Part shown: in pieces, positions 1-64,000 of the stretch | Layout of the letters: each line of letters starts with the position of its first letter | Position numbering within the stretch: the stretch's first letter is position 1 | NCBI RefSeq assembly: GCF_000284095.1 | Contig: NC_017068.1 | Location: 1,674,001 to 1,738,000 of the forward strand | DNA: 64,000 nucleotides | Origin: Selenomonas ruminantium subsp. lactilytica TAM6421 | Lineage (GTDB): Bacteria; Bacillota; Negativicutes; Selenomonadales; Selenomonadaceae | Direction of reading: 5' to 3' | The notes under the pieces: model-generated | What the model saw: only the letters and a program-made list of their open reading frames with translations | Told to the model about the DNA's origin: nothing | Databases searched by the model: none | Made by a program: the position numbers and the translations under genes

Positions 1-41
1 ATATTTCTTATACTATAGTTTTTTAAGGATGTGACTTTACG

Positions 42-1361
42 TTGGATAATTCTGACGCGGGCCTATTACTGGCCTTAATGTTTATTTTTCTCTTTACCCT
101 GGGTTTCTTCTCTTTGATGGAAACCGCCATTACCGAAAGCCATAAGAGCAAACTGGAAAAAATGCAGGAAGATGGCGATACCGCCGCAGAAAAAGCACTG
201 GAGCTTCTCGAACAGGCCGACCGCATGTTGTCCCTGTCCCAGATTGGCATCACCATGAGCAGCATCCTGATCGGCGTCTGCACAGGTGTATTGCTGGCGC
301 CCATGATTGCATCGCTGCTGCCACTTCCCCAGGCAGATTCCCTGGCACTTGTCATCAGCATCCTGCTGATTACCTATATCTCTTTGTTGCTCGGGGAGTT
401 CCTGCCCAAGAAAACGGCCCTGCACAATCCGGAAAAAATGCTCCTGAAATACAATGGTATCATGTGGACGCTGGCCCAGCTCACCCGGCCCTTCGTCTCC
501 CTGTTGTCCGGCTCCGCCAATATGATCCTGTTGATCTTTGGCATCAATCCGGAAGCCGACGACACCGTGACCGAAGATGAGGTCAAGGATCTCATTGAGC
601 AGGGCACCGAGGACGGCACCTTTGAAAAGACCGAGCAGGCCATGGTGGATCGGATTTTCCACCTGAGCGACCAGACCGCCTATGCCCTGATGACGCCCCG
701 CACCCAGATGCTCTGGCTGGATCTGTCCGACTCCCTTTGGGAGAACATGCGGCTGATCCGGGAAACGCCCCAGGATATTTTCCCCGTGGGACGGGACAGT
801 CTCGATGATTTCTGCGGCGTGCTCTATGCCAAGGATCTGCTCAATGCCACTTTGGCCCATGAGGTATTGGATCTTTCCCAGTATATCCGCAAGCCCCTTT
901 TCATCCCCCGCTCCATGGAAACCTTCCGGGTGCTCCAGCAGTTCCATACCACAGGCATCCATGAAGCCATGGTGCTGGATGAATACGGCGGCGTGATTGG
1001 CTTTTTGACCATGGACGATATCCTGCAGGAAATCGCCGGGGAATCCTTCGCGGCCCATGAAGAGGACACGGCCCAGATCACCCCCCGGGATGAGAACAGC
1101 TGGCTCGTGGACGGGCTCTACGATATCGATGATTTCAAGGAGCGCTTCTCCATTGAGGAACTGCCCGACGAAGATCACGACCATTACCAGACCATGGGCG
1201 GTTTTCTGACCTCCTATTTTGGTTATATCCCCAAGGCCGGTGAACGCATCAACTGGCAGGATTTCACCTTTGAAGTCGTGGATATGGATGGCGCCCGCAT
1301 CGATAAGATCATGATCACCCAGAATCCGCCCGCAGAAAATACAGAAACGGCAACCGAATAG
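42..1361 (+). CDS. CNNM/CBS-domain membrane protein (HlyC/CorC family)
   Basis: Predicted inner-membrane protein of the CNNM (DUF21) family, often annotated hemolysin or magnesium/cobalt efflux protein. The order is a hydrophobic CNNM domain (about residues 1-190, several membrane helices, including a GEFLPK motif), a CBS pair (about 200-330, with PRTQM and LDEYGGVIGFLT motifs) and a C-terminal CorC/HlyC domain (about 345-425). The 439-residue length is normal. The start is TTG, preceded by AAGGAT 11 bases upstream; the GTG at 31 is out of frame. It stands alone and ends at a hairpin shared with the convergent methyltransferase. The transported ion cannot be told from sequence. Confidence 0.88.
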   Translation: MDNSDAGLLLALMFIFLFTLGFFSLMETAITESHKSKLEKMQEDGDTAAEKALELLEQADRMLSLSQIGITMSSILIGVCTGVLLAPMIASLLPLPQADSLALVISILLITYISLLLGEFLPKKTALHNPEKMLLKYNGIMWTLAQLTRPFVSLLSGSANMILLIFGINPEADDTVTEDEVKDLIEQGTEDGTFEKTEQAMVDRIFHLSDQTAYALMTPRTQMLWLDLSDSLWENMRLIRETPQDIFPVGRDSLDDFCGVLYAKDLLNATLAHEVLDLSQYIRKPLFIPRSMETFRVLQQFHTTGIHEAMVLDEYGGVIGFLTMDDILQEIAGESFAAHEEDTAQITPRDENSWLVDGLYDIDDFKERFSIEELPDEDHDHYQTMGGFLTSYFGYIPKAGERINWQDFTFEVVDMDGARIDKIMITQNPPAENTETATE

Positions 1362-1372
1362 AATATAACACA

Positions 1373-1408
1373 AAGAACCGCCTCTCTGAGCCTTGAGAAG
1401 CGGTTCTT
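1373..1408. terminator. Convergent hairpin terminator
   Basis: A 14-bp stem with one mismatch (AAGAACCGCCTCTC pairing with GAGAAGCGGTTCTT) lies between two convergent genes and could stop transcription from both sides. There is no long T-tract. Confidence 0.6.
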
Positions 1409-1419
1409 GCGTATGTATG

Positions 1420-2175
1420 TTATTTGCTCGCTATGATGCCGAACAAAGGAAGAGTATCGAATTTCATGGCTGCATCCACGCGCACCCGCGGTGCAATGTC
1501 TTCTTCCAGCGTCACCTTCATGCCCAGGCTGCGCAGGAACTCAGCATCCCATGCAGGGCGGCGATGACTGCTGATCCGCAGCTCATCTTTGATATCATTG
1601 CATTCCGTCACCAATTCCTGACGGATATTGGCATGGACATCGGCCTGATCTTCCTTGCGGGAAAAAGTCATCAGCCCATAATCCGAATCAAAATTCAAGA
1701 GCCTGCCGCCTGGCTTCAATACGCGCTGCCACTCGCGGTAAGCCTGCATGACATCCGGCAGCGTCCAGGTCAGATTGCGGCTGATCACCACATCGAAAAC
1801 CTCATCATCAAAATCCAGCGCCTGGGCATTCATCTTGTGGAATTCTGCCCTGCAGCCTGCTGCCAATACATTCTGCTTAGCCTGATGAAGCATATCCGCT
1901 GACATGTCAATTCCCGTAACCTGATGCCCCAAACTCCCCAGCAGGATGGCAAAGAACCCCGCACCTGTCCCCACATCCAAAATCTTCAGGGAAGCTGCTG
2001 CCGCCAGCTTTTCTGCCAGATAGCTGCGCCAAGCGGCAGCACAAGGCCCGGCCAGCTCCTTCAGCCGCAATCTGCTGAAGTCACGGCTGCGCTCATCCCA
2101 ATAAGCCTCAATCAGATCCGTCAAGACGGCATCCTGATCATAAGTGAAAATTTCCTGCTGCATATTGTTGTTCAT
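1420..2175 (-). CDS. Class I SAM-dependent methyltransferase
   Basis: A soluble methyltransferase of 251 residues. Motif I is LDVGTGAGFFA, followed by GIDMSADML (acidic ribose-binding loop), then the VISRNLTWTL and LKPGGRLLNFD segments typical of the UbiE/methyltransferase-11 fold. The start is set at the ATG at 2175 because AGGAGAG precedes it by a normal distance; an upstream ATG at 2199 lacks such a site. It is a single gene between two hairpins. The substrate is unknown: the family spans small molecules, quinones and RNA, and no neighbour points to a pathway. Confidence 0.85.
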   Translation of the reverse strand: MNNNMQQEIFTYDQDAVLTDLIEAYWDERSRDFSRLRLKELAGPCAAAWRSYLAEKLAAAASLKILDVGTGAGFFAILLGSLGHQVTGIDMSADMLHQAKQNVLAAGCRAEFHKMNAQALDFDDEVFDVVISRNLTWTLPDVMQAYREWQRVLKPGGRLLNFDSDYGLMTFSRKEDQADVHANIRQELVTECNDIKDELRISSHRRPAWDAEFLRSLGMKVTLEEDIAPRVRVDAAMKFDTLPLFGIIASK

Positions 2176-2237
2176 AAGCTCTCTCCTCTTCATCCCCATT
2201 CCCTGTTTCCTAGTTTACTCCCATTTCTGCAAAAATT

Positions 2238-2276
2238 TAAGCCCCCCAGGGGGTTGTTAATCCCCTGGAATGCTTA
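2238..2276 (-). terminator. Terminator after the carboxypeptidase gene
   Basis: Inverted repeat TAAGC...CCAGGGG/CCCCTGG...GCTTA, followed on the minus strand by a T-rich stretch, just downstream of the carboxypeptidase stop codon. Confidence 0.65.
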
Positions 2277-2288
2277 AAAAATTTTTCA

Positions 2289-3443
2289 TTATACCAATTT
2301 CAATACCCAGGAAAACATCTTCACAAAGAAAGAGCCGAAACTGAAACCGCTATTCACGTTCTCTGCCAGCATGTCCACATGCTCCACATCCTGTCCGTTA
2401 TAGCGAACTACGATCTGCCCCACAGGCGTACCTGCCTTCAATGGAGCCTCTACAACTTTGGGCACATGATAGACCAGGGAATAATGGCTCTTATCCTCGC
2501 CATTGATCAACGGGAAATTGATATCCCGGGCGGGATACAGATCCACCGAAGCCTGCTGGCCATTGGTCACCCAGGCCCTGCGGCTCACCCGCTCCCTGGA
2601 GAGGGCCTTGGTTATTTTCACATGCTCAAAGCCGTAATCAAGAAGTTTGGCCGCATCCGTGAAACGGTCATCCAATGTGGGCGCTTTCATCAGCACCACA
2701 ATCAATTCCACGCCATTGCGTTTGGCCCCTGCAGCCAGACAGCCGCCTGCCGCCTGCGTCCAGCCAGTTTTGATGCCGGTCATACCCGTATATTTACCCA
2801 ACAGTTTATTGGTATTATGGGCCTGGAAGGATTTATTCTTCGGTGACTCCCAACGGATTACCCGTTGAGGCTGCTCCACGATTTCCCGAAAGGCCTTATT
2901 CTGCATGGCATAGCGGGCCAGCTTGGCCATATCCCGGGCCGTAGAATAATGACCGGCCTCCGTCAGTCCGTTGGGATTGACAAAATGCGTGTCCTTCATA
3001 TCCAGTTCTGCCGCCTTGCCATTCATGATACCGGCAAAGGACTGGACATTGCCGGCCATAGCTTCTGCCAAGGCCACCGCCGCCCCGTTATCAGATTCCA
3101 GCAACATTCCGTTCAAGAGTTCATCAGTACGAATCCGCTCTCCTGTCAACACGCCCAAGGGCGAAGATTCCGTATGCGCCGCCGCACTGGACATAGTGAT
3201 ATCGGAACGCAGATTCATCTGCTCCAGGGCCAGTATTCCCGTCATCATCTTGGTCATGCTGGCCGGATAGAGACGCTCGTCGGCGTTCTTCTCCCAGATC
3301 ACACGCCCCGTGGACGCCTCGATGATGATGGCGGCCTGCGCCGTGATGTCCGGCTCACCACCCTCACCAGCCGCCACTGGCAGCTGCACCACCAACATAC
3401 ATATGCCAATAAATATCGAGAAAATCTTTTGCCATACTTTCAA
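2289..3443 (-). CDS. dacF: D-alanyl-D-alanine carboxypeptidase (DacF/PBP5 family)
   Basis: Serine-type DD-carboxypeptidase that trims the terminal D-Ala of peptidoglycan stem peptides in the periplasm. It shows the SxxK motif (PASMTKMMTG), the SxN-type motif (LLESDNGAAVALAE) and KTG (GIKTGWTQAAGG), then the C-terminal PBP5-like beta domain and a last hydrophobic/amphipathic segment that could anchor it. The long open frame reaches 3599, but the start is better placed at the TTG at 3443: GGGGAGA lies just upstream and the product then begins with a classic signal peptide (basic, FSIFIGICMLVV core, AAGE). This gives 384 residues, normal for the family. Confidence 0.92.
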   Translation of the reverse strand: MKVWQKIFSIFIGICMLVVQLPVAAGEGGEPDITAQAAIIIEASTGRVIWEKNADERLYPASMTKMMTGILALEQMNLRSDITMSSAAAHTESSPLGVLTGERIRTDELLNGMLLESDNGAAVALAEAMAGNVQSFAGIMNGKAAELDMKDTHFVNPNGLTEAGHYSTARDMAKLARYAMQNKAFREIVEQPQRVIRWESPKNKSFQAHNTNKLLGKYTGMTGIKTGWTQAAGGCLAAGAKRNGVELIVVLMKAPTLDDRFTDAAKLLDYGFEHVKITKALSRERVSRRAWVTNGQQASVDLYPARDINFPLINGEDKSHYSLVYHVPKVVEAPLKAGTPVGQIVVRYNGQDVEHVDMLAENVNSGFSFGSFFVKMFSWVLKLV

Positions 3444-3566
3444 AATATAATCTCCCCATACAAATCCATGAAAACCAAAAATAAAAGGCTCTCCCTGCGG
3501 AAAGCCCTTATAGTATAACACGTTATGCCATTTTATGCACGGAAAATTTCTTATTTTCCAACCATA

Positions 3567-3616
3567 AAAGCCCAGGGCCAGGCAACGTCTTTTCGTCACC
3601 TGGCCCCGGGCTCTTT
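3567..3616 (-). terminator. Terminator of the feo operon
   Basis: Long GC-rich hairpin (AAAGCCCAGGGCCAGG against CCTGGCCCCGGGCTCTTT) with a short T run on the minus-strand side, placed right after the Cys-rich feo peptide gene. Confidence 0.7.
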
Positions 3617-3630
3617 GCTATAGCAATAGC

Positions 3631-3783
3631 TTACGATTTATGGCTATGGCATCCTGAACATCCGCAGCTGCATTCGCTGCTGCTGCAGCAATCATTATGT
3701 CCCGTGCGGAAGTTGTTATACACATGCCGCAGGGCGAAGAACAAGGCGATAGCCAAAACGACACCTACAACATAAGTTGCCAT
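3631..3783 (-). CDS. FeoB-associated Cys-rich membrane peptide
   Basis: A 50-residue reading frame just downstream of feoB, with a GGAGG site before its ATG. It has one N-terminal membrane helix (VVGVVLAIALFFAL) and a tail dense in Cys and His (a CC pair, then C-x-C-x3-C spacing and CHSH). This is the layout of the small FeoB-associated Cys-rich membrane proteins found at the end of feo operons. The tail could bind ferrous iron or an Fe-S cluster beside FeoB, but its role is not established. The gap to feoB is 21 bases, so co-transcription is very likely. Confidence 0.8.
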   Translation of the reverse strand: MATYVVGVVLAIALFFALRHVYNNFRTGHNDCCSSSECSCGCSGCHSHKS

Positions 3784-3804
3784 AAAGATTCCTCCAATCA
3801 GAAA

Positions 3805-5709
3805 TCAGAAGCCGAGAAGTCTGCCAATCTGGTATACCACCAGGGAAACCACCCAGGCAATCACAAACATATAGACAGCGGAGAAGCCCATCCACTTCCA
3901 GCCGCCGGCTTCCTTCTTGATCGTACCCAGAGCCGTTACGCAGGGCGTGTAGAGCTGGGAGAAAATCATGAAAGCAAAGGCAGACAGAGCCGTGAAGCTG
4001 GTAGCCATGCCCGTCTTCATCAGGGTATCAGCCGTTTCCAGTGCATCTTCTGCTTCCGTGGAAACATCAGCTGCACCATAGAGGATACCGATCGTTGCTA
4101 CTACCGTTTCTTTGGCCATAATACCGGAAAGCAGGGCTGCGCCAGCTTCCCAGGTATCGAAGCCATGGAACACGAACAGGGTGCTCATCCAGCTGCCCAG
4201 CGTTACCAGGATGGACTCGTTGATTTCGCAGGGACCATCGAAGTTGTAGTTGGACATAACCCAAAGGAGAACGGAAGCGGCAAAGATAATGGTACCGGCT
4301 TTAACGAGGTAACCCTTACCCTTATCCCAGGTTTCCAGCAGAACCGTCTTCATATCCGGCATACGATACGGCGGGAGTTCCAACAGGAAGGTGGAACCGC
4401 CATCCTTGAACACCGTGCTGCCCAAGAGCTTAGCCGCAACGATAGCCATAACCACACCGATGATATACATGGAGAACACGATATCGGCGGCATTATCCGG
4501 GAAGAACATAGCTGCAAACAGAGCCATGATCGGCAGTTTTGCACCGCAGGTCAGGAACGGCGTAACCATGATGGACACCATGCGGTCTTTTTCCGAATCC
4601 AGCGCACGGGCACCCATGATGGAAGGAACGCCGCAGCCAAAGCCCATCATCAGCGGCATAACGCCTTTACCCGTGAGGCCGCAACGACGCATGATCGGGT
4701 CCATGATAAAGGCAATGCGAGCCATGTAACCCGTACCATCCAGGAAGGACAGGCAGAAGAACAGCACGAAAATCAGCGGTACGAAGGTCAGCACCGCGCC
4801 GACACCGCCAATGATACCATCGGTAACCAAAGATACCATCCATTCAGCCACACCGGCTTCCGTCAGGCTATCCTTGGCAAAATCCAGGAAGTCTTCGTTG
4901 ATGGCAGAGTCCAGTGCATCAGCAATGGGCTGGCCAATCCATTCAAATGTGATGTTGAACACCGCATACATAATAGCCAGGAAAATTGGCAGTGCCAGAA
5001 TGCCATTGGCCAGGAACTTGTCCAGCTTCTCCGACATATCGGAACCGACATTCTTCACCGTAACGGCTTCCGAAACCACAGAGTCAATCAAAGCATAGCG
5101 GGCTTCGATGATCTCTTCGTTCTTCTCATCCTCGCTCTTGGCGCTGGCCTTGATTTCTGCCACCTTGGCGATATGGGCTTTTACCCGCTCACTGGGCTCA
5201 TAGTTGTCCATCACCGTGCTGGTGAACACGTCCAGCAGCTTCTTCGTGCTCTTGCTGCTGCGGCCAATGCTTTCCACCACCGGCATGCCGAAGGCATCTT
5301 CCATCTTGCGGCAATCCACTTTGATGCCACGGCGTTCTGCATCATCCTTCATGTTGAGGTCAATCAGCACGGGAATCCCCTGCTCCAACAACTGCACTGT
5401 CAAGAAAAGGTTGCGCTCAAGGTTGGAGCTGTCCACGACATCCACCACAAGGTCAAGCTTATTGTTCAGGAGGTAATCGATGACGATCTTTTCCTCCGGA
5501 GAACGGGCATTGATGCTGTAGGTACCCGGCAGGTCCACGATGGAAATTGCCCGGTCGTTATGGCGCGTATAACCTACCTTCTTATCGACTGTAACCCCCG
5601 GCCAGTTGCCGATTTTCTGACGGGCACCAGTAAGCTCGTTGAAAATCGTAGATTTGCCCACGTTGGGGTTACCGGTAAGTGCTACTGCTAATGTTGACAT
5701 TGTATTCAC
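3805..5709 (-). CDS. feoB: Ferrous iron transporter FeoB
   Basis: Inner-membrane Fe(II) transporter with an N-terminal G domain. GNPNVGKST is the P-loop, DLPGTY is G3, and NMKDD stands at the G4 position. The membrane part carries the two Gate motifs, including GCGVPSIMGAR and the second half around MAKETVVATIGILYG. At about 634 residues it is shorter than E. coli FeoB (773), as in many Firmicutes. The start is uncertain: a GTG at 5709 sits 5 bases after AGAGGAG, while the ATG at 5700 that gives the usual MSTLAVALTGN start is 14 bases away, and an upstream ATG lies at 5736. It is transcribed after feoA. Confidence 0.95.
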   Translation of the reverse strand: MNTMSTLAVALTGNPNVGKSTIFNELTGARQKIGNWPGVTVDKKVGYTRHNDRAISIVDLPGTYSINARSPEEKIVIDYLLNNKLDLVVDVVDSSNLERNLFLTVQLLEQGIPVLIDLNMKDDAERRGIKVDCRKMEDAFGMPVVESIGRSSKSTKKLLDVFTSTVMDNYEPSERVKAHIAKVAEIKASAKSEDEKNEEIIEARYALIDSVVSEAVTVKNVGSDMSEKLDKFLANGILALPIFLAIMYAVFNITFEWIGQPIADALDSAINEDFLDFAKDSLTEAGVAEWMVSLVTDGIIGGVGAVLTFVPLIFVLFFCLSFLDGTGYMARIAFIMDPIMRRCGLTGKGVMPLMMGFGCGVPSIMGARALDSEKDRMVSIMVTPFLTCGAKLPIMALFAAMFFPDNAADIVFSMYIIGVVMAIVAAKLLGSTVFKDGGSTFLLELPPYRMPDMKTVLLETWDKGKGYLVKAGTIIFAASVLLWVMSNYNFDGPCEINESILVTLGSWMSTLFVFHGFDTWEAGAALLSGIMAKETVVATIGILYGAADVSTEAEDALETADTLMKTGMATSFTALSAFAFMIFSQLYTPCVTALGTIKKEAGGWKWMGFSAVYMFVIAWVVSLVVYQIGRLLGF

Positions 5710-5748
5710 TACATCTCCTCTGTCCATAATTGTCAATCTCCCTGACGA

Positions 5749-5973
5749 TTAATTTACCTGCTGCACCTGAACCTTGGCTGCATCATCGCGACGCAGGGCA
5801 AGATTGTAAGAACGCACGCCGATGGCAATGGGATCGCCCAAAGGTGCACTGCGCAGCACCTTGATTTTCGTTCCGGGGGTGAGGCCCATGGTCATCAGTC
5901 TTTCCTTGAGGTCGGAATCGCCAATCTGCTGAATCTTCAGCGTCATGCCGGTCTTACCGTCTTTCAATGTCAA
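5749..5973 (-). CDS. feoA: FeoA, small SH3-like regulator of FeoB
   Basis: A 74-residue cytoplasmic protein with the FeoA SH3-like fold: GDSDLKERLMTMGLTPG near the middle, then VLRSAPLGDPIAI and a last strand YNLALRRDDA. FeoA supports iron uptake by FeoB. The start is a TTG. Of two candidate TTG codons (5979 and 5973) the second is 8 bases from AGGAGG, while the first is only 2 bases away, so 5973 is preferred. It is the first gene of the feo operon, behind a promoter with Fur-like sequences. Confidence 0.9.
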   Translation of the reverse strand: MTLKDGKTGMTLKIQQIGDSDLKERLMTMGLTPGTKIKVLRSAPLGDPIAIGVRSYNLALRRDDAAKVQVQQVN

Positions 5974-6004
5974 AATCAACGCCTCCTAATAATTTCTCTA
6001 AAAC

Positions 6005-6061
6005 AATGATAAGATTATTACTACTTAAGTTATGATAACGCATATCAATCACACTTGTCAA
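6005..6061 (-). promoter_or_regulatory. feo promoter with Fur-like boxes
   Basis: On the minus strand TTGACA (6056-6061) and TATCAT (6032-6037) are 18 bases apart. The spacer and -10 overlap a dyad, TGATTGATATGCGTTATCA (6033-6051), and a second AT-rich dyad, AGTAATAATCTTATCATT, lies at 6005-6022. Both resemble Fur boxes, which is expected ahead of feoAB. The Fur assignment is inference. Confidence 0.5.
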
Positions 6062-6627
6062 GGATTCTCATTTACAAATAGAAAAAATTATCATTCAATA
6101 ATTTTCAGTTTATTGCATCATATTAAAAAGACAGTTCTCCACACATATAAATTGCAGTTTGTCGGCGCGTTCGTGCTGAAGGCATCCCGTTCATACGCAG
6201 TCAGGGGTTCACGGGGGAGTACTTTTTCTGTTTCCGCTAAAACGACCCTCTCGGCAATTTTAGAGCTGTTTAGCCAGATGGCGCCGGGCAAGACCGGCGG
6301 CGCGTCTTTCAGCGTGCTTTCTGGTAACTGCCTGCCTTGGGCCGGTCTTCGCTGCGCTCAGACAGTCGCTCCCACAGAAAAAGCACTCCCCCGTTCGCCT
6401 CAGCCACGTTTCTGGCAATCGGCACGAACCCGGTTCTCCCGTAACAAGAACATCGATGTGCTTGTATCCTCCAGCCGAAACATAGCAGCATTGACAAACG
6501 TAACTCTGGGCGGCGGGAGGCCACTGAAAAAGTCTATATATAACGATAACCGTGGATGGATGTGATGAAATTCGCATTCATCCACGGTTTCTAGTATAAT
6601 GGAGCCATCAACACTTGGAGGTTCAAC

Positions 6628-8103
6628 ATGTTACGGAATAGCCAGCAACTCAAGCTTAGTGAATTTACAGCCATCTATGATCGTCTCATTCCCAAAAATC
6701 ATTTTCTGCGAAAATTTAATACGCTTGTAGATTTTTCTTTCATTCAAGATGAACTGGAGCATAAATATTGCCTGGATAATGGCCGTAATGCTCTTTCTCC
6801 CATAATGCTGTTCAAATATCTGCTGTTAAAGGTTATCTACAATATGTCGGATTCCGATTTAGTTGAACGTAGCCGATATGATATGTCATTTAAATATTTT
6901 CTGGGACTCCGCCCTGAAGATGAAGTAATCCACCCTTCTACCTTAACCAAATTTCGTAAACTCCGCTTACAAGATGAGAATATTCTGGATTTGTTACTCA
7001 AGAAAAGTATCCAAATTGCTTTGGAGAACAAAGTAATCAAGAGCAAACGAATTATTGTAGATGCTACGCATACTAAGGCTCGCTATAACCAGAAATCTGC
7101 CTATGAGCGGTTGTTGGAACAAGCCAAGCTATTGCGCAAGACGGTTTACCAGACAGATTCTCCCCAAAAGAAAGAAAGGTTTCCCAAGAAAGTAGAAAAT
7201 GGCTCACTGGTGGATGCGCTGGAATATTGCCGACAGTTAATCAATACAATAGAAAATGACAGCCAGATGGCAGAAATGCCTGCCATACAGGAGAGGCTGA
7301 ACTTGCTCAAAGAAACGGTCGAAGACCATGCAGAACATTTGGCCACTTCCAAAGATGAGGACGCCCGAATCGGGCATAAAACAGCAGATACATCCTTCTT
7401 TGGCTATAAGACACATATTGCCATGACCGATGAACGGCTGATTACAGCTGCAGTAGTAACCAGTGGCGAGCGCAGTGACGGGGAACAATTAAGAACATTA
7501 GTTGAAAAAACCAGAGCAGCCGGACTGGAAGTGCAGAGTGTCATCGGTGATACCGCATACTCCGGCAAAGAAAATCTTAAATTTGCTGAATCGAAAGATG
7601 CGCCAGAAAAATCCTTTGAACTGATTGCCAAATTGAATCCTGTTATATCCAACGGCTCCCGTGTTGAAGGCAGCAATGGTTTTTCTTTCAACAAGGATGC
7701 GGGAATGTTCGTATGCCCTGAAGGGCATATGGCCATCCGCAAAGCAAGAACTGGACGCAAAAACAATAGAACAAATCAAAGAATGAGCTATTATTTTGAC
7801 ATTGAGAAATGTAAGCAATGCCCACATTGTGGAACCTGTTATAAAGAAGGTGCCAAAAGCAAGATTTATTCCGTTACGATAAAATGCGATTTACACAAGA
7901 AACAACAGGAGTTTCAGGAAACAGAATATTTTAAGGAACAGGCTAGAAAGCGTTATATGATAGAAGCTAAAAATAGTGAGATTAAACACAGGCATGGGTA
8001 TGACATAGCGTCATCCGCAGGCCTGATTGGTATGGAATTACAAGGAGCCCTAACGCTTTTTGTAACAAATATGAAACGAATTGTGAAAATGATGGAGAAA
8101 TAA
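6628..8103 (+). CDS. IS1182-family transposase
   Basis: A 491-residue DDE transposase. The N-terminal region (LKLSEFTAIYDRLIPKNHF, then a DUF772-like segment with SPIMLFKYLLLK and YDMSFKYFLGL) is typical of IS1182/IS5-like enzymes. Catalytic-type acidic residues occur at IIVDATHTK, VIGDTAYSGKEN and the C-terminal IEAKNSEIKHRHG. A Cys cluster (CKQCPHCGTCYKEG) sits before the last motif, as in other IS1182 members. The ATG has GGAGG 6 bases upstream, and TATAAT lies at about 6595. The frame is intact. A 19-bp hairpin with a T run follows the stop codon. Confidence 0.93.
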   Translation: MLRNSQQLKLSEFTAIYDRLIPKNHFLRKFNTLVDFSFIQDELEHKYCLDNGRNALSPIMLFKYLLLKVIYNMSDSDLVERSRYDMSFKYFLGLRPEDEVIHPSTLTKFRKLRLQDENILDLLLKKSIQIALENKVIKSKRIIVDATHTKARYNQKSAYERLLEQAKLLRKTVYQTDSPQKKERFPKKVENGSLVDALEYCRQLINTIENDSQMAEMPAIQERLNLLKETVEDHAEHLATSKDEDARIGHKTADTSFFGYKTHIAMTDERLITAAVVTSGERSDGEQLRTLVEKTRAAGLEVQSVIGDTAYSGKENLKFAESKDAPEKSFELIAKLNPVISNGSRVEGSNGFSFNKDAGMFVCPEGHMAIRKARTGRKNNRTNQRMSYYFDIEKCKQCPHCGTCYKEGAKSKIYSVTIKCDLHKKQQEFQETEYFKEQARKRYMIEAKNSEIKHRHGYDIASSAGLIGMELQGALTLFVTNMKRIVKMMEK

Positions 8104-8128
8104 AGCCCTAATAACGGGGGAGATATAC

Positions 8129-8179
8129 AAAATCGTCGCAGAATGATGATAAAAATATCATTCTGCGACGATTTTTTTT
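8129..8179 (+). terminator. Transposase terminator
   Basis: A 19-bp perfect stem (AAAATCGTCGCAGAATGAT and complement) followed by a T8 run, inside the IS right end. Confidence 0.85.
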
Positions 8180-8472
8180 GTGGATAATTTGCCAGTCGTA
8201 TGAAATGGATAGTTTTTCAGTGGCCTCGGGCGGCGGTGGGGATGCTTTTCCACCGGCGGAACGACTGCCTGAACGAAGTGAAGGCTGGCCCGCAAACAGG
8301 ATTTTCTGGATGCTTCGTTGATGGACGCGCCGCCGGACTTGCCCGGCGCAGGTTGCTGGAAGATGCGTACTGCTGCTGGCGGGACATTTAGTGCAGCGGC
8401 GGAAAAGTATTCCCACCGCCACCCCACTGCTCTGTAACAAAAGCGTTCAGGCTCGCACTGACAAACTGCAAT

Positions 8473-8507
8473 AAAAAAGCCCGCTGACATTTTTGTCAAC
8501 GAGCTTT
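8473..8507 (-). terminator. Terminator of the rimP-ribF operon
   Basis: On the minus strand AAGCTCGTTGACA pairs with TGTCAGCGGGCTT and is followed by a T6 run, 23 bases after the ribF stop. The T run touches the right end of repeat element copy 1. Confidence 0.8.
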
Positions 8508-8529
8508 CCGGCCTCTTGGGCATATTATC

Positions 8530-9453
8530 TTAATAGCGCCAATAGTTCTTGGCTTTTTCTTTGTCTTTTTTGATTTGCTTCACCAGCTGTTCCACGCCGT
8601 TGAAGCGGACTTCGTCCCGCAGTTTCTCCAGGAACTCCACGGCAATGAGCTTGTCGTACAGATCACCCTTGAAGTCCTCGATATTGACTTCGATACGACG
8701 GTTACATCCCTTGAAGGTGGGATTGTTGCCGATATTGGCGACACCGTTATACTGCCGGCCCTGAAATCTCACGCCCACAGCATAGACACCATTGGGCAGC
8801 ATCACCCGCTGCTCGCTGATGGCCAGGTTCGCCGTGGGAAAGCCGATGACTCTCCCCCGCTCATCTCCATGAATCACCCGCTCCATCACAGTAAAGGGGT
8901 AGCCCAGGAAATCGCTGGCGGTATGCAGATCGCCTTCGGCAATCAGCGCCCGGACACGGGTGGAACTTACCGGACGGCCATCCCGCAGAACAGCCGGGCA
9001 GATTTCGGCCGTAAAGCCATATTCATTGCCCGACCGTATGAGCATCCTTTGGGTGCCCTTGCCCTTGTAGCCAAAAGTGTAGTTTGGCCCCGTCACCACA
9101 TAGTAAGGTGCCAGGTTCAGCCGCAACAGTTCCAGGAACTCCTCCGGCCGGCGGCTGGCAAATTCCTTGGTAAAGGGAATGGCAATCAGGATATCCACGC
9201 CCAGTTCCCTGAGCCTTGCCTCCCGCAGGGTATTGTTGCCAATCTGCGGCGGCAGCGCCTGCGGGGCCAGCACCGACAGCGGATGATTGCTGAAGGTGAA
9301 GACCACGGACTTGCCATCGATTTTTTTTGCCAGCTCCACCGCATGGCTGATGATGCTCTGATGACCGATATGGACGCCATCAAACATCCCCAGTGCCACC
9401 GTCAGGCGGGGGTATTTTTTTGTCAAATCTGTTAGTTTATTGTATACTTCCAT
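8530..9453 (-). CDS. ribF: Bifunctional riboflavin kinase/FAD synthetase
   Basis: Makes FMN from riboflavin and then FAD. The N-terminal nucleotidyltransferase domain (about 1-180) has GMFDGVHIGHQ as the HIGH-like motif, followed by SSTRVRALI. The C-terminal riboflavin kinase domain (about 185-307) has GDERGRVIGFPTANL and the NIGNNPTF metal/flavin motif. The length of 307 residues is standard. It is the last gene of the long translation operon, 9 bases after truB, a common pairing in bacteria. Confidence 0.96.
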   Translation of the reverse strand: MEVYNKLTDLTKKYPRLTVALGMFDGVHIGHQSIISHAVELAKKIDGKSVVFTFSNHPLSVLAPQALPPQIGNNTLREARLRELGVDILIAIPFTKEFASRRPEEFLELLRLNLAPYYVVTGPNYTFGYKGKGTQRMLIRSGNEYGFTAEICPAVLRDGRPVSSTRVRALIAEGDLHTASDFLGYPFTVMERVIHGDERGRVIGFPTANLAISEQRVMLPNGVYAVGVRFQGRQYNGVANIGNNPTFKGCNRRIEVNIEDFKGDLYDKLIAVEFLEKLRDEVRFNGVEQLVKQIKKDKEKAKNYWRY

Positions 9454-9462
9454 GATTGCTCA

Positions 9463-10350
9463 TCACCGCCCTATTACCTTTACCGGCAGGATTTCTTCTC
9501 TGTCTTTATCATAACGGCCAATGCCGATGAAATGGCCATCGGCATAAACCCGCAGTTTTTCGGTCTCTGCCGTGAAATTGCGCACGGTGCTGGAGAGCCC
9601 GTTGCCAAAGGCCTTTTCCCGCTTGGGATTCAGGTCAAAGCGCTGCATGCCGCTCAGATATTCATCGGCGGGCAGCAGGGCTTCTGCCCCTTTAGCCGCC
9701 AACTCCTCCAAGGTCAGGGCATTTTCCACGGAAAAATCCCCTACCCGCCGCCGCAGCAGGAAAGCCATGGTAGCCGGCACGCCCAAAGCCTCGCCAATAT
9801 CCTGACAGAGGCTGCGGATATAGGTCCCCTTGCTGCAGTCACAATCAATCAGCAACATATCATGGCTGTATGAGAGCAGCTCCAGCCGATAAATCGTGAT
9901 TTCCCGTGAGGGGACTTCCACTTCCTTGCCCGCCCGCAAGAGATCACAGGCTCTCTGGCCGTTGATCTTGATGGCGGAATGGGCTGGCGGCGTCTGGCGG
10001 ATCTTGCCGGTGAACTTCTCCAGCACGGCTTCAATCTCTGACTTGTCAAAATCTGACCAGTCAGTCTGACTTGTCAAAATCCTGCCCGTATCGTCACCGC
10101 TGTCGGTGGCGATGCCCAGCTTGATTTCCGCACGGTATGTCTTATCCGTCAGTTCCAGATACTCGATCAGCCGGGTTGCTGTCCCCACGGCGACAGGCAG
10201 AACACCTGTGGCAGCAGGGTCAAGGGTGCCTGCATGGCCCACCTTTTTCGTATGGAGCACACGCCGGACATAGCCCACGATATCATGGGAACTCATGCCG
10301 GGAGGTTTCAATATATTGAGGAAGCCGCTCAGCGGCTTTGCCCCCGTCAT
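9463..10350 (-). CDS. truB: tRNA pseudouridine-55 synthase
   Basis: Forms pseudouridine 55 in the T-loop of tRNA. GHAGTLDPAATGVLPV contains the catalytic Asp; GTYIRSL and the C-terminal PUA-like extension follow. It has 295 residues. Its start overlaps the nrnA stop by 4 bases (ATGA). The variable segment TSQTDWSDFDKSE before the EAVLEKF helix is encoded by three closely spaced TGAC-NN-GTCA palindromes (10039-10076), a pattern repeated in other genes of this window. Confidence 0.96.
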   Translation of the reverse strand: MTGAKPLSGFLNILKPPGMSSHDIVGYVRRVLHTKKVGHAGTLDPAATGVLPVAVGTATRLIEYLELTDKTYRAEIKLGIATDSGDDTGRILTSQTDWSDFDKSEIEAVLEKFTGKIRQTPPAHSAIKINGQRACDLLRAGKEVEVPSREITIYRLELLSYSHDMLLIDCDCSKGTYIRSLCQDIGEALGVPATMAFLLRRRVGDFSVENALTLEELAAKGAEALLPADEYLSGMQRFDLNPKREKAFGNGLSSTVRNFTAETEKLRVYADGHFIGIGRYDKDREEILPVKVIGR

Positions 10351-11297
10351 TTTTCTTCCTCCAGCACCTGCATGATGGCTTGGATAAGGTCAGAGCGGGC
10401 CTCGGCGCAGTTTTTCGCAATGCTGCAGCCTGCGGCCCGCACATGGCCGCCGCCGCCGAACTGCAGGGCGATTTTCGTCACGTCAATGCCCTTGGAACGC
10501 AGGCTCACCCGGCAGAGATTCGGTTCCTTTTCCTTGAGGGTGAAGGCGATATCCACGCCTTCAATCACCCGCACCATACCAATCAGGCCTTCGGGAGCCT
10601 CATGCTCCTGCAGGGAAGCATAGTCAAGGCATACGCCTGCCACCTTGCCGTCGGCCAAAAGCTCAATCTTCTGCATGGCGGCAGCCAGGCTCTGTACCTC
10701 AGCATAGGGGCGCTGTTCCAAAGCTTCGGAAATCACATGGGGCATAGCGCCACAGGCCAGCAGTTCTGCCGCCGTATGCAAGGTATTGGGGGTGGCATTG
10801 GAGAACCGGAACCAGCCGGTATCCATAGCCAATCCCGTATAGAGACACATAGCCATGTCTTTATTGCACGCCACGCCTAATTCAACAATCAACTGGTAAA
10901 TGATTTCGGCAGTTGCCGCTGCCGTTCCATCGAGATAAAGCTTATCGGCCTGACCATCGTTGGTGATATGATGGTCGATATTCAGCGTAGGAGCTTTTAC
11001 CGCTTCTGCCACCAGACCGATGCGGTCCAGGCTCACATCCACCGCCACCAGCAGGTCAGCAGGGATGCTTTGTCCCTCCGCAGGTTTCCCTATAAGCTCA
11101 TATCCCGGCAGCACAGAAAATGCTGCCGGGATATCATCATCGATGAAAACCTGCACCTCTTTACCCAAAGCCTTGAGCGCGTGCATCAGGCCCAACGAGC
11201 TCCCGATGGCATCGCCATCGGGGTTCACATGAGCAGTAATCACAAGGCGCTGCACGGACTTTAAGGCCGCTGCCGTTTCCTTCAATGAAATCTGCAT
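10347..11297 (-). CDS. nrnA: DHH-DHHA1 phosphoesterase, NrnA-type
   Basis: Bifunctional oligoribonuclease/pAp phosphatase family. The DHH domain shows HVNPDGDAIGSS (metal ligands), VAVDVSLDRIG and the DHH motif in NIDHHITNDG. The DHHA1 domain ends with the GGGGHVRAAG signature. The length of 316 residues is typical. It degrades nano-RNA and 3'-phosphoadenosine 5'-phosphate in relatives. It lies between rbfA and truB, as in many Firmicutes. GGAG lies 8 bases before its ATG. Confidence 0.93.
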   Translation of the reverse strand: MQISLKETAAALKSVQRLVITAHVNPDGDAIGSSLGLMHALKALGKEVQVFIDDDIPAAFSVLPGYELIGKPAEGQSIPADLLVAVDVSLDRIGLVAEAVKAPTLNIDHHITNDGQADKLYLDGTAAATAEIIYQLIVELGVACNKDMAMCLYTGLAMDTGWFRFSNATPNTLHTAAELLACGAMPHVISEALEQRPYAEVQSLAAAMQKIELLADGKVAGVCLDYASLQEHEAPEGLIGMVRVIEGVDIAFTLKEKEPNLCRVSLRSKGIDVTKIALQFGGGGHVRAAGCSIAKNCAEARSDLIQAIMQVLEEEK

Positions 11298-11302
11298 TTA
11301 TT

Positions 11303-11683
11303 TTACTCCTCAGGAGCCGATTCCGTTGCTTTTGCTTCTTCCTCGGCCTTGATTTTTAAGAGCAGTTCCTGGATATGCGCACTGTAATCCAGCGACTTAT
11401 CCAAAGCGAAACTGAGTTCCGGGGTTACCCGCAGGCGAATCCGCTTGCCGATTTCCCGGCGGATAAAGCCCAGGCTGCTGTTGAGACCTGACCAGCAGTC
11501 CTTTACCTGCTTTTCACTTCCCATCAGGCTGACAAATACCTTGGCCTCCCGCAAATCTCCCGTGCATTCCACGGAAGTCACGGTGACAAAGCCAATGCGG
11601 GGATCTTTGAGCTCCCGCAGGATGATCTGGCTGATCTCCTGCTTCATGAGCTCCTGTACTTTTTCCACACGCAGCTGTCCCAC
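11303..11683 (-). CDS. rbfA: Ribosome-binding factor A
   Basis: KH-fold factor for maturation of the 30S subunit and the 5' end of 16S rRNA. ILRELKDPRIGFVTVTSVECTGDL is the family signature. There are 126 residues with a short acidic C-terminal tail. The start is GTG with GGAGG upstream. It directly follows infB in the operon. Confidence 0.95.
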   Translation of the reverse strand: MGQLRVEKVQELMKQEISQIILRELKDPRIGFVTVTSVECTGDLREAKVFVSLMGSEKQVKDCWSGLNSSLGFIRREIGKRIRLRVTPELSFALDKSLDYSAHIQELLLKIKAEEEAKATESAPEE

Positions 11684-11717
11684 AGTTACGCACCTCCTTC
11701 TATTGCTAATTCAGTCA

Positions 11718-14186
11718 TTATTCCTCGTTTTCCTTGGCAGCCTTGGCCGCAGCTTCTGCCTGGCGCTTTCTGGCTGCTTCCTTGTTAGCTTCATTGATAT
11801 CCGTAGCGATCTCTTCCATGGTGTAGGCTTCGATGATGTCGCCCTCCTTGAAGTCACGGAAGTCAATGATGGAGATACCGCATTCATAACCAGCGGCAAC
11901 TTCCTTGACCTCATCCTTGAAGCGGCGCAGGGAGTCGATCTCGCCATCGAACACTTCGATGTTGTCGCGGATGATACGGATCTTGGAGTTGTTGTGGATC
12001 TTGCCTTCGAGGACGTAGGAACCAGCAACGAGAGCCTTGGAGAACTTCATGACCTGACGGATTTCCACGCGGCCCTGGACAACTTCCTTGTACTTGGGCT
12101 TCAGCATGCCGCTCATGGCGTCCTTCACATCGTTGAGGGCATCATAGATGACGCGGTAAGTGCGGATATCCACATCTTCCGTGTCCGCCACGCGACGGGC
12201 ATTGGCATCCGGACGCACGTTGAAGGCGATGATGATGGCATTGGATGCAGAAGCCAGCATAACGTCGGATTCATTGACGGCACCAACGCCGGAATGAACC
12301 ACACTGACGCGAACTTCATCGTTCTTGTTGAGCTTCAGGAGGGAGCCGCAGAGTGCTTCAACAGAACCCTGTACGTCGGCCTTGACCACGATGTTGAGGT
12401 CCTTGATCTCGCCTTCCTGGATCTGATGGAACAGATCATCCAGAGAAACCTTCTTGCTCTTGATCAGGTTGGTGCGCTGACGTTCCACACGAGCTTCGGC
12501 GATGGAGCGGGCCTGTTTTTCTTCCAGCACAGCCAGGATATCACCAGCTGCCGGCACATCGTTGAGACCAAGGATCTCCACCGGAACAGAGGGGCCAGCT
12601 TTCTTCACGTTGTTGCCACGGTCGTCGATCATGGCACGAACCTTACCATAGGTGGTGCCGCAGACCACGGAATCACCGATGCGCAGGGTACCGTTCTGCA
12701 CGAGAACCGTTGCCACCGTACCACGGCCCTTGTCGAGCTTGGCTTCGATGATGACGCCCCGGGCGTCACGGTTCGGGTTGGCCTTGAGTTCTTCCACTTC
12801 GGCTACCAGCAGAACGTTTTCCAGCAGGTCATCGATACCGATCTGCTGCTTGGCAGAAACCGGCACCATAATGGTGTCACCGCCGTATTCTTCCGGAACC
12901 AGATTATGTTCCATGAGTTCCTGCTTCACGCGCTCGGGGTTGGCACCGGGCTTATCGATCTTGTTGACGGCCACGATGATGGGCACGTTAGCGGACTTAG
13001 CATGGTTGATGGCTTCCACCGTCTGGGGCATAACACCGTCATCGGCAGCCACTACGAGGATGGCGATATCCGTGATCTGGGCACCGCGGGCACGCATAGC
13101 CGTGAAGGCTTCATGACCTGGCGTATCCAGGAAGACAATCTTCTTGCCCTTGCAGTTTACCTGATAAGCACCGATGTGCTGGGTAATACCGCCGGCTTCG
13201 TGGGCGGATACATGGGTGTTGCGGATGCAGTCCAACAGAGAAGTCTTACCATGGTCAACATGGCCCATAACGGTAACAACCGGCGGACGCAGCTTCAGGC
13301 TCTTGGGATCGTCCTCGATTTCGGGGATTTCCGTCGGATCTACATCAGGCGGCAGTTCTTCACAGGTTACACCGAATTCAGAAGCTACGAGAGCTGCCGT
13401 GTCGAAGTCGATTTCCTGATTGATGGTAGCCATTACCCCCATCATGAAGAGCTTCTTCACCACTTCCGCAGCGGTGTAGCTCATCTTGGAAGCCAGATCC
13501 TTGACGGCAATCATTTCCGGCAGCTTGATGTGCTTCGGACGGGCGATTTCCATCTTAGGTGCCGGCTGCTGGCCGCCGCGCTTGTTGTTACGGCCCTTGC
13601 CGCCACGGCGGTCATTGTTGCGATCATTGCGGCCATTGCGATCGTTCCGGTCGTTGCGGCCATTGCGTTCATTCTTGCCGCCACGGCGATCATTCCGCTC
13701 GTTCTTGTTGCGGTCATTGCGGCTGCCGCGCTCATTGCGGTTGTCATTCCGGTCGTTGTTATTATTGTTATTGTGCTCGCTGTGACCGCCACGGCTGCCG
13801 CCTTCATGGCTGCGGTTATTGCCGTTGCCATTATTGCTGCTGGCCTTGCGCTGATTATTGTCCCGGTTCTCACGATGTTCTTTGTGCTCGTGATTGCCCT
13901 TGTTCTGCGGACGGTTCTGGCTCTTCTCGCCATGCTCCTTCTTCTTTTCCGGAGCATTTTCCCGTACTTCCTTCACCTCTGCCTTGGGCTTTGCTTCCTT
14001 GGCAGGAACTTTAGAAGCCGGAGCAGCACCCTTATGGTAATGCTTCTTCAGCGCTTCACGCTCGGCATCACCGACACTGCTGAAATTATTTTTAACGGAA
14101 AAGCCGCCCTTCTGCAGCACTTCCAGGACTTCTTTGGTTTCCTTGTTGAATTCTTTGGCCAATTCATAAACTCTAATATTGGACAT
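11718..14186 (-). CDS. infB: Translation initiation factor IF-2
   Basis: GTPase that places initiator tRNA on the ribosome. The N-terminal IF2_N motif ([11 protein letters not shown]) is followed by a long low-complexity linker (about residues 60-200) of Asn, Arg, Gly, Asp and Lys. The G domain then has [17 protein letters not shown] and NKID, followed by domains II-IV with the [15 protein letters not shown] region. The length is 822 residues. The linker repeats are protein low complexity, not an inserted repeat. GGGGGTGG precedes the ATG. Confidence 0.97.
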
Positions 14187-14206
14187 TGATCCACCCCCGA
14201 ATTATT

Positions 14207-14527
14207 TCATAGTGATTCCTCCATCAGCTGGCGAAGTTTTTTCGCAAAGCCGTCATCCGTCAACGCGGCGACAGCGCGAAATTCCTTGCCTAAGCATGCG
14301 CCTAAAGTCTCACGATCGAGACAGTAAACATAGGGAATCGCGAATTTATCTGTTAATGCAATGAAATTCTTCTTGCTTTCTTCTGCGGCATCACCGGCCA
14401 GCAGGACGAGAACCGCCTGCTTCTTCTTCACGGCCTGTTCCACGGCAAACGCCCCGGATACGATACGGCCAGCCTTCTGAGCCATGCTCAAAAGATTTGT
14501 GATGCGCTGTTCATTTGTAATTGCCAT
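14207..14527 (-). CDS. ylxQ: L7Ae/YlxQ-type ribosomal protein
   Basis: A 106-residue L7Ae/L30e/S12e/Gadd45-fold protein of the YlxQ/RplGA family. KAGRIVSGAFAVEQAVKKKQAVLVLLAGDA is the kink-turn-binding type core. It sits between ylxR and infB, the conserved position in Firmicutes. It starts 2 bases after the ylxR stop, so it is likely translationally coupled. The exact function is not settled. Confidence 0.9.
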   Translation of the reverse strand: MAITNEQRITNLLSMAQKAGRIVSGAFAVEQAVKKKQAVLVLLAGDAAEESKKNFIALTDKFAIPYVYCLDRETLGACLGKEFRAVAALTDDGFAKKLRQLMEESL

Positions 14528-14529
14528 AT

Positions 14530-14811
14530 TCAGCCCTCGGCTTCTGGCAGTTCTTTCAACTGCTGCTCCAAAAGCTCATATACTGACTTGTCAATCGGAC
14601 TCTTGAAGGAACGCTCCAGCCCTTTGCTCTTGCGGGCAGCGGCGAAGCATTCCATCTTGGAACATATATAGGCGCCCCGGCCTGGCTTTTTCCCGGTGGT
14701 ATCCACGGAAAACTCCCCTTCCGGACTGCGCACGATGCGGATCAGCTCTTTTTTCGGCTTGCTCTCCTGGCAGCCCAGGCACATCCGCTGAGGTATCTTT
14801 CTGGTTTTCAC
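14530..14811 (-). CDS. ylxR: YlxR (RnpM) nucleic-acid-binding protein
   Basis: A small YlxR/DUF448 protein with the RMCLGCQESKPKKELIRI motif and GRGAYIC. In B. subtilis relatives it modulates RNase P. The open frame extends to 14862 inside nusA, but the best start is the GTG at 14811: AAGG lies 8 bases upstream and the start is one base beyond the nusA stop. This gives 93 residues. The C-terminal PIDKSVYELLEQQ segment contains one TGAC-NN-GTCA palindrome at about 14584. Confidence 0.9.
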   Translation of the reverse strand: MKTRKIPQRMCLGCQESKPKKELIRIVRSPEGEFSVDTTGKKPGRGAYICSKMECFAAARKSKGLERSFKSPIDKSVYELLEQQLKELPEAEG

Positions 14812-14812
14812 C

Positions 14813-15949
14813 TTACTCACCTTCTGCCGTGAAAGCTTCATCGCTTTCCACTTCCACCACATTCATATTTTCGTCCAGCTCTTCATCGGCAGCCTGGCTT
14901 TCGCTCTTGATGTCGATCTTCCAGCCCGTAAGCTTGGCAGCCAGACGGGCGTTCTGGCCTTCCTTGCCGATGGCCAGGGACAGCTGATAATCCGGAACAA
15001 CCACGCGAGAAACCTTCTCAGCTTCGTTGACGGCAACGGACACAACCTTGGAGGGGCTCAGGGCATTGGCAATGAACTTAGCCGGATCTTCACTCCACTT
15101 CACGATATCGATCTTCTCGCTGCCCAGTTCATCCACGATGGCCTGTACGCGCATGCCACGATAGCCCACGCAGGAACCAACGGGATCCACGGATTCGTCC
15201 TTGGACCAGACGGCAATCTTGGAGCGGTTGCCCGGTTCGCGGGCTACGGATTTGATTTCTACGATACCTTCCTGAATCTCGGGAACTTCCAGTTCAAAGA
15301 GGCGCTTGAGTAAGCCAGGATGAGTGCGGGATACCACAACCTGAGGTCCCTTGTTGGTCTTCTTGACTTCCACGATGAAGGCCTTGATGCGATCGCCATG
15401 GCTATAGGTTTCCGTCGGGATCTGCTCCGCCGGCGTCAACACAGCTTCCGTCTTGCCCAGATCGATGAACACATTGCGGTTTTCCACACGCTGCACTAGC
15501 CCCGTGAGGATATCGCTTTCACGGCTCTGGAATTCCTCGTAGATCATGCCGCGCTCTGCTTCACGGATGCGCTGCACCACGACCTGCTTAGCCGTCTGAG
15601 CGGCCACGCGGCCAAAGTTAGCCGGCGTCACTTCGATTTCGATGACATCGCCCACCACATAGTCCGGACGGATGGTCAGTGCCTGTGCCAAAGAAATCTC
15701 CGTGATCTCGTCTTCCGCATCTTCCACGACGGTCTTTACGGCATACACATGATACTTGCCCGTATCACGGGAAAGGGTAACCCGTACATTCTGGGCCGAG
15801 CCAAAGTTACGCTTATAAGCCGTAATCAGGGCCTGCTCGATGGCATCGAACAGAATTTCTTCGTCAATGCCACGATCCTTGCTCAGCTCCCGCAGGGTTT
15901 CCAGAAACTCCTGCCCATTGTCCTTTGCACGCGTTGTTTTTCTTGCCAA
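14813..15949 (-). CDS. nusA: Transcription termination/antitermination factor NusA
   Basis: RNA polymerase-associated factor. The N-terminal domain is followed by S1 (about residues 135-200) and two KH domains (GYRGMRVQAIVDELGSEKIDIV, then IGKEGQNARLAAKLTGWKIDI). It has 378 residues with an acidic tail and no C-terminal acidic repeats, as in Gram-positive-type NusA. The start is TTG with GGGAGG upstream. It is the second gene of the rimP operon. Confidence 0.96.
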   Translation of the reverse strand: MARKTTRAKDNGQEFLETLRELSKDRGIDEEILFDAIEQALITAYKRNFGSAQNVRVTLSRDTGKYHVYAVKTVVEDAEDEITEISLAQALTIRPDYVVGDVIEIEVTPANFGRVAAQTAKQVVVQRIREAERGMIYEEFQSRESDILTGLVQRVENRNVFIDLGKTEAVLTPAEQIPTETYSHGDRIKAFIVEVKKTNKGPQVVVSRTHPGLLKRLFELEVPEIQEGIVEIKSVAREPGNRSKIAVWSKDESVDPVGSCVGYRGMRVQAIVDELGSEKIDIVKWSEDPAKFIANALSPSKVVSVAVNEAEKVSRVVVPDYQLSLAIGKEGQNARLAAKLTGWKIDIKSESQAADEELDENMNVVEVESDEAFTAEGE

Positions 15950-15984
15950 AATTATTTTCCTCCCATTATCTAAAGGCTTACACC

Positions 15985-16440
15985 TTAAAAATCAATATGC
16001 AGGCGAATCTGCGCTGCCTTGCTCAATTCGATGGTCACTTCGTCATCCAATGTGAACTTCTCCCCGTCAAAGGCAGTAAGCACACCTGTGAGATTCTTCT
16101 TGCCATCCAGAGGCGCATAGAGAGTCACATCCACGGCCTTGCCCTGCTCCCGCACCAAATCACGGGGCTTTCTGAGCACACGGTCAATGCCCGGCGACGA
16201 CACCTCCAAAATATAAGCATCCGGAATGATATCCTGCTCATCTAAGATTACCTCCAGCTTTTCACTGAGTTCCTGGCAATCCTCAATATCAATGCCGCCT
16301 TCTTTATCGATGTAGACACGCAGATAATAATCCGTGTACTCCTTGACATACTCCACATCCACCAGTTCAATGACGTCCTGACCGGCCAGGAGTTCCTGCA
16401 CCATGAGTTCTACAGATTCCTCAATATTCTTCGCTGCCAT
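15985..16440 (-). CDS. rimP: Ribosome maturation factor RimP
   Basis: A 151-residue 30S assembly factor. The YYLRVYIDKEGGIDIEDCQ and YILEVSSPGIDRVLRKP motifs identify it. It is the first gene of the nusA-infB operon, with GGGAGGTGG before the ATG. A promoter and a hairpin-bearing leader of about 95 bases lie upstream. Confidence 0.95.
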   Translation of the reverse strand: MAAKNIEESVELMVQELLAGQDVIELVDVEYVKEYTDYYLRVYIDKEGGIDIEDCQELSEKLEVILDEQDIIPDAYILEVSSPGIDRVLRKPRDLVREQGKAVDVTLYAPLDGKKNLTGVLTAFDGEKFTLDDEVTIELSKAAQIRLHIDF

Positions 16441-16486
16441 ACATCCACCTCCCTATACATCTGATTTGCATTCAAAACATAAGAGT

Positions 16487-16512
16487 AAAGAGTGGGTTCA
16501 CACCCACTCTTT
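16487..16512 (-). terminator. Hairpin in the rimP leader (possible attenuator)
   Basis: An 11-bp perfect stem (AAAGAGTGGGT/ACCCACTCTTT, loop of 4) lies about 22 bases into the predicted rimP transcript and is followed by a T-rich stretch (TTTACTCTTATGTTTTG). It could attenuate the nusA operon. Confidence 0.5.
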
Positions 16513-16540
16513 AGCATAAAATACTTAAGTTGACTTACAT

Positions 16541-16569
16541 ATAATAACATTTTTTCCCATGCCTGTAAA
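16541..16569 (-). promoter_or_regulatory. Promoter of the rimP-nusA-infB operon
   Basis: TTTACA (16564-16569) and TATTAT (16541-16546) on the minus strand with a 17-base spacer, in the divergent region with dapL. Confidence 0.6.
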
Positions 16570-16639
16570 GTCTTTGCCCCTTACGTTTTCGATTTTTTTC
16601 TTCAGATTACAATTTTACAGCTGAAATATTATTTTTCTA

Positions 16640-16669
16640 TTGCATTTTTATATACTAATGCTTTATACT
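16640..16669 (+). promoter_or_regulatory. dapL promoter
   Basis: TTGCAT (16640-16645) and TATACT (16664-16669) with an 18-base spacer, 46 bases before the dapL start. Confidence 0.55.
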
Positions 16670-16715
16670 ATATTCGAAAAGTTATATTGAGAATTATTCT
16701 TTTGGAGGTTTTTCC

Positions 16716-17951
16716 ATGGCAACAATCAATGACAATTATTTAAAACTCCCCGGCAGCTACCTGTTTGCCGAAATCGCCCGCCGCGTGGCTGCATTCAAGG
16801 AAGCAAATCCGGATGCCGATATCATCCGTCTGGGCATCGGTGACGTAACCCAGCCGCTGCCGCCCGCTTGTATCGAAGCCATGCACAAGGCCGTGGACGA
16901 AATGGCCAATGCGGACACCTTCCGCGGCTATGGCCCGGAACAGGGCTACAGCTTCCTGACCGAAGCCATTATCGAGCATAATTATAAAGCCCGGGGCATT
17001 GAAATCGGCACGGACGAGATCTTCATCAGCGACGGTTCCAAGAGCGACTGCGGCAATATCCAGGAAATCTTCGGCGAAGATAATAAGGTAGCCATCACCG
17101 ATCCGGTATATCCTGTATATCTGGACACCAATGTCATGGCGGGCCGCACGGGAACCCTCAACGAGGATGGCCATTTTGAAGGTGTTACCTACTTGCCCTG
17201 CGATGCCAGCAACAACTTCGCGCCGGAACTGCCACAGGAACGCGTGGACATGATTTACCTCTGCTGCCCCAACAACCCCACGGGCACTACCCTTTCCCGG
17301 GAAGAACTGACCAAATGGGTCAACTACGCCAAGGAAAACGAATCCGTTATCCTCTTTGACGCTGCCTATGCCGCTTATATCACCGAAGAAGATGTGCCCC
17401 GTTCCATCTACGAGATTGAGGGGGCCAAGGACGTGGCCATTGAGTTCCGCTCCTTCTCCAAGACCGCAGGCTTCACCGGTACCCGCTGCGGCTACACCAT
17501 CATCCCCAAGACCGTCAAAGGCCGGGCTAAAGATGGCAGCCTGGTGGAATTCAACAAGCTCTGGAACCGCCGTCATACCACGAAATTCAACGGCACGGCT
17601 TACATCGTCCAGCGCGGTGCTGCTGCGATCTACACCGAAGAAGGCCAGAAGCAGGTCAAGGAAACCATCGCCTACTACATGGAAAACGCCCGCATCATCC
17701 GCGAAGGGCTGCAGGCTGCCGGCATCGAAGCCTATGGCGGTGTCAACGCTCCTTACATCTGGCTCAAGACACCGAACGATATGCCCTCCTGGGATTTCTT
17801 CGACAAGCTGCTGACGGAAGTCAACATCGTCGGTACCCCGGGCGCCGGCTTCGGCCCCTGCGGCGAAGGCTACTTCCGCTTGACCGCCTTCGGCAACCGG
17901 GAAAACACCGTCCGCGCCGTAGAACGCATCAAGAACAAACTGCATTTCTAA
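16716..17951 (+). CDS. dapL: LL-diaminopimelate aminotransferase
   Basis: PLP enzyme of the one-step DAP branch, converting tetrahydrodipicolinate to LL-DAP for lysine and peptidoglycan. The 411 residues include GDVTQPLP near the N-terminus, [29 protein letters not shown], and [15 protein letters not shown] carrying the PLP lysine. GGAGG precedes the ATG. It is a single gene with its own promoter and a terminator. In this organism it supplies lysine, which the decarboxylase at 35152-36333 turns into cadaverine. Confidence 0.96.
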
Positions 17952-17990
17952 GCATTAAAAAAAGGAACCGCAAGGTTCCTTTTTTAATGC
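17952..17990. terminator. Bidirectional terminator
   Basis: Stem GCATTAAAAAAAGGAACC paired with GGTTCCTTTTTTAATGC across a 4-base loop, A-rich on one side and T-rich on the other. It serves dapL and the convergent radical-SAM genes. Confidence 0.85.
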
Positions 17991-18967
17991 TTATTTTCAT
18001 GCGCAATGAACTTCCGCACAGCCTTACCATTTAAATAGTCACACAGTCTTCCCTGATATCTGCCCTCCTGCCGCATGACGTTAATGATATGGTCGCGAAT
18101 CTTCCACCAGCCTGTATGCCAGTTGGAAAAGAGGGTATTCTCCTCCGGTGCCCGGCCGATAATGCGCTGCAGGACGATATCCGGCGAAAGATGCTCCAGG
18201 AACTTGATCACCCGATCCTCATACTCCGGCAGGGTGATCATTTTGATTTTCCCCGCTTCATAATCCCTGGCCATGGCCGTGCCCTTGACGATATAAAGAG
18301 CATGCAGCTTTACCTGGTCTACGCCCAACGCTGACAAAATCTTGGCATCCTCAATCACATCCAGCTCATCATCCCAGGGCAAGTTCAGGATCAGATGGAC
18401 ACAGGACTGCAGGCCGTATCGTTTGATGCGCAGAATGGCGTCAATCAGTTCGGCCAAAGTATGGCCGCGGTTGATTTCCGTCAAGGTATGCACATTGGTG
18501 CTCTGCAGGCCCAGCTCCACGCAGATATCGATACCGTATCGATCTGCCTGCTCCCTGAGCACCGCCAGATGCTCATCGCTGACACAGTCGGGACGGGTGG
18601 CGATATAGACCGCCACCACATCCTCAGGCGCCCCGGCTTCTGCCACCCACGTCGCTAATTTTTCCGGCTTGGTATAGGTATTGCTGAAATTCTGCAGATA
18701 GGGAATGAATTTCTTTGCCTTGTACTTGGGAATGATATGGGCCTTATTGGCCTCCATCTGCTCCGTGATGGTCATGGACGCGGGCAGGTTCTCATAGCCC
18801 GTACCAATCTCCCCGCAAAAAGTACAGCCAGCACCTCCATTGCCACAGGAACCGTCCCTGTTTGGGCAAGTAACAGACAAGGCAATCGGCAGCTTATAGA
18901 CTTTCTCGCCATACCGCTCCTTCAGATAAGCAGAAAAAGGACGGTAAATCTCTTCTTGTAAATTCAT
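17984..18967 (-). CDS. TIGR01212-family radical SAM protein (YhcC/YtqA type)
   Basis: A 327-residue radical SAM enzyme. The Cys-rich N-terminus (CPNRDGSCGNGGAGCTFCGE) holds the Fe-S ligands, with a longer spacing than the common CxxxCxxC, as in the YhcC/YtqA family. YIATRPDCVSD, ELGLQSTNVHTL and HLILNLPWD follow the barrel. The biochemical role is not firmly known. Its start overlaps the stop of the upstream B12-type radical SAM gene by 4 bases, so the two are co-translated. Confidence 0.88.
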   Translation of the reverse strand: MNLQEEIYRPFSAYLKERYGEKVYKLPIALSVTCPNRDGSCGNGGAGCTFCGEIGTGYENLPASMTITEQMEANKAHIIPKYKAKKFIPYLQNFSNTYTKPEKLATWVAEAGAPEDVVAVYIATRPDCVSDEHLAVLREQADRYGIDICVELGLQSTNVHTLTEINRGHTLAELIDAILRIKRYGLQSCVHLILNLPWDDELDVIEDAKILSALGVDQVKLHALYIVKGTAMARDYEAGKIKMITLPEYEDRVIKFLEHLSPDIVLQRIIGRAPEENTLFSNWHTGWWKIRDHIINVMRQEGRYQGRLCDYLNGKAVRKFIAHENKH

Positions 18968-20745
18968 TGCTCCTCCGTAAACAATTCAATCTGCTGACAC
19001 TGCGGCTCTGCCTGCGTATAGTCAAACAGCAGTGCCGTCTGTTGACCTGTCAATTTTTGCCTGGTCAACATCATATTATAGGCAAATATCTCGATATGGT
19101 ATTTCTTGTTCACATCCCGCCAGTTGGTAAATTCGTAATCCGGCAGATATGTGCGTACACGGCTCGGGGCGCCTTTCCAAAAGTCAGCCGTGATATCCTG
19201 ATACTGCAGGCGGTTCCAATTGAGGTTCTCGGGGCGAATCTTGCCGCCGTCAGACAGCAGGGCATCATAGCGCAGAAGATTATCCAGCAGATCAGAGGGC
19301 CAGCCGTATGTCTTCAGCGCAAAATCCCGCAGATAGCCGTAGAGATTCTTGGTGCTATGACCAATCTTATGGAAGCCTCGCTCCTCCCACCAGTCCGTGA
19401 ACTTCTGCCAAAAGGCAAAGGCATCGCCCTGCTCTGATTCCCGGATCAAATAGTTTGCCGTCTCGTGGCAGCGTCCCGCATTGTAATAGAGTTCAAACAC
19501 CTGTTCAAAGCTGTGAAACCAACGGATTTCGCCGTAGCTCAAGGCATCGCTTCGCAGTACCTCATAGGGAGCCATGGGCATATATTGGTAGTTATAGGGG
19601 TGAACCAATTTCATCATGGCCGCACCTTTGAGGAACTTCAAAAAACCCAGTTGCAGCATATCCGTCTGCAAATCGTAGACATCATTAAAGGACTTGTGGA
19701 AGGACTCCATGCCCTCTCCCGGCAAGCCGATAATCAAATCCACATGCAGATGCATATTATGAAAGCCCATGATTTCCTTGATATGGTCAGCAATATCCTG
19801 CCAGTGATTGACACGGGACACGGCTTTCAACGTAGTTTCGTTAGTGGACTGGATGCCGATTTCCAGTTGGACGCGGCCCTTGGGCATCTGCGCCAGCACC
19901 TGCATGACTTCCTCATCCAGATAATCTATTGCCACTTCAAAATGGAAGTTCGTGCGGCAATCTACAGGCAGTGCCAGCAGGTATTTCAGGATGGGCAAAA
20001 AGTGGGATTTCTTGGCATTGAACGTACGGTCAACGAATTTCACCTGCCGTACATCATGGGCGACAAAGAAATCCAATTCCCTGAACACACGCTCCAAAGG
20101 CAGGAAACGCACGCCAGCGGTAGCGCAGGACAGGCAATAGGCACAGGAAAAGGGGCAGCCGCGGCTGGTCTCGTAGTAAAGAATCCGCTCCTTGATATCC
20201 GCCATTTCCCCTGCCCGATAAGCAAAGGGCACTTTGCCGGCAAAATCCGCGACGGTCACATCCTGACCTGTGCAGATCTGACCGGTCAAACTGCGCCAGG
20301 CAATACCGGGAATTTCTGACCAGTCAAGCTGACCATTGACTTTTGACCGGTCAAAATCAGCCTGCTGCAACTGTCTGACAAGCTGCGGCAGTGCATCCTC
20401 CCCTTCCCCACGACACACATAGTCTACCATGGGAAATTCCCTCATGAATTCGACCACGCCATAGGAAACCTCGGGCCCGCCGCAGATAATGATGGTATCC
20501 GGCAACGCCGCAGGCAAAAGCTTCAACAGGCTCTTGACCTGTTCAATATTCCAAATATAGCAGGAAATTCCAAGTACCTTTGGCTGGGCAGCATAAATCT
20601 CTCCCAGCATGGCCAACAATTGGTGATTGATGGTCAGCTCCATGATTTCCGAACCAGGTACCGCCTCGCGCAGATAGCGTATGGAAAGTGAGGTATGGGA
20701 GTATTTGGCATTAAGAGCCAACCAGAGAATCTTATCCTTTAACAT
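18964..20745 (-). CDS. B12-binding-domain radical SAM protein (DUF4080 type)
   Basis: A 593-residue protein. The N-terminal cobalamin-binding-like domain (about 1-140, with ISCYIWNIEQ and ICGGPEVSYG) is followed by the radical SAM core (ETSRGCPFSCAYCLSC), then QLEIGIQSTNETTLKAVSR and DLIIGLPGEG, and a long C-terminal region as in DUF4080 proteins. The substrate is unknown. The start has GAGGAGG upstream. Only 23 bases separate the start from repeat element copy 2, so its promoter lies within or beyond that element. The non-conserved loop around DFDRSKVNGQLDWSE holds three TGAC-NN-GTCA palindromes. Confidence 0.87.
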   Translation of the reverse strand: MLKDKILWLALNAKYSHTSLSIRYLREAVPGSEIMELTINHQLLAMLGEIYAAQPKVLGISCYIWNIEQVKSLLKLLPAALPDTIIICGGPEVSYGVVEFMREFPMVDYVCRGEGEDALPQLVRQLQQADFDRSKVNGQLDWSEIPGIAWRSLTGQICTGQDVTVADFAGKVPFAYRAGEMADIKERILYYETSRGCPFSCAYCLSCATAGVRFLPLERVFRELDFFVAHDVRQVKFVDRTFNAKKSHFLPILKYLLALPVDCRTNFHFEVAIDYLDEEVMQVLAQMPKGRVQLEIGIQSTNETTLKAVSRVNHWQDIADHIKEIMGFHNMHLHVDLIIGLPGEGMESFHKSFNDVYDLQTDMLQLGFLKFLKGAAMMKLVHPYNYQYMPMAPYEVLRSDALSYGEIRWFHSFEQVFELYYNAGRCHETANYLIRESEQGDAFAFWQKFTDWWEERGFHKIGHSTKNLYGYLRDFALKTYGWPSDLLDNLLRYDALLSDGGKIRPENLNWNRLQYQDITADFWKGAPSRVRTYLPDYEFTNWRDVNKKYHIEIFAYNMMLTRQKLTGQQTALLFDYTQAEPQCQQIELFTEEQ

Positions 20746-20768
20746 GCATCCTCCTCAAATATAATTAA

Positions 20769-21369
20769 ATTGCAGTTTGTAGGGGCGTTCGTGCTGAAGG
20801 TATCCCGTTCATGCGCAGTCAGGGGTTCACGGGGGAGTACTTTTTCTGTTTCCGCTAAAACGACCCTCTCGGCAATTTTAGAGCTATTTAGCCAGATGGC
20901 GCCGGGCAAGACCGGCGGCGCGTCTTTCAGCGTGCTTTCTAGTAACTGCTTACCTCGGGCCGGTCTTCGCTGCGCTCAGACAGTCGCTCCCACAGAAAAA
21001 GCACTCCCCCGTTCGCCCCAGCCACGTTTTTGGCAATCGGCACGAACCGTTTCTCTTGTGACAAGAACATCGATGTACTTGTATCCTCCAGCCAAAACAT
21101 AGCAGCATTGACAAACGTAGCTCCGGGTGGCGGTGGGGATGCTTTTCCGCCGGCGGAACGACTGCCTGAACGAAGTGAAGGCTGGCCCGCAAACAGCATT
21201 TGCTGGAAACTTCGTTGATGGACGCGCCGCCGGTCTTGCCCGGCGCAGGTTGCTGGAAGATACATACTTTTGCTGGCGGGTCATTTAGTGAAGCGGCGAA
21301 AAAGTATTCCCACCGCCGCCCCACTGAGCTGTAACAAAATAGTTCAGGCTCGCATCCACAAACTGCAAT
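20769..21369 (+). repeat. Palindromic 601-bp repeat element, copy 2 (intact)
   Basis: The ends are perfect 12-bp inverted repeats (ATTGCAGTTTGT and complement). The two halves are diverged inverted copies of each other. Both contain GCGCCGGGCAAGACCGGCGG in opposite orientation (about 20899-20921 and 21224-21246), a GGGCC...CTTCG block and an A-rich AAAAGCA...CCCC block at matching distances from the centre. The transcript could fold into one very long hairpin from either strand. No credible gene is present. It matches the IS-split copy at 6151-8472. Confidence 0.82.
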
Positions 21370-21391
21370 TGTCGGCACATTATGAATGAAC

Positions 21392-21444
21392 TGCTCCCCC
21401 TATGAGGACAGTATCATGCTTTACTGTGCCTCATAGGGGGAGCA
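21392..21444 (-). other. 53-bp strong hairpin downstream of pepD
   Basis: TGCTCCCCCTATGAGG pairs with CCTCATAGGGGGAGCA, and an inner ACAGT/ACTGT pair lengthens the stem to about 21 bp with one bulge on a short loop. There is no T run, so it may be an RNA-stabilising or regulatory hairpin rather than a simple terminator. The stretch 21445-21507 before the pepD stop shows nothing else. Confidence 0.55.
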
Positions 21445-21507
21445 TATCCTTCTAGCAACGAACTTTTCTAATCAAGGAGATTTTTCGCCACCCTTTAATA
21501 TTCTCTT

Positions 21508-22956
21508 TTACAGCTTTGCAATCGCATGCAGGGTTTCCACAATCAGATCTACCTGCGGTTGGACCGTCTCCAGCAACAGGCGTTCCTTCGGGCTGTGGAT
21601 ATCCATGGTGGTCACGCCAATGGATACCATATCCAGCTGCGGGTTCTTGCGGAAATGCCAGCCGCATTCGAGGCCGGCATGGATGGTTTCCACCTTCATA
21701 TCCTTGCCGTTCTGCTTCTTGAAGGTATCTGCCATGATCTTGGCCAGCTTGCTGTCCTTGTTTTCCTTCCAGCCTGGAGACTGCGTGCCGATATGAGCAA
21801 CGAATCCCGTCAAAGCGCCCCATTCTTCTGCCATAAAGCGGAATTCATCCAGCTTCTGATCCACAGCGGAACGCGGGAAGTACTGGACTTTCACTTCCGT
21901 ATCCGTGGTTTCCACCACGCCCAGATTAGCAGAAGTTTCCACCAGGCCCGGAATCACCGTGGACATGGCGAAGGTACCCGTGTGCAGGATGGTCAGCAAA
22001 CGGATCAGACGCGTCTTGTCCCCAGCCGTCATGACCTGCTCCGGTGCAGCTACGCTGGTCAAGACAAACTGCGCATGGGGATCTACGCTGCCGTACATCT
22101 TGTTGAAACGATCCTGCTGATCCTTAAGGACTTTTTCAATCGTTTCCTTGTCCAGATCCGTCACAATGGTCATGCGGGCATCATCGGGTATGGCATTGCG
22201 GGCCTTGCCGCCATTGAAGGCAGCCAGTTCCACTTCACCTTCTCCAGACAAGGCTGCCAGCGTCATGGCCAGCGTGCGGATGGCATTGCCACGGCCATCG
22301 CCGATGCGTTCACCGGAATGACCGCCCAAAAGACCTTTGACCTCAACCTGCCAGCTGGCGGAAAGTTCCGGTTTCACCCATTTGATTTCCCGGGAGAAAT
22401 CCAGATTCACACTGCCGGCGCTGCCCACGGTCAGTTCATCATAGTTTTCCGAATCGCAGTTGATCAGGAACTTGGCATCCTGCAGATGCTTGGCATCGAG
22501 ATGGATGGCACCCGTCATGCCCTGCTCTTCATCTACCGTCACAATCATGCGCAGGGGGCCATGATCCTTGGCATTCTTCATGATATAGATAGCTTCGGCC
22601 ACACCAATGCCATCATCAGCGCCCAGGCTCGTACCATCAGCATGCAGGAATTTCTCATCCCGTACCAATTTGATGGCATCCTTGAGCGGATCAAAAGCCA
22701 CACCTTCGGCAGCTACGCAAACCATATCCATATGCCCCTGCAGGATGGTCAGCGGCGCTTTTTCAAAGCCTGGGCAGGCCGGTTTATCGGCGATGATATT
22801 ATTTTTCTCGTCCTGGGTCACTTTAAGGCCGATTTCCTGCAGATAGCCCTTCAGGAAATCGCTGACGGCCTGTTCATTGCCGGACTTGCGAGGAATTGCG
22901 GCAAGTTTGGCAAATTCCGCTAATACGCCTTCTAATACTTCATTGTTCTGTTCCAT
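21508..22956 (-). CDS. pepD: Aminoacyl-histidine dipeptidase (PepD, M20 family)
   Basis: Cytosolic Zn peptidase that splits Xaa-His and related dipeptides. M20 metal-site motifs are visible: LQGHMDMVC, GTSLGADDGIGVA, VDEEQGMTGA, LINCDSENYDEL and, near the C-terminus, ETIHAGLECGWH. The dimerisation-domain motif LLGGHSGERIG is in the middle. The start is the ATG at 22956 with GGTGGAGA just upstream; the frame extends to 23028 without a site. The length of 482 residues matches the family. Confidence 0.94.
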   Translation of the reverse strand: MEQNNEVLEGVLAEFAKLAAIPRKSGNEQAVSDFLKGYLQEIGLKVTQDEKNNIIADKPACPGFEKAPLTILQGHMDMVCVAAEGVAFDPLKDAIKLVRDEKFLHADGTSLGADDGIGVAEAIYIMKNAKDHGPLRMIVTVDEEQGMTGAIHLDAKHLQDAKFLINCDSENYDELTVGSAGSVNLDFSREIKWVKPELSASWQVEVKGLLGGHSGERIGDGRGNAIRTLAMTLAALSGEGEVELAAFNGGKARNAIPDDARMTIVTDLDKETIEKVLKDQQDRFNKMYGSVDPHAQFVLTSVAAPEQVMTAGDKTRLIRLLTILHTGTFAMSTVIPGLVETSANLGVVETTDTEVKVQYFPRSAVDQKLDEFRFMAEEWGALTGFVAHIGTQSPGWKENKDSKLAKIMADTFKKQNGKDMKVETIHAGLECGWHFRKNPQLDMVSIGVTTMDIHSPKERLLLETVQPQVDLIVETLHAIAKL

Positions 22957-22982
22957 AATATCTCCACCTTTATCCATAGAAA

Positions 22983-23017
22983 TAGACCAGACAATCCCCG
23001 CAGGACTGCCTGGTCTA
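22983..23017 (-). terminator. Hairpin between sepF and pepD
   Basis: TAGACCAG pairs with CTGGTCTA over a GC-rich inner stem, followed on the minus strand by a T-rich stretch after the sepF stop. Confidence 0.55.
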
Positions 23018-23047
23018 ACGAATAACAAAATTATCTACGGGCAGCTA

Positions 23048-23611
23048 TCAATCCTTCAGTGCCAAAGTCATGGCTTCTGCCACATCCACCCCGTTGGGCA
23101 CATAGAGCATAATCTGATTGGAAACGCGTTTTGCCGAGCCATCCAGAACATAGCATACGCCGTTGACGAAATCACAGATACGACGCTGTTCCAGAGCCTC
23201 AATCTGCTCGTAATTCACCACACAAGCTTTGCCAGATTTGAGATCATCCGCAATCGCCGTCACCTGGTCAAAGTTCTTCGGTGCAAAGATCTGCATCTTG
23301 AGCTGCGGCTGCTTCGTGGTATGCACGGTCAACTGTGGCTGCTGTTTCTTCTGCCGGAACACCGGCTCCTGCGTATAGCTGGAACGCTCCACGCGAATGG
23401 CATCACCATTGGCCACCTTATATTCCTCCGCATAGCTGGCGCTTGCTGCAACACTGCGACGGCTGGCCTTTGCTGACTTCTGTTGCTGTTTGGCAGACTT
23501 TGCCTCTTCCTCTGCTTCTTCTGCGTAATCAAATTCATCCTCTTCGGGAATAGGCATAATGAGATCCGCCAATCCCATCAACTTGTCTGTAATCTTTGAC
23601 ACTGCCCCCAT
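23048..23611 (-). CDS. sepF: Cell division protein SepF
   Basis: Membrane-associated FtsZ partner. An N-terminal amphipathic helix (ITDKLMGLADLIM) is followed by a charged, poorly conserved linker with Gln/Lys runs. The SepF fold starts at about residue 100 (MQIFAPKNFDQVTAIADDL, GKACVVNYE, RRICDFVNGVCYVLDG). About 187 residues. The ATG at 23611 is chosen. A TTG at 23617 is also possible, since GGAAGG lies 4 bases from the TTG and 10 from the ATG. It is a lone gene, not in the usual ylm cluster. Confidence 0.92.
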   Translation of the reverse strand: MGAVSKITDKLMGLADLIMPIPEEDEFDYAEEAEEEAKSAKQQQKSAKASRRSVAASASYAEEYKVANGDAIRVERSSYTQEPVFRQKKQQPQLTVHTTKQPQLKMQIFAPKNFDQVTAIADDLKSGKACVVNYEQIEALEQRRICDFVNGVCYVLDGSAKRVSNQIMLYVPNGVDVAEAMTLALKD

Positions 23612-23723
23612 CTTCAATCGTCCTTCCAGTAATTTAGTAGTTTATTTCACCTGTAGTCAAATACAACAACAACTAATTCCATTTAACTTATCCTATGATA
23701 CCATAGTTCTTCCTAAAATGCAA

Positions 23724-23757
23724 AATTCCTGCTGAAAAATATTTTTCAGCAGGAATT
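23724..23757 (-). terminator. typA terminator
   Basis: AATTCCTGCTGAAAAA pairs perfectly with its complement, followed by ATTT on the minus strand, 20 bases after the typA stop. Confidence 0.8.
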
Positions 23758-23777
23758 ATTTCACTTATTGGTAAAGA

Positions 23778-25604
23778 TTAGCCTTTGCGGGCATTCTTGG
23801 CAGCACGGCCACGGACCGTACGGTCAAGGATGGATTTACGCAGACGGATGTGTTCCGGCGTCACTTCCACCATTTCATCATTGTTGATGTATTCGATAGC
23901 CTGTTCCAGAGAGAGAATCCGCGGCGGCGTCAAGCGGATTGCCTCATCAGAGGAAGACGTACGCATGTTGGATACGTTCTTCTTCTTGCAGGGGTTGATA
24001 TCGATATCGTTATCGCGGGAGTTCTCACCGACGATCATGCCTTCATAAACCTGTTCGCCCGGCTCGATGAACATCACGCCGCGATCCTGCAGGGAGAAGA
24101 TACCATAACCGGTGGTCTCGCCCTGTTCGAAGGCAACGAGGGAACCGCGGGTACGGCCCGGAATATCGCCCTTGTACGGAGCATAGCCATGGAACACATG
24201 GTTCATGATGCCGTTACCCTTGGTGCTGGTGAGCAGTTCGGAACGGAAACCAATCAGGCCGCGGGCCGGAATGGTGAATTCGAGGCGCATGTAACCAGCC
24301 GTCTCCGTCATGTTCGTGAGCTCAGCCTTACGGGTGCCAAGACCTTCCATAACAGCGCCCATGTATTCCTGCGGCACTTCAACCGTCAGGTTCTCGATCG
24401 GTTCGCAGAGCTGGCCATTGATGGTCTTGTAAACAACTTCCGGTTTGCCGACCTGCAGTTCATAGCCTTCACGGCGCATGGTTTCGATTAGGATGGAGAG
24501 ATGCAGTTCTCCACGGCCGGAAACCTTGAACACATCAGCAGAATCCGTTTCCTCAACCTTCATGGCCACGTTGGTCTCGATTTCCTTGAACAGGCGGTCA
24601 CGCAGGTGACGGGACGTTACGAACTGACCTTCACGGCCGGCGAACGGGCTCGTGTTGACACCGAAGGTCATGGACAGGGTCGGCTCGTCGATGTTGATGG
24701 TCGGAAGAGCTTCCGGATTTTCAGCGTCAGCTACCGTGTAACCGATGGATACATCGCCGAGACCGGTCAGGGCAACGATCTCACCCATGCTGGCAGATTC
24801 GCTCTCTACGCGCTGCAGGCCCTGATACGTGAATACCTTGCCAATCTTGGCCTTGGTTTCCTGGTCGCCATTGATGATGCAGACATTCTGGTTCGGCTTA
24901 GCCGTACCGCGGATGATACGGCCGATGGCCACGCGGCCTACAAAAGCATCGGATTCGAGCGTCGTAATCATCATCTGCAGCGGAGCATCCGGATCACCAT
25001 GGGGAGCCGGGATTTCCTTGACAATGGTTTCCATCAGCGGCTCGAGGTTGTCGTTGTCATCATCCATGCTGTACTTGGCAATACCATCACGAGCCGTAGC
25101 ATAGATAACCGGGAAGTCGAGCTGTTCATCGTCAGCATCCAGTTCCATGAAGAGTTCGAGAACTTCATCATAGACATCGTCTACACGCTGGTTTGGCTTA
25201 TCGATCTTGTTGATTACGACGATCGGCTTCAGCTTCTGCTCGAGAGCCTTGCGCAGCACGTACTTCGTCTGAGGCATCGGGCCTTCAAAGGCATCTACCA
25301 GCAGTACAACGCCGTCAACCATGTTGAGAACACGTTCAACTTCACCGCCGAAGTCAGCATGGCCCGGGGTATCCACGATGTTGATCTTTACGCCGTTGTA
25401 CATAACAGCCGTGTTCTTGGACAGGATCGTGATGCCGCGCTCGCGCTCGATATCGCCGGAGTCCATGACGCGTTCTGCAACCTGCTCGTTGGAACGGAAT
25501 ACATGGCTCTGTTTCAGCATGCCATCAACCAGGGTGGTCTTACCATGGTCAACGTGGGCGATAATGGCAATGTTTCTCAGATTTTCATTGGTCGTCATAC
25601 TCAT
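23778..25604 (-). CDS. typA: Ribosome-associated GTPase TypA/BipA
   Basis: EF-G-like translational GTPase needed under stress and in cold. The G domain has [24 protein letters not shown] and NKIDKP. Domain II follows, then EF-G-like domains III and V ([12 protein letters not shown], and the C-terminal RALIGFR-like [11 protein letters not shown]). The 608 residues are standard. AGGAGG lies 14 bases before the first ATG, unusually far; no closer in-frame start exists. The leader contains a small GGATACA/TGTATCC hairpin at 25653-25670. Confidence 0.96.
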
Positions 25605-25729
25605 TTTAGTGTAATCTGCCTCCTAAATTCTATAAAGCAAGGAAGGATACATAACTGTATCCCCCTTCAACTCAACATAACGTATAAATTTTATCCTAAG
25701 GTGCCTTCCCTGTCAAGGATTTTCTGACA

Positions 25730-26482
25730 TTATTCCAGTTCCAATCCCACCGGGCAATGGTCACTGCCGAAAATCTCATTGTGGATGGTAGCATCCTGGA
25801 TTTTTTCCTGCAGGCGCTTGGAAGCCACAAAATAATCAATGCGCCATCCGGCGTTGTTATCCCGGGCTTTCCTGAGGTAGGACCACCAGGTATAGATGCC
25901 CGTGCGATCCGGATACAGGGTGCGGAAAGTATCGATAAAGCCGGCATCCAAGAGCTCACCGAACTTGCCCCGTTCCTCATCGGTGAAACCCGCATTATGA
26001 TGGTTTGTCTTAGGGTTCTTGAGGTCAATCTCTTGATGGGCCACATTGAGATCCCCGCAGACAATCACCGGCTTTTGTTCATCCAGCTTCATTAAATATG
26101 CCCGGAACGCATCTTCCCATTCCATGCGGTAGGCCAGACGCTCCAGTTCCCGCTTGGAATTGGGCGTATAGACCGTGACCAGAAACATTTCAGGAAATTC
26201 CAGGGTAATCACGCGGCCTTCGTGGTCATGTTCTTCGATGCCCAGACCATAGGTGACGTGCAGCGGCTCGATGCGGGAGAACACCGCCGTGCCGGAATAG
26301 CCCTTTTTCTCGGCGCTGTTCCAATACTGCTTATAGCCCGGCAGATCCAGGATGGCCTGCTCCGGCTGCATCTTCGTTTCCTGCAGGCAGAACACATCGG
26401 CATCCAGCTTACAGAATGACTCCATAAATCCCTTTTTCAGACAGGCCCGCAGGCCATTGACATTCCAGGAAATAAACTTCAT
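25730..26482 (-). CDS. exoA: Exodeoxyribonuclease III
   Basis: AP endonuclease/3'-5' exonuclease of base-excision repair. [10 protein letters not shown] at the start, [44 protein letters not shown] and the final [12 protein letters not shown] give a complete catalytic set. There are 250 residues. It begins 16 bases after lepB and is probably expressed from the rplS-lepB operon. Confidence 0.96.
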
Positions 26483-26498
26483 CGTCTACGCCTCCCCA

Positions 26499-27020
26499 TT
26501 ACGGCAACGTCTTGAACTGTCCCACCGGCCAGAATACCAGCATAGCCTTGCCCTTGATGAGATCCAGCGGCACGAAGCCCACATCGGCAAAACGGCTGTC
26601 CTCGGAGTTATTGCGGTTGTCCCCCATTACGAAGACCGTGCCTTTCGGTACCGTGGATTTCGGGTATTCGCTGCGGGTGGGTTCCAGAATATAATCCTCA
26701 TTCAGGAGCTGGTCATTGACAAAGACCTTGCCCGCCTTGATCTCGATGGTGTCGCCTGCTGTCGCAATCACGCGCTTGATAAAATCACGGCTGCGATCCC
26801 GGGGATACTCAAACACGAGAATCTCGTTCTTCTGGGGCTCACGGAAGTTGTAGATGAACTTATTGACCACCAGACGTTCCTGAGACTGCAAGGTCGGCCG
26901 CATGGACGGGCCATCCACGATGTATAATTCCACGACAAACTCGCGGATAAAGAAGGCCAGCACCACCGCAATGACGATGGAAATCAGCCAGTCCTTTGCT
27001 TCTTCACCTAATGAACTCAT
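26499..27020 (-). CDS. lepB: Signal peptidase I
   Basis: Single-span inner-membrane protease that removes Sec signal peptides. It has an N-terminal helix (WLISIVIAVVLAFFIREFVV), the catalytic Ser in DGPSMRPTLQ, the Lys in RDFIKRVIATAGD, and the C-terminal GDNRNNSEDSR box. With 173 residues it has the compact Gram-positive-type form. GAGGAGG precedes the ATG. It follows rplS, a common arrangement, with a hairpin between them. Confidence 0.96.
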   Translation of the reverse strand: MSSLGEEAKDWLISIVIAVVLAFFIREFVVELYIVDGPSMRPTLQSQERLVVNKFIYNFREPQKNEILVFEYPRDRSRDFIKRVIATAGDTIEIKAGKVFVNDQLLNEDYILEPTRSEYPKSTVPKGTVFVMGDNRNNSEDSRFADVGFVPLDLIKGKAMLVFWPVGQFKTLP

Positions 27021-27063
27021 AAAGGGTTCCTCCTCTTACTGTGATTTGCCCATCTACGCAAAA

Positions 27064-27089
27064 TAGGGACTGCTCGGAAGCAGTCCCTA
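27064..27089 (-). terminator. Hairpin between rplS and lepB
   Basis: TAGGGACTGCT pairs with AGCAGTCCCTA (loop of 4) and is followed by TTTT on the minus strand. It probably reduces read-through from rplS into lepB-exoA. Confidence 0.7.
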
Positions 27090-27101
27090 CCGTTACGCAG
27101 A

Positions 27102-27443
27102 TTAGCGTTTTTCTTTGATACGAGCAGCTTTACCCGTAAGGTTGCGCAGATAATAAAGTTTTGCACGACGGACAACACCGCGGCTAACAACTTCAATCTT
27201 GGCAATACGCGGAGAATGAACCGGGAACAGACGTTCTACACCGATGCCGTAGGAAATACGACGAACGGTGAAAGTCTCACGAACGCCAACGCCCTGACGA
27301 GCGATTACGCGGCCTTCGAACACCTGAATACGCTCACGGTTGCCTTCGACGATCTTTGCATGTACGCGAACCTTGTCGCCAGGTGCAAAAACGGGAATGT
27401 CGCTGCGGAGCTGTTCTTTCTCCAGAGTCTCGATGATGTTCAT
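27102..27443 (-). CDS. rplS: 50S ribosomal protein L19
   Basis: A 113-residue large-subunit protein. [26 protein letters not shown] and [21 protein letters not shown] are unmistakable. AAGGAGG precedes the ATG. It is the first gene of the rplS-lepB-exoA group; the leader of about 65 bases may hold an autoregulatory structure, though I cannot confirm one. Confidence 0.97.
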
Positions 27444-27516
27444 TTTTATTTTCCTCCTTAATCAGACGTTCGTGGCTGGCTCATGCCAACTCAGAGGACC
27501 GCCCACATACCTAAGT

Positions 27517-27545
27517 AGTTTATCATAAAAAAAGTGACGGTTCAA
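27517..27545 (-). promoter_or_regulatory. rplS promoter
   Basis: TTGAAC (27540-27545) and TAAACT (27517-27522) with a 17-base spacer on the minus strand. Confidence 0.5.
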
Positions 27546-27582
27546 TACCTAAAAAAATATTTTTTTCGACAGGAAGGCGCAA

Positions 27583-28308
27583 TCACATGCGCTCTGCCAG
27601 CATATCCGCCGCCGCCAGAAGTCCTGCAATCATGGCACTGGGACGGGGCGGGCAACCGGGAATGTAAATATCCACAGGCACTACCTGATCAGCAGCGCCG
27701 ACGATGGCATAGCTGGCACCGTAGGTCTCGCCGCCTGCGGCACAGGCACCGCAGGCCATAACAAGGCGCGGTTCCGGCATGGCTTCATAGGACATGCGCA
27801 AAGCCTGCTCCAGGTTGCGCGTGACCACGCCTGTAACCATCAGCAGATCCGCGTGGCGCGGGCTGGCATCCACATGGACACCATAGCGGTGCAGATCATA
27901 GAGAGGATTGGACATAGCCCCCATCTCGAAGTCGCAGGCATTGCAGGAACCGGCGTCGAGATGACGCACATGGAGGCTGCGCCCCAATTTCTGCCGGATC
28001 ACTTCTGCCGTAACTTCAGCGGCCTCCTCCGTGATGACCGGCATGGCTTCCTCGCGGCTGTGGTGCAGGCTGCCCATGGCCCGTTCCACGCATCTGCCGC
28101 AGAAGATGCATTTTTTATAGTCAATCGCATAGCCCTGCTCATTATTAGCAGCGGCAAAGGCCCCTACCGGGCAGGCTTTGGCACAGGCCGCCCCCATGGC
28201 TGCAGTGCAGCTGCCGGTGATTTTCCCGCGGAAGCGTTCACTGCCGGTGAGGGAAATCTTTTCGGTGGCAATCTTGTCGCCTAATAATCGTTCTATTACC
28301 TTAAACAT
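27583..28308 (-). CDS. Hydrogenase small subunit fused to a ferredoxin domain (HyfH/HyfI-like)
   Basis: Fe-S electron-transfer subunit of a group-4 hydrogenase or related complex. The first ~80 residues are ferredoxin-like. The second motif is CIFCGRC but lacks its fourth Cys, and the first keeps the ACPVG Cys, so a single 4Fe-4S cluster is likely. The rest is the NuoB/HyfI-like small subunit with GSCNACDFEM, MACGACAAGG and PGCPPRPSAM, giving the four proximal-cluster Cys. It combines what E. coli encodes as HyfH and HyfI. It is the last gene of the six-gene operon. Confidence 0.85.
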   Translation of the reverse strand: MFKVIERLLGDKIATEKISLTGSERFRGKITGSCTAAMGAACAKACPVGAFAAANNEQGYAIDYKKCIFCGRCVERAMGSLHHSREEAMPVITEEAAEVTAEVIRQKLGRSLHVRHLDAGSCNACDFEMGAMSNPLYDLHRYGVHVDASPRHADLLMVTGVVTRNLEQALRMSYEAMPEPRLVMACGACAAGGETYGASYAIVGAADQVVPVDIYIPGCPPRPSAMIAGLLAAADMLAERM

Positions 28309-28323
28309 ATTCTCTCCTCACAC

Positions 28324-29856
28324 TTAACGGTCAATGCAGGCATAGCAAAGCTCAAAGCTCTTGTTGATCAGCGGGAAATCCGGAATGATATCCCCCTGCA
28401 CCGCAATGGTCACAGCGGGCCAGTTGGGATAGGAAGCACTGCGGACAAAAATCCGGTCAATTTTGCCATCCTGCAGGGCCACGAACTGGAAGTTGCTGCC
28501 CCGGGCCGATTCGCTGAGGCCCCAGTCATCGCCGCTTACTTTTGACCAATCAATCTGACAAGTCAGATTGACGGCGTCATTTGACTTGTCATTCTGGAGC
28601 ATGCCTATGAGCTGGCGCACAAGCTTAAAGGATTCCGTAAGTTCGGCAATGCGCACAGCAAGTCTTGCTGCCACATCACCAGTTTTTTCTGTGACCATAT
28701 TGAAGTCCAGTTCCGGATACAGGCCGTAGGCAAAGTCCTTGCGGCTGTCATGGGCAAAGCCCGAAGCGCGGGCGCCCACGCCCACCATGGCCAGATCCAC
28801 GGCCGTTTCCTTGCGCACAATACCGGTCGTGCGCACACGGTTCTGGAAGTTGGCCTGCTGGGCAAACATTTCCGTCAGGTCATTTACGCTGACCTCAGTC
28901 TTATCCATGATATCGGCAATATCCTTGCAGAGTGCACTACTGATATCCTGGCGCACGCCACCGGGAACGATCACGCCGCGCAGGAAACGGTTGCCCGCCA
29001 TGCGTTCCTGCAGGCGCATGAGCATTTCCTTCGTGCGGCCGCCGAGGCTGATGGCCGGATTGAAGCCCACACCGGCGGGAATATTGCCAAGGTCCCCCAC
29101 ATGGTTGGTGATGCGCTCGATTTCCATGAGCAGGGTGCGGATGATTTCCGCCCGCCGGGAGATTTTCACGCCGGCGATTTTCTCCACGGCCTGACAGAAA
29201 CTCCAGGTGTTGGCCACGGAGCAGGCACCGCAGATGCGCTCTACTACAGGCAATGCTTCATCCGGCGTCTTGCCTTCCATGATTTTTTCCAGACCACGAT
29301 GGGTATAGAACAGGCGCGCATCCAATTGCAGCATGGATTCACCGGCCTGACTGAAGCGGAAATGGCCCGGTTCGATAATGCCCGCATGGATGGGGCCAAC
29401 GGGTACTTCATAGACGCCCTCGCCCCTTGCCACGCTCATATCCATGCGGCGGCTGCCATGGACATCTGCATCTTTTTCCACAGACTTGCGCAGAGGATAA
29501 AAGCCCTCCGGGAAGGTATCATGGAGCACCAACGGCCGCGGATCGGGATGCCCCTGGGGCACAATGCCGAACATATCCTGAATTTCCCGTTCATACCAGG
29601 CAGCAGCCGGGAGCACGCTGGTCAGAGATTCATAGCACAGGGACTCCCCTTCGCCGAACACGGCCTTGACCGCTTCCATCTTATGCTCAGCGAGATTTTC
29701 AAACACCGCGTAAATGGCATAGCCCTTCACCGCGGGATTTTCCGTTTCATCCCGGCCAAACATGGCCGTCAATGGATTCTTGCCGCCATTGGACAGGATA
29801 TTGGCGGTGCCCCGGAAATTTTCCGGCTTGACCACTTTTAACGTCCAATCTGCCAT
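28324..29856 (-). CDS. Group-4 hydrogenase-type large subunit (HyfG/HycE/EhrL-like)
   Basis: A 510-residue fusion of a NuoC-like N-terminal domain (YEREIQDMFGIVP) and a NuoD/hydrogenase large domain (from about residue 170). The Cys pairs that hold Ni-Fe in group-4 enzymes are kept as RICGAC and, at the very C-terminus, ELCYACIDR. The usual His after the first pair and the DP before the second are missing. It could be an active hydrogenase or an Ehr-type relative. The start is the ATG at 29856 overlapping the upstream stop (TGATG), with GGGAGG 9 bases away. Two TGAC-NN-GTCA palindromes encode a variable loop. Confidence 0.85.
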   Translation of the reverse strand: MADWTLKVVKPENFRGTANILSNGGKNPLTAMFGRDETENPAVKGYAIYAVFENLAEHKMEAVKAVFGEGESLCYESLTSVLPAAAWYEREIQDMFGIVPQGHPDPRPLVLHDTFPEGFYPLRKSVEKDADVHGSRRMDMSVARGEGVYEVPVGPIHAGIIEPGHFRFSQAGESMLQLDARLFYTHRGLEKIMEGKTPDEALPVVERICGACSVANTWSFCQAVEKIAGVKISRRAEIIRTLLMEIERITNHVGDLGNIPAGVGFNPAISLGGRTKEMLMRLQERMAGNRFLRGVIVPGGVRQDISSALCKDIADIMDKTEVSVNDLTEMFAQQANFQNRVRTTGIVRKETAVDLAMVGVGARASGFAHDSRKDFAYGLYPELDFNMVTEKTGDVAARLAVRIAELTESFKLVRQLIGMLQNDKSNDAVNLTCQIDWSKVSGDDWGLSESARGSNFQFVALQDGKIDRIFVRSASYPNWPAVTIAVQGDIIPDFPLINKSFELCYACIDR

Positions 29857-31346
29857 CAGCACACACCTCCCAATACAATTTTCGCCGCCGCCTTCAGCAT
29901 GGTCCCCACAAAGGGAATCTCATCGGCAAAGGCACTGATTACGCCACTGGCAGCCAGCAACAGGAACAACACGGCACTGTCCAGTCGGCCCATAAGTTCG
30001 CCTGCCGACTTGCGGGTAGGCTTGCCCCCCAGCATGCGCATGGCGTGATAGAGAATACCAATCAGCATACCGGCCAGCAGTACCAAGGCCAGGATGCCCA
30101 AATAAGGATGCTTTGCCTGGAAGAAGCTGGCGATGATGTAGAACTTGCTGAAGAACACACCCATGGGCGGCATGCCCAGGATGCCCACGATACCCAGCAG
30201 CCAGAACATCGCCGTCTTTGGTGCCTGCTGCATCATGCCGTGGATGCGCATCATATTCTTCGTGGCATAGGTTTCCATAATGGTGCCGGCCGTATAGAAC
30301 AGCATGTATTTGACCAAAGCATGGTTGAACATATGCAGCAGGGATGCCTCTGCCGCCATGGGCATGAAGAGGCCAAAGCCTGCAGCCAGCAGGCCGAAGT
30401 TTTCCATGGAGGAATAAGCCAGCATGCGCTTCACATCACGCTGCACCACCACGAAAGGCACCGCCAGCGCAATGGTCAGCAGACCAAAGCCCACGTACAT
30501 GGAGCTGATGAAGTCCAGCCCCACTACGGGCGTCACGATGGCCGTGGCCCGCAGGAGCACATAGAGGGCGCAGATGCAGAGCGCACCGGACAGCAGGCCG
30601 CTGGTCAGCGCCGGTGCTTCGGAGTGAGCATCAGGCAGCCAGGCATGCATGGGGGCCAGACCGATCTTCGTGCCATAGCCCACAAACAGGAAGCAGAATG
30701 CCAGCTTTGCGACTTCCGGGTCCAGCATCTGCGCATGGATTGCCATGAATTCCCAGTTCAAGGGCAGGATATCCCCCATGGCCTGCAACTGGCCATAGTA
30801 CAGGATGATCGTGCCCAGAAGCGCCAGACAGATGCCCACGGTGCAGACCATGACGTATTTCCAGGCTGCTTCCAAGGAAGTACGGGTGAATTTGAATGCC
30901 ACCAGCAAGGCTGAAACCAATGTGGTAGCTTCAATGGTCACCCACATCAAACCTAAGCTGTCCACCGTCACCACCAGCATCATGGTCCAGACAAAGATAT
31001 GGGACAGGGCATAGAAACGGCCTTCCAGATGGGTGAAGCGCCGCAGATAACCATAGCGGATATTGGTATCACGCTCCAAGTAAGCCTTGCTCGTCCATGC
31101 AAAGGCCAGATAAAGCGCACCGACAATCAAGAGCATCCAGATGCTCAGGGCGTCCACATAGAAAAAGCCCTGTTTGATGGGTTCTTCCGGATGCAGGGAA
31201 AAGTTCAGCCCCAGATCCAGAATCAGCCCGAAGACCACCGTAGCGGTCAGCCGGTCGGCAATGTGCAGGAGCTTCAGCCCCAGCACCCCCGTGGCTGCCA
31301 CCGCCGCAAAGAGCAGCGGCAGTCCCAGTATATAATAAAGTTCCAT
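29856..31346 (-). CDS. hyfF: Proton-translocating membrane subunit, HyfF/NuoN-like
   Basis: A 496-residue antiporter-like subunit with about 14 membrane helices. The proton_antipo_M signature is visible (TKIGLAPMHAWLPDAHSEAPALTSGLLSG), with MLAYSSMENFGLLAAGFGLF and a Lys/His-bearing central helix (MFNHALVKYMLFYTAG). It would pump protons or sodium ions, driven by electron flow through the hydrogenase-like arm. It sits between hyfE and the large subunit, the order seen in hyf operons. Confidence 0.88.
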   Translation of the reverse strand: MELYYILGLPLLFAAVAATGVLGLKLLHIADRLTATVVFGLILDLGLNFSLHPEEPIKQGFFYVDALSIWMLLIVGALYLAFAWTSKAYLERDTNIRYGYLRRFTHLEGRFYALSHIFVWTMMLVVTVDSLGLMWVTIEATTLVSALLVAFKFTRTSLEAAWKYVMVCTVGICLALLGTIILYYGQLQAMGDILPLNWEFMAIHAQMLDPEVAKLAFCFLFVGYGTKIGLAPMHAWLPDAHSEAPALTSGLLSGALCICALYVLLRATAIVTPVVGLDFISSMYVGFGLLTIALAVPFVVVQRDVKRMLAYSSMENFGLLAAGFGLFMPMAAEASLLHMFNHALVKYMLFYTAGTIMETYATKNMMRIHGMMQQAPKTAMFWLLGIVGILGMPPMGVFFSKFYIIASFFQAKHPYLGILALVLLAGMLIGILYHAMRMLGGKPTRKSAGELMGRLDSAVLFLLLAASGVISAFADEIPFVGTMLKAAAKIVLGGVC

Positions 31347-31354
31347 AAACTACC

Positions 31355-31981
31355 TCAGCCCTTCAATTTTCTCATTACCGTCGTATCCGTGGTCATAAAG
31401 GAAAGACTCATGCGATTGGTCAGGATTACCAGTACCACCACGGCAATCAATACATCCAGGAACACGCCCAGCTCCACCACCAGCGGCAGTCCTTCTGTGA
31501 TGATCAAACCTAAGAGATAAATGCCGTTCTCCAGCGTGATCAGGCCGCAGATCTGCAGGATGGCGCGCTTGCGCATAACCATCAGGGCCAGCCCCATCAT
31601 GATCATCATGATGGTGGCGGCAAAGATATCCTGCTGCATGGGGTCCAGCATGAAACGATTGCCCAGCACATAGCCGAAAACCAGGAAAGCTGCCGCAGCC
31701 ATGGTGGAATAGTTCACATTGATATCGGAAAAGATTTCCCGCTCATCGGTAATGCGTTTGATGAGTTTCAGCATCGCCGTGGGAATGAAGATGACCTTTA
31801 CCCCCAGCGTCAACACAAAGGGAATCAGGGCATGCATCAGGCCATGATTGAGGCCGGCCAGCAGGCAGGCACAGGCCACGATCACCGACTGGGCCATCAG
31901 CGCCACCACCGAGCGGCGCAGCTCCATCACACGGGTCTGCACAAAGACCACAAAGAGGAGCAAAACTACCAAATATTCCAT
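31355..31981 (-). CDS. hyfE: Membrane subunit HyfE-like
   Basis: A 208-residue polytopic protein with about 7 helices, corresponding to HyfE (a fusion resembling NuoK plus extra helices). ERNG-like wording is absent, but ITLENGIYLLGLIITEGLPLVVELGVFLDVLIAVVV is the family's strongest stretch and carries the conserved Glu residues. GGAGG precedes the start. It is part of the six-gene membrane complex. Confidence 0.83.
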   Translation of the reverse strand: MEYLVVLLLFVVFVQTRVMELRRSVVALMAQSVIVACACLLAGLNHGLMHALIPFVLTLGVKVIFIPTAMLKLIKRITDEREIFSDINVNYSTMAAAAFLVFGYVLGNRFMLDPMQQDIFAATIMMIMMGLALMVMRKRAILQICGLITLENGIYLLGLIITEGLPLVVELGVFLDVLIAVVVLVILTNRMSLSFMTTDTTVMRKLKG

Positions 31982-31991
31982 TTTCTCCTCC

Positions 31992-32867
31992 TTACTGTGC
32001 GATAATGGCTACGGCCAGCATGATAACCGCCGCCGACAGATAAACACGGACTTTGAACAGGCGCATCTTATTGTTGAGGATTTCTACCAGACCAATCAGG
32101 AGCGCACTCAGCAGAACCTTCACCGCAATGGGCAAAGGCAGGGGCAGATACAAATTGCCGAAAAGCACCAGGAAGGACAGCATCTTAAGCATGCTGCCCA
32201 GATGGATATAGCTTAACAGGCGTCCGGAATATTCCAGCGTCATGCACTCGTGAATCATCGTGAGCTCCAGATGGGTGTCGGGGTTATCCACCGGCAGGCG
32301 GCTGTTTTCCGCCAGCATCACCAGGAAGAATGCCACGCCACCCAGCACCGCCGGCACGGTGAAATAGAAGGCATTGTAGTCAATGACCATCTGGGAGAGC
32401 ATCGTGGAGCCATAGCGGGAAGCGTTCAGCAGGATGGCCAGCATCACCGCCGGTTCCACCAATACGGAAATATAGATCTCGCGGGAACCGCCCATACCGC
32501 CAAAGGCCGTGGCCGAATCCATCGAGGCCAGTGTCATGAAGAAGCGACCGAGCGCCAGCACATAGACGAACACAAAGGCATCACCGAAACGGATATTGCC
32601 CGTAAGCAGCCCCGGCAGCATCATCGCCGCCATGATGCTGGTCACCAGATAGACGATTGGTGCAGCCAGGAATACCCAGCTCGTATACTTCGTCACAATG
32701 ACGGGTTTGCGCCACCATTTCCAGAGGTCGAAATACTCCTGGAAGATGCTGGCCCCCTGCCGCTTCTGCAAAAATGCCTTCGTCTTGTTGACAATCCCGG
32801 CAATCAGGGGAGCACAGGCCAGTAAAATCAGGGCCTGCAGCGCCGCATTATAGAAACTCAAGGCCAT
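31992..32867 (-). CDS. hyfC: Membrane subunit HyfC/NuoH-like
   Basis: A 291-residue complex I subunit 1-type protein with about 8 helices. LIAGIVNKTKAFLQKRQGASIFQEYFDLWKW is the conserved N-terminal loop facing the Fe-S arm, and LPVDNPDTHLELTMIHE is the classical NuoH/HycD signature that couples to the large subunit. It lies between hyfB and hyfE. Confidence 0.9.
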   Translation of the reverse strand: MALSFYNAALQALILLACAPLIAGIVNKTKAFLQKRQGASIFQEYFDLWKWWRKPVIVTKYTSWVFLAAPIVYLVTSIMAAMMLPGLLTGNIRFGDAFVFVYVLALGRFFMTLASMDSATAFGGMGGSREIYISVLVEPAVMLAILLNASRYGSTMLSQMVIDYNAFYFTVPAVLGGVAFFLVMLAENSRLPVDNPDTHLELTMIHECMTLEYSGRLLSYIHLGSMLKMLSFLVLFGNLYLPLPLPIAVKVLLSALLIGLVEILNNKMRLFKVRVYLSAAVIMLAVAIIAQ

Positions 32868-32870
32868 CTT

Positions 32871-34850
32871 TTACATCCCTCCCCAAATAAGCACAATGAC
32901 CATGGCAATCATGGTATAACCGATATAGAGGCGCACACTGCCCTGCTGCACGATGCGCAGGGTATCAGCCAATCTGACCACGATGTGTTCCAACGGACGA
33001 TAGAGACGGTCCGTGAACTGATCGGGAATCATCAGATTATAATGGAGCTTACGCCCAAAATAAGCATGATCCCGCTGCAGGAAGACGCGCTCGCGGCGGG
33101 GCTTCAGGATAAAGTCAAAGGCCCGGCGCAGGGGCTTGGAAAAACCCGTTGCCGTATACTGCTGGCGGCGGGTTGGCTCCGTGCCGCAGTTCCAGGTCAC
33201 ATCCTGATGGACAATGACCTTATGGCTGCCCATAGTCAACGCCAGCAGCGCAAACAGCAGCAGCCCAGCAATCATAATCAGCCAGGGATTGAAGACGGCT
33301 TCCGATTGGCCACCATTCCACCAAAGACCGATAAAGTCCCCGGCAGGAATAGCCAGCGGGCTCTCCACGAGAATCTGACGCATGGCATTGACCAGCGGCG
33401 CCGGCATCAAGCCTATGGCGATAATGGCCACAGCTTCCAGCCCCATGCCCAGAAGCATGGTAAAGGGCATCTCATGAGCCTTGAGCACGAGATTGGAACG
33501 GCGGCGGCCCAGGAAGGCCACACCATAGAGCCGCACAAAGCAGCCCAGCGCCAGGGCACCGGTCAGCCCCAGCAGGATAAAGGCAAAGATCACTAACAGG
33601 CGCAGTTCCGGGCTGCCCGCCTCAAAGGCCAGGGACATCATGCCCTGCAAGGTCAGCCATTCACCCACCAAACCTGCCGTAAAGGGCAGGGAAGCCAGAG
33701 ACATGGAACCAATCAACGTAAAGGCTGCCGTCCAGGGCATTTTCTTCAGCAATCCGCCCAGCAGTTCCACATTGCGGGTGCCCGTGGCGTGCATGACTGC
33801 GCCGGCACTCATGAAGAGCAGGCATTTCATCAGGCTGTGGGCAACGGAATGCACCAGCACCGCCGTAAAGGCCACCACCGACAGATATGGCTTATCCATA
33901 GCCACCAGAAGCATACCGCAGCCAAAGGCAGCGAAGATAATGCCCATATTCTCCACCGAAGAATATGCCAGGATGCGCTTCATATCCTTTTCCATGGACG
34001 CATAGAGTACACCCAGGAAGGCGGAAATCAAGCCGATTACCATTACAATCAGGCCATAGGCAAAAACATCAGCCCCGATGAATTCAAAAACGAAGCGGCC
34101 GAAACCGTAGACCGCCACTTTCAGCATCACGCCGCTCATGAGCGCCGACACATGGGATGGCGCCGCCGGATGGGCATTGGGCAGCCAGACATGCAGCGGC
34201 ATCAGACCGGATTTCAGGGCAAAGCCTGTAAAGGCACAGCCAAAGGCGATATGCTTCATGACTGGCGAAAGTTCACTATGCGCTAAATCCACAAAGGCAA
34301 AGCTCTCCGCTCCGCTGCCTAAAATATAGAAGGCCACCAGAATGGCCGCCGTGCCCAGATGCGTCATGACCATATACTGATAGGCCGCACTCACCACCTG
34401 CTTCTTCTCACTCTCGTGATTGACCAGCAGGAATGATACCAGTGCCATGACTTCCCAGGCCAGGATAAAGGTAAAGGCATCGCCAGCCAGTACCACCAGC
34501 ACCATGGAGCCTAAGAACAGGTTCCAAAGTCCTGCCAGCTGCCGGATGCGGGCACCTAAGTATCCCCGGCCGTAGCCCAGACCATAGATGCTCACTGCCG
34601 TCCCCGAAAGGCCGATGATCAGCAGGAAAGCTGCAGCCCAGCCATCCACCACCAATGAATAACGGCCCAGCTGCCAAAGGCCGCCAGTGCCCAGCCCCAT
34701 TTCCAGCAGGGACAGGCCCAACACCATAAGGCTGGCCACAGCCGCCAGCCCCATGGATACATAATGGGCAGCCAGTTCCAGCCGTTTTGGCCAGACCAGT
34801 GCCAAAGTGCCGAGGCCATAAAGCCCCAGCGCCCCCATAAATGATTCCAT
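32871..34850 (-). CDS. hyfB: Proton-translocating membrane subunit, HyfB/NuoL-like
   Basis: First gene of the hydrogenase-like operon: 659 residues with about 16 membrane helices. FALKSGLMPLHVWLPNAHPAAPSHVSALMSG and ILAYSSVENMGIIFAAFGCG are the proton_antipo_M motifs. The start is the ATG at 34850, 5 bases after GGGAGG, rather than the ATG at 34874. It contributes an ion channel. No formate dehydrogenase or maturation genes are nearby, so the electron donor is not shown by context. Confidence 0.9.
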   Translation of the reverse strand: MESFMGALGLYGLGTLALVWPKRLELAAHYVSMGLAAVASLMVLGLSLLEMGLGTGGLWQLGRYSLVVDGWAAAFLLIIGLSGTAVSIYGLGYGRGYLGARIRQLAGLWNLFLGSMVLVVLAGDAFTFILAWEVMALVSFLLVNHESEKKQVVSAAYQYMVMTHLGTAAILVAFYILGSGAESFAFVDLAHSELSPVMKHIAFGCAFTGFALKSGLMPLHVWLPNAHPAAPSHVSALMSGVMLKVAVYGFGRFVFEFIGADVFAYGLIVMVIGLISAFLGVLYASMEKDMKRILAYSSVENMGIIFAAFGCGMLLVAMDKPYLSVVAFTAVLVHSVAHSLMKCLLFMSAGAVMHATGTRNVELLGGLLKKMPWTAAFTLIGSMSLASLPFTAGLVGEWLTLQGMMSLAFEAGSPELRLLVIFAFILLGLTGALALGCFVRLYGVAFLGRRRSNLVLKAHEMPFTMLLGMGLEAVAIIAIGLMPAPLVNAMRQILVESPLAIPAGDFIGLWWNGGQSEAVFNPWLIMIAGLLLFALLALTMGSHKVIVHQDVTWNCGTEPTRRQQYTATGFSKPLRRAFDFILKPRRERVFLQRDHAYFGRKLHYNLMIPDQFTDRLYRPLEHIVVRLADTLRIVQQGSVRLYIGYTMIAMVIVLIWGGM

Positions 34851-34880
34851 ACGTTCCTCCCTAAATATTATCATTGAATA

Positions 34881-34909
34881 AGTATAGTAACTTTGCTAGT
34901 ATACTACAA
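34881..34909 (-). promoter_or_regulatory. Promoter of the hydrogenase-like operon
   Basis: TTGTAG (34904-34909) and TATACT (34881-34886) with a 17-base spacer, 31 bases ahead of the hyfB-like start. Confidence 0.55.
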
Positions 34910-34940
34910 ACATCTCTATCTGAAAAGAGTCTGTAAGCAA

Positions 34941-34968
34941 AAAAGCCTCCCCCGAGGGGGAGGCTTTT
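34941..34968 (-). terminator. Terminator of the ldc operon
   Basis: AAAAGCCTCCCCC pairs with GGGGGAGGCTTTT over a 2-base loop and continues into T6 on the minus strand. The stop codon of the small Nif11-like gene lies in the stem. Confidence 0.9.
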
Positions 34969-35152
34969 ATTCGTGCTCTTTCTGCATTGCTTCTATGCCC
35001 TGCTGAAACTCCTCCATGGTCAGGGTAAAGTAATCCAGCTCCTGCAAAATCCTGTAGACTTCCTGCTGGGATTTTGCTTCGTCCAGCTTTGCTTCCAAGG
35101 ATTCTTCCGTCAAAGCGTGGAACAGCATATGCTTGATTTCCTCAATATCCAT
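34967..35152 (-). CDS. Small Nif11-like protein coupled to lysine decarboxylase
   Basis: A 61-residue acidic helical protein. The stretch LTEESLEAKLDEAKSQQEVY followed by ILQELDYFTLTMEEFQQGIEAM has the shape of the Nif11 domain (a short helix, KL...A, then a Gly/Asp-aromatic turn and a final T-x-E-E/F helix). This resemblance is my reading, not a search. Its ATG overlaps the ldc stop (TAATG), so translation is coupled. It lacks the double-Gly cleavage site and Cys/Ser/Thr-rich core expected of a lantipeptide precursor, which argues for a regulatory or partner role with the decarboxylase. Confidence 0.6.
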   Translation of the reverse strand: MDIEEIKHMLFHALTEESLEAKLDEAKSQQEVYRILQELDYFTLTMEEFQQGIEAMQKEHE

Positions 35153-36333
35153 TATACAGCCGCCTTTTTCTTCACATCATCATCTTCCGTCAGACGGGCT
35201 GCATATTCCGGCTGGTCCTCAAAGATGATGGTGGGCGCCAGGTAGAAACCGTTGAAACGCGTAGCGCTGACGCTGGTATAGGAACCCATTTCCGTCACCA
35301 GCACCTTGTCCCCGATCTTGAGCTCCGGTGCCATGAAGTCGCGATAGAGCACATCGATGCCATCGCAGCTGGGGCCGCCGAAAGTCGAAGGTTTCTTATT
35401 CCCCTTGCCGAAGCAATGAAGCGGGTACGTCCAGTGGTCATACATGATGCCGGAGAAGCAGCCATAGATGCCTTCATCTAAGATATACCAAGGCTGCTCA
35501 CCACGGGTTTTCGTGCCGATAACCGATGTGACGAGGTTCACCGCCGTACCGCACATATAACGGCCCGGTTCCGTCCAAACAGCTGTATCCGGGAACAGGC
35601 GGTCGATCTGCTTGTTGATGGCTTCCATCATGGCCGCCAGATCCACATTGAGCCCCTTGGCATCGGGAACAGGGAAACCGCCGCCGATGTCGAGGTCAGT
35701 CAGGTGCATGCCCATTTCTTCCGCCTCATCAAAGAGCCTACGAGCCACCAGCAGGGCTTCCTCATAAGCCGCCGTAGACAGGGACTGGCTGCCCACATGG
35801 AAGCAAATCCCCATGGCATGCAGGCCAGCATCCTGCGCAGCCTTTAAAAGATCCAGCGCTTCTTCCACCGGCGCACCAAACTTCGTATTCAGATCCACCA
35901 AAGCTTTGTTGTTGCGCACGGCGATGCGCACCAGCACATCGGCTCCCGGCACAGCCTTGGCCATCTTGTCGATTTCCGACGGATCGTCGAAAGTAAACCG
36001 GCGGACATTGTAGTCAGCCGCAGCCTTGAGGCCACGGGCATCCTTTACCGGATTGGCATATATCATCTGGGAACCATCTACGCCCAATTCATGGAGGATC
36101 TCCATCTCCCCGGCAGAGGCCACATCAAAGTGAGAACCAAGGCCAGCCAGCAGGGACAGTATTTCTGGCGTAGGATTCGCCTTCATGGCATAAAACACTC
36201 CCGCCCGCGGCAAATGACGGCGCATAAACTGGTAGTTTTCCTCAACCTTGTCCAGTGAAGCCACCAAAAAGGGCGTCGGGATACGCTTGGCAAGCGTTTT
36301 TACTTCTTTTTCGCTAAGTCTGAAATTTTTCAT
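35152..36333 (-). CDS. ldc: Lysine/ornithine decarboxylase
   Basis: PLP enzyme of fold III that makes cadaverine from lysine and putrescine from ornithine; in Selenomonas cadaverine is bound covalently to peptidoglycan. The 393 residues from the ATG at 36333 put the PLP lysine at position 51 (YAMKANP), with A44-G45-V46, P54 and S322-C323-D324, the positions reported to set dual specificity in the S. ruminantium enzyme. FHVGSQ, DIGGGFP and EPGRYM complete the active site. The frame extends upstream to 36375, but those 14 residues are not part of the known protein. An antizyme-like control by ribosomal protein L10 is known for S. ruminantium. Confidence 0.97.
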   Translation of the reverse strand: MKNFRLSEKEVKTLAKRIPTPFLVASLDKVEENYQFMRRHLPRAGVFYAMKANPTPEILSLLAGLGSHFDVASAGEMEILHELGVDGSQMIYANPVKDARGLKAAADYNVRRFTFDDPSEIDKMAKAVPGADVLVRIAVRNNKALVDLNTKFGAPVEEALDLLKAAQDAGLHAMGICFHVGSQSLSTAAYEEALLVARRLFDEAEEMGMHLTDLDIGGGFPVPDAKGLNVDLAAMMEAINKQIDRLFPDTAVWTEPGRYMCGTAVNLVTSVIGTKTRGEQPWYILDEGIYGCFSGIMYDHWTYPLHCFGKGNKKPSTFGGPSCDGIDVLYRDFMAPELKIGDKVLVTEMGSYTSVSATRFNGFYLAPTIIFEDQPEYAARLTEDDDVKKKAAV

Positions 36334-36395
36334 AACACAACCCATTCCGATAATAAATTTAAGATGAATTGACAACTGTTCATCTCATAGGCTTC

Positions 36396-36424
36396 ATTGT
36401 AATATAAATGAAGGCAATTAACAA
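36396..36424 (-). promoter_or_regulatory. ldc promoter
   Basis: TTGTTA (36419-36424) and TACAAT (36396-36401) with a 17-base spacer on the minus strand, 62 bases before the ldc start. Confidence 0.5.
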
Positions 36425-36472
36425 TATAAAATCGAAATAAAAAATTTTTTCCAGGCTGTCAAGTAAAAATAC

Positions 36473-36501
36473 TTGCACCCCCCTGCTTTTTGTGCTAAAA
36501 T
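36473..36501 (+). promoter_or_regulatory. rpmB promoter
   Basis: TTGCAC (36473-36478) and TAAAAT (36496-36501) with a 17-base spacer. Confidence 0.6.
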
Positions 36502-36556
36502 ACCATTATTGTGTGTTGGGAGCAGTTGGCTCCCACAGGTTAAGGAGGTGTAACAC

Positions 36557-36748
36557 ATGGCAAGTGTTTGCGAAATCTGCGCGAAAGGCGAACTGTCTGG
36601 CAACAATGTCAGCCATTCCCATCTGAAGACGAGACGCACTTGGAAGCCGAACATCCAGCGTGTACGCGCTGTCGTTGAAGGCGAAGTTAAGCGTGTCAAC
36701 GTCTGCACGCGTTGCCTGCGTTCTGGTAAGGTTCAGCGTGCCCTTTAA
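36557..36748 (+). CDS. rpmB: 50S ribosomal protein L28
   Basis: A 63-residue large-subunit protein. It is the Cys-containing (C+) form: CEIC near the N-terminus and CTRC near the C-terminus would bind zinc. SHSHLKTRRTWKPNIQRVR is the family core. AAGGAGG lies 7 bases before the ATG. It is a single gene with its own promoter and terminator, divergent from ldc. Confidence 0.97.
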   Translation: MASVCEICAKGELSGNNVSHSHLKTRRTWKPNIQRVRAVVEGEVKRVNVCTRCLRSGKVQRAL

Positions 36749-36782
36749 TTTGCGCATAATATCACCAAAAGCTGATATATCA

Positions 36783-36820
36783 TAAAATAACCCTATCGCG
36801 GTTGCGGTAGGGTTATTTTA
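36783..36820 (+). terminator. rpmB terminator
   Basis: TAAAATAACCCTA...TAGGGTTATTTTA, a 13-bp stem extended by CGC/GCG inner pairs and ending in a T-rich stretch. Confidence 0.85.
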
Positions 36821-36881
36821 TTTCCTGCCAAAATGTTGTAAGATGTTATTATATATCCTTTTAATTGAAAGCAGGTTCATC

Positions 36882-37868
36882 ATGAAAATCAAAGATAATT
36901 TTATGCTGATAAAAAATGCCCGCATTGAAAATAATGAACGCCTTTCCCTGAAGGCCAAACGCCGTCTGGAAAAATCCAAGGCCGACAATACCCTCAAGGC
37001 CTATGCCTGTGACTGGAGCGATTTTTCCGACTGGTGTCAATACCATGGCGTAACGGACTTGCCCGCCTCGCCGGAAACCATCGTCAACTACATCAATGAC
37101 CTGGCCGATGATGCCAAGGCCAATACCGTCTCCCGCCGGGTGACCGCCATCTCCGAAAACCATATCGCCGCCGGCTTCAGCGGCCGTCATAATCCCGCCA
37201 AGGACGGCATGGTCCGGGCAGCCATGTCCGCCATCCGCCGGGAAAAAGGCACCTTCCAGCGAGGCAAATCCCCCATCCTGATGGAAACCCTCTATCTGCT
37301 GGCTGACCTGTTCGATGAGGAAAAATTGAGTGGCCTGCGTGACAAAGCCCTGATCTACCTGGGCTTTGCCGGGGCCTTCCGCCGCTCGGAACTCGTGCAC
37401 ATCCAATATGAAGACCTGACATTCACGCCCCAGGGCGTCATCATCTTTATGGCCCATTCCAAAGGCGACCAGCTGGGCCATGGTGAACAGATTGCCATCC
37501 CCTATGCCCCGCAGGCTGAAATCTGCGCCGTACGGGCCCTGAAAAAATGGCTGGATACTGCCCAGATCCACCGGGGACCAATCTTCCGCCCCATTACCAG
37601 GGTACAGAGCCTGCGCAATACCCAGCTCTCCGATAAATCCGTGGCCCTGATCGTCAAGAAATACGTGGGGCTGGCAGGCCTCGATGAACACCTCTTCGCC
37701 GGCCACAGCCTGCGCCGCGGCTTTGCCACCAGCGCCGCCCAACACGATATCGACGCCCTGACCATCATGCGGCAGACACGGCACAAATCCGAAAAGATGG
37801 TCCACCGCTATATCGAACAAGGCAATATCTTCAAAGACAATGCCCTGAACCGCATGTACAACAAATAA
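36882..37868 (+). CDS. Orphan tyrosine recombinase/integrase
   Basis: A 328-residue XerC/D-like recombinase. The N-terminal SAM-like core-binding domain (about 30-125, DNTLKAYACDWSDFSDWC) is followed by the catalytic domain with the first Arg in AGAFRRSELV, HSLRRGF (His-x-x-Arg), TRHKSEKM and the nucleophile Tyr in HRYIEQ, so the catalytic set is complete. The start is the ATG at 36882; the frame opens at 36843 without a good site. It lies alone between rpmB and the ilv/leu operon with no attachment site or cargo visible. It could act on a remote element or an inversion site. Confidence 0.88.
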   Translation: MKIKDNFMLIKNARIENNERLSLKAKRRLEKSKADNTLKAYACDWSDFSDWCQYHGVTDLPASPETIVNYINDLADDAKANTVSRRVTAISENHIAAGFSGRHNPAKDGMVRAAMSAIRREKGTFQRGKSPILMETLYLLADLFDEEKLSGLRDKALIYLGFAGAFRRSELVHIQYEDLTFTPQGVIIFMAHSKGDQLGHGEQIAIPYAPQAEICAVRALKKWLDTAQIHRGPIFRPITRVQSLRNTQLSDKSVALIVKKYVGLAGLDEHLFAGHSLRRGFATSAAQHDIDALTIMRQTRHKSEKMVHRYIEQGNIFKDNALNRMYNK

Positions 37869-37883
37869 TAATGAAGAAAACAA

Positions 37884-37915
37884 AAAGGGAATCCTCACCA
37901 ACAAGGATTCCCTTT
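37884..37915. terminator. Convergent terminator between the recombinase and ilvB
   Basis: AAAGGGAATCCT pairs with AGGATTCCCTTT over an 8-base loop, with A- and T-rich flanks. Confidence 0.8.
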
Positions 37916-37925
37916 ATTATTTCGC

Positions 37926-39590
37926 TTATTTGAATTCCACGAACTCATCAATGCGGGCGCCGCCCTTGATCATGGGTTCTACAAAGCTGCGCCATACATT
38001 GAGGACAATCACGCGGGGATGGTCCTGATCAGCCAAGGCACGATTCAGCGCCTCAGCAAATTCCTCCTGGGTGGAGACGGTCTCCGCCTTGATACCGAAA
38101 CTGCCGGCATAGGCAGCATAATCCATCTGATAGTCAAATTCGCAGGCAATGTAACGTTCCTTGTACATAACCTTCTGCAGCTGGCGGATCATGCCCAGGC
38201 TGGTGTTGTTGACAATCAGGGAAATCACCGGCAGATTCAGGCGGGCGATGGTATAGAACTCATTGCCCGTCATCTTGATGCCACCATCCCCGGCCACATG
38301 GATCACCCGGCGGCTATCGCCATAGTACATCTGGGCCCCCATGGCCGCAGGCAGGCCAAAGCCCATGGTGCCCAGGCCGCCGGAAGTCAGCCATGTCCTG
38401 GGCTCCTCAATGCGCAGATGCAGAGCCGCCCACATCTGATGCTGGCCTACATCCGTGGCAAAGGCATAGGGCTTCCCCTTGGTATTCTGCGCCACCTGAT
38501 GCAGGGCCCAGGGCACCGTCAGGCGATTGACGTGGTAGTCATAGTCATAAGTCTCTTTCCAGGACTGAATCTGCTGCCACCATTCATCAATATTTCCCAC
38601 AGCCTCCTGCTTCATCAGCAGGCCCAGAATCACTTTCATATCGCCGGCCAGCCCCAGGCTGTTGCCGATATTCTTATCGATTTCCGCAGGGTCAATGTCA
38701 ATATGGATGAATTTCGTATCCTGGGTATACTTCTTGACATTGCCCGTCTGGCGGTCACCGAAACGGCTGCCAATGGCGATAATCAAATCAGCGGCGGCAA
38801 TGGCATGGTTGGCGGCCTTCTCTCCGTGCATGCCCGCAAAACCCAAGGACTGCGGGTGTTCCCGCGGGATGGCCCCCAAGCCCATCAAAGTATGGGCTAC
38901 AGGCAGATTGTATTTCTCCACAAAGGCCGTAACCTCAGCCGTGGCTCCTGCTGATACGACGCCGCCCCCCACGATGACCACAGGACGCTGGGCCTTGACG
39001 ATTTCCCGGGCTGCCTCCGCGGCACAGATCAGGAAATCCGCATCCGGCTTGCCCACTTTTTTCGTGCAGGCAGGTACTTCCTCCCAAGCTACTTCCTGGA
39101 AGAACAAATCCCTGGGCACATCCACCAGCACGGGCCCGGGACGGCCTTTCTTCGCCAAGGTGAAGGCTTCACGGATGGTACTGAGCAGATGGCGGGCATC
39201 CTTGATTTTATAGTTATGCTTGGTGATGGGCATGGTCACATCGAGGATGTCCGTTTCCTGGAAGGCATCCCGCCCTAAAAGCGTCGTATCCACCTGCCCT
39301 GTGATGGCCACCACAGGAATGGAATCCATAAAGGCCGTGGCCAGTCCCGTAACCAGGTTCGTGGCCCCCGGGCCGGAGGTAGCGATGCAGACCCCCACTT
39401 TTCCCGAAGCACGGGCATAGCCGTCAGCGGCGTGAGCGGCATTCTGCTCGTGAGTGACCAAGACCTGCTTTATCTCCTTGCTATCATATAAAGCGTCGTA
39501 TAAAGGCAGAATCATCCCCCCGGGATAGCCAAACACCGTATCGACGCCCTGTTCTCTTAAACATGCAACGACTGCCTGTGCTCCGTTCAT
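37926..39590 (-). CDS. ilvB: Acetolactate synthase, large subunit
   Basis: ThDP- and FAD-dependent enzyme joining two pyruvates (or pyruvate plus 2-oxobutyrate) for valine/leucine/isoleucine. FGYPGGMILPLYD and THEQNAAHAADGYARASGKVG with the catalytic Glu, then GPGATNLVTG, RFGDRQTGN and the ThDP motif (GDGGIKMTGNEFYTI...NN). The start is the ATG at 39590, 2 bases after the leuB stop; 554 residues. It is the last gene of the operon, far from its small subunit ilvN at the operon's start. Confidence 0.96.
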   Translation of the reverse strand: MNGAQAVVACLREQGVDTVFGYPGGMILPLYDALYDSKEIKQVLVTHEQNAAHAADGYARASGKVGVCIATSGPGATNLVTGLATAFMDSIPVVAITGQVDTTLLGRDAFQETDILDVTMPITKHNYKIKDARHLLSTIREAFTLAKKGRPGPVLVDVPRDLFFQEVAWEEVPACTKKVGKPDADFLICAAEAAREIVKAQRPVVIVGGGVVSAGATAEVTAFVEKYNLPVAHTLMGLGAIPREHPQSLGFAGMHGEKAANHAIAAADLIIAIGSRFGDRQTGNVKKYTQDTKFIHIDIDPAEIDKNIGNSLGLAGDMKVILGLLMKQEAVGNIDEWWQQIQSWKETYDYDYHVNRLTVPWALHQVAQNTKGKPYAFATDVGQHQMWAALHLRIEEPRTWLTSGGLGTMGFGLPAAMGAQMYYGDSRRVIHVAGDGGIKMTGNEFYTIARLNLPVISLIVNNTSLGMIRQLQKVMYKERYIACEFDYQMDYAAYAGSFGIKAETVSTQEEFAEALNRALADQDHPRVIVLNVWRSFVEPMIKGGARIDEFVEFK

Positions 39591-39592
39591 AT

Positions 39593-40660
39593 TTACACCC
39601 TCTCGCTGATGATTTTGGTGATTTCGCTGGTATTGACCTTCGTAAAGCCTTCCTTCCAAAGGTCCGGCGTGCGGTAGCCCTCACCCAGGGCTTTGTCCAC
39701 AGCCGCCTCAATGGCATCGGCTGCCGCCTCTTCATGCAGGGAATATCTGAGCAGCATGGCCGCCGACAGGATCGTACCGATGGGATTGGCAATGCCCTGC
39801 CCCGCAATATCTGGCGCACTGCCATGAATCGGCTCATAAAGGCTCGTGCATTCGCCGATGGATGCGGACGGCAGCATACCAATGGAGCCGCCTACCACAG
39901 CCGCCTCGTCCGAAAGGATATCCCCGAAGAGATTGCCCGTGACGATAACGTCAAACTGCGTGGGGTTTACTGCAATCTGCATGGCACAGTTATCCACATA
40001 GAGATTGTTGCACTCCACTTCGGGATAGTTTTCTGCCACCTTGGCTACGGTGCGGCGCCAGAGACGGGACGTGGCCAGCACATTTGACTTGTCAACGGAA
40101 GTCACCTTGCCCCGGCGGAGTTTCGCCGTTTCAAAGGCCAGGTTTGCTATGCGCTCCACCTCGGGTACGGAGTAATTTTCCAGATCCCAGGCACGTTCCG
40201 CGCCGTTATGCTGTTCGGACTCGCATTTCTCGCCGAAATAGATGCCGCCGATCAGCTCACGGACGATAACGAGATCCACGCCTTTGACCAGTTCCGGCTT
40301 CAACGGAGAATACTCCACCAGAGCATCGGCAACCTTTACTGGGCGCAGGTTGGCATAAAGCCCCAGGGCCTTGCGCAAACCTAAAATAGCCTTTTCCGGA
40401 CGCTTAGCCGGATCTACCTTGTCCCATTTATCGCCGCCCACAGCGCCAAACAACACGCCATCTGCTGCCTTGCAGGCATCGATGGTCTCCTGGGGCAGCG
40501 GCGTGCCGAATTTGTCATAGGCCGTGCCGCCGGCATCATGGTAGTCAAATTCCAAGCCCAGATTGAACTTCTTATCCGCCGCTTTCAGGACTTCCACGGC
40601 GGAATCCGTGATTTCCTGGCCAATGCCGTCACCGGGAATAACTGTAATCTTATATGCCAT
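39593..40660 (-). CDS. leuB: 3-isopropylmalate dehydrogenase
   Basis: Third enzyme of the leucine branch, oxidising and decarboxylating 3-isopropylmalate with NAD. GDGIGQEI at the start, VRELIGGIYFG, VTSVDKSNVLATSRLWR, the metal-binding DNCAMQIAVNPTQFDV and EPIHGSAPDIAGQGIANP. The length of 355 residues is standard. The VDKSN codons form one of the TGAC-NN-GTCA palindromes (about 40085), but here the residues are part of the conserved motif. Confidence 0.97.
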   Translation of the reverse strand: MAYKITVIPGDGIGQEITDSAVEVLKAADKKFNLGLEFDYHDAGGTAYDKFGTPLPQETIDACKAADGVLFGAVGGDKWDKVDPAKRPEKAILGLRKALGLYANLRPVKVADALVEYSPLKPELVKGVDLVIVRELIGGIYFGEKCESEQHNGAERAWDLENYSVPEVERIANLAFETAKLRRGKVTSVDKSNVLATSRLWRRTVAKVAENYPEVECNNLYVDNCAMQIAVNPTQFDVIVTGNLFGDILSDEAAVVGGSIGMLPSASIGECTSLYEPIHGSAPDIAGQGIANPIGTILSAAMLLRYSLHEEAAADAIEAAVDKALGEGYRTPDLWKEGFTKVNTSEITKIISERV

Positions 40661-40672
40661 AAGGTACCACTC

Positions 40673-41161
40673 TTATCCTTTCCGTTTGATATATTCAATC
40701 AGACCGCCAGCTTCCGCAATCTCCTGCACAAAGCCCGGCAAGGGATGGGCATGGAACACATCGCCGGTGGTCAGGTTCTTGATTTCGCCGGTGGTCACAT
40801 CCACCTGCAGTTTGTCATCGGCATGAATCTTTTCCACATCATCGCCGATTTCCAGCAGGGGCAAGCCGATATTGATGCCGTTGCGATAGAAAATCCGCGC
40901 AAAGCTGGCGGCAATGACCACGGGGATGCCTGAAGCCTTGATGGCTACCGGTGCATGTTCACGGGAGGAACCGCAGCCAAAGTTGCGGCCGCCCACCATA
41001 ATATCGCCTTCCTGCACATTGGGGGCAAAGCTTTCGTCAATGTCCACCATACAGTGGCTGGCCAGCTCTTTTGGATCAAAGGTATTAAGATATCTTGCGG
41101 GGATGATAACATCGGTGTCGATATTGTCCCCATAGCGCCAAACTTTTCCTTCGAGCTTCAT
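40673..41161 (-). CDS. leuD: 3-isopropylmalate dehydratase, small subunit
   Basis: Small swivel subunit that pairs with LeuC to isomerise 2- to 3-isopropylmalate. [34 protein letters not shown] and IDIGLP-like [11 protein letters not shown] are diagnostic. The start is the ATG at 41161, one base after the leuC stop and preceded by GGAGG; it gives 162 residues. The upstream extension to 41188 is inside leuC. Confidence 0.96.
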
Positions 41162-41162
41162 A

Positions 41163-42425
41163 TTACTGTACCTCCTCTGCCGTGGCAATCCGGCCTAAAA
41201 TGGCACTTGCCGCCGCCACATGGGGGCCAGCCAAGTAAACTTCACTATCCACATGGCCCATGCGGCCACGGAAATTGCGGTTGGTGGTAGAAACGCATTT
41301 CTCCCCTGCCGCCATGATGCCCATATAACCGCCCAGGCACGGGCCGCAGGTGGGCGTGGACACGGCGCAGTCCGCATCGATAAAGGTATCGATATAGCCA
41401 CGCTTTATGGCTTCCTTGTAGACTGCCGGGCTGCCCGGAATCACAATGCAGCGCACGCCGTCTGCCACTTTATGGCCCTTGAAAATTTCTGCCGCAATCT
41501 GCAGATCTTCCAGACGTCCATTAGTGCAGGAACCGATGATAACCTGCTGGATGGCGATGGGTTCTTCGATATCCTCCACCGCTTTCGTATTGCCCGGCAG
41601 ATGAGGAAACGCCACCACAGGCTTCAAAGTTGACAGGTCAATCTTGACCGTCTGACAGTAAACCGCATCTTCATCGGCAGCCACCGGTTCAAAGGGCTTC
41701 TTGACCCTGTCTTTGACATATTCCGCCGTCACTTCGTCATAGGGGAAGATACCAGCCTTGCCGCCTGCTTCGATGGCCATATTGGAAATGGTCAGGCGGT
41801 CCGTCATAGTCAACGATTTGACGCCTTCCCCGGCAAATTCCAAAGATTTATAAAGGGCGCCATCTACGCCAATCATGCCAATCAAAGTCAAAATGACATC
41901 CTTGCCGCTGATATCCTTGGCCTTTTGACCAGTCAGTTCCACCTTGATGGCCTGCGGCACCTTGAACCAGGCTTCGCCGGTGGCCATAGCGGCACCCAGA
42001 TCCGTGGAGCCTACCCCCGTGGCAAAGCCATTGACAGCACCATAGGTACAGGTATGGGAATCGGCCCCGATGGTCAGCATGCCCGGTGCCACAATGCCCT
42101 GTTCCGGCAGGATCACGTGCTCAATGCCCACGCGGCCCTGCTCGAAGTAATGGACAATCTTATGTTTGACGGCAAAGTCACGAACAATCTTGGCCAGTTC
42201 TGCAGATTTGATATCCTTGGCAGGCTGGAAATGATCCGGCACCAAAGCAATCTTCTCGTTATCAAAGACCGGGCGGCCAATGCTCTCAAAAATCTTGATG
42301 GATGGCGGGGCCGTAATATCGTTGGCCAGCACCATATCCAGTTTACAGGTCACCAGCTGGCCCGCTTCCACATGGTCCAGGCCGGCGTGTTTGGCGAGAA
42401 TCTTCTCGCTCATCGTCATACCCAT
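41163..42425 (-). CDS. leuC: 3-isopropylmalate dehydratase, large subunit
   Basis: A 4Fe-4S aconitase-family subunit of 420 residues, the short (archaeal/LeuC2-like) form. [36 protein letters not shown] and [12 protein letters not shown] supply the cluster Cys. The first ATG is used (AGGAGAG 8 bases upstream), though an ATG 4 codons later is possible. It follows ilvC after a 124-base gap containing a weak hairpin (42453-42482). Two TGAC-NN-GTCA palindromes lie inside (41631, 41926). Confidence 0.96.
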
Positions 42426-42549
42426 GCTCTCACTCTCCTATATTATAAGAAAAGCCCTCCCGATAGGTGGAAGGGGAAGGCTTCTCACTACTGTTTAATT
42501 AAAACATTCGACTTAAATGGATATATTCCTGCTTTTCAGGAGTTTCATA

Positions 42550-44077
<1,528 letters not shown>

Positions 44078-44170
44078 CCTGCAATCCCCCTCTGGAATCG
44101 TACATCACACGCAAACATCATAACACAAACTCCGTGCACATTCAACATGTAACGTTGTAAATATGTATAC

Positions 44171-44199
44171 ATTATTGCGCGAATAAACATTTTTGTCAA
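44171..44199 (-). promoter_or_regulatory. ilvN operon promoter
   Basis: TTGACA (44194-44199) and AATAAT (44171-44176) with a 17-base spacer on the minus strand. Just downstream is an imperfect dyad CAACATGTAACGTTG (about 44144-44158) that might be an operator. I see no T-box or leader peptide. The rest of the divergent region to mutY (44200-44370) is AT-rich with no gene I would support. Confidence 0.5.
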
Positions 44200-44370
44200 C
44201 AGGATTTTGTAACTTTTCTTGCTTTATTTACAGATTTTTTGTATATAATTCCACTCTTAGCATACACACCCCCTTATATTTCGTGCACGGATTGCACTTT
44301 TGTCCATTTTGGAGGATTAAAAAGTTTTTCTTGTTACTTTTTTGTGAAAATTATTTCGAATCAATTCAAC

Positions 44371-44400
44371 TTGCAGTTTTTCCGCCAAATATGATACAAT
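44371..44400 (+). promoter_or_regulatory. mutY promoter
   Basis: TTGCAG (44371-44376) and TACAAT (44395-44400) with an 18-base spacer. Confidence 0.5.
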
Positions 44401-44452
44401 TTATCCTCAATAAATTTCAATTCCAATAAATTTAACCAGAAAGGATTTTACC

Positions 44453-45556
44453 TTGCGAGCAACGATAAATCTTCTTCATACAGAACTGATTCCTGACCTG
44501 CTGGCCATCCTGCCGGACTGGTACCGGGGACAGGCAGACCAGCGGGAACTGCCCTGGCGCAACTGCCCTACGCCCTATCATACCTGGCTGTCGGAAATCA
44601 TGCTGCAGCAGACACGGGCCAGTGCCGTGATTCCTTATTATGAACGCTTTCTTGCCAGCCTGCCGGATATAGCGGCGCTGGCTGCCTGTGATGATGAAAG
44701 GCTCATGAAGCTTTGGCAGGGCTTGGGCTATTATTCCCGGGCCCGCAATCTCAAAAAGGCCGCCATCCTCATCTGTCAGGAATACGGCGGCCAGCTGCCG
44801 CAGGATTTCACATCACTCCTGAACCTTCCCGGCATCGGCCGCTATACCGCCAGCGCCATCGGCTCCATTGCCTTTGGCCAGCCCTGGCCCGCCGTCGATG
44901 GCAATGTGCTGCGGGTCCTGTCCCGGGTATTGGCGTCAACAGCCGATATTGCCGCACCAGCCACCAAAAAAGCCATGGAAAATACCCTGGCGCCCCACTA
45001 TCCCAGCGGTACGACTGCTGGTGAGCTCAATCAGGCCTTCATGGACCTGGGTGCCACCATCTGCCTGCCGCATGGCATGCCTCATTGCGCTTGCTGTCCT
45101 CTCGCCAGGATTTGTCTGGCGCATGCCGAGGGCCTGGAACTGGAGCTTCCTCAAAAGAGCTCCGCCCGCCAGCGCCGGCAGGAAAAACATACCATCCTGC
45201 TTCTCAGGCAGGGAGATACCATTGCGCTGCATCAGCGCCCCGCCAAAGGGTTGCTGGCAGGCCTCTGGGAATTTCCCAACCTGCCGGGCAAACTCCGGAA
45301 AGACGAAGTCATCCGCTGGCTGGCAGAACATGATTTAGAGGCAGAAAAGTTGCAGATACTTCCCCCCGCCAAACATATCTTTTCTCATATCGAATGGCAG
45401 CTTTCCAGCTGGCTGGTAGAAGTTGCTCCCGCTACGGGGCTGACCGTCAGGGATAACCATCTGCCTTTTGTCTGGGCAAATTCGCAGGAAATTGCAGAGC
45501 ACTATAGCCTGCCTTCTGCTTTTCAATACTATTCTCCATATATTCATAAGAAATAA
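44453..45556 (+). CDS. mutY: A/G-specific adenine glycosylase
   Basis: Removes adenine mispaired with 8-oxoguanine. The HhH-GPD domain has LSEIMLQQTRASAVIPYYERF (catalytic Glu), LNLPGIGRYTASAIGSIAFG and VDGNVLRVLSRV (catalytic Asp). The Fe-S loop is C-x7-C-x2-C-x5-C (CLPHGMPHCACCPLARIC), one residue longer in the first gap than the usual x6. A NUDIX-like C-terminal domain (about 230-360) reads the oxidised base. The start is TTG with AAAGGA upstream. 367 residues. Confidence 0.94.
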   Translation: MRATINLLHTELIPDLLAILPDWYRGQADQRELPWRNCPTPYHTWLSEIMLQQTRASAVIPYYERFLASLPDIAALAACDDERLMKLWQGLGYYSRARNLKKAAILICQEYGGQLPQDFTSLLNLPGIGRYTASAIGSIAFGQPWPAVDGNVLRVLSRVLASTADIAAPATKKAMENTLAPHYPSGTTAGELNQAFMDLGATICLPHGMPHCACCPLARICLAHAEGLELELPQKSSARQRRQEKHTILLLRQGDTIALHQRPAKGLLAGLWEFPNLPGKLRKDEVIRWLAEHDLEAEKLQILPPAKHIFSHIEWQLSSWLVEVAPATGLTVRDNHLPFVWANSQEIAEHYSLPSAFQYYSPYIHKK

Positions 45557-45655
45557 GCTCAAAGCAGCAGGAATTTCATTTGCAAACGCGAATACAAAAA
45601 TAAAGAGTTTATACAGATGTGGGATACTGATAGAACTTTTGAGAGGTGTTTGCAT

Positions 45656-47698
45656 ATGTTCAAATTTTTCGATGCGCCCCAACGAGCTGAAGCCGCTGCG
45701 CCGGCACCAGTCCCTACGGCAGCCACAGAACTGACCGATATAAAAACTGCTTATCTATCCAAGAGCGAGCTGACCGCCCTGCGATTGAAAGATCTGGCAG
45801 ATGTAGCACAAGGCGCCGCCATGATCGTCGGTTTCGTTTCCCCTGATCTGGATGTACCGGAAGTTGCCCGGCTGATTAAAGCTGAGATTCCCTCCAGTAC
45901 AAAATTGCTGCTGATGACCACATCGGGTGAGCTCTGCCGTCCGCAGGGCAGCCATACACTATATTGCGAAGCACCAGAGCATCGAGGCAAAGTCCTTTTG
46001 CAAGCCTTCTCCAATCGCATGATTGAGAACACCTACACCATGCATATCCCCCTGCCGGATGCAGACCTGCGCAGCGGCAATGTGGATATGACGGTCAATG
46101 ACCGCGTAAAGGCCATCCAGAGGGAAATCGAGCGGCATACACCGCCTTTCCGTCTCAGCATCGGCCATTGCTTTGCCATGGTCTACATCGATGGTGTTTC
46201 CAGTTGTGAAACCTTCGTTTCCGAAGCCATGTTTGCCTCGGGCAAGTTCCCCATCCCCTTTATTGGTGGCAGTTCTGCTGGCAACCTGGATTTCGCCCAT
46301 ACTTATATCTATGACGACAACACCTGTCTGGAAAATCATGCGGTAATCATCCTTGTGCGTTTGCATAAAGAATACCGTTACGGCATTTTCAAGTCTCAGG
46401 CCGTTGAACGTACTGACAGCTCCGTAATCATCGGCTCAGCCAACAGCGCCCTGCGCTATGTGGAAACCGTCGAAGGCCCTGAAGGAGAAGTTCCCATCAT
46501 CGATGCTCTCAAACGTTATTTTCACGTGGAAACCACCGCTGAAGTACAGGCCAGGATGCAGGATTATACCTTTGCCACCGATGTCAACGGCGAAGACTTC
46601 ATCCGCACTTTGTCGGGCTTTGATGAGGCTAATAACCGTATCAACTTCTTCTGCGATGTGGTTACCGGCGAGCGGCTTTACCTGATGAAGCGTATTTCCC
46701 TGGATCAATCTTTGTCCCGTGACCTGCGCAAATACAATCAGAATAAGCCTCAGCCTATAGGCGGCATCTTAAACGACTGTATCCTGCGCCGCTTAGGCTA
46801 TCCGGATGAAATCAAGCATATCGATGAATTCAAGGATATTCCTGTTGCCGGTTTCTCTAGCTTCGGTGAAATCGCCGGCCTGCATGTCAACGAAACCCTG
46901 ACTGCCATCTTCTTCTACCATGTACCGACAGGTACCATTTTCGCCGATGAATACATCGATAATTTTGCCAAAATCTATGCCAACTGCAATGCGTTCTTCT
47001 ATAACCGCATCATCGATCGGCAGAAACACACGGACAAGCTCAAGGACAACCTCATCAGCATGTTCCAGGATTATCAGTCCAAGATGCCGGATATCGTCAA
47101 GACCATTATGCGGATGTCTCAGGACGTAGATCAGATCCAGGCTGCCATCCAACAGCTTTCCGGCGGCATCGACGAACAGAACGGCCTGTTCAACCAGCTT
47201 ACGGACAGGAATCGGGAAATCACCCCGAAACTGGATATGCTCTCCCAGAGCACCCAGAAAATCGACGATGTCATGAAGATGATCAACGAGATTGCGGCCC
47301 AGACCAACCTGCTGGCCCTCAATGCGGCTATCGAGGCCGCCCGGGCTGGAGAAGCAGGACGTGGCTTCTCCGTTGTCGCTCAGGAAGTACGCAAGCTGGC
47401 AGAAAACACCCAGACCAATCTGCACGTCTCTGACGAAGCCATCAGTTCCCTGCTCCATGACGTAAACGAAATCGACAAGATCCTCGTGGACAACAAGGAC
47501 TTTGAACAGCAAATCAATGAATTTGACGAAAACTTCTCTAAGCAGATGAAGGCGCTGCATAAAAGCCTCAACGAAGGCATCGCGCATATCCAGAAATCCA
47601 CCCAGTCCATTAAGGCTCTTGAAGCTATCAATGACCGTACGAGTTTGGAAATGGAAAAACTCACCACGATCATCCACAATATTGAAATGGGAATCTAA
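45656..47698 (+). CDS. Soluble methyl-accepting chemoreceptor with FIST sensor domains
   Basis: A 680-residue cytoplasmic receptor. An N-terminal FIST domain (about 50-240: [40 protein letters not shown]) and FIST_C (about 250-420: [13 protein letters not shown]) are followed by a coiled coil and an MCP signalling domain with the tip [20 protein letters not shown]. There are no membrane segments. FIST domains bind small ligands, possibly amino acids. The start is the ATG at 45656 with GAGGTG upstream. No other chemotaxis genes are near, so it would feed a remote Che array. Confidence 0.9.
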
Positions 47699-47708
47699 AC
47701 TATTAAAA

Positions 47709-47740
47709 AACAGCCTGACCAGCAATCTGGTCAGGCTGTT
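47709..47740 (+). terminator. Chemoreceptor terminator
   Basis: AACAGCCTGACCAG pairs perfectly with CTGGTCAGGCTGTT (4-base loop), then TTATT. Confidence 0.9.
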
Positions 47741-47757
47741 TTATTATGGATATTACA

Positions 47758-48648
47758 TTACGAAGTGAAATTCTTTTCGGCATAATCCTTGATAAACTCA
47801 ATAAATTGAGTATCTCCAGCAGACAGGCCCTTATAGGTTCCCCAATTGAGTGCAATCTGCACCTTGAGCGCCGGTTTCAATGACCGGCGTACAAAAATCT
47901 TTTCCGAACGGGTAACAAAATCTGGCAAAATGGATATCCCCATGCCGTTAGCCACCAATTGCTTGATCGTTTTGACCTGCGTCGTACACAGGGTTATCTT
48001 CGGCACAAAACCTGCCTTGTGGCATTGTTCATAGACAGCCTTATACTGATACGTATTGGGATGCTGCATGATGAATTTCTCATTTTTCAGCTGAGAAAAA
48101 AGTATTTCCTTCTCGGCTGCCAGCTTGTGCTGAGGCGGAATACAGATACTCATGTAATCCCGCATGATGATCAGTTCATTTTCTCTGGCATTTCCAGGCT
48201 CTCCCAGGACAATCCCAAAATCCAGTTCACCGAGCTCAATGCGTTTGCGCACCTCTTCAGAATCATTGAACTCCTGCACATCCAGATTGACGTCGGTGAA
48301 TATCTGCTTGAACTTGGTGAACAGATCCGGAAATAAATAAGCCTCCACCATGGGGGGAATCCCGAAATGAATGGTCTCACGCTTATCCTGACGATAGCGC
48401 TCCATATCCTTCAGCGCCACGGCTGCAGCCTTCATGATATGTTTGGCATGAAACAGGAAAGCCTGTCCTTCTTCCGTCAAATGTACCTGCTTCTGCCGCC
48501 GGTCAATAAGCAGCAGCCCCAACTCTGCTTCCAATGCCTTTATCGCTTTCGTAACAGAAGGCTGCGAAACATGCAGTGCCTCCGCCGTGCGGGTAAAATT
48601 CTTCAACTCGCTGATTGCACAAAAATACTCTAACTGCCGAAATTCCAT
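47758..48648 (-). CDS. LysR-family transcriptional regulator
   Basis: An N-terminal winged helix-turn-helix (FRQLEYFCAISELKNFTRTAEALHVSQPSVTKAIKALE) plus a periplasmic-binding-like effector domain (from about residue 90; FGIPPMVEAYLFPDL, GMGISILPDFV). The start is set at the ATG at 48648, giving 296 residues and the usual MEFRQLEYF beginning; the frame reaches 48690. No target gene is obvious, since it is convergent with the chemoreceptor gene and 96 bases downstream of radA in the same direction. Confidence 0.92.
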   Translation of the reverse strand: MEFRQLEYFCAISELKNFTRTAEALHVSQPSVTKAIKALEAELGLLLIDRRQKQVHLTEEGQAFLFHAKHIMKAAAVALKDMERYRQDKRETIHFGIPPMVEAYLFPDLFTKFKQIFTDVNLDVQEFNDSEEVRKRIELGELDFGIVLGEPGNARENELIIMRDYMSICIPPQHKLAAEKEILFSQLKNEKFIMQHPNTYQYKAVYEQCHKAGFVPKITLCTTQVKTIKQLVANGMGISILPDFVTRSEKIFVRRSLKPALKVQIALNWGTYKGLSAGDTQFIEFIKDYAEKNFTS

Positions 48649-48744
48649 AAACCGTGCCCCCATACGTAAAATTTCAGTTCTATATCCCATCTGCTTGTCT
48701 ATTCTCTATGCAGAAGCAACGTTATAATCCATTATACTACATTT

Positions 48745-50133
48745 TTAATTTCTGGGCATGGCTAATTTCAACGCATCACCGATGGTTTCCGCACCATAAA
48801 GCTTGATTCCTTTTACCTCACCGGTCAGCTGGCGATAATTCTTCATGGGCAGCACCACATGTTCAAAACCTAAACGCTTGGCCTCATTGATGCGTACATC
48901 TGCCTGACCTACGGCCCGGACTTCGCCGGACAGCCCCACTTCGCCGAAGACAATGGTCTTGGGCCGGATCTGCCGGTTGGCAAAGCTCGAAGCCATGGCT
49001 ACGCAGATGCCTAAGTCGGCGGCAGGTTCATCAATCTTGATGCCGCCTGCGACCTTGACATAGACATCACAGGCACCGACCTGCAGATGCACGCGTTTTT
49101 CGAGCACCGCTAGCAATAGCTGAATCCGCTTGATATCCACAGAATCAGCCGTGCGCCTTGGCGGCACATAGGGAGTAGGTGCAACCAGGGCCTGCAGTTC
49201 CACGAGCAGGGGCCGTGTGCCTTCCACTGTAGGAATGATGACCGTACCGCTATCCCCCTCCCTGTCGGACAGGAATAATTTGGACGCATCCGGCACATCC
49301 ACGAGCCCCACATCACGCATCTCAAAGAGCCCTAGCTCATTGGTGCTGCCGAAGCGGTTCTTGACCGCCCGCAGCACCCGGTATTCGGCATTGCGCTCTC
49401 CTTCGAAATAAAGCACGGTATCCACGATATGTTCCAACACACGGGGACCGGCTAAGTTGCCCTCTTTGGTCACATGGCCAATCACAAACGCCGCAATGCC
49501 CCGGCCCTTGGCAATGCGCAGGATGTCCACAGCACATTCCCGCACCTGGGATACGCTGCCCGGCGCGCTTTGCACTTCTGGCTTGAAGACGGTCTGGATA
49601 GAGTCGATAACCAGCAGATCCGGCTTGGTATTTTCAATATGCGCTTCGATGGTCTCCATATTGGTCTCGCTGACCACATAGAGCCTATCCGCAATGGCCT
49701 TGAGCCGGTCACCGCGCATCCGCACCTGCCGGGTGCTTTCCTCGCCTGTCACATAGAGCACACTGCGGCCCGCACGGGCCACATCCGCGCAAACGCGCAA
49801 GGTCAGGCTGGACTTACCCACACCGGGATCACCCACGATCAGCACCATAGAACCGGGAATCACGCCGCCGCCCAGCACCCGGTCCAGCTCTCCTGAACCC
49901 GTACCAAAACGCGGCAAGTCTTCAATTGCTACCTCACCAATGGGCTGCGGCTTCTGTGCATCCGACAAGCCCAACCGCAGGCCGCCGCTGCCGGAACTGC
50001 CGCCCGTTTCCGGCGCTACTACCTCTTCCACCATGGTATTCCAGGCCCCACAGCCCGGACATTTCCCGAGCCACTTGGGCACTTCATAGCCGCAATCCTG
50101 ACAGACAAAGACTGTCTTTTTCTTTTTGGCCAA
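48745..50133 (-). CDS. radA: DNA repair protein RadA
   Basis: RecA-like branch-migration helicase. The N-terminal zinc finger (CQDCGYEVPKWLGKCPGCGAWNT) is followed by the P-loop GDPGVGKSSL, the KNRFGSTNE motif specific to RadA and a Lon-like C-terminal domain. It has 462 residues. The start is a TTG with GGGATGG upstream. It lies downstream of the clpC group, as in many Firmicutes, with a hairpin between. Confidence 0.95.
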   Translation of the reverse strand: MAKKKKTVFVCQDCGYEVPKWLGKCPGCGAWNTMVEEVVAPETGGSSGSGGLRLGLSDAQKPQPIGEVAIEDLPRFGTGSGELDRVLGGGVIPGSMVLIVGDPGVGKSSLTLRVCADVARAGRSVLYVTGEESTRQVRMRGDRLKAIADRLYVVSETNMETIEAHIENTKPDLLVIDSIQTVFKPEVQSAPGSVSQVRECAVDILRIAKGRGIAAFVIGHVTKEGNLAGPRVLEHIVDTVLYFEGERNAEYRVLRAVKNRFGSTNELGLFEMRDVGLVDVPDASKLFLSDREGDSGTVIIPTVEGTRPLLVELQALVAPTPYVPPRRTADSVDIKRIQLLLAVLEKRVHLQVGACDVYVKVAGGIKIDEPAADLGICVAMASSFANRQIRPKTIVFGEVGLSGEVRAVGQADVRINEAKRLGFEHVVLPMKNYRQLTGEVKGIKLYGAETIGDALKLAMPRN

Positions 50134-50165
50134 TAATATCCATCCCTTCGGTTCAAAAACTTCAA

Positions 50166-50191
50166 AGAAGAGCAGGTAATCCTGCTCTTCT
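50166..50191 (-). terminator. Terminator after the clpC group
   Basis: AGAAGAGCAGG pairs with CCTGCTCTTCT and is followed on the minus strand by TTTGAAGTTTTTG. Confidence 0.7.
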
Positions 50192-50193
50192 CG

Positions 50194-50319
50194 TTATATC
50201 TTCTTTTTTACGATCCGTATAATACTCCGCCCCAGCCAGACGATGGCCCAGAAAAAATTCACGACGAAGTTCCAAAGCCGCCCGCTAGTATCCTGCGGAG
50301 TGAGTTTATTGCGGGACAT
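50194..50319 (-). CDS. 41-residue single-span membrane peptide
   Basis: A short frame whose AAGGAG site and ATG are inside the last codons of clpC (overlap of 14 bases), with ideal spacing of 7. The peptide has a polar N-terminus, one membrane-type helix rich in Trp (LWNFVVNFFWAIVWLG) and a strongly basic tail (RIVKKKI). I do not recognise a family. The position and the ribosome site make it likely to be translated together with clpC. Confidence 0.6.
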   Translation of the reverse strand: MSRNKLTPQDTSGRLWNFVVNFFWAIVWLGRSIIRIVKKKI

Positions 50320-52804
50320 GTTCCAGCTCCTTGCGCTTTACAGACCGCTTGGCTTTTTTCGTGAATTCCAATTCATTGCCGCTCTTGCGCACAACGATGG
50401 TATCGCCGGCCTTGAACTTGCCTGCCAGCAGCATCTCGGCAATCTCGTCTTCCACATGCTTCTGGATGGCACGCTTCAACGGACGGGCACCGAATTTGAA
50501 ATCCGTGCCTTCATCCACCAGCTTATTGCGCGCCGAGGGGCTGATTTCCAACCGGATATCCTTTTCCTGCAGACGCTGTTTCACATCCTGCAACAAAATA
50601 TCCACAATTTTCGCCAGCTCCGGACGTCCCAAGGGATGGAAGATCAGCTGCTCATCCACGCGGTTCAAAAACTCCGGTTTGAAGATATGCTTCACAGCTT
50701 CAAGCACACGCTTCTCAGCGGCTTTTTCCGCGGCTTCCTCCTCGTCCCCATTGCCCACGGCAAAGCCCATGGAGCTTTTGGCCTTCTTCAAGAGATTCGA
50801 ACCGGCATTGGAAGTCATGATGATCACGCTGTTGCGGAAATCCACCGTACGCCCCTGGCCATCGGTCAGGCGGCCATCGTCCAAAACCTGCAGCAGGATA
50901 TTGAACACATCGGGATGGGCTTTTTCGATTTCATCCAGCAAGATAATCGAATAAGGCTTGCGACGTACCGCATCGGTCAGCTGGCCGCCTTCCTGATAGC
51001 CCACATAGCCCGGAGGGGCTCCCACCATGCGGGAAACGGTGTGTTTTTCCATATACTCGCTCATATCGAAGCGGATAATGGCTTCTTCCGAACCGAACAG
51101 CGCATCAGCCAAAGTGCGGGCCAGCTCGGTCTTGCCCACACCGGTAGGCCCCAGGAACAGGAAGGACCCAATGGGCCGTTTGGGATCCTTGAGTCCCGAA
51201 CGGGCACGGCGGATAGCCTTGGCCACAGCCTTTACGGCATCGGTCTGACCAATGACACGCTTGCCAAGGATCTTTTCCAATTTCAGCAGACGCGCTGATT
51301 CAGAAGCCGCAATCTGGCTCACGGGAATACCTGTCCATTGCGAAGTCACGGCAGCAATATCCTCAGCCGTTACCGTGATATGATTCTGCCCCTTCTTCGA
51401 CCAATCCTTGCGGGTTTCATCCAGCTCTTCCTTGATCTTCAAGGCTTTATCCCGGATATTGGCCGCCTTCTCATAATCCTGGGCCGTGATGGCAGCTTCC
51501 TTCTCAATCAGCAGCTGCTGCAGCCGATCGCGCAGTTCCTGCAATCTGGCAGTTGACCCCACCTGGCTCATGCGCACCTTGGAGGCCGCTTCGTCCATCA
51601 GGTCAATGGCCTTGTCCGGCAGGAACCTGTCACTGATATAGCGATGGGACAGCCGCACGGCGGCTTTGACCGCCTCGTCCTCAATGGTGGCATGATGGAA
51701 TTCTTCATACTTGCTGCGCAGCCCAAAAAGGATCTTCTCCGCATCCTCTGCATCCGGTTCCTCCACCATAATGGGCTGGAAACGGCGGGACAGGGCTGCG
51801 TCCTTTTCCAGATACTTCTTATACTCATCCAGTGTTGTGGCACCGATGATCTGGATCTCACCCCGGGACAGGGCCGGTTTCAGGATATTGGCAGCATCCA
51901 AGGCACCTTCTCCAGCACCGGCACCGACTAAGGTATGCATTTCATCGATAAAGAGGATGATATTGCCCGCCTGCTGGATTTCTTCGATCACGCCCTTCAG
52001 GCGTTCTTCGAATTCCCCGCGGTATTTGGCCCCAGCTACCAGCGAAGCCATGGACAGAGAAATAACTTTCTTATCCTGCAGCATATAGGGCACCATGCCA
52101 TCCACGATGCGCTGGGCCAGTCCTTCGGCAATGGCCGTCTTGCCTACGCCCGGCTCGCCCAGGAGCACGGGATTATTTTTCGTACGGCGGGAAAGGATCT
52201 GAATCACCCGCTGGATTTCCGTTTTCCGGCCAATCACCGGGTCCATCTGCTCTTCCCGCGCCATCTTGTTGAGGTCACGGCCGTATTTTTTGAGTAACGG
52301 CGTGCCCTCCCGCTGATGACGGCCATGCCTGTGTTCCGGCAGAGGGCCGTCGCCTTCGGGATGCTGCCCATCAATGCGGTCCATGACTTCATCCTGCAAG
52401 GCATCCGGGTCGATGCCCATCAGTTCAAAAACTTCCACGGCTGCGCCTTCGGTCTCTTCCAGCAGGCTCAGCAGGATGTGTTCCGTGCCAATATAATTAT
52501 GCCCCAGGTTCTGGGCTTCTTCATAGGCCCCTTCCATCACCCGCTTGGCTCTGGGTGTGTAATAGGGATTGTCCCCGGGATATTCCGCCTCCCGGGAAGC
52601 TATGCGCTGCACCTGGGCCACGACTTTCTCAAAGCTCATGCCCAAAGCCCCCATAGCCCTTGCTGCCAGGCCTTCCCGCTCATGGAGAAGCCCCAGCAAT
52701 ATATGTTCCGTGCCAATATAGTCCTGTGCCAGATCCCTTGCCGCATATTGGGCAAATTCAATGGCTTTGATGGCCATATTGGTAAAATGATTGCGATAAT
52801 CCAT
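50306..52804 (-). CDS. clpC: AAA+ unfoldase ClpC
   Basis: Class III stress ATPase that feeds ClpP and works with McsB-marked (Arg-phosphorylated) substrates. A double Clp N-domain (about 1-145), NBD1 with [15 protein letters not shown], the UVR-containing M domain (about 420-460), NBD2 with [15 protein letters not shown], and the C-terminal Clp_D2 domain. The start is the ATG at 52804, 7 bases after GGAGG, giving 832 residues. The frame extends to 52957 inside mcsB. It is the last main gene of ctsR-mcsA-mcsB-clpC. Confidence 0.96.
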
Positions 52805-52806
52805 AA

Positions 52807-53886
52807 TCATTCCTCCAGGCGTACATGATGCTGCTCCATCAGCCGCCTCATATGCTGCGCCCGCAGCCGGTCGATTTCCGTCTTGGACAGGTTCTCGTTG
52901 GCCGCCAGATTCTGCAAGAAGCTGGTACGGCTGCTCAGCAGCAGCTGTCCATAACATTCCGGCGCCAGACCGCGGATCAATTTCAAATCCATTCCCAACC
53001 GCAGGCGGGACAGCAGTTCCAATGCTTCCTTTTCCGATAGCAAGCGAGCGTAAGACAACGTACCAAATGCCCGCCAGACTTCATCTTCCAGCCGTTCCTT
53101 CATGTAGAGAGCCAATGCCTTGCGGGCCCGGCGTTCATGGGCCACGATCTCCGTCACAGCTCCGCGCAGGTTATCGATCAGCTCCTGCTCGGAATAGCCC
53201 AAAGTCAGCTGATTGGCAATCTGGAACAGGCAGCCGGGCTGCTCCTTCTCATCGCCGAACAACGGCCGTACAGCCAAACCTAATTGCGGTGAGATATTGA
53301 TGATATTGCTGACATTGCGGGTAAAGACGAGGCCCGGCAGATGCAGCAGGACACTGGCCCGCAGCCCCGTGCCTAAATTCGTGGGACTGGATGTCAGATA
53401 GCCCATCTTCTCGTCAAAGGCAATATCCAGCTTGCTCTCCAACAGATCATCCATGGCAAAGGCCATCTTGAGCGGTTTCGCCAGATCCAGACCTGTGGTC
53501 ACACACTGGATGCGGATATGGTCTTCTTCATTGACCATCACGCTGGCATTCTGGCTTTTGCCTAAGAATACCGCCCGATGCTGGGGATTGCGCAGCAGAT
53601 TCTCGCTGATCAGCTGTTTCTCCCGCAAGACTTCCCGCTGCAGGTGGGAAAGCTTTTCCATCTGTACGCAGGCCAGTTCCTCACCAGTTACCTGCGAAAG
53701 CTCCGGCATCACCGCAGCCAGACGGTCTTCCACCAGCTTGAGTTCTGACAGGCTGGCCCGATTGGGGAAGGGCAGATCCCGCAGATTCCGGGAAAGCAGG
53801 ATGCGGCTGGCCAGCACCACATCACCATCGGCCTCCGCCGGTTTCAGCCAGCAAAGGCTGCTGTCCTGCAATAACTGTTCAAGCAT
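52807..53886 (-). CDS. mcsB: Protein arginine kinase McsB
   Basis: Phosphagen-kinase-fold enzyme that phosphorylates Arg on damaged proteins and on CtsR, tagging them for ClpCP. VLASRILLSRNLRDLPFP is the N-terminal signature; NEEDHIRIQC is the catalytic flexible loop and SPTNLGTGLRASV the nucleotide-binding motif. There are 359 residues. It overlaps mcsA by 8 bases. Confidence 0.95.
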   Translation of the reverse strand: MLEQLLQDSSLCWLKPAEADGDVVLASRILLSRNLRDLPFPNRASLSELKLVEDRLAAVMPELSQVTGEELACVQMEKLSHLQREVLREKQLISENLLRNPQHRAVFLGKSQNASVMVNEEDHIRIQCVTTGLDLAKPLKMAFAMDDLLESKLDIAFDEKMGYLTSSPTNLGTGLRASVLLHLPGLVFTRNVSNIINISPQLGLAVRPLFGDEKEQPGCLFQIANQLTLGYSEQELIDNLRGAVTEIVAHERRARKALALYMKERLEDEVWRAFGTLSYARLLSEKEALELLSRLRLGMDLKLIRGLAPECYGQLLLSSRTSFLQNLAANENLSKTEIDRLRAQHMRRLMEQHHVRLEE

Positions 53887-54439
53887 TCTTCCTGCCCCCT
53901 TCCTTGGCGGCCAGTTCCTGTTTCATGGCCCGCACCTTGTCGCGCAGCTCTGCGGCCTTTTCATATTCTTCCTTCTCCACGCAGGCCTTCAACTCCTGCT
54001 GCAGAAGAACAATGTTTTGTTTGAGTTCCAAGGTTCCGCCGCTGCGATGAGGAATCTTGCCCCGATGCACACTGGAACCATGGATACGCCTGAGCATCGG
54101 CTCCAGCTGCTGACGGAAGGTTGCATAACAGGCAGCACAGCCGATCTTGCCCTGCTGGCTGAAATCCCGATAGCTCATGCCGCACCGGGGACAGATCTGT
54201 TCCCCAGCCTCATTGGTTTCCTTATTTTCATTTTCTACAGCTGCACCATTGGTACTATTGAAAATCCCCCGCAGAAAATCATCCACGGATACATGCCGCT
54301 TGTCCGGATGTGGCACATTCACAAATTCACTATAACCAGCGGCGCAGGATTCGCAGAGGTTCTTCTCCACCCGGCCATCAGGGCCAATCTGGGTGATATG
54401 CACCACTGCCTCATGGCGGCCGCAATCATCACATAACAT
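53879..54439 (-). CDS. mcsA: McsA, zinc-finger activator of McsB
   Basis: A 186-residue protein with CxxC zinc motifs (MLCDDCGRHEA, NLCESCAAGY; then CPRCGMSY and IGCAACYATF) and a C-terminal UVR motif (ELKACVEKEEYEKAAELRDKVRAMK). It activates the McsB kinase. It lies between ctsR and mcsB. Confidence 0.94.
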   Translation of the reverse strand: MLCDDCGRHEAVVHITQIGPDGRVEKNLCESCAAGYSEFVNVPHPDKRHVSVDDFLRGIFNSTNGAAVENENKETNEAGEQICPRCGMSYRDFSQQGKIGCAACYATFRQQLEPMLRRIHGSSVHRGKIPHRSGGTLELKQNIVLLQQELKACVEKEEYEKAAELRDKVRAMKQELAAKEGGRKNA

Positions 54440-54451
54440 ATCTATTCCCCC

Positions 54452-54904
54452 TTACGAGAAATTTTCCAACGTCAGCAGCATGGTCTTGAGCATCCGCACC
54501 CGTTCCTTGTCGGTAATACTTTCCGACTGAAAGATGGATACCACGAACTGCATCATCAGCGATGCTTCCCGGGCCGTTACCATCTCATGCTGCAAAAGGT
54601 ATTTGATCATGGACTGCACCACCGGCAATTCCGTATCTGGCTTGATAGCCGCCAGCATATCCTCATAGACCATGTTCTTGACCGGCACCTGCACGATGCG
54701 GATAAAGCCGCCCAAGCCACGGCGGGACTCCACCACAAACCCCTTATCCTGAGTAAAACGGGTGGACAGTACATAACTGATCTGGGAAGGTGCACAGGAA
54801 ATCTCGTCGGCGATATCCGTGCGCCGCAATTCCACCTTGCCATCTTGCTGAGTGGCCAGCTGCCGTAAAATATAGGCTTCAATCAAATCGGCAATATTGC
54901 TCAC
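54452..54904 (-). CDS. ctsR: Stress-response repressor CtsR
   Basis: Winged-helix repressor of class III heat-shock genes. CAPSQISYVLSTRFT and the glycine-rich wing VESRRGLGGFIRI identify it. The GTG at 54904 is preferred as the start: AAGG is 8 bases upstream and the product begins VSNIADLIE, as in other CtsR proteins; the ATG at 54910 is only 2 bases from that site. 150 residues. It is the first gene of the operon and probably represses itself through the sites just upstream. Confidence 0.94.
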   Translation of the reverse strand: MSNIADLIEAYILRQLATQQDGKVELRRTDIADEISCAPSQISYVLSTRFTQDKGFVVESRRGLGGFIRIVQVPVKNMVYEDMLAAIKPDTELPVVQSMIKYLLQHEMVTAREASLMMQFVVSIFQSESITDKERVRMLKTMLLTLENFS

Positions 54905-54934
54905 TTTCATCACCTTCTATAAATTCAATTACAA

Positions 54935-54985
54935 TTGACCATTTGACTTTTACTCTATTATATTTGTTTTTTTGACTTTTGGCAA
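54935..54985 (-). promoter_or_regulatory. ctsR promoter with CtsR-like sites
   Basis: TTGCCA (54980-54985) and TATAAT (54957-54962) with a 17-base spacer on the minus strand. AGTCAAA lies in the spacer (54971-54977) and AGTCAAATGGTCAA just downstream of the -10 (54935-54948). These match the heptad of the CtsR operator, but the tandem pair is separated by 1 rather than 3 bases. Confidence 0.6.
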
Positions 54986-55079
54986 GAAAAAATAGAAGCG
55001 CATCTGCGCTCCTACTCTTTCTTGCTATCATTTTTTACCCGTGCTGCCGCGTACTGGAATACTGGAGGTATATAAAATT

Positions 55080-55112
55080 AAGCCCCGACGCTCGTAAGAG
55101 TATCGGGGCCTT
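55080..55112 (-). terminator. Terminator at the prophage edge
   Basis: AAGCCCCGA pairs with TCGGGGCCTT around a 14-base loop, downstream of the last phage gene. The prophage border with the ctsR region is near here; no tRNA or clear att repeat is visible. Confidence 0.65.
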
Positions 55113-55134
55113 ATGTATTCCTATCTAATTACCG

Positions 55135-55416
55135 TTACAACTTCTCGGCGGCCGCTTTTTCAAGCACTAATTTTAGCACATACATTCCAACGTTAAGCGT
55201 TACCGGAATAACCGCCGCGTCGCGAATCTTACACCAACCGGTTTCGGTTGCAGCATCTTTTTTGCATTTCTCATTGATGCTGTCAACAGCCTTCTGGGCA
55301 AAATCCGTGCCTTCAGCCCCAAGCCACGTCACAAAATCGGCTTTCATGTTCTTGCTAACAGCATCCACCTTTAATGCGTCCTCGATAGAATCGCGAATCT
55401 GTACCCATTTACTCAT
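55135..55416 (-). CDS. Phage protein of unknown function (93 aa)
   Basis: A helical 93-residue protein with an N-terminal charged part (KWVQIRDSIEDALKV) and a C-terminal hydrophobic stretch (VIPVTLNVGMYVLKLVLEKA) that might touch the membrane. A GGAGGAAT site precedes the ATG. It is the last gene of the late operon, after the lysin, and so may belong to lysis, but I do not recognise the family. Confidence 0.65.
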   Translation of the reverse strand: MSKWVQIRDSIEDALKVDAVSKNMKADFVTWLGAEGTDFAQKAVDSINEKCKKDAATETGWCKIRDAAVIPVTLNVGMYVLKLVLEKAAAEKL

Positions 55417-55463
55417 GTTAATTCCTCCTCAATGTGTTTTTACTTAATTTGACTCATATCTGA

Positions 55464-55486
55464 CTCAATAACGTTTCGTTATTGAG
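55464..55486 (-). other. Hairpin between lysin and the last phage gene
   Basis: A perfect 10-bp stem CTCAATAACG/CGTTATTGAG with a 3-base loop, 5 bases after the lysin stop, without a T run. Confidence 0.5.
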
Positions 55487-55491
55487 CTTGA

Positions 55492-56208
55492 TTACGAATA
55501 AAGACCTGCGCGATCGTTGATAACGAACACTCTCAGCATATCGAGCGATAGATCGAGACTTTCTCCGTTGCCCTGCAGCAACCCTTTGCCAATCATTTTT
55601 TCGACCGTCGGTTTCGCCCAATCAGGAACAGCATCGACCGTATTGAACCGTTCGGCGCCACGGCCCGCCTGCTTGCTGTCGTCCTGCTCCTGCGGCGCCT
55701 CAGACATATCTTCGATACCGTGCGACTGGTTGTAGTAAAAGATTGCTTTACCTACGATCGTACCATCATCAAGCAGCGCTTGCAGGTTATCGCCTGGGCA
55801 ATCCGTGGACATGAGTTCGCCGTGACCGACAATGTGTGCACGATCAAACGGGATGCCGTACCGTTCGCAAATATCGGCCACCAGCGCTCCGCAGCGGTCA
55901 ATCTGTTCTGCGGTTGGTTCGACTGCAGAGAAATCGCCGGACAGGTGGATGCCAATCGTGTGACTATTTTCCCCATACGCATGGGAGCCTATAGCCCATT
56001 CAGGCCGTCCACGTTCGATGGTGCCGTCCTTGCGGATCACGTAATGGTAGCCGATACCAGCCCAACCGTTGCCGAGATGCCAGCCGTGAATCTACTCTGC
56101 GCTGGCATCCATGTCTGGCGAGCCTGTGTGATGAATCACAATCATGTCCGTATAGCTGCGCTCAGAAAGGCTCGTGAATTCGAGCCCAGTTTCCAAAATA
56201 TCCAGCAT
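55492..56208 (-). pseudogene. Phage N-acetylmuramoyl-L-alanine amidase with an in-frame amber stop
   Basis: Endolysin of the amidase_2/PGRP family. Read through, it has 238 residues with the zinc His in VIHHTGSPD, the GWAGIGYHYVIRKDG core, GIHLSGDF, the second ligand region HIVGHGE and TDCPGD, then a C-terminal linker and a repeat-like tail. Codon 39 is TAG (56092-56094) where relatives have a Glu-like residue before IHGWHLG, so one base change (GAG to TAG) explains it. The first zinc ligand lies before the stop, so a protein restarted downstream would be inactive. The start at 56208 overlaps the preceding small gene's stop region. Confidence 0.85.
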
Positions 56209-56213
56209 ATCAA

Positions 56214-56378
56214 TCATCCTTTCTTGTTCGGTCGGAAACTGCAGGGGAATGGGCACATATCAAACAGACTGTGCTCCATCTCATCCAGCGTCCCAACATA
56301 AAATCCTTGCCGCCGCGCTATATATGCAAAGGCAGCAAATGCTTCATATAATTCTTGCCAAGCTAATGCATTCATCAT
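56214..56378 (-). CDS. Small phage protein between holin and lysin (54 aa)
   Basis: A 54-residue frame (ALAWQELYEAFAAFAYIARRQ near the start, then DEMEHSLFDMCPFPC). Its ATG overlaps the holin stop (ATGATG next to GGAGG) and its TGA lies 5 bases ahead of the amidase ATG, so all three are translationally linked. No family is recognised; the position suggests a lysis accessory. Confidence 0.55.
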   Translation of the reverse strand: MMNALAWQELYEAFAAFAYIARRQGFYVGTLDEMEHSLFDMCPFPCSFRPNKKG

Positions 56379-56833
56379 TCCTCCGGTTTCTCCCGCGCTT
56401 TCTTTTGCTGGGTCAGTTGTTCAAGCGACTCGACAATCCTGGTCGGTATCGGCACGCCAGCTTTGGCGGCATTTTCCGTGATGCTGAGCCCCTCATTGGC
56501 GATGTAGAAATAAATAGCCATGGCGTATATTTCATTGGAATTCAGCGACACGCTGATTCCGTGCGCTACGGCTACAATCAAAATGATAAATACCTTGCGG
56601 GCGATTCCCTTATATCCCCGCCTGCTGTCCAAAGCAAGATTCGGGTTGATGTAGGCCGCCAGCATTCCGCTGATGTAGTCGAGTGCGATCAGCGTGAGCA
56701 GGGTCTCAAGTGCGCTGTTCCATGCACCAAACATAAAGGTAAACAGCCCGCCCACTATCCCGACAATTGTTCCCCATACAGCTTCCATGCGTACTGGTAT
56801 CATTGATCTAAGCACCTCGTAAATTGCATTCAT
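56375..56833 (-). CDS. Phage holin (Phage_holin_4 family)
   Basis: A 152-residue membrane protein with about three helices. LLTLIALDYISGMLAAYINPNLALDSRRGYKGIARK is the family motif, followed by IILIVAVAHG and the YFYIANEGLSITENAAKAGVPIP stretch. It would permeabilise the membrane for the lysin. The start is the ATG at 56833 with AGGA just upstream; the longer frame to 56911 overlaps the divergent recombinase. Confidence 0.9.
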   Translation of the reverse strand: MNAIYEVLRSMIPVRMEAVWGTIVGIVGGLFTFMFGAWNSALETLLTLIALDYISGMLAAYINPNLALDSRRGYKGIARKVFIILIVAVAHGISVSLNSNEIYAMAIYFYIANEGLSITENAAKAGVPIPTRIVESLEQLTQQKKAREKPEE

Positions 56834-56885
56834 ATCCTGTAATTTTCCCCCTATGCTATCCTCATATATGAGGAGATGATTATTG

Positions 56886-57903
56886 ATGAAACTACCTAAC
56901 GGCTTCGGCACCGTCTACAAATTATCCGGTAACAGGCGGAGGCCGTATGCAGTCAAAAAGACCATTCAGGGAAAGCAGAAATATCTTGGATACTTTGAAA
57001 CCTTTGAGGATGCCATGGCATTCCTTGTGGACTACAACCGCGACCCTGCCCTGCTCTCCCCCAGCAAAACTACATTTGCTGAGGTCTATGCGCTTTGGAA
57101 GGCAAAACACTTCCCTGAAATCCGCCCGAGTCAGTTACCGTAATAGCTACCGCCACTGCTCCCGCCTCCATTCCATGAAATTCGTTGATATTCGGCTGTC
57201 GCACCTTGATATGGTGATTGATGATGTGCGGTCGAAGGGATGCGGCCATCCGACACAAAAGAAAGTCAGGTCTCTGCTGGAACAGCTTTATAAGTATGCC
57301 GCACGCTATGACCTCGTTACCCGTGACTATGCCCGATACCTTGATATTGACCGGCATAAACCGAAGGTCAAGAAAAAGCCCTTCACCGTCCGCCAGCGGA
57401 ATAAATTGTGGCGGGGACTGGATGAAATGCCCGAACAGACCAAAATTGTGCTCATGCTGATATACTCCGGGTGCCGGGTGGGCGAATTTCGCCACATCAA
57501 AAAATCTGACGTAAAACTGCGAAGAAGGCTTCTCGTTGTGCGCCATTCTAAGACCGACGCAGGACGAAACAGGTATATTCCTATACCTAAGAAGCTAATG
57601 CCTTGGTATGAGGCTCTCATGCAGTCTGAGGGCACATACCTCTGTACGCGTACAAATGGTTCTCGCCACACGTACGATTCCTTCCGCCGGGCAGTATTTA
57701 ACCCTGTGATGGAGCATTTCAACTTGAAACACACACCTCATGAGTGCCGGCACACTCTTGCCAGCATGCTCGACTCTGCCGATATCAACCGAACTGTTAC
57801 AAAATTAATTTTGGGTCACTCTCTTGAAGGAGTTACTGAACGAGTCTACACGCATAAATCCGTCCGCGAATTACTGCGTGCCATAGACAAGGTTTGTAAC
57901 TAA
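56886..57903 (+). pseudogene. Frameshifted phage-type tyrosine recombinase
   Basis: The N-terminal part (56886-57143; KLPNGFGTVYKLSGNRRRPY, an arm-binding domain, then TFAEVYALWKAKHFPEI) and the rest (about 57128-57903; YRNSYRHCSRLHSMKF, SAM-like, then the catalytic domain) are in different frames, shifted around 57118-57130. Catalytic residues are present in the second part: IYSGCRVGEF, HTPHECRHTLASML, LGHSLEGVTERVYTH with the nucleophile Tyr. It is encoded opposite to the late genes, between the tail-fibre region and the holin, an odd place for an integrase and close to the invertible fibre segment. A sequencing error cannot be excluded. Confidence 0.82.
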
Positions 57904-57929
57904 CCTGTAACTATTCCCCACACTACAAG

Positions 57930-57961
57930 AGCCGCATGCTGGTATATAGCAAGCGGCTTTC
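57930..57961 (+). terminator. Terminator after the recombinase
   Basis: AGCCGCATGCT pairs with AGCAAGCGGCT, followed by TTTCTTTG. Confidence 0.7.
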
Positions 57962-57978
57962 TTTGTGTAGGTAATTTG

Positions 57979-58143
57979 TCAGTTCTCGGTTGAAGTGGCT
58001 TCCTCCGTTGCTGGCGCTGGCTCCGCAGGGGTTTCCTCCGTCTTTTCGGGGACGTACAAACAGCAATTTTTGTTCTGGCACGTGCCATCCGGACGAACCA
58101 CTTTACGGCAACGTGGGCAACGCTTTTTCACTACAAAAGGCAT
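57979..58143 (-). CDS. Small phage zinc-ribbon-like protein (54 aa)
   Basis: The N-terminal half has CPRC and, 11 residues later, C-x4-CC (CQNKNCC), enough for one zinc site. The C-terminal half is a Glu/Pro/Thr/Ala-rich tail (EETPAEPAPATEE). GGAGGGATAAGTT precedes the ATG. It starts 3 bases after the fibre-assembly gene's stop. The family and role are unknown. Confidence 0.6.
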   Translation of the reverse strand: MPFVVKKRCPRCRKVVRPDGTCQNKNCCLYVPEKTEETPAEPAPATEEATSTEN

Positions 58144-58146
58144 AAC

Positions 58147-58554
58147 TTATCCCTCCAATTCTTTAATAGCTGCATCAAGTGCAGCATCCAAATCCTGCAT
58201 CTCAGTCTGGATCTCTTCCGCCAGCTCCGTGTCAGCGTGAATCATCGCATCCATGTACTGCTCGGTAAGAGTTGCCTTGGCAGCGTTATACTCAGCTATA
58301 ATGCTGGCCTTTTTCTCATCCGTGCTGGGCGTATAAGCGGGCGCATCTGTCGGCTTGCCATCGGCTCCACGGACATAACCAGTACCGTTTTTCCCGGTGC
58401 CCTTGTTGCCGACATAATACGACCACTCGTCCTCGTCAATCTCGATATAGCCGTCAGCGATAAGTTCTTCACGTTTCTTATCGTCGATTGAATTATCCAG
58501 CGGATATGATGAGATTCGTTTTCCGTCAGAATCAAATTTTGATAAATAATTCAT
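58147..58554 (-). CDS. Putative tail-fibre assembly/chaperone protein
   Basis: A 135-residue protein directly downstream of the fibre locus. The N-terminal half is a small beta domain that reads like the tip-contacting part of fibre chaperones (YLSKFDSDGKRISSYP, GYIEIDEDEWSYYVG), and the C-terminal half is a helical, Glu/Ala-rich coiled coil (AEEIQTEMQDLDAALDAAIKEL). The start is the ATG at 58554 with AAAGGAG upstream. Its position just outside the invertible segment means both fibre forms share it. The assignment rests mainly on context. Confidence 0.6.
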   Translation of the reverse strand: MNYLSKFDSDGKRISSYPLDNSIDDKKREELIADGYIEIDEDEWSYYVGNKGTGKNGTGYVRGADGKPTDAPAYTPSTDEKKASIIAEYNAAKATLTEQYMDAMIHADTELAEEIQTEMQDLDAALDAAIKELEG

Positions 58555-58591
58555 ATTATATTCTCCTTTCTCCTGTTCCTCACTGTCAGCC

Positions 58592-58625
58592 AATGGAGTG
58601 ATGGCTTTATTGAACAGTGGGGAAC
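58592..58625 (+). repeat. Inverted repeat, left crossover site
   Basis: 34 bases identical to the complement of 59092-59125; the adjoining bases on both sides differ. It codes for the conserved WSDGFIEQWG hinge. Confidence 0.92.
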
Positions 58626-58848
58626 ATATGAAATAACATCCGGCAATTGGAAAGAATATAGTTTTCCAATTGCGTTCCCTAATGCTTGTTACGGGGTGGT
58701 GACAACACCCGTCCCTAATGCGGGAACATCTAGTGCCGCGTCTTCAGTACCGGCTACAATAGCAAGTTATACAAAAACTTCATTTTTTGCCGCGCTCTCT
58801 GATACCACGGCCGGTTGGCGGTTTGTTGCATTTGCACTAGGCGAATAA
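58592..58848 (+). other. Silent alternative fibre C-terminus
   Basis: An open frame without its own start, opposite in strand to the fibre gene. After the shared WSDGFIEQWG it encodes 74 residues (TYEITSGNWKEYSFPIAFPN... ending WRFVAFALGE), a phage fibre tip domain of the same type as the expressed one, whose matching part has 78 residues. It is the unexpressed cassette of the switch. Confidence 0.85.
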
Positions 58849-58856
58849 AATAAGTA

Positions 58857-60230
58857 TTAATAACCAACGGCTATCCAATCAAATTTCAGCTTCGTATTCG
58901 ACACGCCAGAATAGATATGGGCTATCATATTTGATGTTGTTGCGTATATATTTAACGACGTTGTTATTAAATCGCTTTGACTAGTGCTATTAGTGTTTTG
59001 GTTAATCATCCCCATAACTTTTGGTGTCGATGTGAATGCGATGGGGAATGTAACAGGTTGACCCGCGGATGGGAATTGCGCAGGGTCAACAGTTCCCCAC
59101 TGTTCAATAAAGCCATCACTCCATTTACGATACCCGTTCACACCGTAGTGAGATGCTACCACTGTACCGTGAGCACCTGCGTCGTTGAGCTTGGACAGCA
59201 TTGCAGGCGTCATCAAACCGTTAGCAGATGCGCTGACTACGCCGTAGGTCGTATTGTTATCCGGTGGGACTGACCAAGTCCCGTCCTCGCGTAAGTATTT
59301 GGTGGCGCCTGCTGTCGTTGGCGGTTTCGGTACTAGGCCTGCAGCGGCACTGCCGCCCGAGCGGACGAAGGTACTATACTTGGTATCATTGTCTGGCGGA
59401 GTTTGCCATGTGCCATCCGCGCGCAGGTATTTTCCTTGGCTGCCAGCTGCAGGTTGAGGAACGAGCCCTGAAGTACCTGACGCCGAAGCAGATGCACCTG
59501 TCATTGTAGAAATCGCCGCCCATGTACCATCACCGCGAAGAAAAGCTCCCTGCTTGCCTGCAGCAGGAGTAGGAACAAGTCCTGCTGTACCAGCTTTGGA
59601 TGCAGATGCGCCTGTCATCGTTTCGTAGGTCGTGTCTTGCGTGGTGAGATTAATAGTGGTGCCGTCGCCTTTGGTAAACGTGATTTGCTTACCGGAAATA
59701 GATGCATTCTTGATGCACGCATCGAAAAGCACCTTATGGGCCTCACCGCTGCTATTATGATCAGCCAAATCTCGTGCGGTGAGGAGCCCATTTGGGTCAA
59801 TCACGGCAGTTACGGAACTATCACTGGAAATCTGGATCGTAAGGTTCAATGCTTCACTGACTACTGTTACGCCGCCCTTGGCTTGCAGATAGTCTGGGTG
59901 ACTATCTACGGTTACAGCGTAGAGAATTTCACCATCATCCGGATCGGTAGCATAGAGCCCCAGCTCTCGGAGTGTATAACCGTAATCAAGGTTTGCATTA
60001 GAAACAACGCCTTCGACAATGCATCGGCCCGCGTCAACGCTAATCGATGATATCGTGATAATTTGTTTAGGACTCACGAGATCCGTAAGCCCCTCAAGGG
60101 TTTGTTCGCTCGTAATTGCTCCGTCACCAAGTTTCATTTTTGTAAGCTCCAACTTACAAAGGCCAGCTTCTACCTTGGCACTTAGTGCCTGTCCTTTCTT
60201 TGTAAGTGTATAGCCCTGCCAATCAGCCAT
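58857..60230 (-). CDS. Phage tail fibre (gpH-like), variable C-terminus
   Basis: A 457-residue fibre. The N-terminal DUF3751/fibre attachment domain (YTLTKKGQALSAKVEAGLC) binds the baseplate. The shaft contains three imperfect repeats of the form GLVP-x-P-x2-G-x-QGKYLR-x-DGTW (about residues 215-325). The C-terminal tip begins at YRKWSDGFIEQWG and ends FDWIAVGY. The last 78 codons and the hinge lie in the invertible segment. It overlaps the gpI gene by 8 bases. Confidence 0.9.
   Translation of the reverse strand: MADWQGYTLTKKGQALSAKVEAGLCKLELTKMKLGDGAITSEQTLEGLTDLVSPKQIITISSISVDAGRCIVEGVVSNANLDYGYTLRELGLYATDPDDGEILYAVTVDSHPDYLQAKGGVTVVSEALNLTIQISSDSSVTAVIDPNGLLTARDLADHNSSGEAHKVLFDACIKNASISGKQITFTKGDGTTINLTTQDTTYETMTGASASKAGTAGLVPTPAAGKQGAFLRGDGTWAAISTMTGASASASGTSGLVPQPAAGSQGKYLRADGTWQTPPDNDTKYSTFVRSGGSAAAGLVPKPPTTAGATKYLREDGTWSVPPDNNTTYGVVSASANGLMTPAMLSKLNDAGAHGTVVASHYGVNGYRKWSDGFIEQWGTVDPAQFPSAGQPVTFPIAFTSTPKVMGMINQNTNSTSQSDLITTSLNIYATTSNMIAHIYSGVSNTKLKFDWIAVGY
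59092..59125 (-). repeat. Inverted repeat, right crossover site
   Basis: 34-base partner of 58592-58625, inside the fibre gene at the hinge between shaft and tip. Confidence 0.92.
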
Positions 60231-60867
60231 TGATATTAACCTCCTTATGAATGTGCTGCGCGGTATTTAAGAAGATCGCGTCGAAGATGTTCGGGGCTGT
60301 GAATTTTGGTAGCCCTATCATGACGGTCTTATTAACATAAGTTGCAGCAGTAAAAAAGAATTTTGTATCAACGGTGCGGGAAAACTCCACACCATCGAGC
60401 CAGCTTCTGGCGTTTTTAGCTTCATTTATTGCCCGTACCAGTTGCCTTATTGTTTGGGGCGATGTCATAGGGCCCTCGATGAGGGCAACCTTGAAGTGAT
60501 AAGGTTCGCCACCATATTCAAACCACTCCTGTACATGTGCTCCATCAAGGATTGCACTGACAACGGATTGGACTGCATACGGCGTGCCTTTTAGCTTGTG
60601 CCATCCAATGCTTTGCTTAACCAGTTTTCGCTTAGTGCCTATATCAAAAGATGAATCATAGGCATCTACGTGGAACTGCCAAGCCAGCTGGTCAACGATA
60701 TCCTCCTCTAGCTCATCGATACGGGATATTAGTAGTACATATTTAATCTGTTCTGAGATATCATGCATTGATACGTCAAGAGCTTTGGCGGCGCTTTGTA
60801 CTTCCTTATCTCTGGCCAAGTTCTCGGGCATAATATCCAGCAGACTTAGCTCGGATAATTTAATCAT
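60223..60867 (-). CDS. Baseplate/tail protein gpI (P2 type)
   Basis: A 214-residue P2 gpI-family protein that links baseplate wedge and tail fibre. The N-terminal SLLDIMPENLARDKEVQ and the central DQLAWQFHVDAYDSSFDIGTKR, then KLKGTPYAVQSV are characteristic. It sits between gpJ and the fibre, as in P2. It overlaps gpJ by 8 bases. Confidence 0.9.
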   Translation of the reverse strand: MIKLSELSLLDIMPENLARDKEVQSAAKALDVSMHDISEQIKYVLLISRIDELEEDIVDQLAWQFHVDAYDSSFDIGTKRKLVKQSIGWHKLKGTPYAVQSVVSAILDGAHVQEWFEYGGEPYHFKVALIEGPMTSPQTIRQLVRAINEAKNARSWLDGVEFSRTVDTKFFFTAATYVNKTVMIGLPKFTAPNIFDAIFLNTAQHIHKEVNING

Positions 60868-61978
60868 CCGCTACACCCCCATAGGTGACTGTCCGAGAAT
60901 CGGAGGCCACGGCCACAGCGGTATTATCGACGGAAGTCATAACCGGACTTGTGACTGTTACCTTACATGCGCCGGCTGCAACAATCAGCTGATAGAGTTT
61001 TGATGGGTCGAGATCTCGGCCAAGTTTCGCTCGCTGCCAATTCACGTAATCATTAACCGCCTCAGCAACTTTTGCCTGTATGGTTCCAGCTTGTTCTGCA
61101 TCGTCAGAAGCTATGTGATACGTTAACTCAATATCGTAAGATATTGCTGTTGGCGCGACCACGGTAACAAGGTCAGTCAAAGGTCTAATCTTACTATCGT
61201 TGCATACCTCGTTGACATCAGCTAATATCTCATCGCCTGGGATTTCGCCATCAGCAAGCAGAGGATAGATATTGACGTGACCCGGTTCTGGGGAAATAAC
61301 TTTCACATCCACAATCAACGATGATGCGGTCTTTGCCCAGAATTCATAAGCACCAGCTGGGCCAGCACACGAGAAAGATTCAGGGGCTTCATGGATGCGC
61401 TCCCGGTATGCATCATCGTTCTCGGTGGATGCGCCACCCGCGCTCGTCGTGATATTCACGATGCTATCGACATAGGCGACAGGATCGACAATCATCATGA
61501 GCTGACCTGGGACATATCCATTCCCTGATACGCCGACGTCGGTACAAGTTGCTGATACTGTTCCTTCTGTTTGGCCAGCGACAATCGTCAAAACTCTGTC
61601 AGTAGCAAAGAACATCGTCTTATCTTCTGTCGTTACCCTTGTACCGACAGGGATGATTACCGCCGATGGCTGCACAGCAGACAGCGTAACTTTTAATGTG
61701 GTCGTTGCTGCAGATGCAGGGATTCTTGTGGTATCAACCAATACGCCAAGATGGTCTAAGAAATCGCCTTTCGCATACGCCAGAAGATTCATCTTCCCCG
61801 TGTAATTCAGTTTGCTTCTAAGCTGAGCAAGTTCATCAGCGACTGACTCAAGGAATAATCTGACAGGGTCACCTTTTGCCAAGGTTCTACCGGATACTTT
61901 TTCGTATAAATTAATAACCTCTGTCTTAACATTATTGGTATCCGCATTAACGAAAGTTATATCATTCAAGTTATTCAT
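60860..61978 (-). CDS. Baseplate protein J
   Basis: A 372-residue gpJ/Mu gp47-family baseplate wedge protein. The N-terminal YAKGDFLDHLGVLVDTTRIPASAA, GGASTENDDAYRERIHEAPESFSCAGPAGAYEFWAK and VKVISPEPGHVNIYPL are diagnostic. It overlaps gpW by 4 bases. Confidence 0.92.
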   Translation of the reverse strand: MNNLNDITFVNADTNNVKTEVINLYEKVSGRTLAKGDPVRLFLESVADELAQLRSKLNYTGKMNLLAYAKGDFLDHLGVLVDTTRIPASAATTTLKVTLSAVQPSAVIIPVGTRVTTEDKTMFFATDRVLTIVAGQTEGTVSATCTDVGVSGNGYVPGQLMMIVDPVAYVDSIVNITTSAGGASTENDDAYRERIHEAPESFSCAGPAGAYEFWAKTASSLIVDVKVISPEPGHVNIYPLLADGEIPGDEILADVNEVCNDSKIRPLTDLVTVVAPTAISYDIELTYHIASDDAEQAGTIQAKVAEAVNDYVNWQRAKLGRDLDPSKLYQLIVAAGACKVTVTSPVMTSVDNTAVAVASDSRTVTYGGVADD

Positions 61979-62289
61979 TCATTAATCACCACCTGTACTG
62001 TAGGGAGAAGTTCCCCCTCCTCTCCATTGCCGTCAAACGTTACATTTAGCACCTTAGCTCTTGGTTCATAGGTCTCTATGGCCTCCACAATTTGCCGCGT
62101 AAGCTGGCTGATTGCGTGAGGGGTAGGATTATCAAGCATTGACACGTCAAGGCCGAAATCACGGTCTAGTCTAGCCTCTCCTTTCGCCGTTGTGAGGATT
62201 GTTTTTACATTCTGCATGATTTCCTCTAGCTCAGTAGCTGGAAGGAAATTAACTTTCGCTAGATCCGCTGTTATATTGATGACGCTCAA
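61975..62289 (-). CDS. Baseplate wedge protein gpW/gp25-like
   Basis: A 104-residue gp25-like protein with lysozyme-like fold. ILTTAKGEARLDRDFGLD and YEPRAKVLNVTFDGN fit the family. It belongs to the tight late operon (4-base overlaps on both sides). Confidence 0.88.
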   Translation of the reverse strand: MSVINITADLAKVNFLPATELEEIMQNVKTILTTAKGEARLDRDFGLDVSMLDNPTPHAISQLTRQIVEAIETYEPRAKVLNVTFDGNGEEGELLPTVQVVINE

Positions 62290-62816
62290 GTCAATACACC
62301 TCCCAGAATTCTCGAGTTTGTAGTGGCCTCATAATATTCCTGCATGGACAGATTCACGTCGAGGCCTGCAACAGTACCATCGATGTAGTGTGTCGCGGTG
62401 GCCTCAACACTTTCAATGAGCCATTTTTTCCCTACAGGCTTACCACTAACCACAAAAGTCAGCACTTCACCGGTCTCACAATAACTGCGGAGTATTTCAA
62501 GGCATGATTCTGGGTTTACTCCGAGCCACTTTCGTAACTTGATGCCTAAAGTCAATGTCGTGATATCTGGCCCTTGGAACTCTAGCACTGGTTTGCTGGC
62601 AATGATGTCATGTTTTGCGATGCGGGCCTTGAAACTTCGCTTATATTCATCAAAAGTAAGACAGTCATTATAAGCAGCTACTTTAAAGGTCACATCTCCC
62701 AGGGACCCTATCTCATTGGCGGCCCCAGGGTTAACACCCAGCGCCTTTGCGTATTTATTTATCGCACTGGTTAAGCCTTTCATGCCGGCTTTTTTCAATT
62801 TACTTTTCCAATCCAT
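62286..62816 (-). CDS. Phage tail protein gpU-like
   Basis: A 176-residue protein of the P2 gpU type: an N-terminal helical part, then SLGDVTFKVAAYNDCLTFDEYKR, SKPVLEFQGPDITTLTLGIKL and a C-terminal beta part. In P2, gpU terminates the tail tube. Here it lies between PAAR and gpW, a non-P2 order. Confidence 0.78.
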   Translation of the reverse strand: MDWKSKLKKAGMKGLTSAINKYAKALGVNPGAANEIGSLGDVTFKVAAYNDCLTFDEYKRSFKARIAKHDIIASKPVLEFQGPDITTLTLGIKLRKWLGVNPESCLEILRSYCETGEVLTFVVSGKPVGKKWLIESVEATATHYIDGTVAGLDVNLSMQEYYEATTNSRILGGVLT

Positions 62817-62819
62817 AGC

Positions 62820-63110
62820 TCAACCTCCAACGAAAACATTTCCGCTCCCTGCTGCAATACTGCCCCCACAGGATACAGGATCACCAACGCGTCCCGCTGG
62901 ACTGCTGTTGATGAATACCGTAGAACTGCCTGAGGCAATCACTCCACTGTGTGCGGAATGAGCAGGGCAAGAATGTGGGGCATAACTATCGCCCACACGG
63001 CCTGCGCCTATGCCATTAATGAACACGTTGCTACTAGCGGATACCAAAGACGTAGGCGGGCATGCATCATGTCCTGTATCGGCATCACCCAATCTTGTAA
63101 TTGCTGGCAT
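62820..63110 (-). CDS. PAAR-domain spike tip protein
   Basis: A 96-residue PAAR protein that caps the tail spike. TRLGDADTGHDACPPT starts it; two internal V-F-I-N-x2-x-x-G-RVGD repeats and the His/Cys set (HSCPAHSAHSG, CGG) would hold a metal ion at the tip. The start is the ATG at 63110 with AAGGAGG upstream. Confidence 0.9.
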   Translation of the reverse strand: MPAITRLGDADTGHDACPPTSLVSASSNVFINGIGAGRVGDSYAPHSCPAHSAHSGVIASGSSTVFINSSPAGRVGDPVSCGGSIAAGSGNVFVGG

Positions 63111-63121
63111 TTCCCCCCTCC

Positions 63122-63330
63122 TTAGTTGATATTGACCGTCGAGCCATTGATGACTACAGGCCCTGTACATTGTATGGTCAATCCGCCCGTAGCTCGGTTA
63201 AACTCTACAAAAGAGCCGTCGCCAAAGTCTATGCGGCGGATATCGCCATTCGTACTATTAGGGGGCTGCGCTTCACTAAAGAATGTTCCCAGTATAAAGC
63301 CATTGGAGTTAGAATATAAATAGTACAAGT
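63122..63330 (-). pseudogene. Baseplate assembly protein gpV, 3' remnant
   Basis: About 65 C-terminal residues of a P2 gpV-type spike protein (GFILGTFFSEAQPP, RRIDFGDGSFVEFNRATGGL, ending INGSTVNIN). The frame continues upstream only into the IS3 element's end, so the 5' part is cut off or lies beyond the IS, outside the window. The left border of the remnant (about 63310-63340) is approximate. Confidence 0.7.
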
Positions 63331-63401
63331 CAAAATGAGAAATCCTAAATAAGTTCATGACATGGTACAATATATGTACCTATCTTGAGGAGGATTTCAG
63401 A

Positions 63402-63686
63402 ATGGCTAAACAACATGACAAACAGTTTAAACTTGACGCAATTCAATATTACGAAGATCATAAGGAGCTTGGCTTGCGTGGCTGTGCCAATAACCTTGGC
63501 ATCGGTTACAGCACTTTGACCAAGTGGCGGAAAGAACTTCGTGACTCCGGCGATATCGTTGTAAGAGGTTCCGGCAACTACGAATCCGATGAACAGAAAG
63601 AAATTGCCAGATTACGCCGTGAATTGCGCGATACGAAAGACGCACTTGACGTGTTAAAAAAAGCCATCAGCATTCTGGGAAAATAA
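63402..63686 (+). CDS. IS3-family transposase OrfA
   Basis: A 94-residue DNA-binding protein with a helix-turn-helix (FKLDAIQYYEDHKELGLRGCANNLGIGYSTLTKWRKEL) and a leucine-zipper-like C-terminus (EIARLRRELRDTKDALDVLKKAISIL). The start is the ATG at 63402 after TTGAGGAGG. A7 followed by G at 63656-63663 (codons A|AAA|AAA) is the likely -1 frameshift site to make OrfAB. Confidence 0.9.
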   Translation: MAKQHDKQFKLDAIQYYEDHKELGLRGCANNLGIGYSTLTKWRKELRDSGDIVVRGSGNYESDEQKEIARLRRELRDTKDALDVLKKAISILGK

Positions 63687-64000
63687 CAGAGGCCATTTAT
63701 CTTCAGGTCTCTGAACAGGCGGAAATTGCAAAAGAAGAAGGACGCCCTATTTCCGTCTCCGGAATGCTGCGAAAACTTGGCGTTTCACGCTCGGGCTATA
63801 ACGCTTGGCGCCATCGTCTGCCATCAGACACATCAATAAGGCGACAGGAAGTAAAAGAACAAATCCAGCGAATCTACGATGAGTCTCATCAAAATTATGG
63901 TGCACCTAAAATCACATCAGAACTGCGTAAAGCCGGAGAAATCATCTCTGAAAGGACTATAGGTCAGTATATGCGCCAGATGGGGCTTCGTGCTCAATGG
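63662..64000 (+). CDS. IS3-family transposase OrfB (partial, runs off window)
   Basis: In the -1 frame relative to OrfA. It starts with KITEAIYLQVSEQAEIAKEEG, has the HTH_21-type region (ISVSGMLRKLGVSRSGYNAWR, DESHQNYGAPKITSELRK) and the beginning of the path to the integrase core (RTIGQYMRQMGLRAQW). The DDE residues lie beyond the window. Confidence 0.88.

Follow-up and report, generated by a model that had tools for sequence, protein, structure and literature searches.

Tail-fibre tips help to set which cells a phage enters. Exchange of C-terminal tips by a tyrosine recombinase is familiar from the R64 shufflon, where Rci shuffles the tips of a plasmid pilus-tip adhesin. Among phages, the available parts of one study describe Rin of Bifidobacterium prophages as a phage tyrosine recombinase whose neighbours are a constant gene for the receptor-binding protein and several short cassettes for its C-terminus. 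Its 11-bp crossover site is present in the gene and at each cassette, and inversions were detected by comparison of prophage and virion sequences. The same parts describe Rin as having no arm-type domain (PMC6109161). In the clade 1 prophages of Eggerthella lenta, as far as the available part of that report goes, a Rin tyrosine recombinase accompanies a constant gene and small genes for tips which frequently contain H-type lectin domains, and a separate tyrosine integrase is situated at the other prophage end (PMC8778435). In the FRphi gin tail-fibre shufflon, which uses a serine invertase, tip choice sets the receptor; isoform C2 is given in the available text as the one able to infect Enterobacter, via FhuA (PMC13418256).

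The locus analyzed here lies in a window of 64,000 nucleotides (the whole stretch of DNA that was studied), representing positions 1674001-1738000 of a 3,003,680-bp contig in a genome of 10 contigs and 3.63 Mb. On the evidence below, it is very probably a reversible two-state switch of tail-fibre tips, carried by a truncated contractile-tail prophage and by now probably locked. Positions are those of the window, counted on beyond its end where needed. The features of the putative switch are as follows.

58147-58554, minus strand: tail fibre assembly-like protein (chaperone), with a weak match to phrog_188 (E 8e-5) and a better one to phrog_32639, of unknown function
58592-58625, plus strand: outer inverted-repeat arm, silent, on the chaperone side (34 nt, 100%)
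58594-58848, plus strand: silent alternative tip cassette, 84 codons from W and then a stop, Gp53-like_C (translation, Pfam)
58614-58623, plus strand: putative crossover core ACAGTGGGGA, silent side, delimited from relatives
58857-60230, minus strand: tail fibre gene, 457 aa, with Phage_tail_fib at the N-terminus (8-153) and a Gp53-like_C tip (369-457), from family scans
59092-59125, minus strand: inner inverted-repeat arm within the fibre gene, coding for WSDGFIEQWG (34 nt, 100%)
59094-59103, minus strand: putative crossover core ACAGTGGGGA, expressed side, on the Q-W-G codons, delimited from relatives

The inverted-repeat search identified the two 34-nt arms as 100% complementary and 466 nt apart. 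This pair ranked first for 52-64 kb, where the runner-up was 32 nt long and 75% complementary, and the next perfect pair found in the whole window was 26 nt. By our own estimate, a perfect 34-nt pair at such spacing is not expected by chance. The preliminary description had reported a perfect 34-bp inverted repeat bracketing two oppositely oriented tips, with the same frame in both copies and convergent stops 8 bases apart. The search and translation agreed on every point: WSDGFIEQWG is in frame in both arms, and the stop codons at 58846-58848 (plus) and 58857-58859 (minus) are separated by 8 bases. It had further stated that one flip swaps 78 residues for 74. The swap is in frame, and the counts are corrected to 77 and 73, as that count started one residue earlier; the in-silico flip changed the fibre from 457 to 453 aa after a common prefix of 380 residues. 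Only one orientation was seen for the source genome, in a single assembly with the locus in a 3.0-Mb contig. An IMG/VR copy (L037), which probably represents the same assembly, matched without difference over 8,766 nt. Upstream of a 593-aa ORF on the minus strand, the window also possesses a 26-bp perfect GC-rich inverted repeat (20899-20924 and 21221-21246) with a spacing of 296 bp.

Both tips matched PF21882 (Gp53-like_C), with E values of 2.6e-11 and 1.4e-15. The scores of the cassettes, 44.3 and 58 bits, were above the Pfam gathering cut-off of 24.9, and therefore both are fibre tips by family. A search of the plus-strand cassette against fibre tip domains had been proposed beforehand as a check on the switch design, and the cassette matched above the cut-off. 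The silent tip was modelled with AlphaFold from an alignment of 43 tips (mean pLDDT 87). The model was closest to the C-terminal domains of the R1 and R2 pyocin fibres (6cxb and 6cl5), and 6cxb gave a TM-score of 0.75 by query length at 29% identity. Snail H-type lectins were placed lower among the structure matches with weak E-values. From this predicted fold, the tips may bind a receptor. Similar tips occur in different species, with 58% identity over 76 residues and 81% over 37 residues to tips of S. montiformis.

The preliminary description mentioned neither the recombinase at 56883-57903, nor its frameshift, nor the truncation of the prophage. The recombinase is antisense between the holin and fibre genes, and its end is 0.7 kb from the outer arm. 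It is represented by two pieces.

56883-57143, plus strand: tyrosine recombinase, N-terminal piece, ending early by a frameshift (alignment with relatives)
57121-57903, plus strand: tyrosine recombinase, C-terminal piece with most of the core-binding domain and the catalytic domain (PF00589, alignment)

The C-terminal piece matched PF00589 with an E value of 5.6e-18. It contains a set of R, K, H, R, H and Y residues which aligns with the relatives and which we take to be the catalytic residues. The window recombinase is 78-80% identical to the intact 345-aa relative of Anaerovibrio sp. RM50 but is split, with the residues aligned to RM50 positions 2-83 and 85-345 falling in different frames; an intact reading frame with the catalytic set was not found in it. 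Among 11 close loci, the recombinase was broken or cut short in five (window, L057, L139, L141 and L048) and intact in six. Those of L057 and L048 break at nearly the same residue (~240) and the other broken ones elsewhere. Breakage of the invertase gene at several different positions among close loci hints at repeated loss or locking. No second PF00589 gene was found in the element; the source genome has 8 Phage_integrase and 21 Resolvase matches, and the other 7 PF00589 matches are outside the element.

About 60 residues precede the core-binding domain of the recombinase. In the RM50 model, three strands and a helix were predicted at residues 12-55, before this domain. Full-length lambda Int was at the top of the Foldseek list for the full RM50 model, but with an rmsd of 13, and VIA-align ranked the core of the Tn1549 integrase first, with the N-terminal domain poorly covered. 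The predicted N-terminal domain is thus possibly arm-type-like. Against annotated phages, the recombinase matched 31 records (best ~40% identity) and the fibre matched 27 records. All matches were below 60% identity, and therefore no phage of this family was found in the annotated-phage collection. Against plasmids, five records matched the recombinase at E<=1e-5, none of them enterobacterial.

Comparison of relatives gave three indications of inversion. In RM50, for which the junction evidence is a draft assembly, tip a2 has two junctions, one with the chaperone flank (A) and one, next to a run of N, with the constant region of the fibre (B). Tip a1 adjoins a second copy of A at the contig end. 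The second copies of A and a2 are exactly 95 nt each and would represent contig-end overlaps at a branch of the assembly graph. If the genome has one A, the junctions of A with a1 and of A with a2 cannot coexist in one orientation. Between G199 and G166, which belong to one genus, a 489-bp block is inverted at 81-85% identity with collinear flanks. The tip that G166 carries on the fibre has a 93%-identical silent counterpart in G199; another G199 tip has no counterpart in G166, and the alignment of the fibre side covers only ~170 nt. Between L136 and L137, the tip on the fibre in L136 has a 55%-identical homologue silent in L137, and another tip pair (77%) is present on opposite strands. These sequence comparisons show inversion in the relatives. 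With two tips of one family in the window, they also favor the invertible fibre-tip design put forward in the preliminary description.

Across nine loci of the window's subgroup, 34 tip starts were counted, and 32 of them have ACAGTGGGGA exactly, among them silent starts on the non-coding side. Two of the 34 sites represent the duplicated RM50 tip; the count was anchored on TGGGG, and two tips without TGGGG were dropped. Conservation outside the core was weaker, with T at -7 in 30 of the 34 starts. Among fibres with the DGFIEQWG motif but without such a recombinase in the locus, ACAGTGGGGA was present in 0 of 14 sites (from 15 loci, anchored likewise). Synonymous positions vary across these control fibres, and, together with the absence of ACAGTGGGGA from all 14, this indicates that the DNA, not only the protein, is conserved. 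The alignments point to a crossover core of ~10 bp overlying the conserved Q-W-G codons of the tip. The 34-bp arms of the window are about three times the core length seen in relatives, and no shared arm as long was found among the relatives aligned. On the silent side, the 22 bp outward of the core (58592-58613) are a copy of fibre coding sequence.

Relatives of the recombinase were found at E<=1e-10 in 29 of 200 related genomes. The collection scans covered at least 80 genome loci and at least 80 viral loci, plus smaller sets of 5 and 16, and the tip HMM was built and iterated in this analysis. Several of these loci have larger arrays. Three to seven Gp53-like tip matches were found beside the recombinases of S. 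montiformis (L057), Anaerovibrio (L055 and L056), Phascolarctobacterium (L062 and L068) and the viral contigs L135-L139, L143 and L145. Phascolarctobacterium L062 has eight open tip cassettes when counted by its site. In Candidatus Phascolarctobacterium caballi (L060), the tips are of a Q-G-G type with the repeat CAGGGTGGTA, and the array is upstream of the recombinase, not downstream. Another, collar-type tip forms arrays in Megasphaera massiliensis (L058), L053 and viral L142. These tips mostly start with T/V-x-E-hydrophobic (as in TDEMPSH) and end with W(R/K)R plus two residues, and their HMM was seeded with 8 tips from the same three loci. One recombinase adjoins two collar-tip arrays in each of them.

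L058: 9130-9675 and 10727-11510
L053: 7897-8961 and 9984-10522
L142: 6736-7133 and 8140-8709

This arrangement suggests that one enzyme may shuffle two fibres in these loci.

To place the recombinases, a tree of 148 rows was constructed, in which 185 long recombinases were thinned at 97% identity to 144 and four partial ones were added. All 17 loci with at least two Gp53-like tips were grouped in one 28-row clade (FastTree support 99), and this clade had a support of 99.6 in an IQ-TREE subset of 66 rows (the 28 and 38 others). With both tip types considered, at least two tips within 6 kb were present in 20 of the 28 rows, or 21 when the wider stretch L234 is taken for row L025. The HMMs for both tip types detected no tips near the recombinase in any of the 120 rows outside the clade. 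The 7 clade rows without two tips by HMM comprise L018, L036 and L054 with one tip, L148 with one collar tip, L197 and L206 with none, and L059, whose contig ends after 197 bp; the array status of L018 comes solely from comparing its DNA with that of its relative. Throughout the clade the recombinase is found in this neighbourhood, usually with tips on both strands; in L020, L068 and L234 the tips are confined to one strand. Of the viral rows outside the clade, about half have an upstream flank but almost no sequence downstream of the recombinase; its end was at most 150 bp from the end of the record in 26 of these 53 rows, versus 0 of the 10 viral rows inside. Such a difference would follow if most outside rows were integrases at the ends of prophages. 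The clade has the appearance of a branch of integrases which turned into a dedicated invertase family, and the window locus is a reduced, two-tip form of this multi-tip family.

Of 27 clade loci (L059, too short, was left out), 14 have a small CxxC...CxxxxC ORF like that of the window no more than 1.3 kb past the recombinase, versus 0 of 80 loci outside. It was found in all nine loci of the window's subgroup. This zinc-ribbon-like ORF of ~54 aa separates the invertase gene from the chaperone gene in the window (57979-58143, minus), in L046, L056, L057, L135-L139 and in others. PHROGs and Pfam gave no function for it. Our guess is that the protein steers inversion; it may equally be an ordinary late gene.

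The genes around the switch belong to a contractile-tail phage.

55492-56040, minus strand: endolysin, Amidase_2 (family scan)
56375-56911, minus strand: holin, Phage_holin_4_1 (family scan)
57979-58143, minus strand: small CxxC...CxxxxC (zinc-ribbon-like) protein, 54 aa, between the recombinase and chaperone genes
60223-60867, minus strand: Tail_P2_I (family scan)
60860-61978, minus strand: Baseplate_J (family scan)
61975-62289, minus strand: GPW_gp25 baseplate wedge (family scan)
62286-62816, minus strand: Phage P2 GpU (family scan)
62820-63170, minus strand: PAAR-motif protein (family scan)
63122-63370, minus strand: baseplate assembly protein fragment beside an insertion element (phrog_9992, E 1.8e-4)

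The element is bounded by CtsR (54452-54913) and a phosphoribosyltransferase ORF at 72989, presumably pyrE. The fragment of the baseplate gene is adjoined by a transposase pair at 63357-64597 (HTH_Tnp_1 and rve), which we take to be of the IS3 type. Past this insertion element, the region 65116-72985 (L004/L005) contains a repressor-like HTH protein, a trypsin-like protein, Abi_2, a split serine recombinase and ORFs of unknown function, and is possibly a defence-bearing remnant at the integration site. The family scans found no head, sheath or tube genes between CtsR and the phosphoribosyltransferase ORF (beyond the window, among ORFs of at least 90 aa) and no phage structural genes beyond the transposase pair. 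The P2-type prophage named in the preliminary description is a remnant with lysis, fibre and baseplate functions. The nearest PF00239 gene, ~12.5 kb off and beside the phosphoribosyltransferase ORF, is a serine recombinase split over two frames (1745623-1746040 of the contig). It is plausibly the remnant of the true integrase.

We propose that the two Gp53-like tips face each other between two crossover sites of ~10 bp over the Q-W-G codons. The neighbouring tyrosine recombinase, as the candidate inverting enzyme, would cleave the two sites and turn the 0.5-kb segment around. The constant 380 residues of the fibre would thereby be joined in frame to either tip, the other tip remaining silent, and the choice of tip would alter the receptor. 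The frameshift in the recombinase would have left the switch frozen, unless the segment is still flipped by a trans-acting enzyme or by RecA at the long arms. The switch of the window is most likely frozen, because the recombinase frame is broken and the prophage is truncated. The same switch could still be active in the strain, with both tips made in the population, if the enzyme is supplied in trans or if the frameshift is a sequencing error, which it might be; the switch may then be live. The arms and both tips are intact and in frame, the residues taken as catalytic are retained in the C-terminal piece, and the integrase and resolvase matches of the genome offer possible enzymes. Against this stand the broken frame, the single orientation in the 3.0-Mb contig and the truncated prophage. 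Recombinases were also broken in 4 of the 10 other close loci, and therefore the loss seems common and real. We regard an active switch as unlikely, though with an appreciable chance.

Other routes to the same arrangement were less consistent with the data. Tips could be exchanged independently of the recombinase if the 34-bp arms recombined homologously with each other or if the locus did so with other prophages. The length of the arms in the window and the sharing of tips across species are in favor of this. In the relatives, however, the common sequence is only ~10 bp, likely too short for RecA, and yet inversion was seen there, which renders this route improbable. The gene at 56883-57903 could also be the integrase of the prophage, accidentally beside the fibre gene, with the repeat an inert product of duplication. 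Its fold and sequence are integrase-like, with lambda Int and Tn1549 Int among the best matches. But the gene is antisense inside the late operon, its neighbourhood is found again throughout the clade, in most cases with both strands carrying tips, none of the 10 viral clade rows is at a record end, and inversions are indicated in relatives. Clade membership, record-end counts and tip counts thus disfavor the integrase-only reading, which we consider a little less probable still. The preliminary description had likened the locus to the Gin switch of Mu and Cin of P1. A miniature serine invertase system of this type would share the logic of alternative C-termini in opposite orientation, but the adjacent enzyme and its clade are tyrosine recombinases (PF00589). 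The PF00239 search of the genome found no serine invertase adjacent to the locus, the nearest Resolvase match being the split gene described above. The comparison with Gin and Cin is accordingly set aside as an account of the enzyme, a serine system here being extremely improbable.

The preferred reading of the window, a fibre-tip switch served by the neighbouring tyrosine recombinase, can be extended to the clade. This wider proposal, taken jointly, appears to us evenly balanced between holding and failing. It states that the tyrosine invertases of Negativicutes prophages form one family, not described before, which derives from integrases, has an arm-type-like N-terminal domain and is devoted to the shuffling of fibre tips. 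Changes of tip type (Q-W-G, Q-G-G and TxEMPSH-like) would have been accompanied by at least two retargetings of the enzyme. In every case the DNA encoding the first conserved motif of the tip would itself be the short site, and protein constraint and recombination site would thereby be locked together. The enzyme would often be accompanied by a zinc-ribbon-like protein that may assist or direct inversion, and could serve two fibre arrays at once. Among the matches listed from literature on Selenomonas, Phascolarctobacterium, Megasphaera and Negativicutes, most subscription papers being outside this scope, no description of this Negativicutes system was found. If the family is real, it would extend the tyrosine-invertase mechanism from the actinobacterial prophages of the cited papers to diderm gut Firmicutes. 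It would be a clear case of an integrase-like enzyme turned invertase with its site following a protein motif, and would offer natural sets of interchangeable receptor-binding tips. A fibre sequence taken from just one assembly of such a prophage may represent one among several states.

Among the known systems, Gin, Cin, Min and the FRphi gin shufflon, as the available sources describe them, share invertible fibre C-termini with the window locus, but their enzymes are serine recombinases, and no such gene adjoins it. Unlike R64 Rci, the locus is in a 3.0-Mb contig, and none of the five plasmid matches of its recombinase is enterobacterial. The tail fibre C-terminal domain of R-type pyocins shares the predicted fold of the silent tip. 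The likeness to Rin is more extensive, comprising a tyrosine recombinase at the fibre locus, here frameshifted, a constant gene with silent cassettes (one in the window, three to seven Gp53-like tip matches in relatives) and a short site, a 10-bp core in relatives versus ~11 bp, the arms of the window being 34 bp. The hosts of the Eggerthella lenta Rin are actinobacterial in the available text, unlike those of the Negativicutes loci. The present system also differs from Bifidobacterium Rin in its Negativicutes hosts, its contractile P2-like phage, its Gp53-like or collar-type tips and its site, ACAGTGGGGA or others; the arm-type-like fold predicted before the core-binding domain is a possible further difference. 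By analogy of design, not by sequence kinship, the system appears to work like Rin, which is the closest analogue found.
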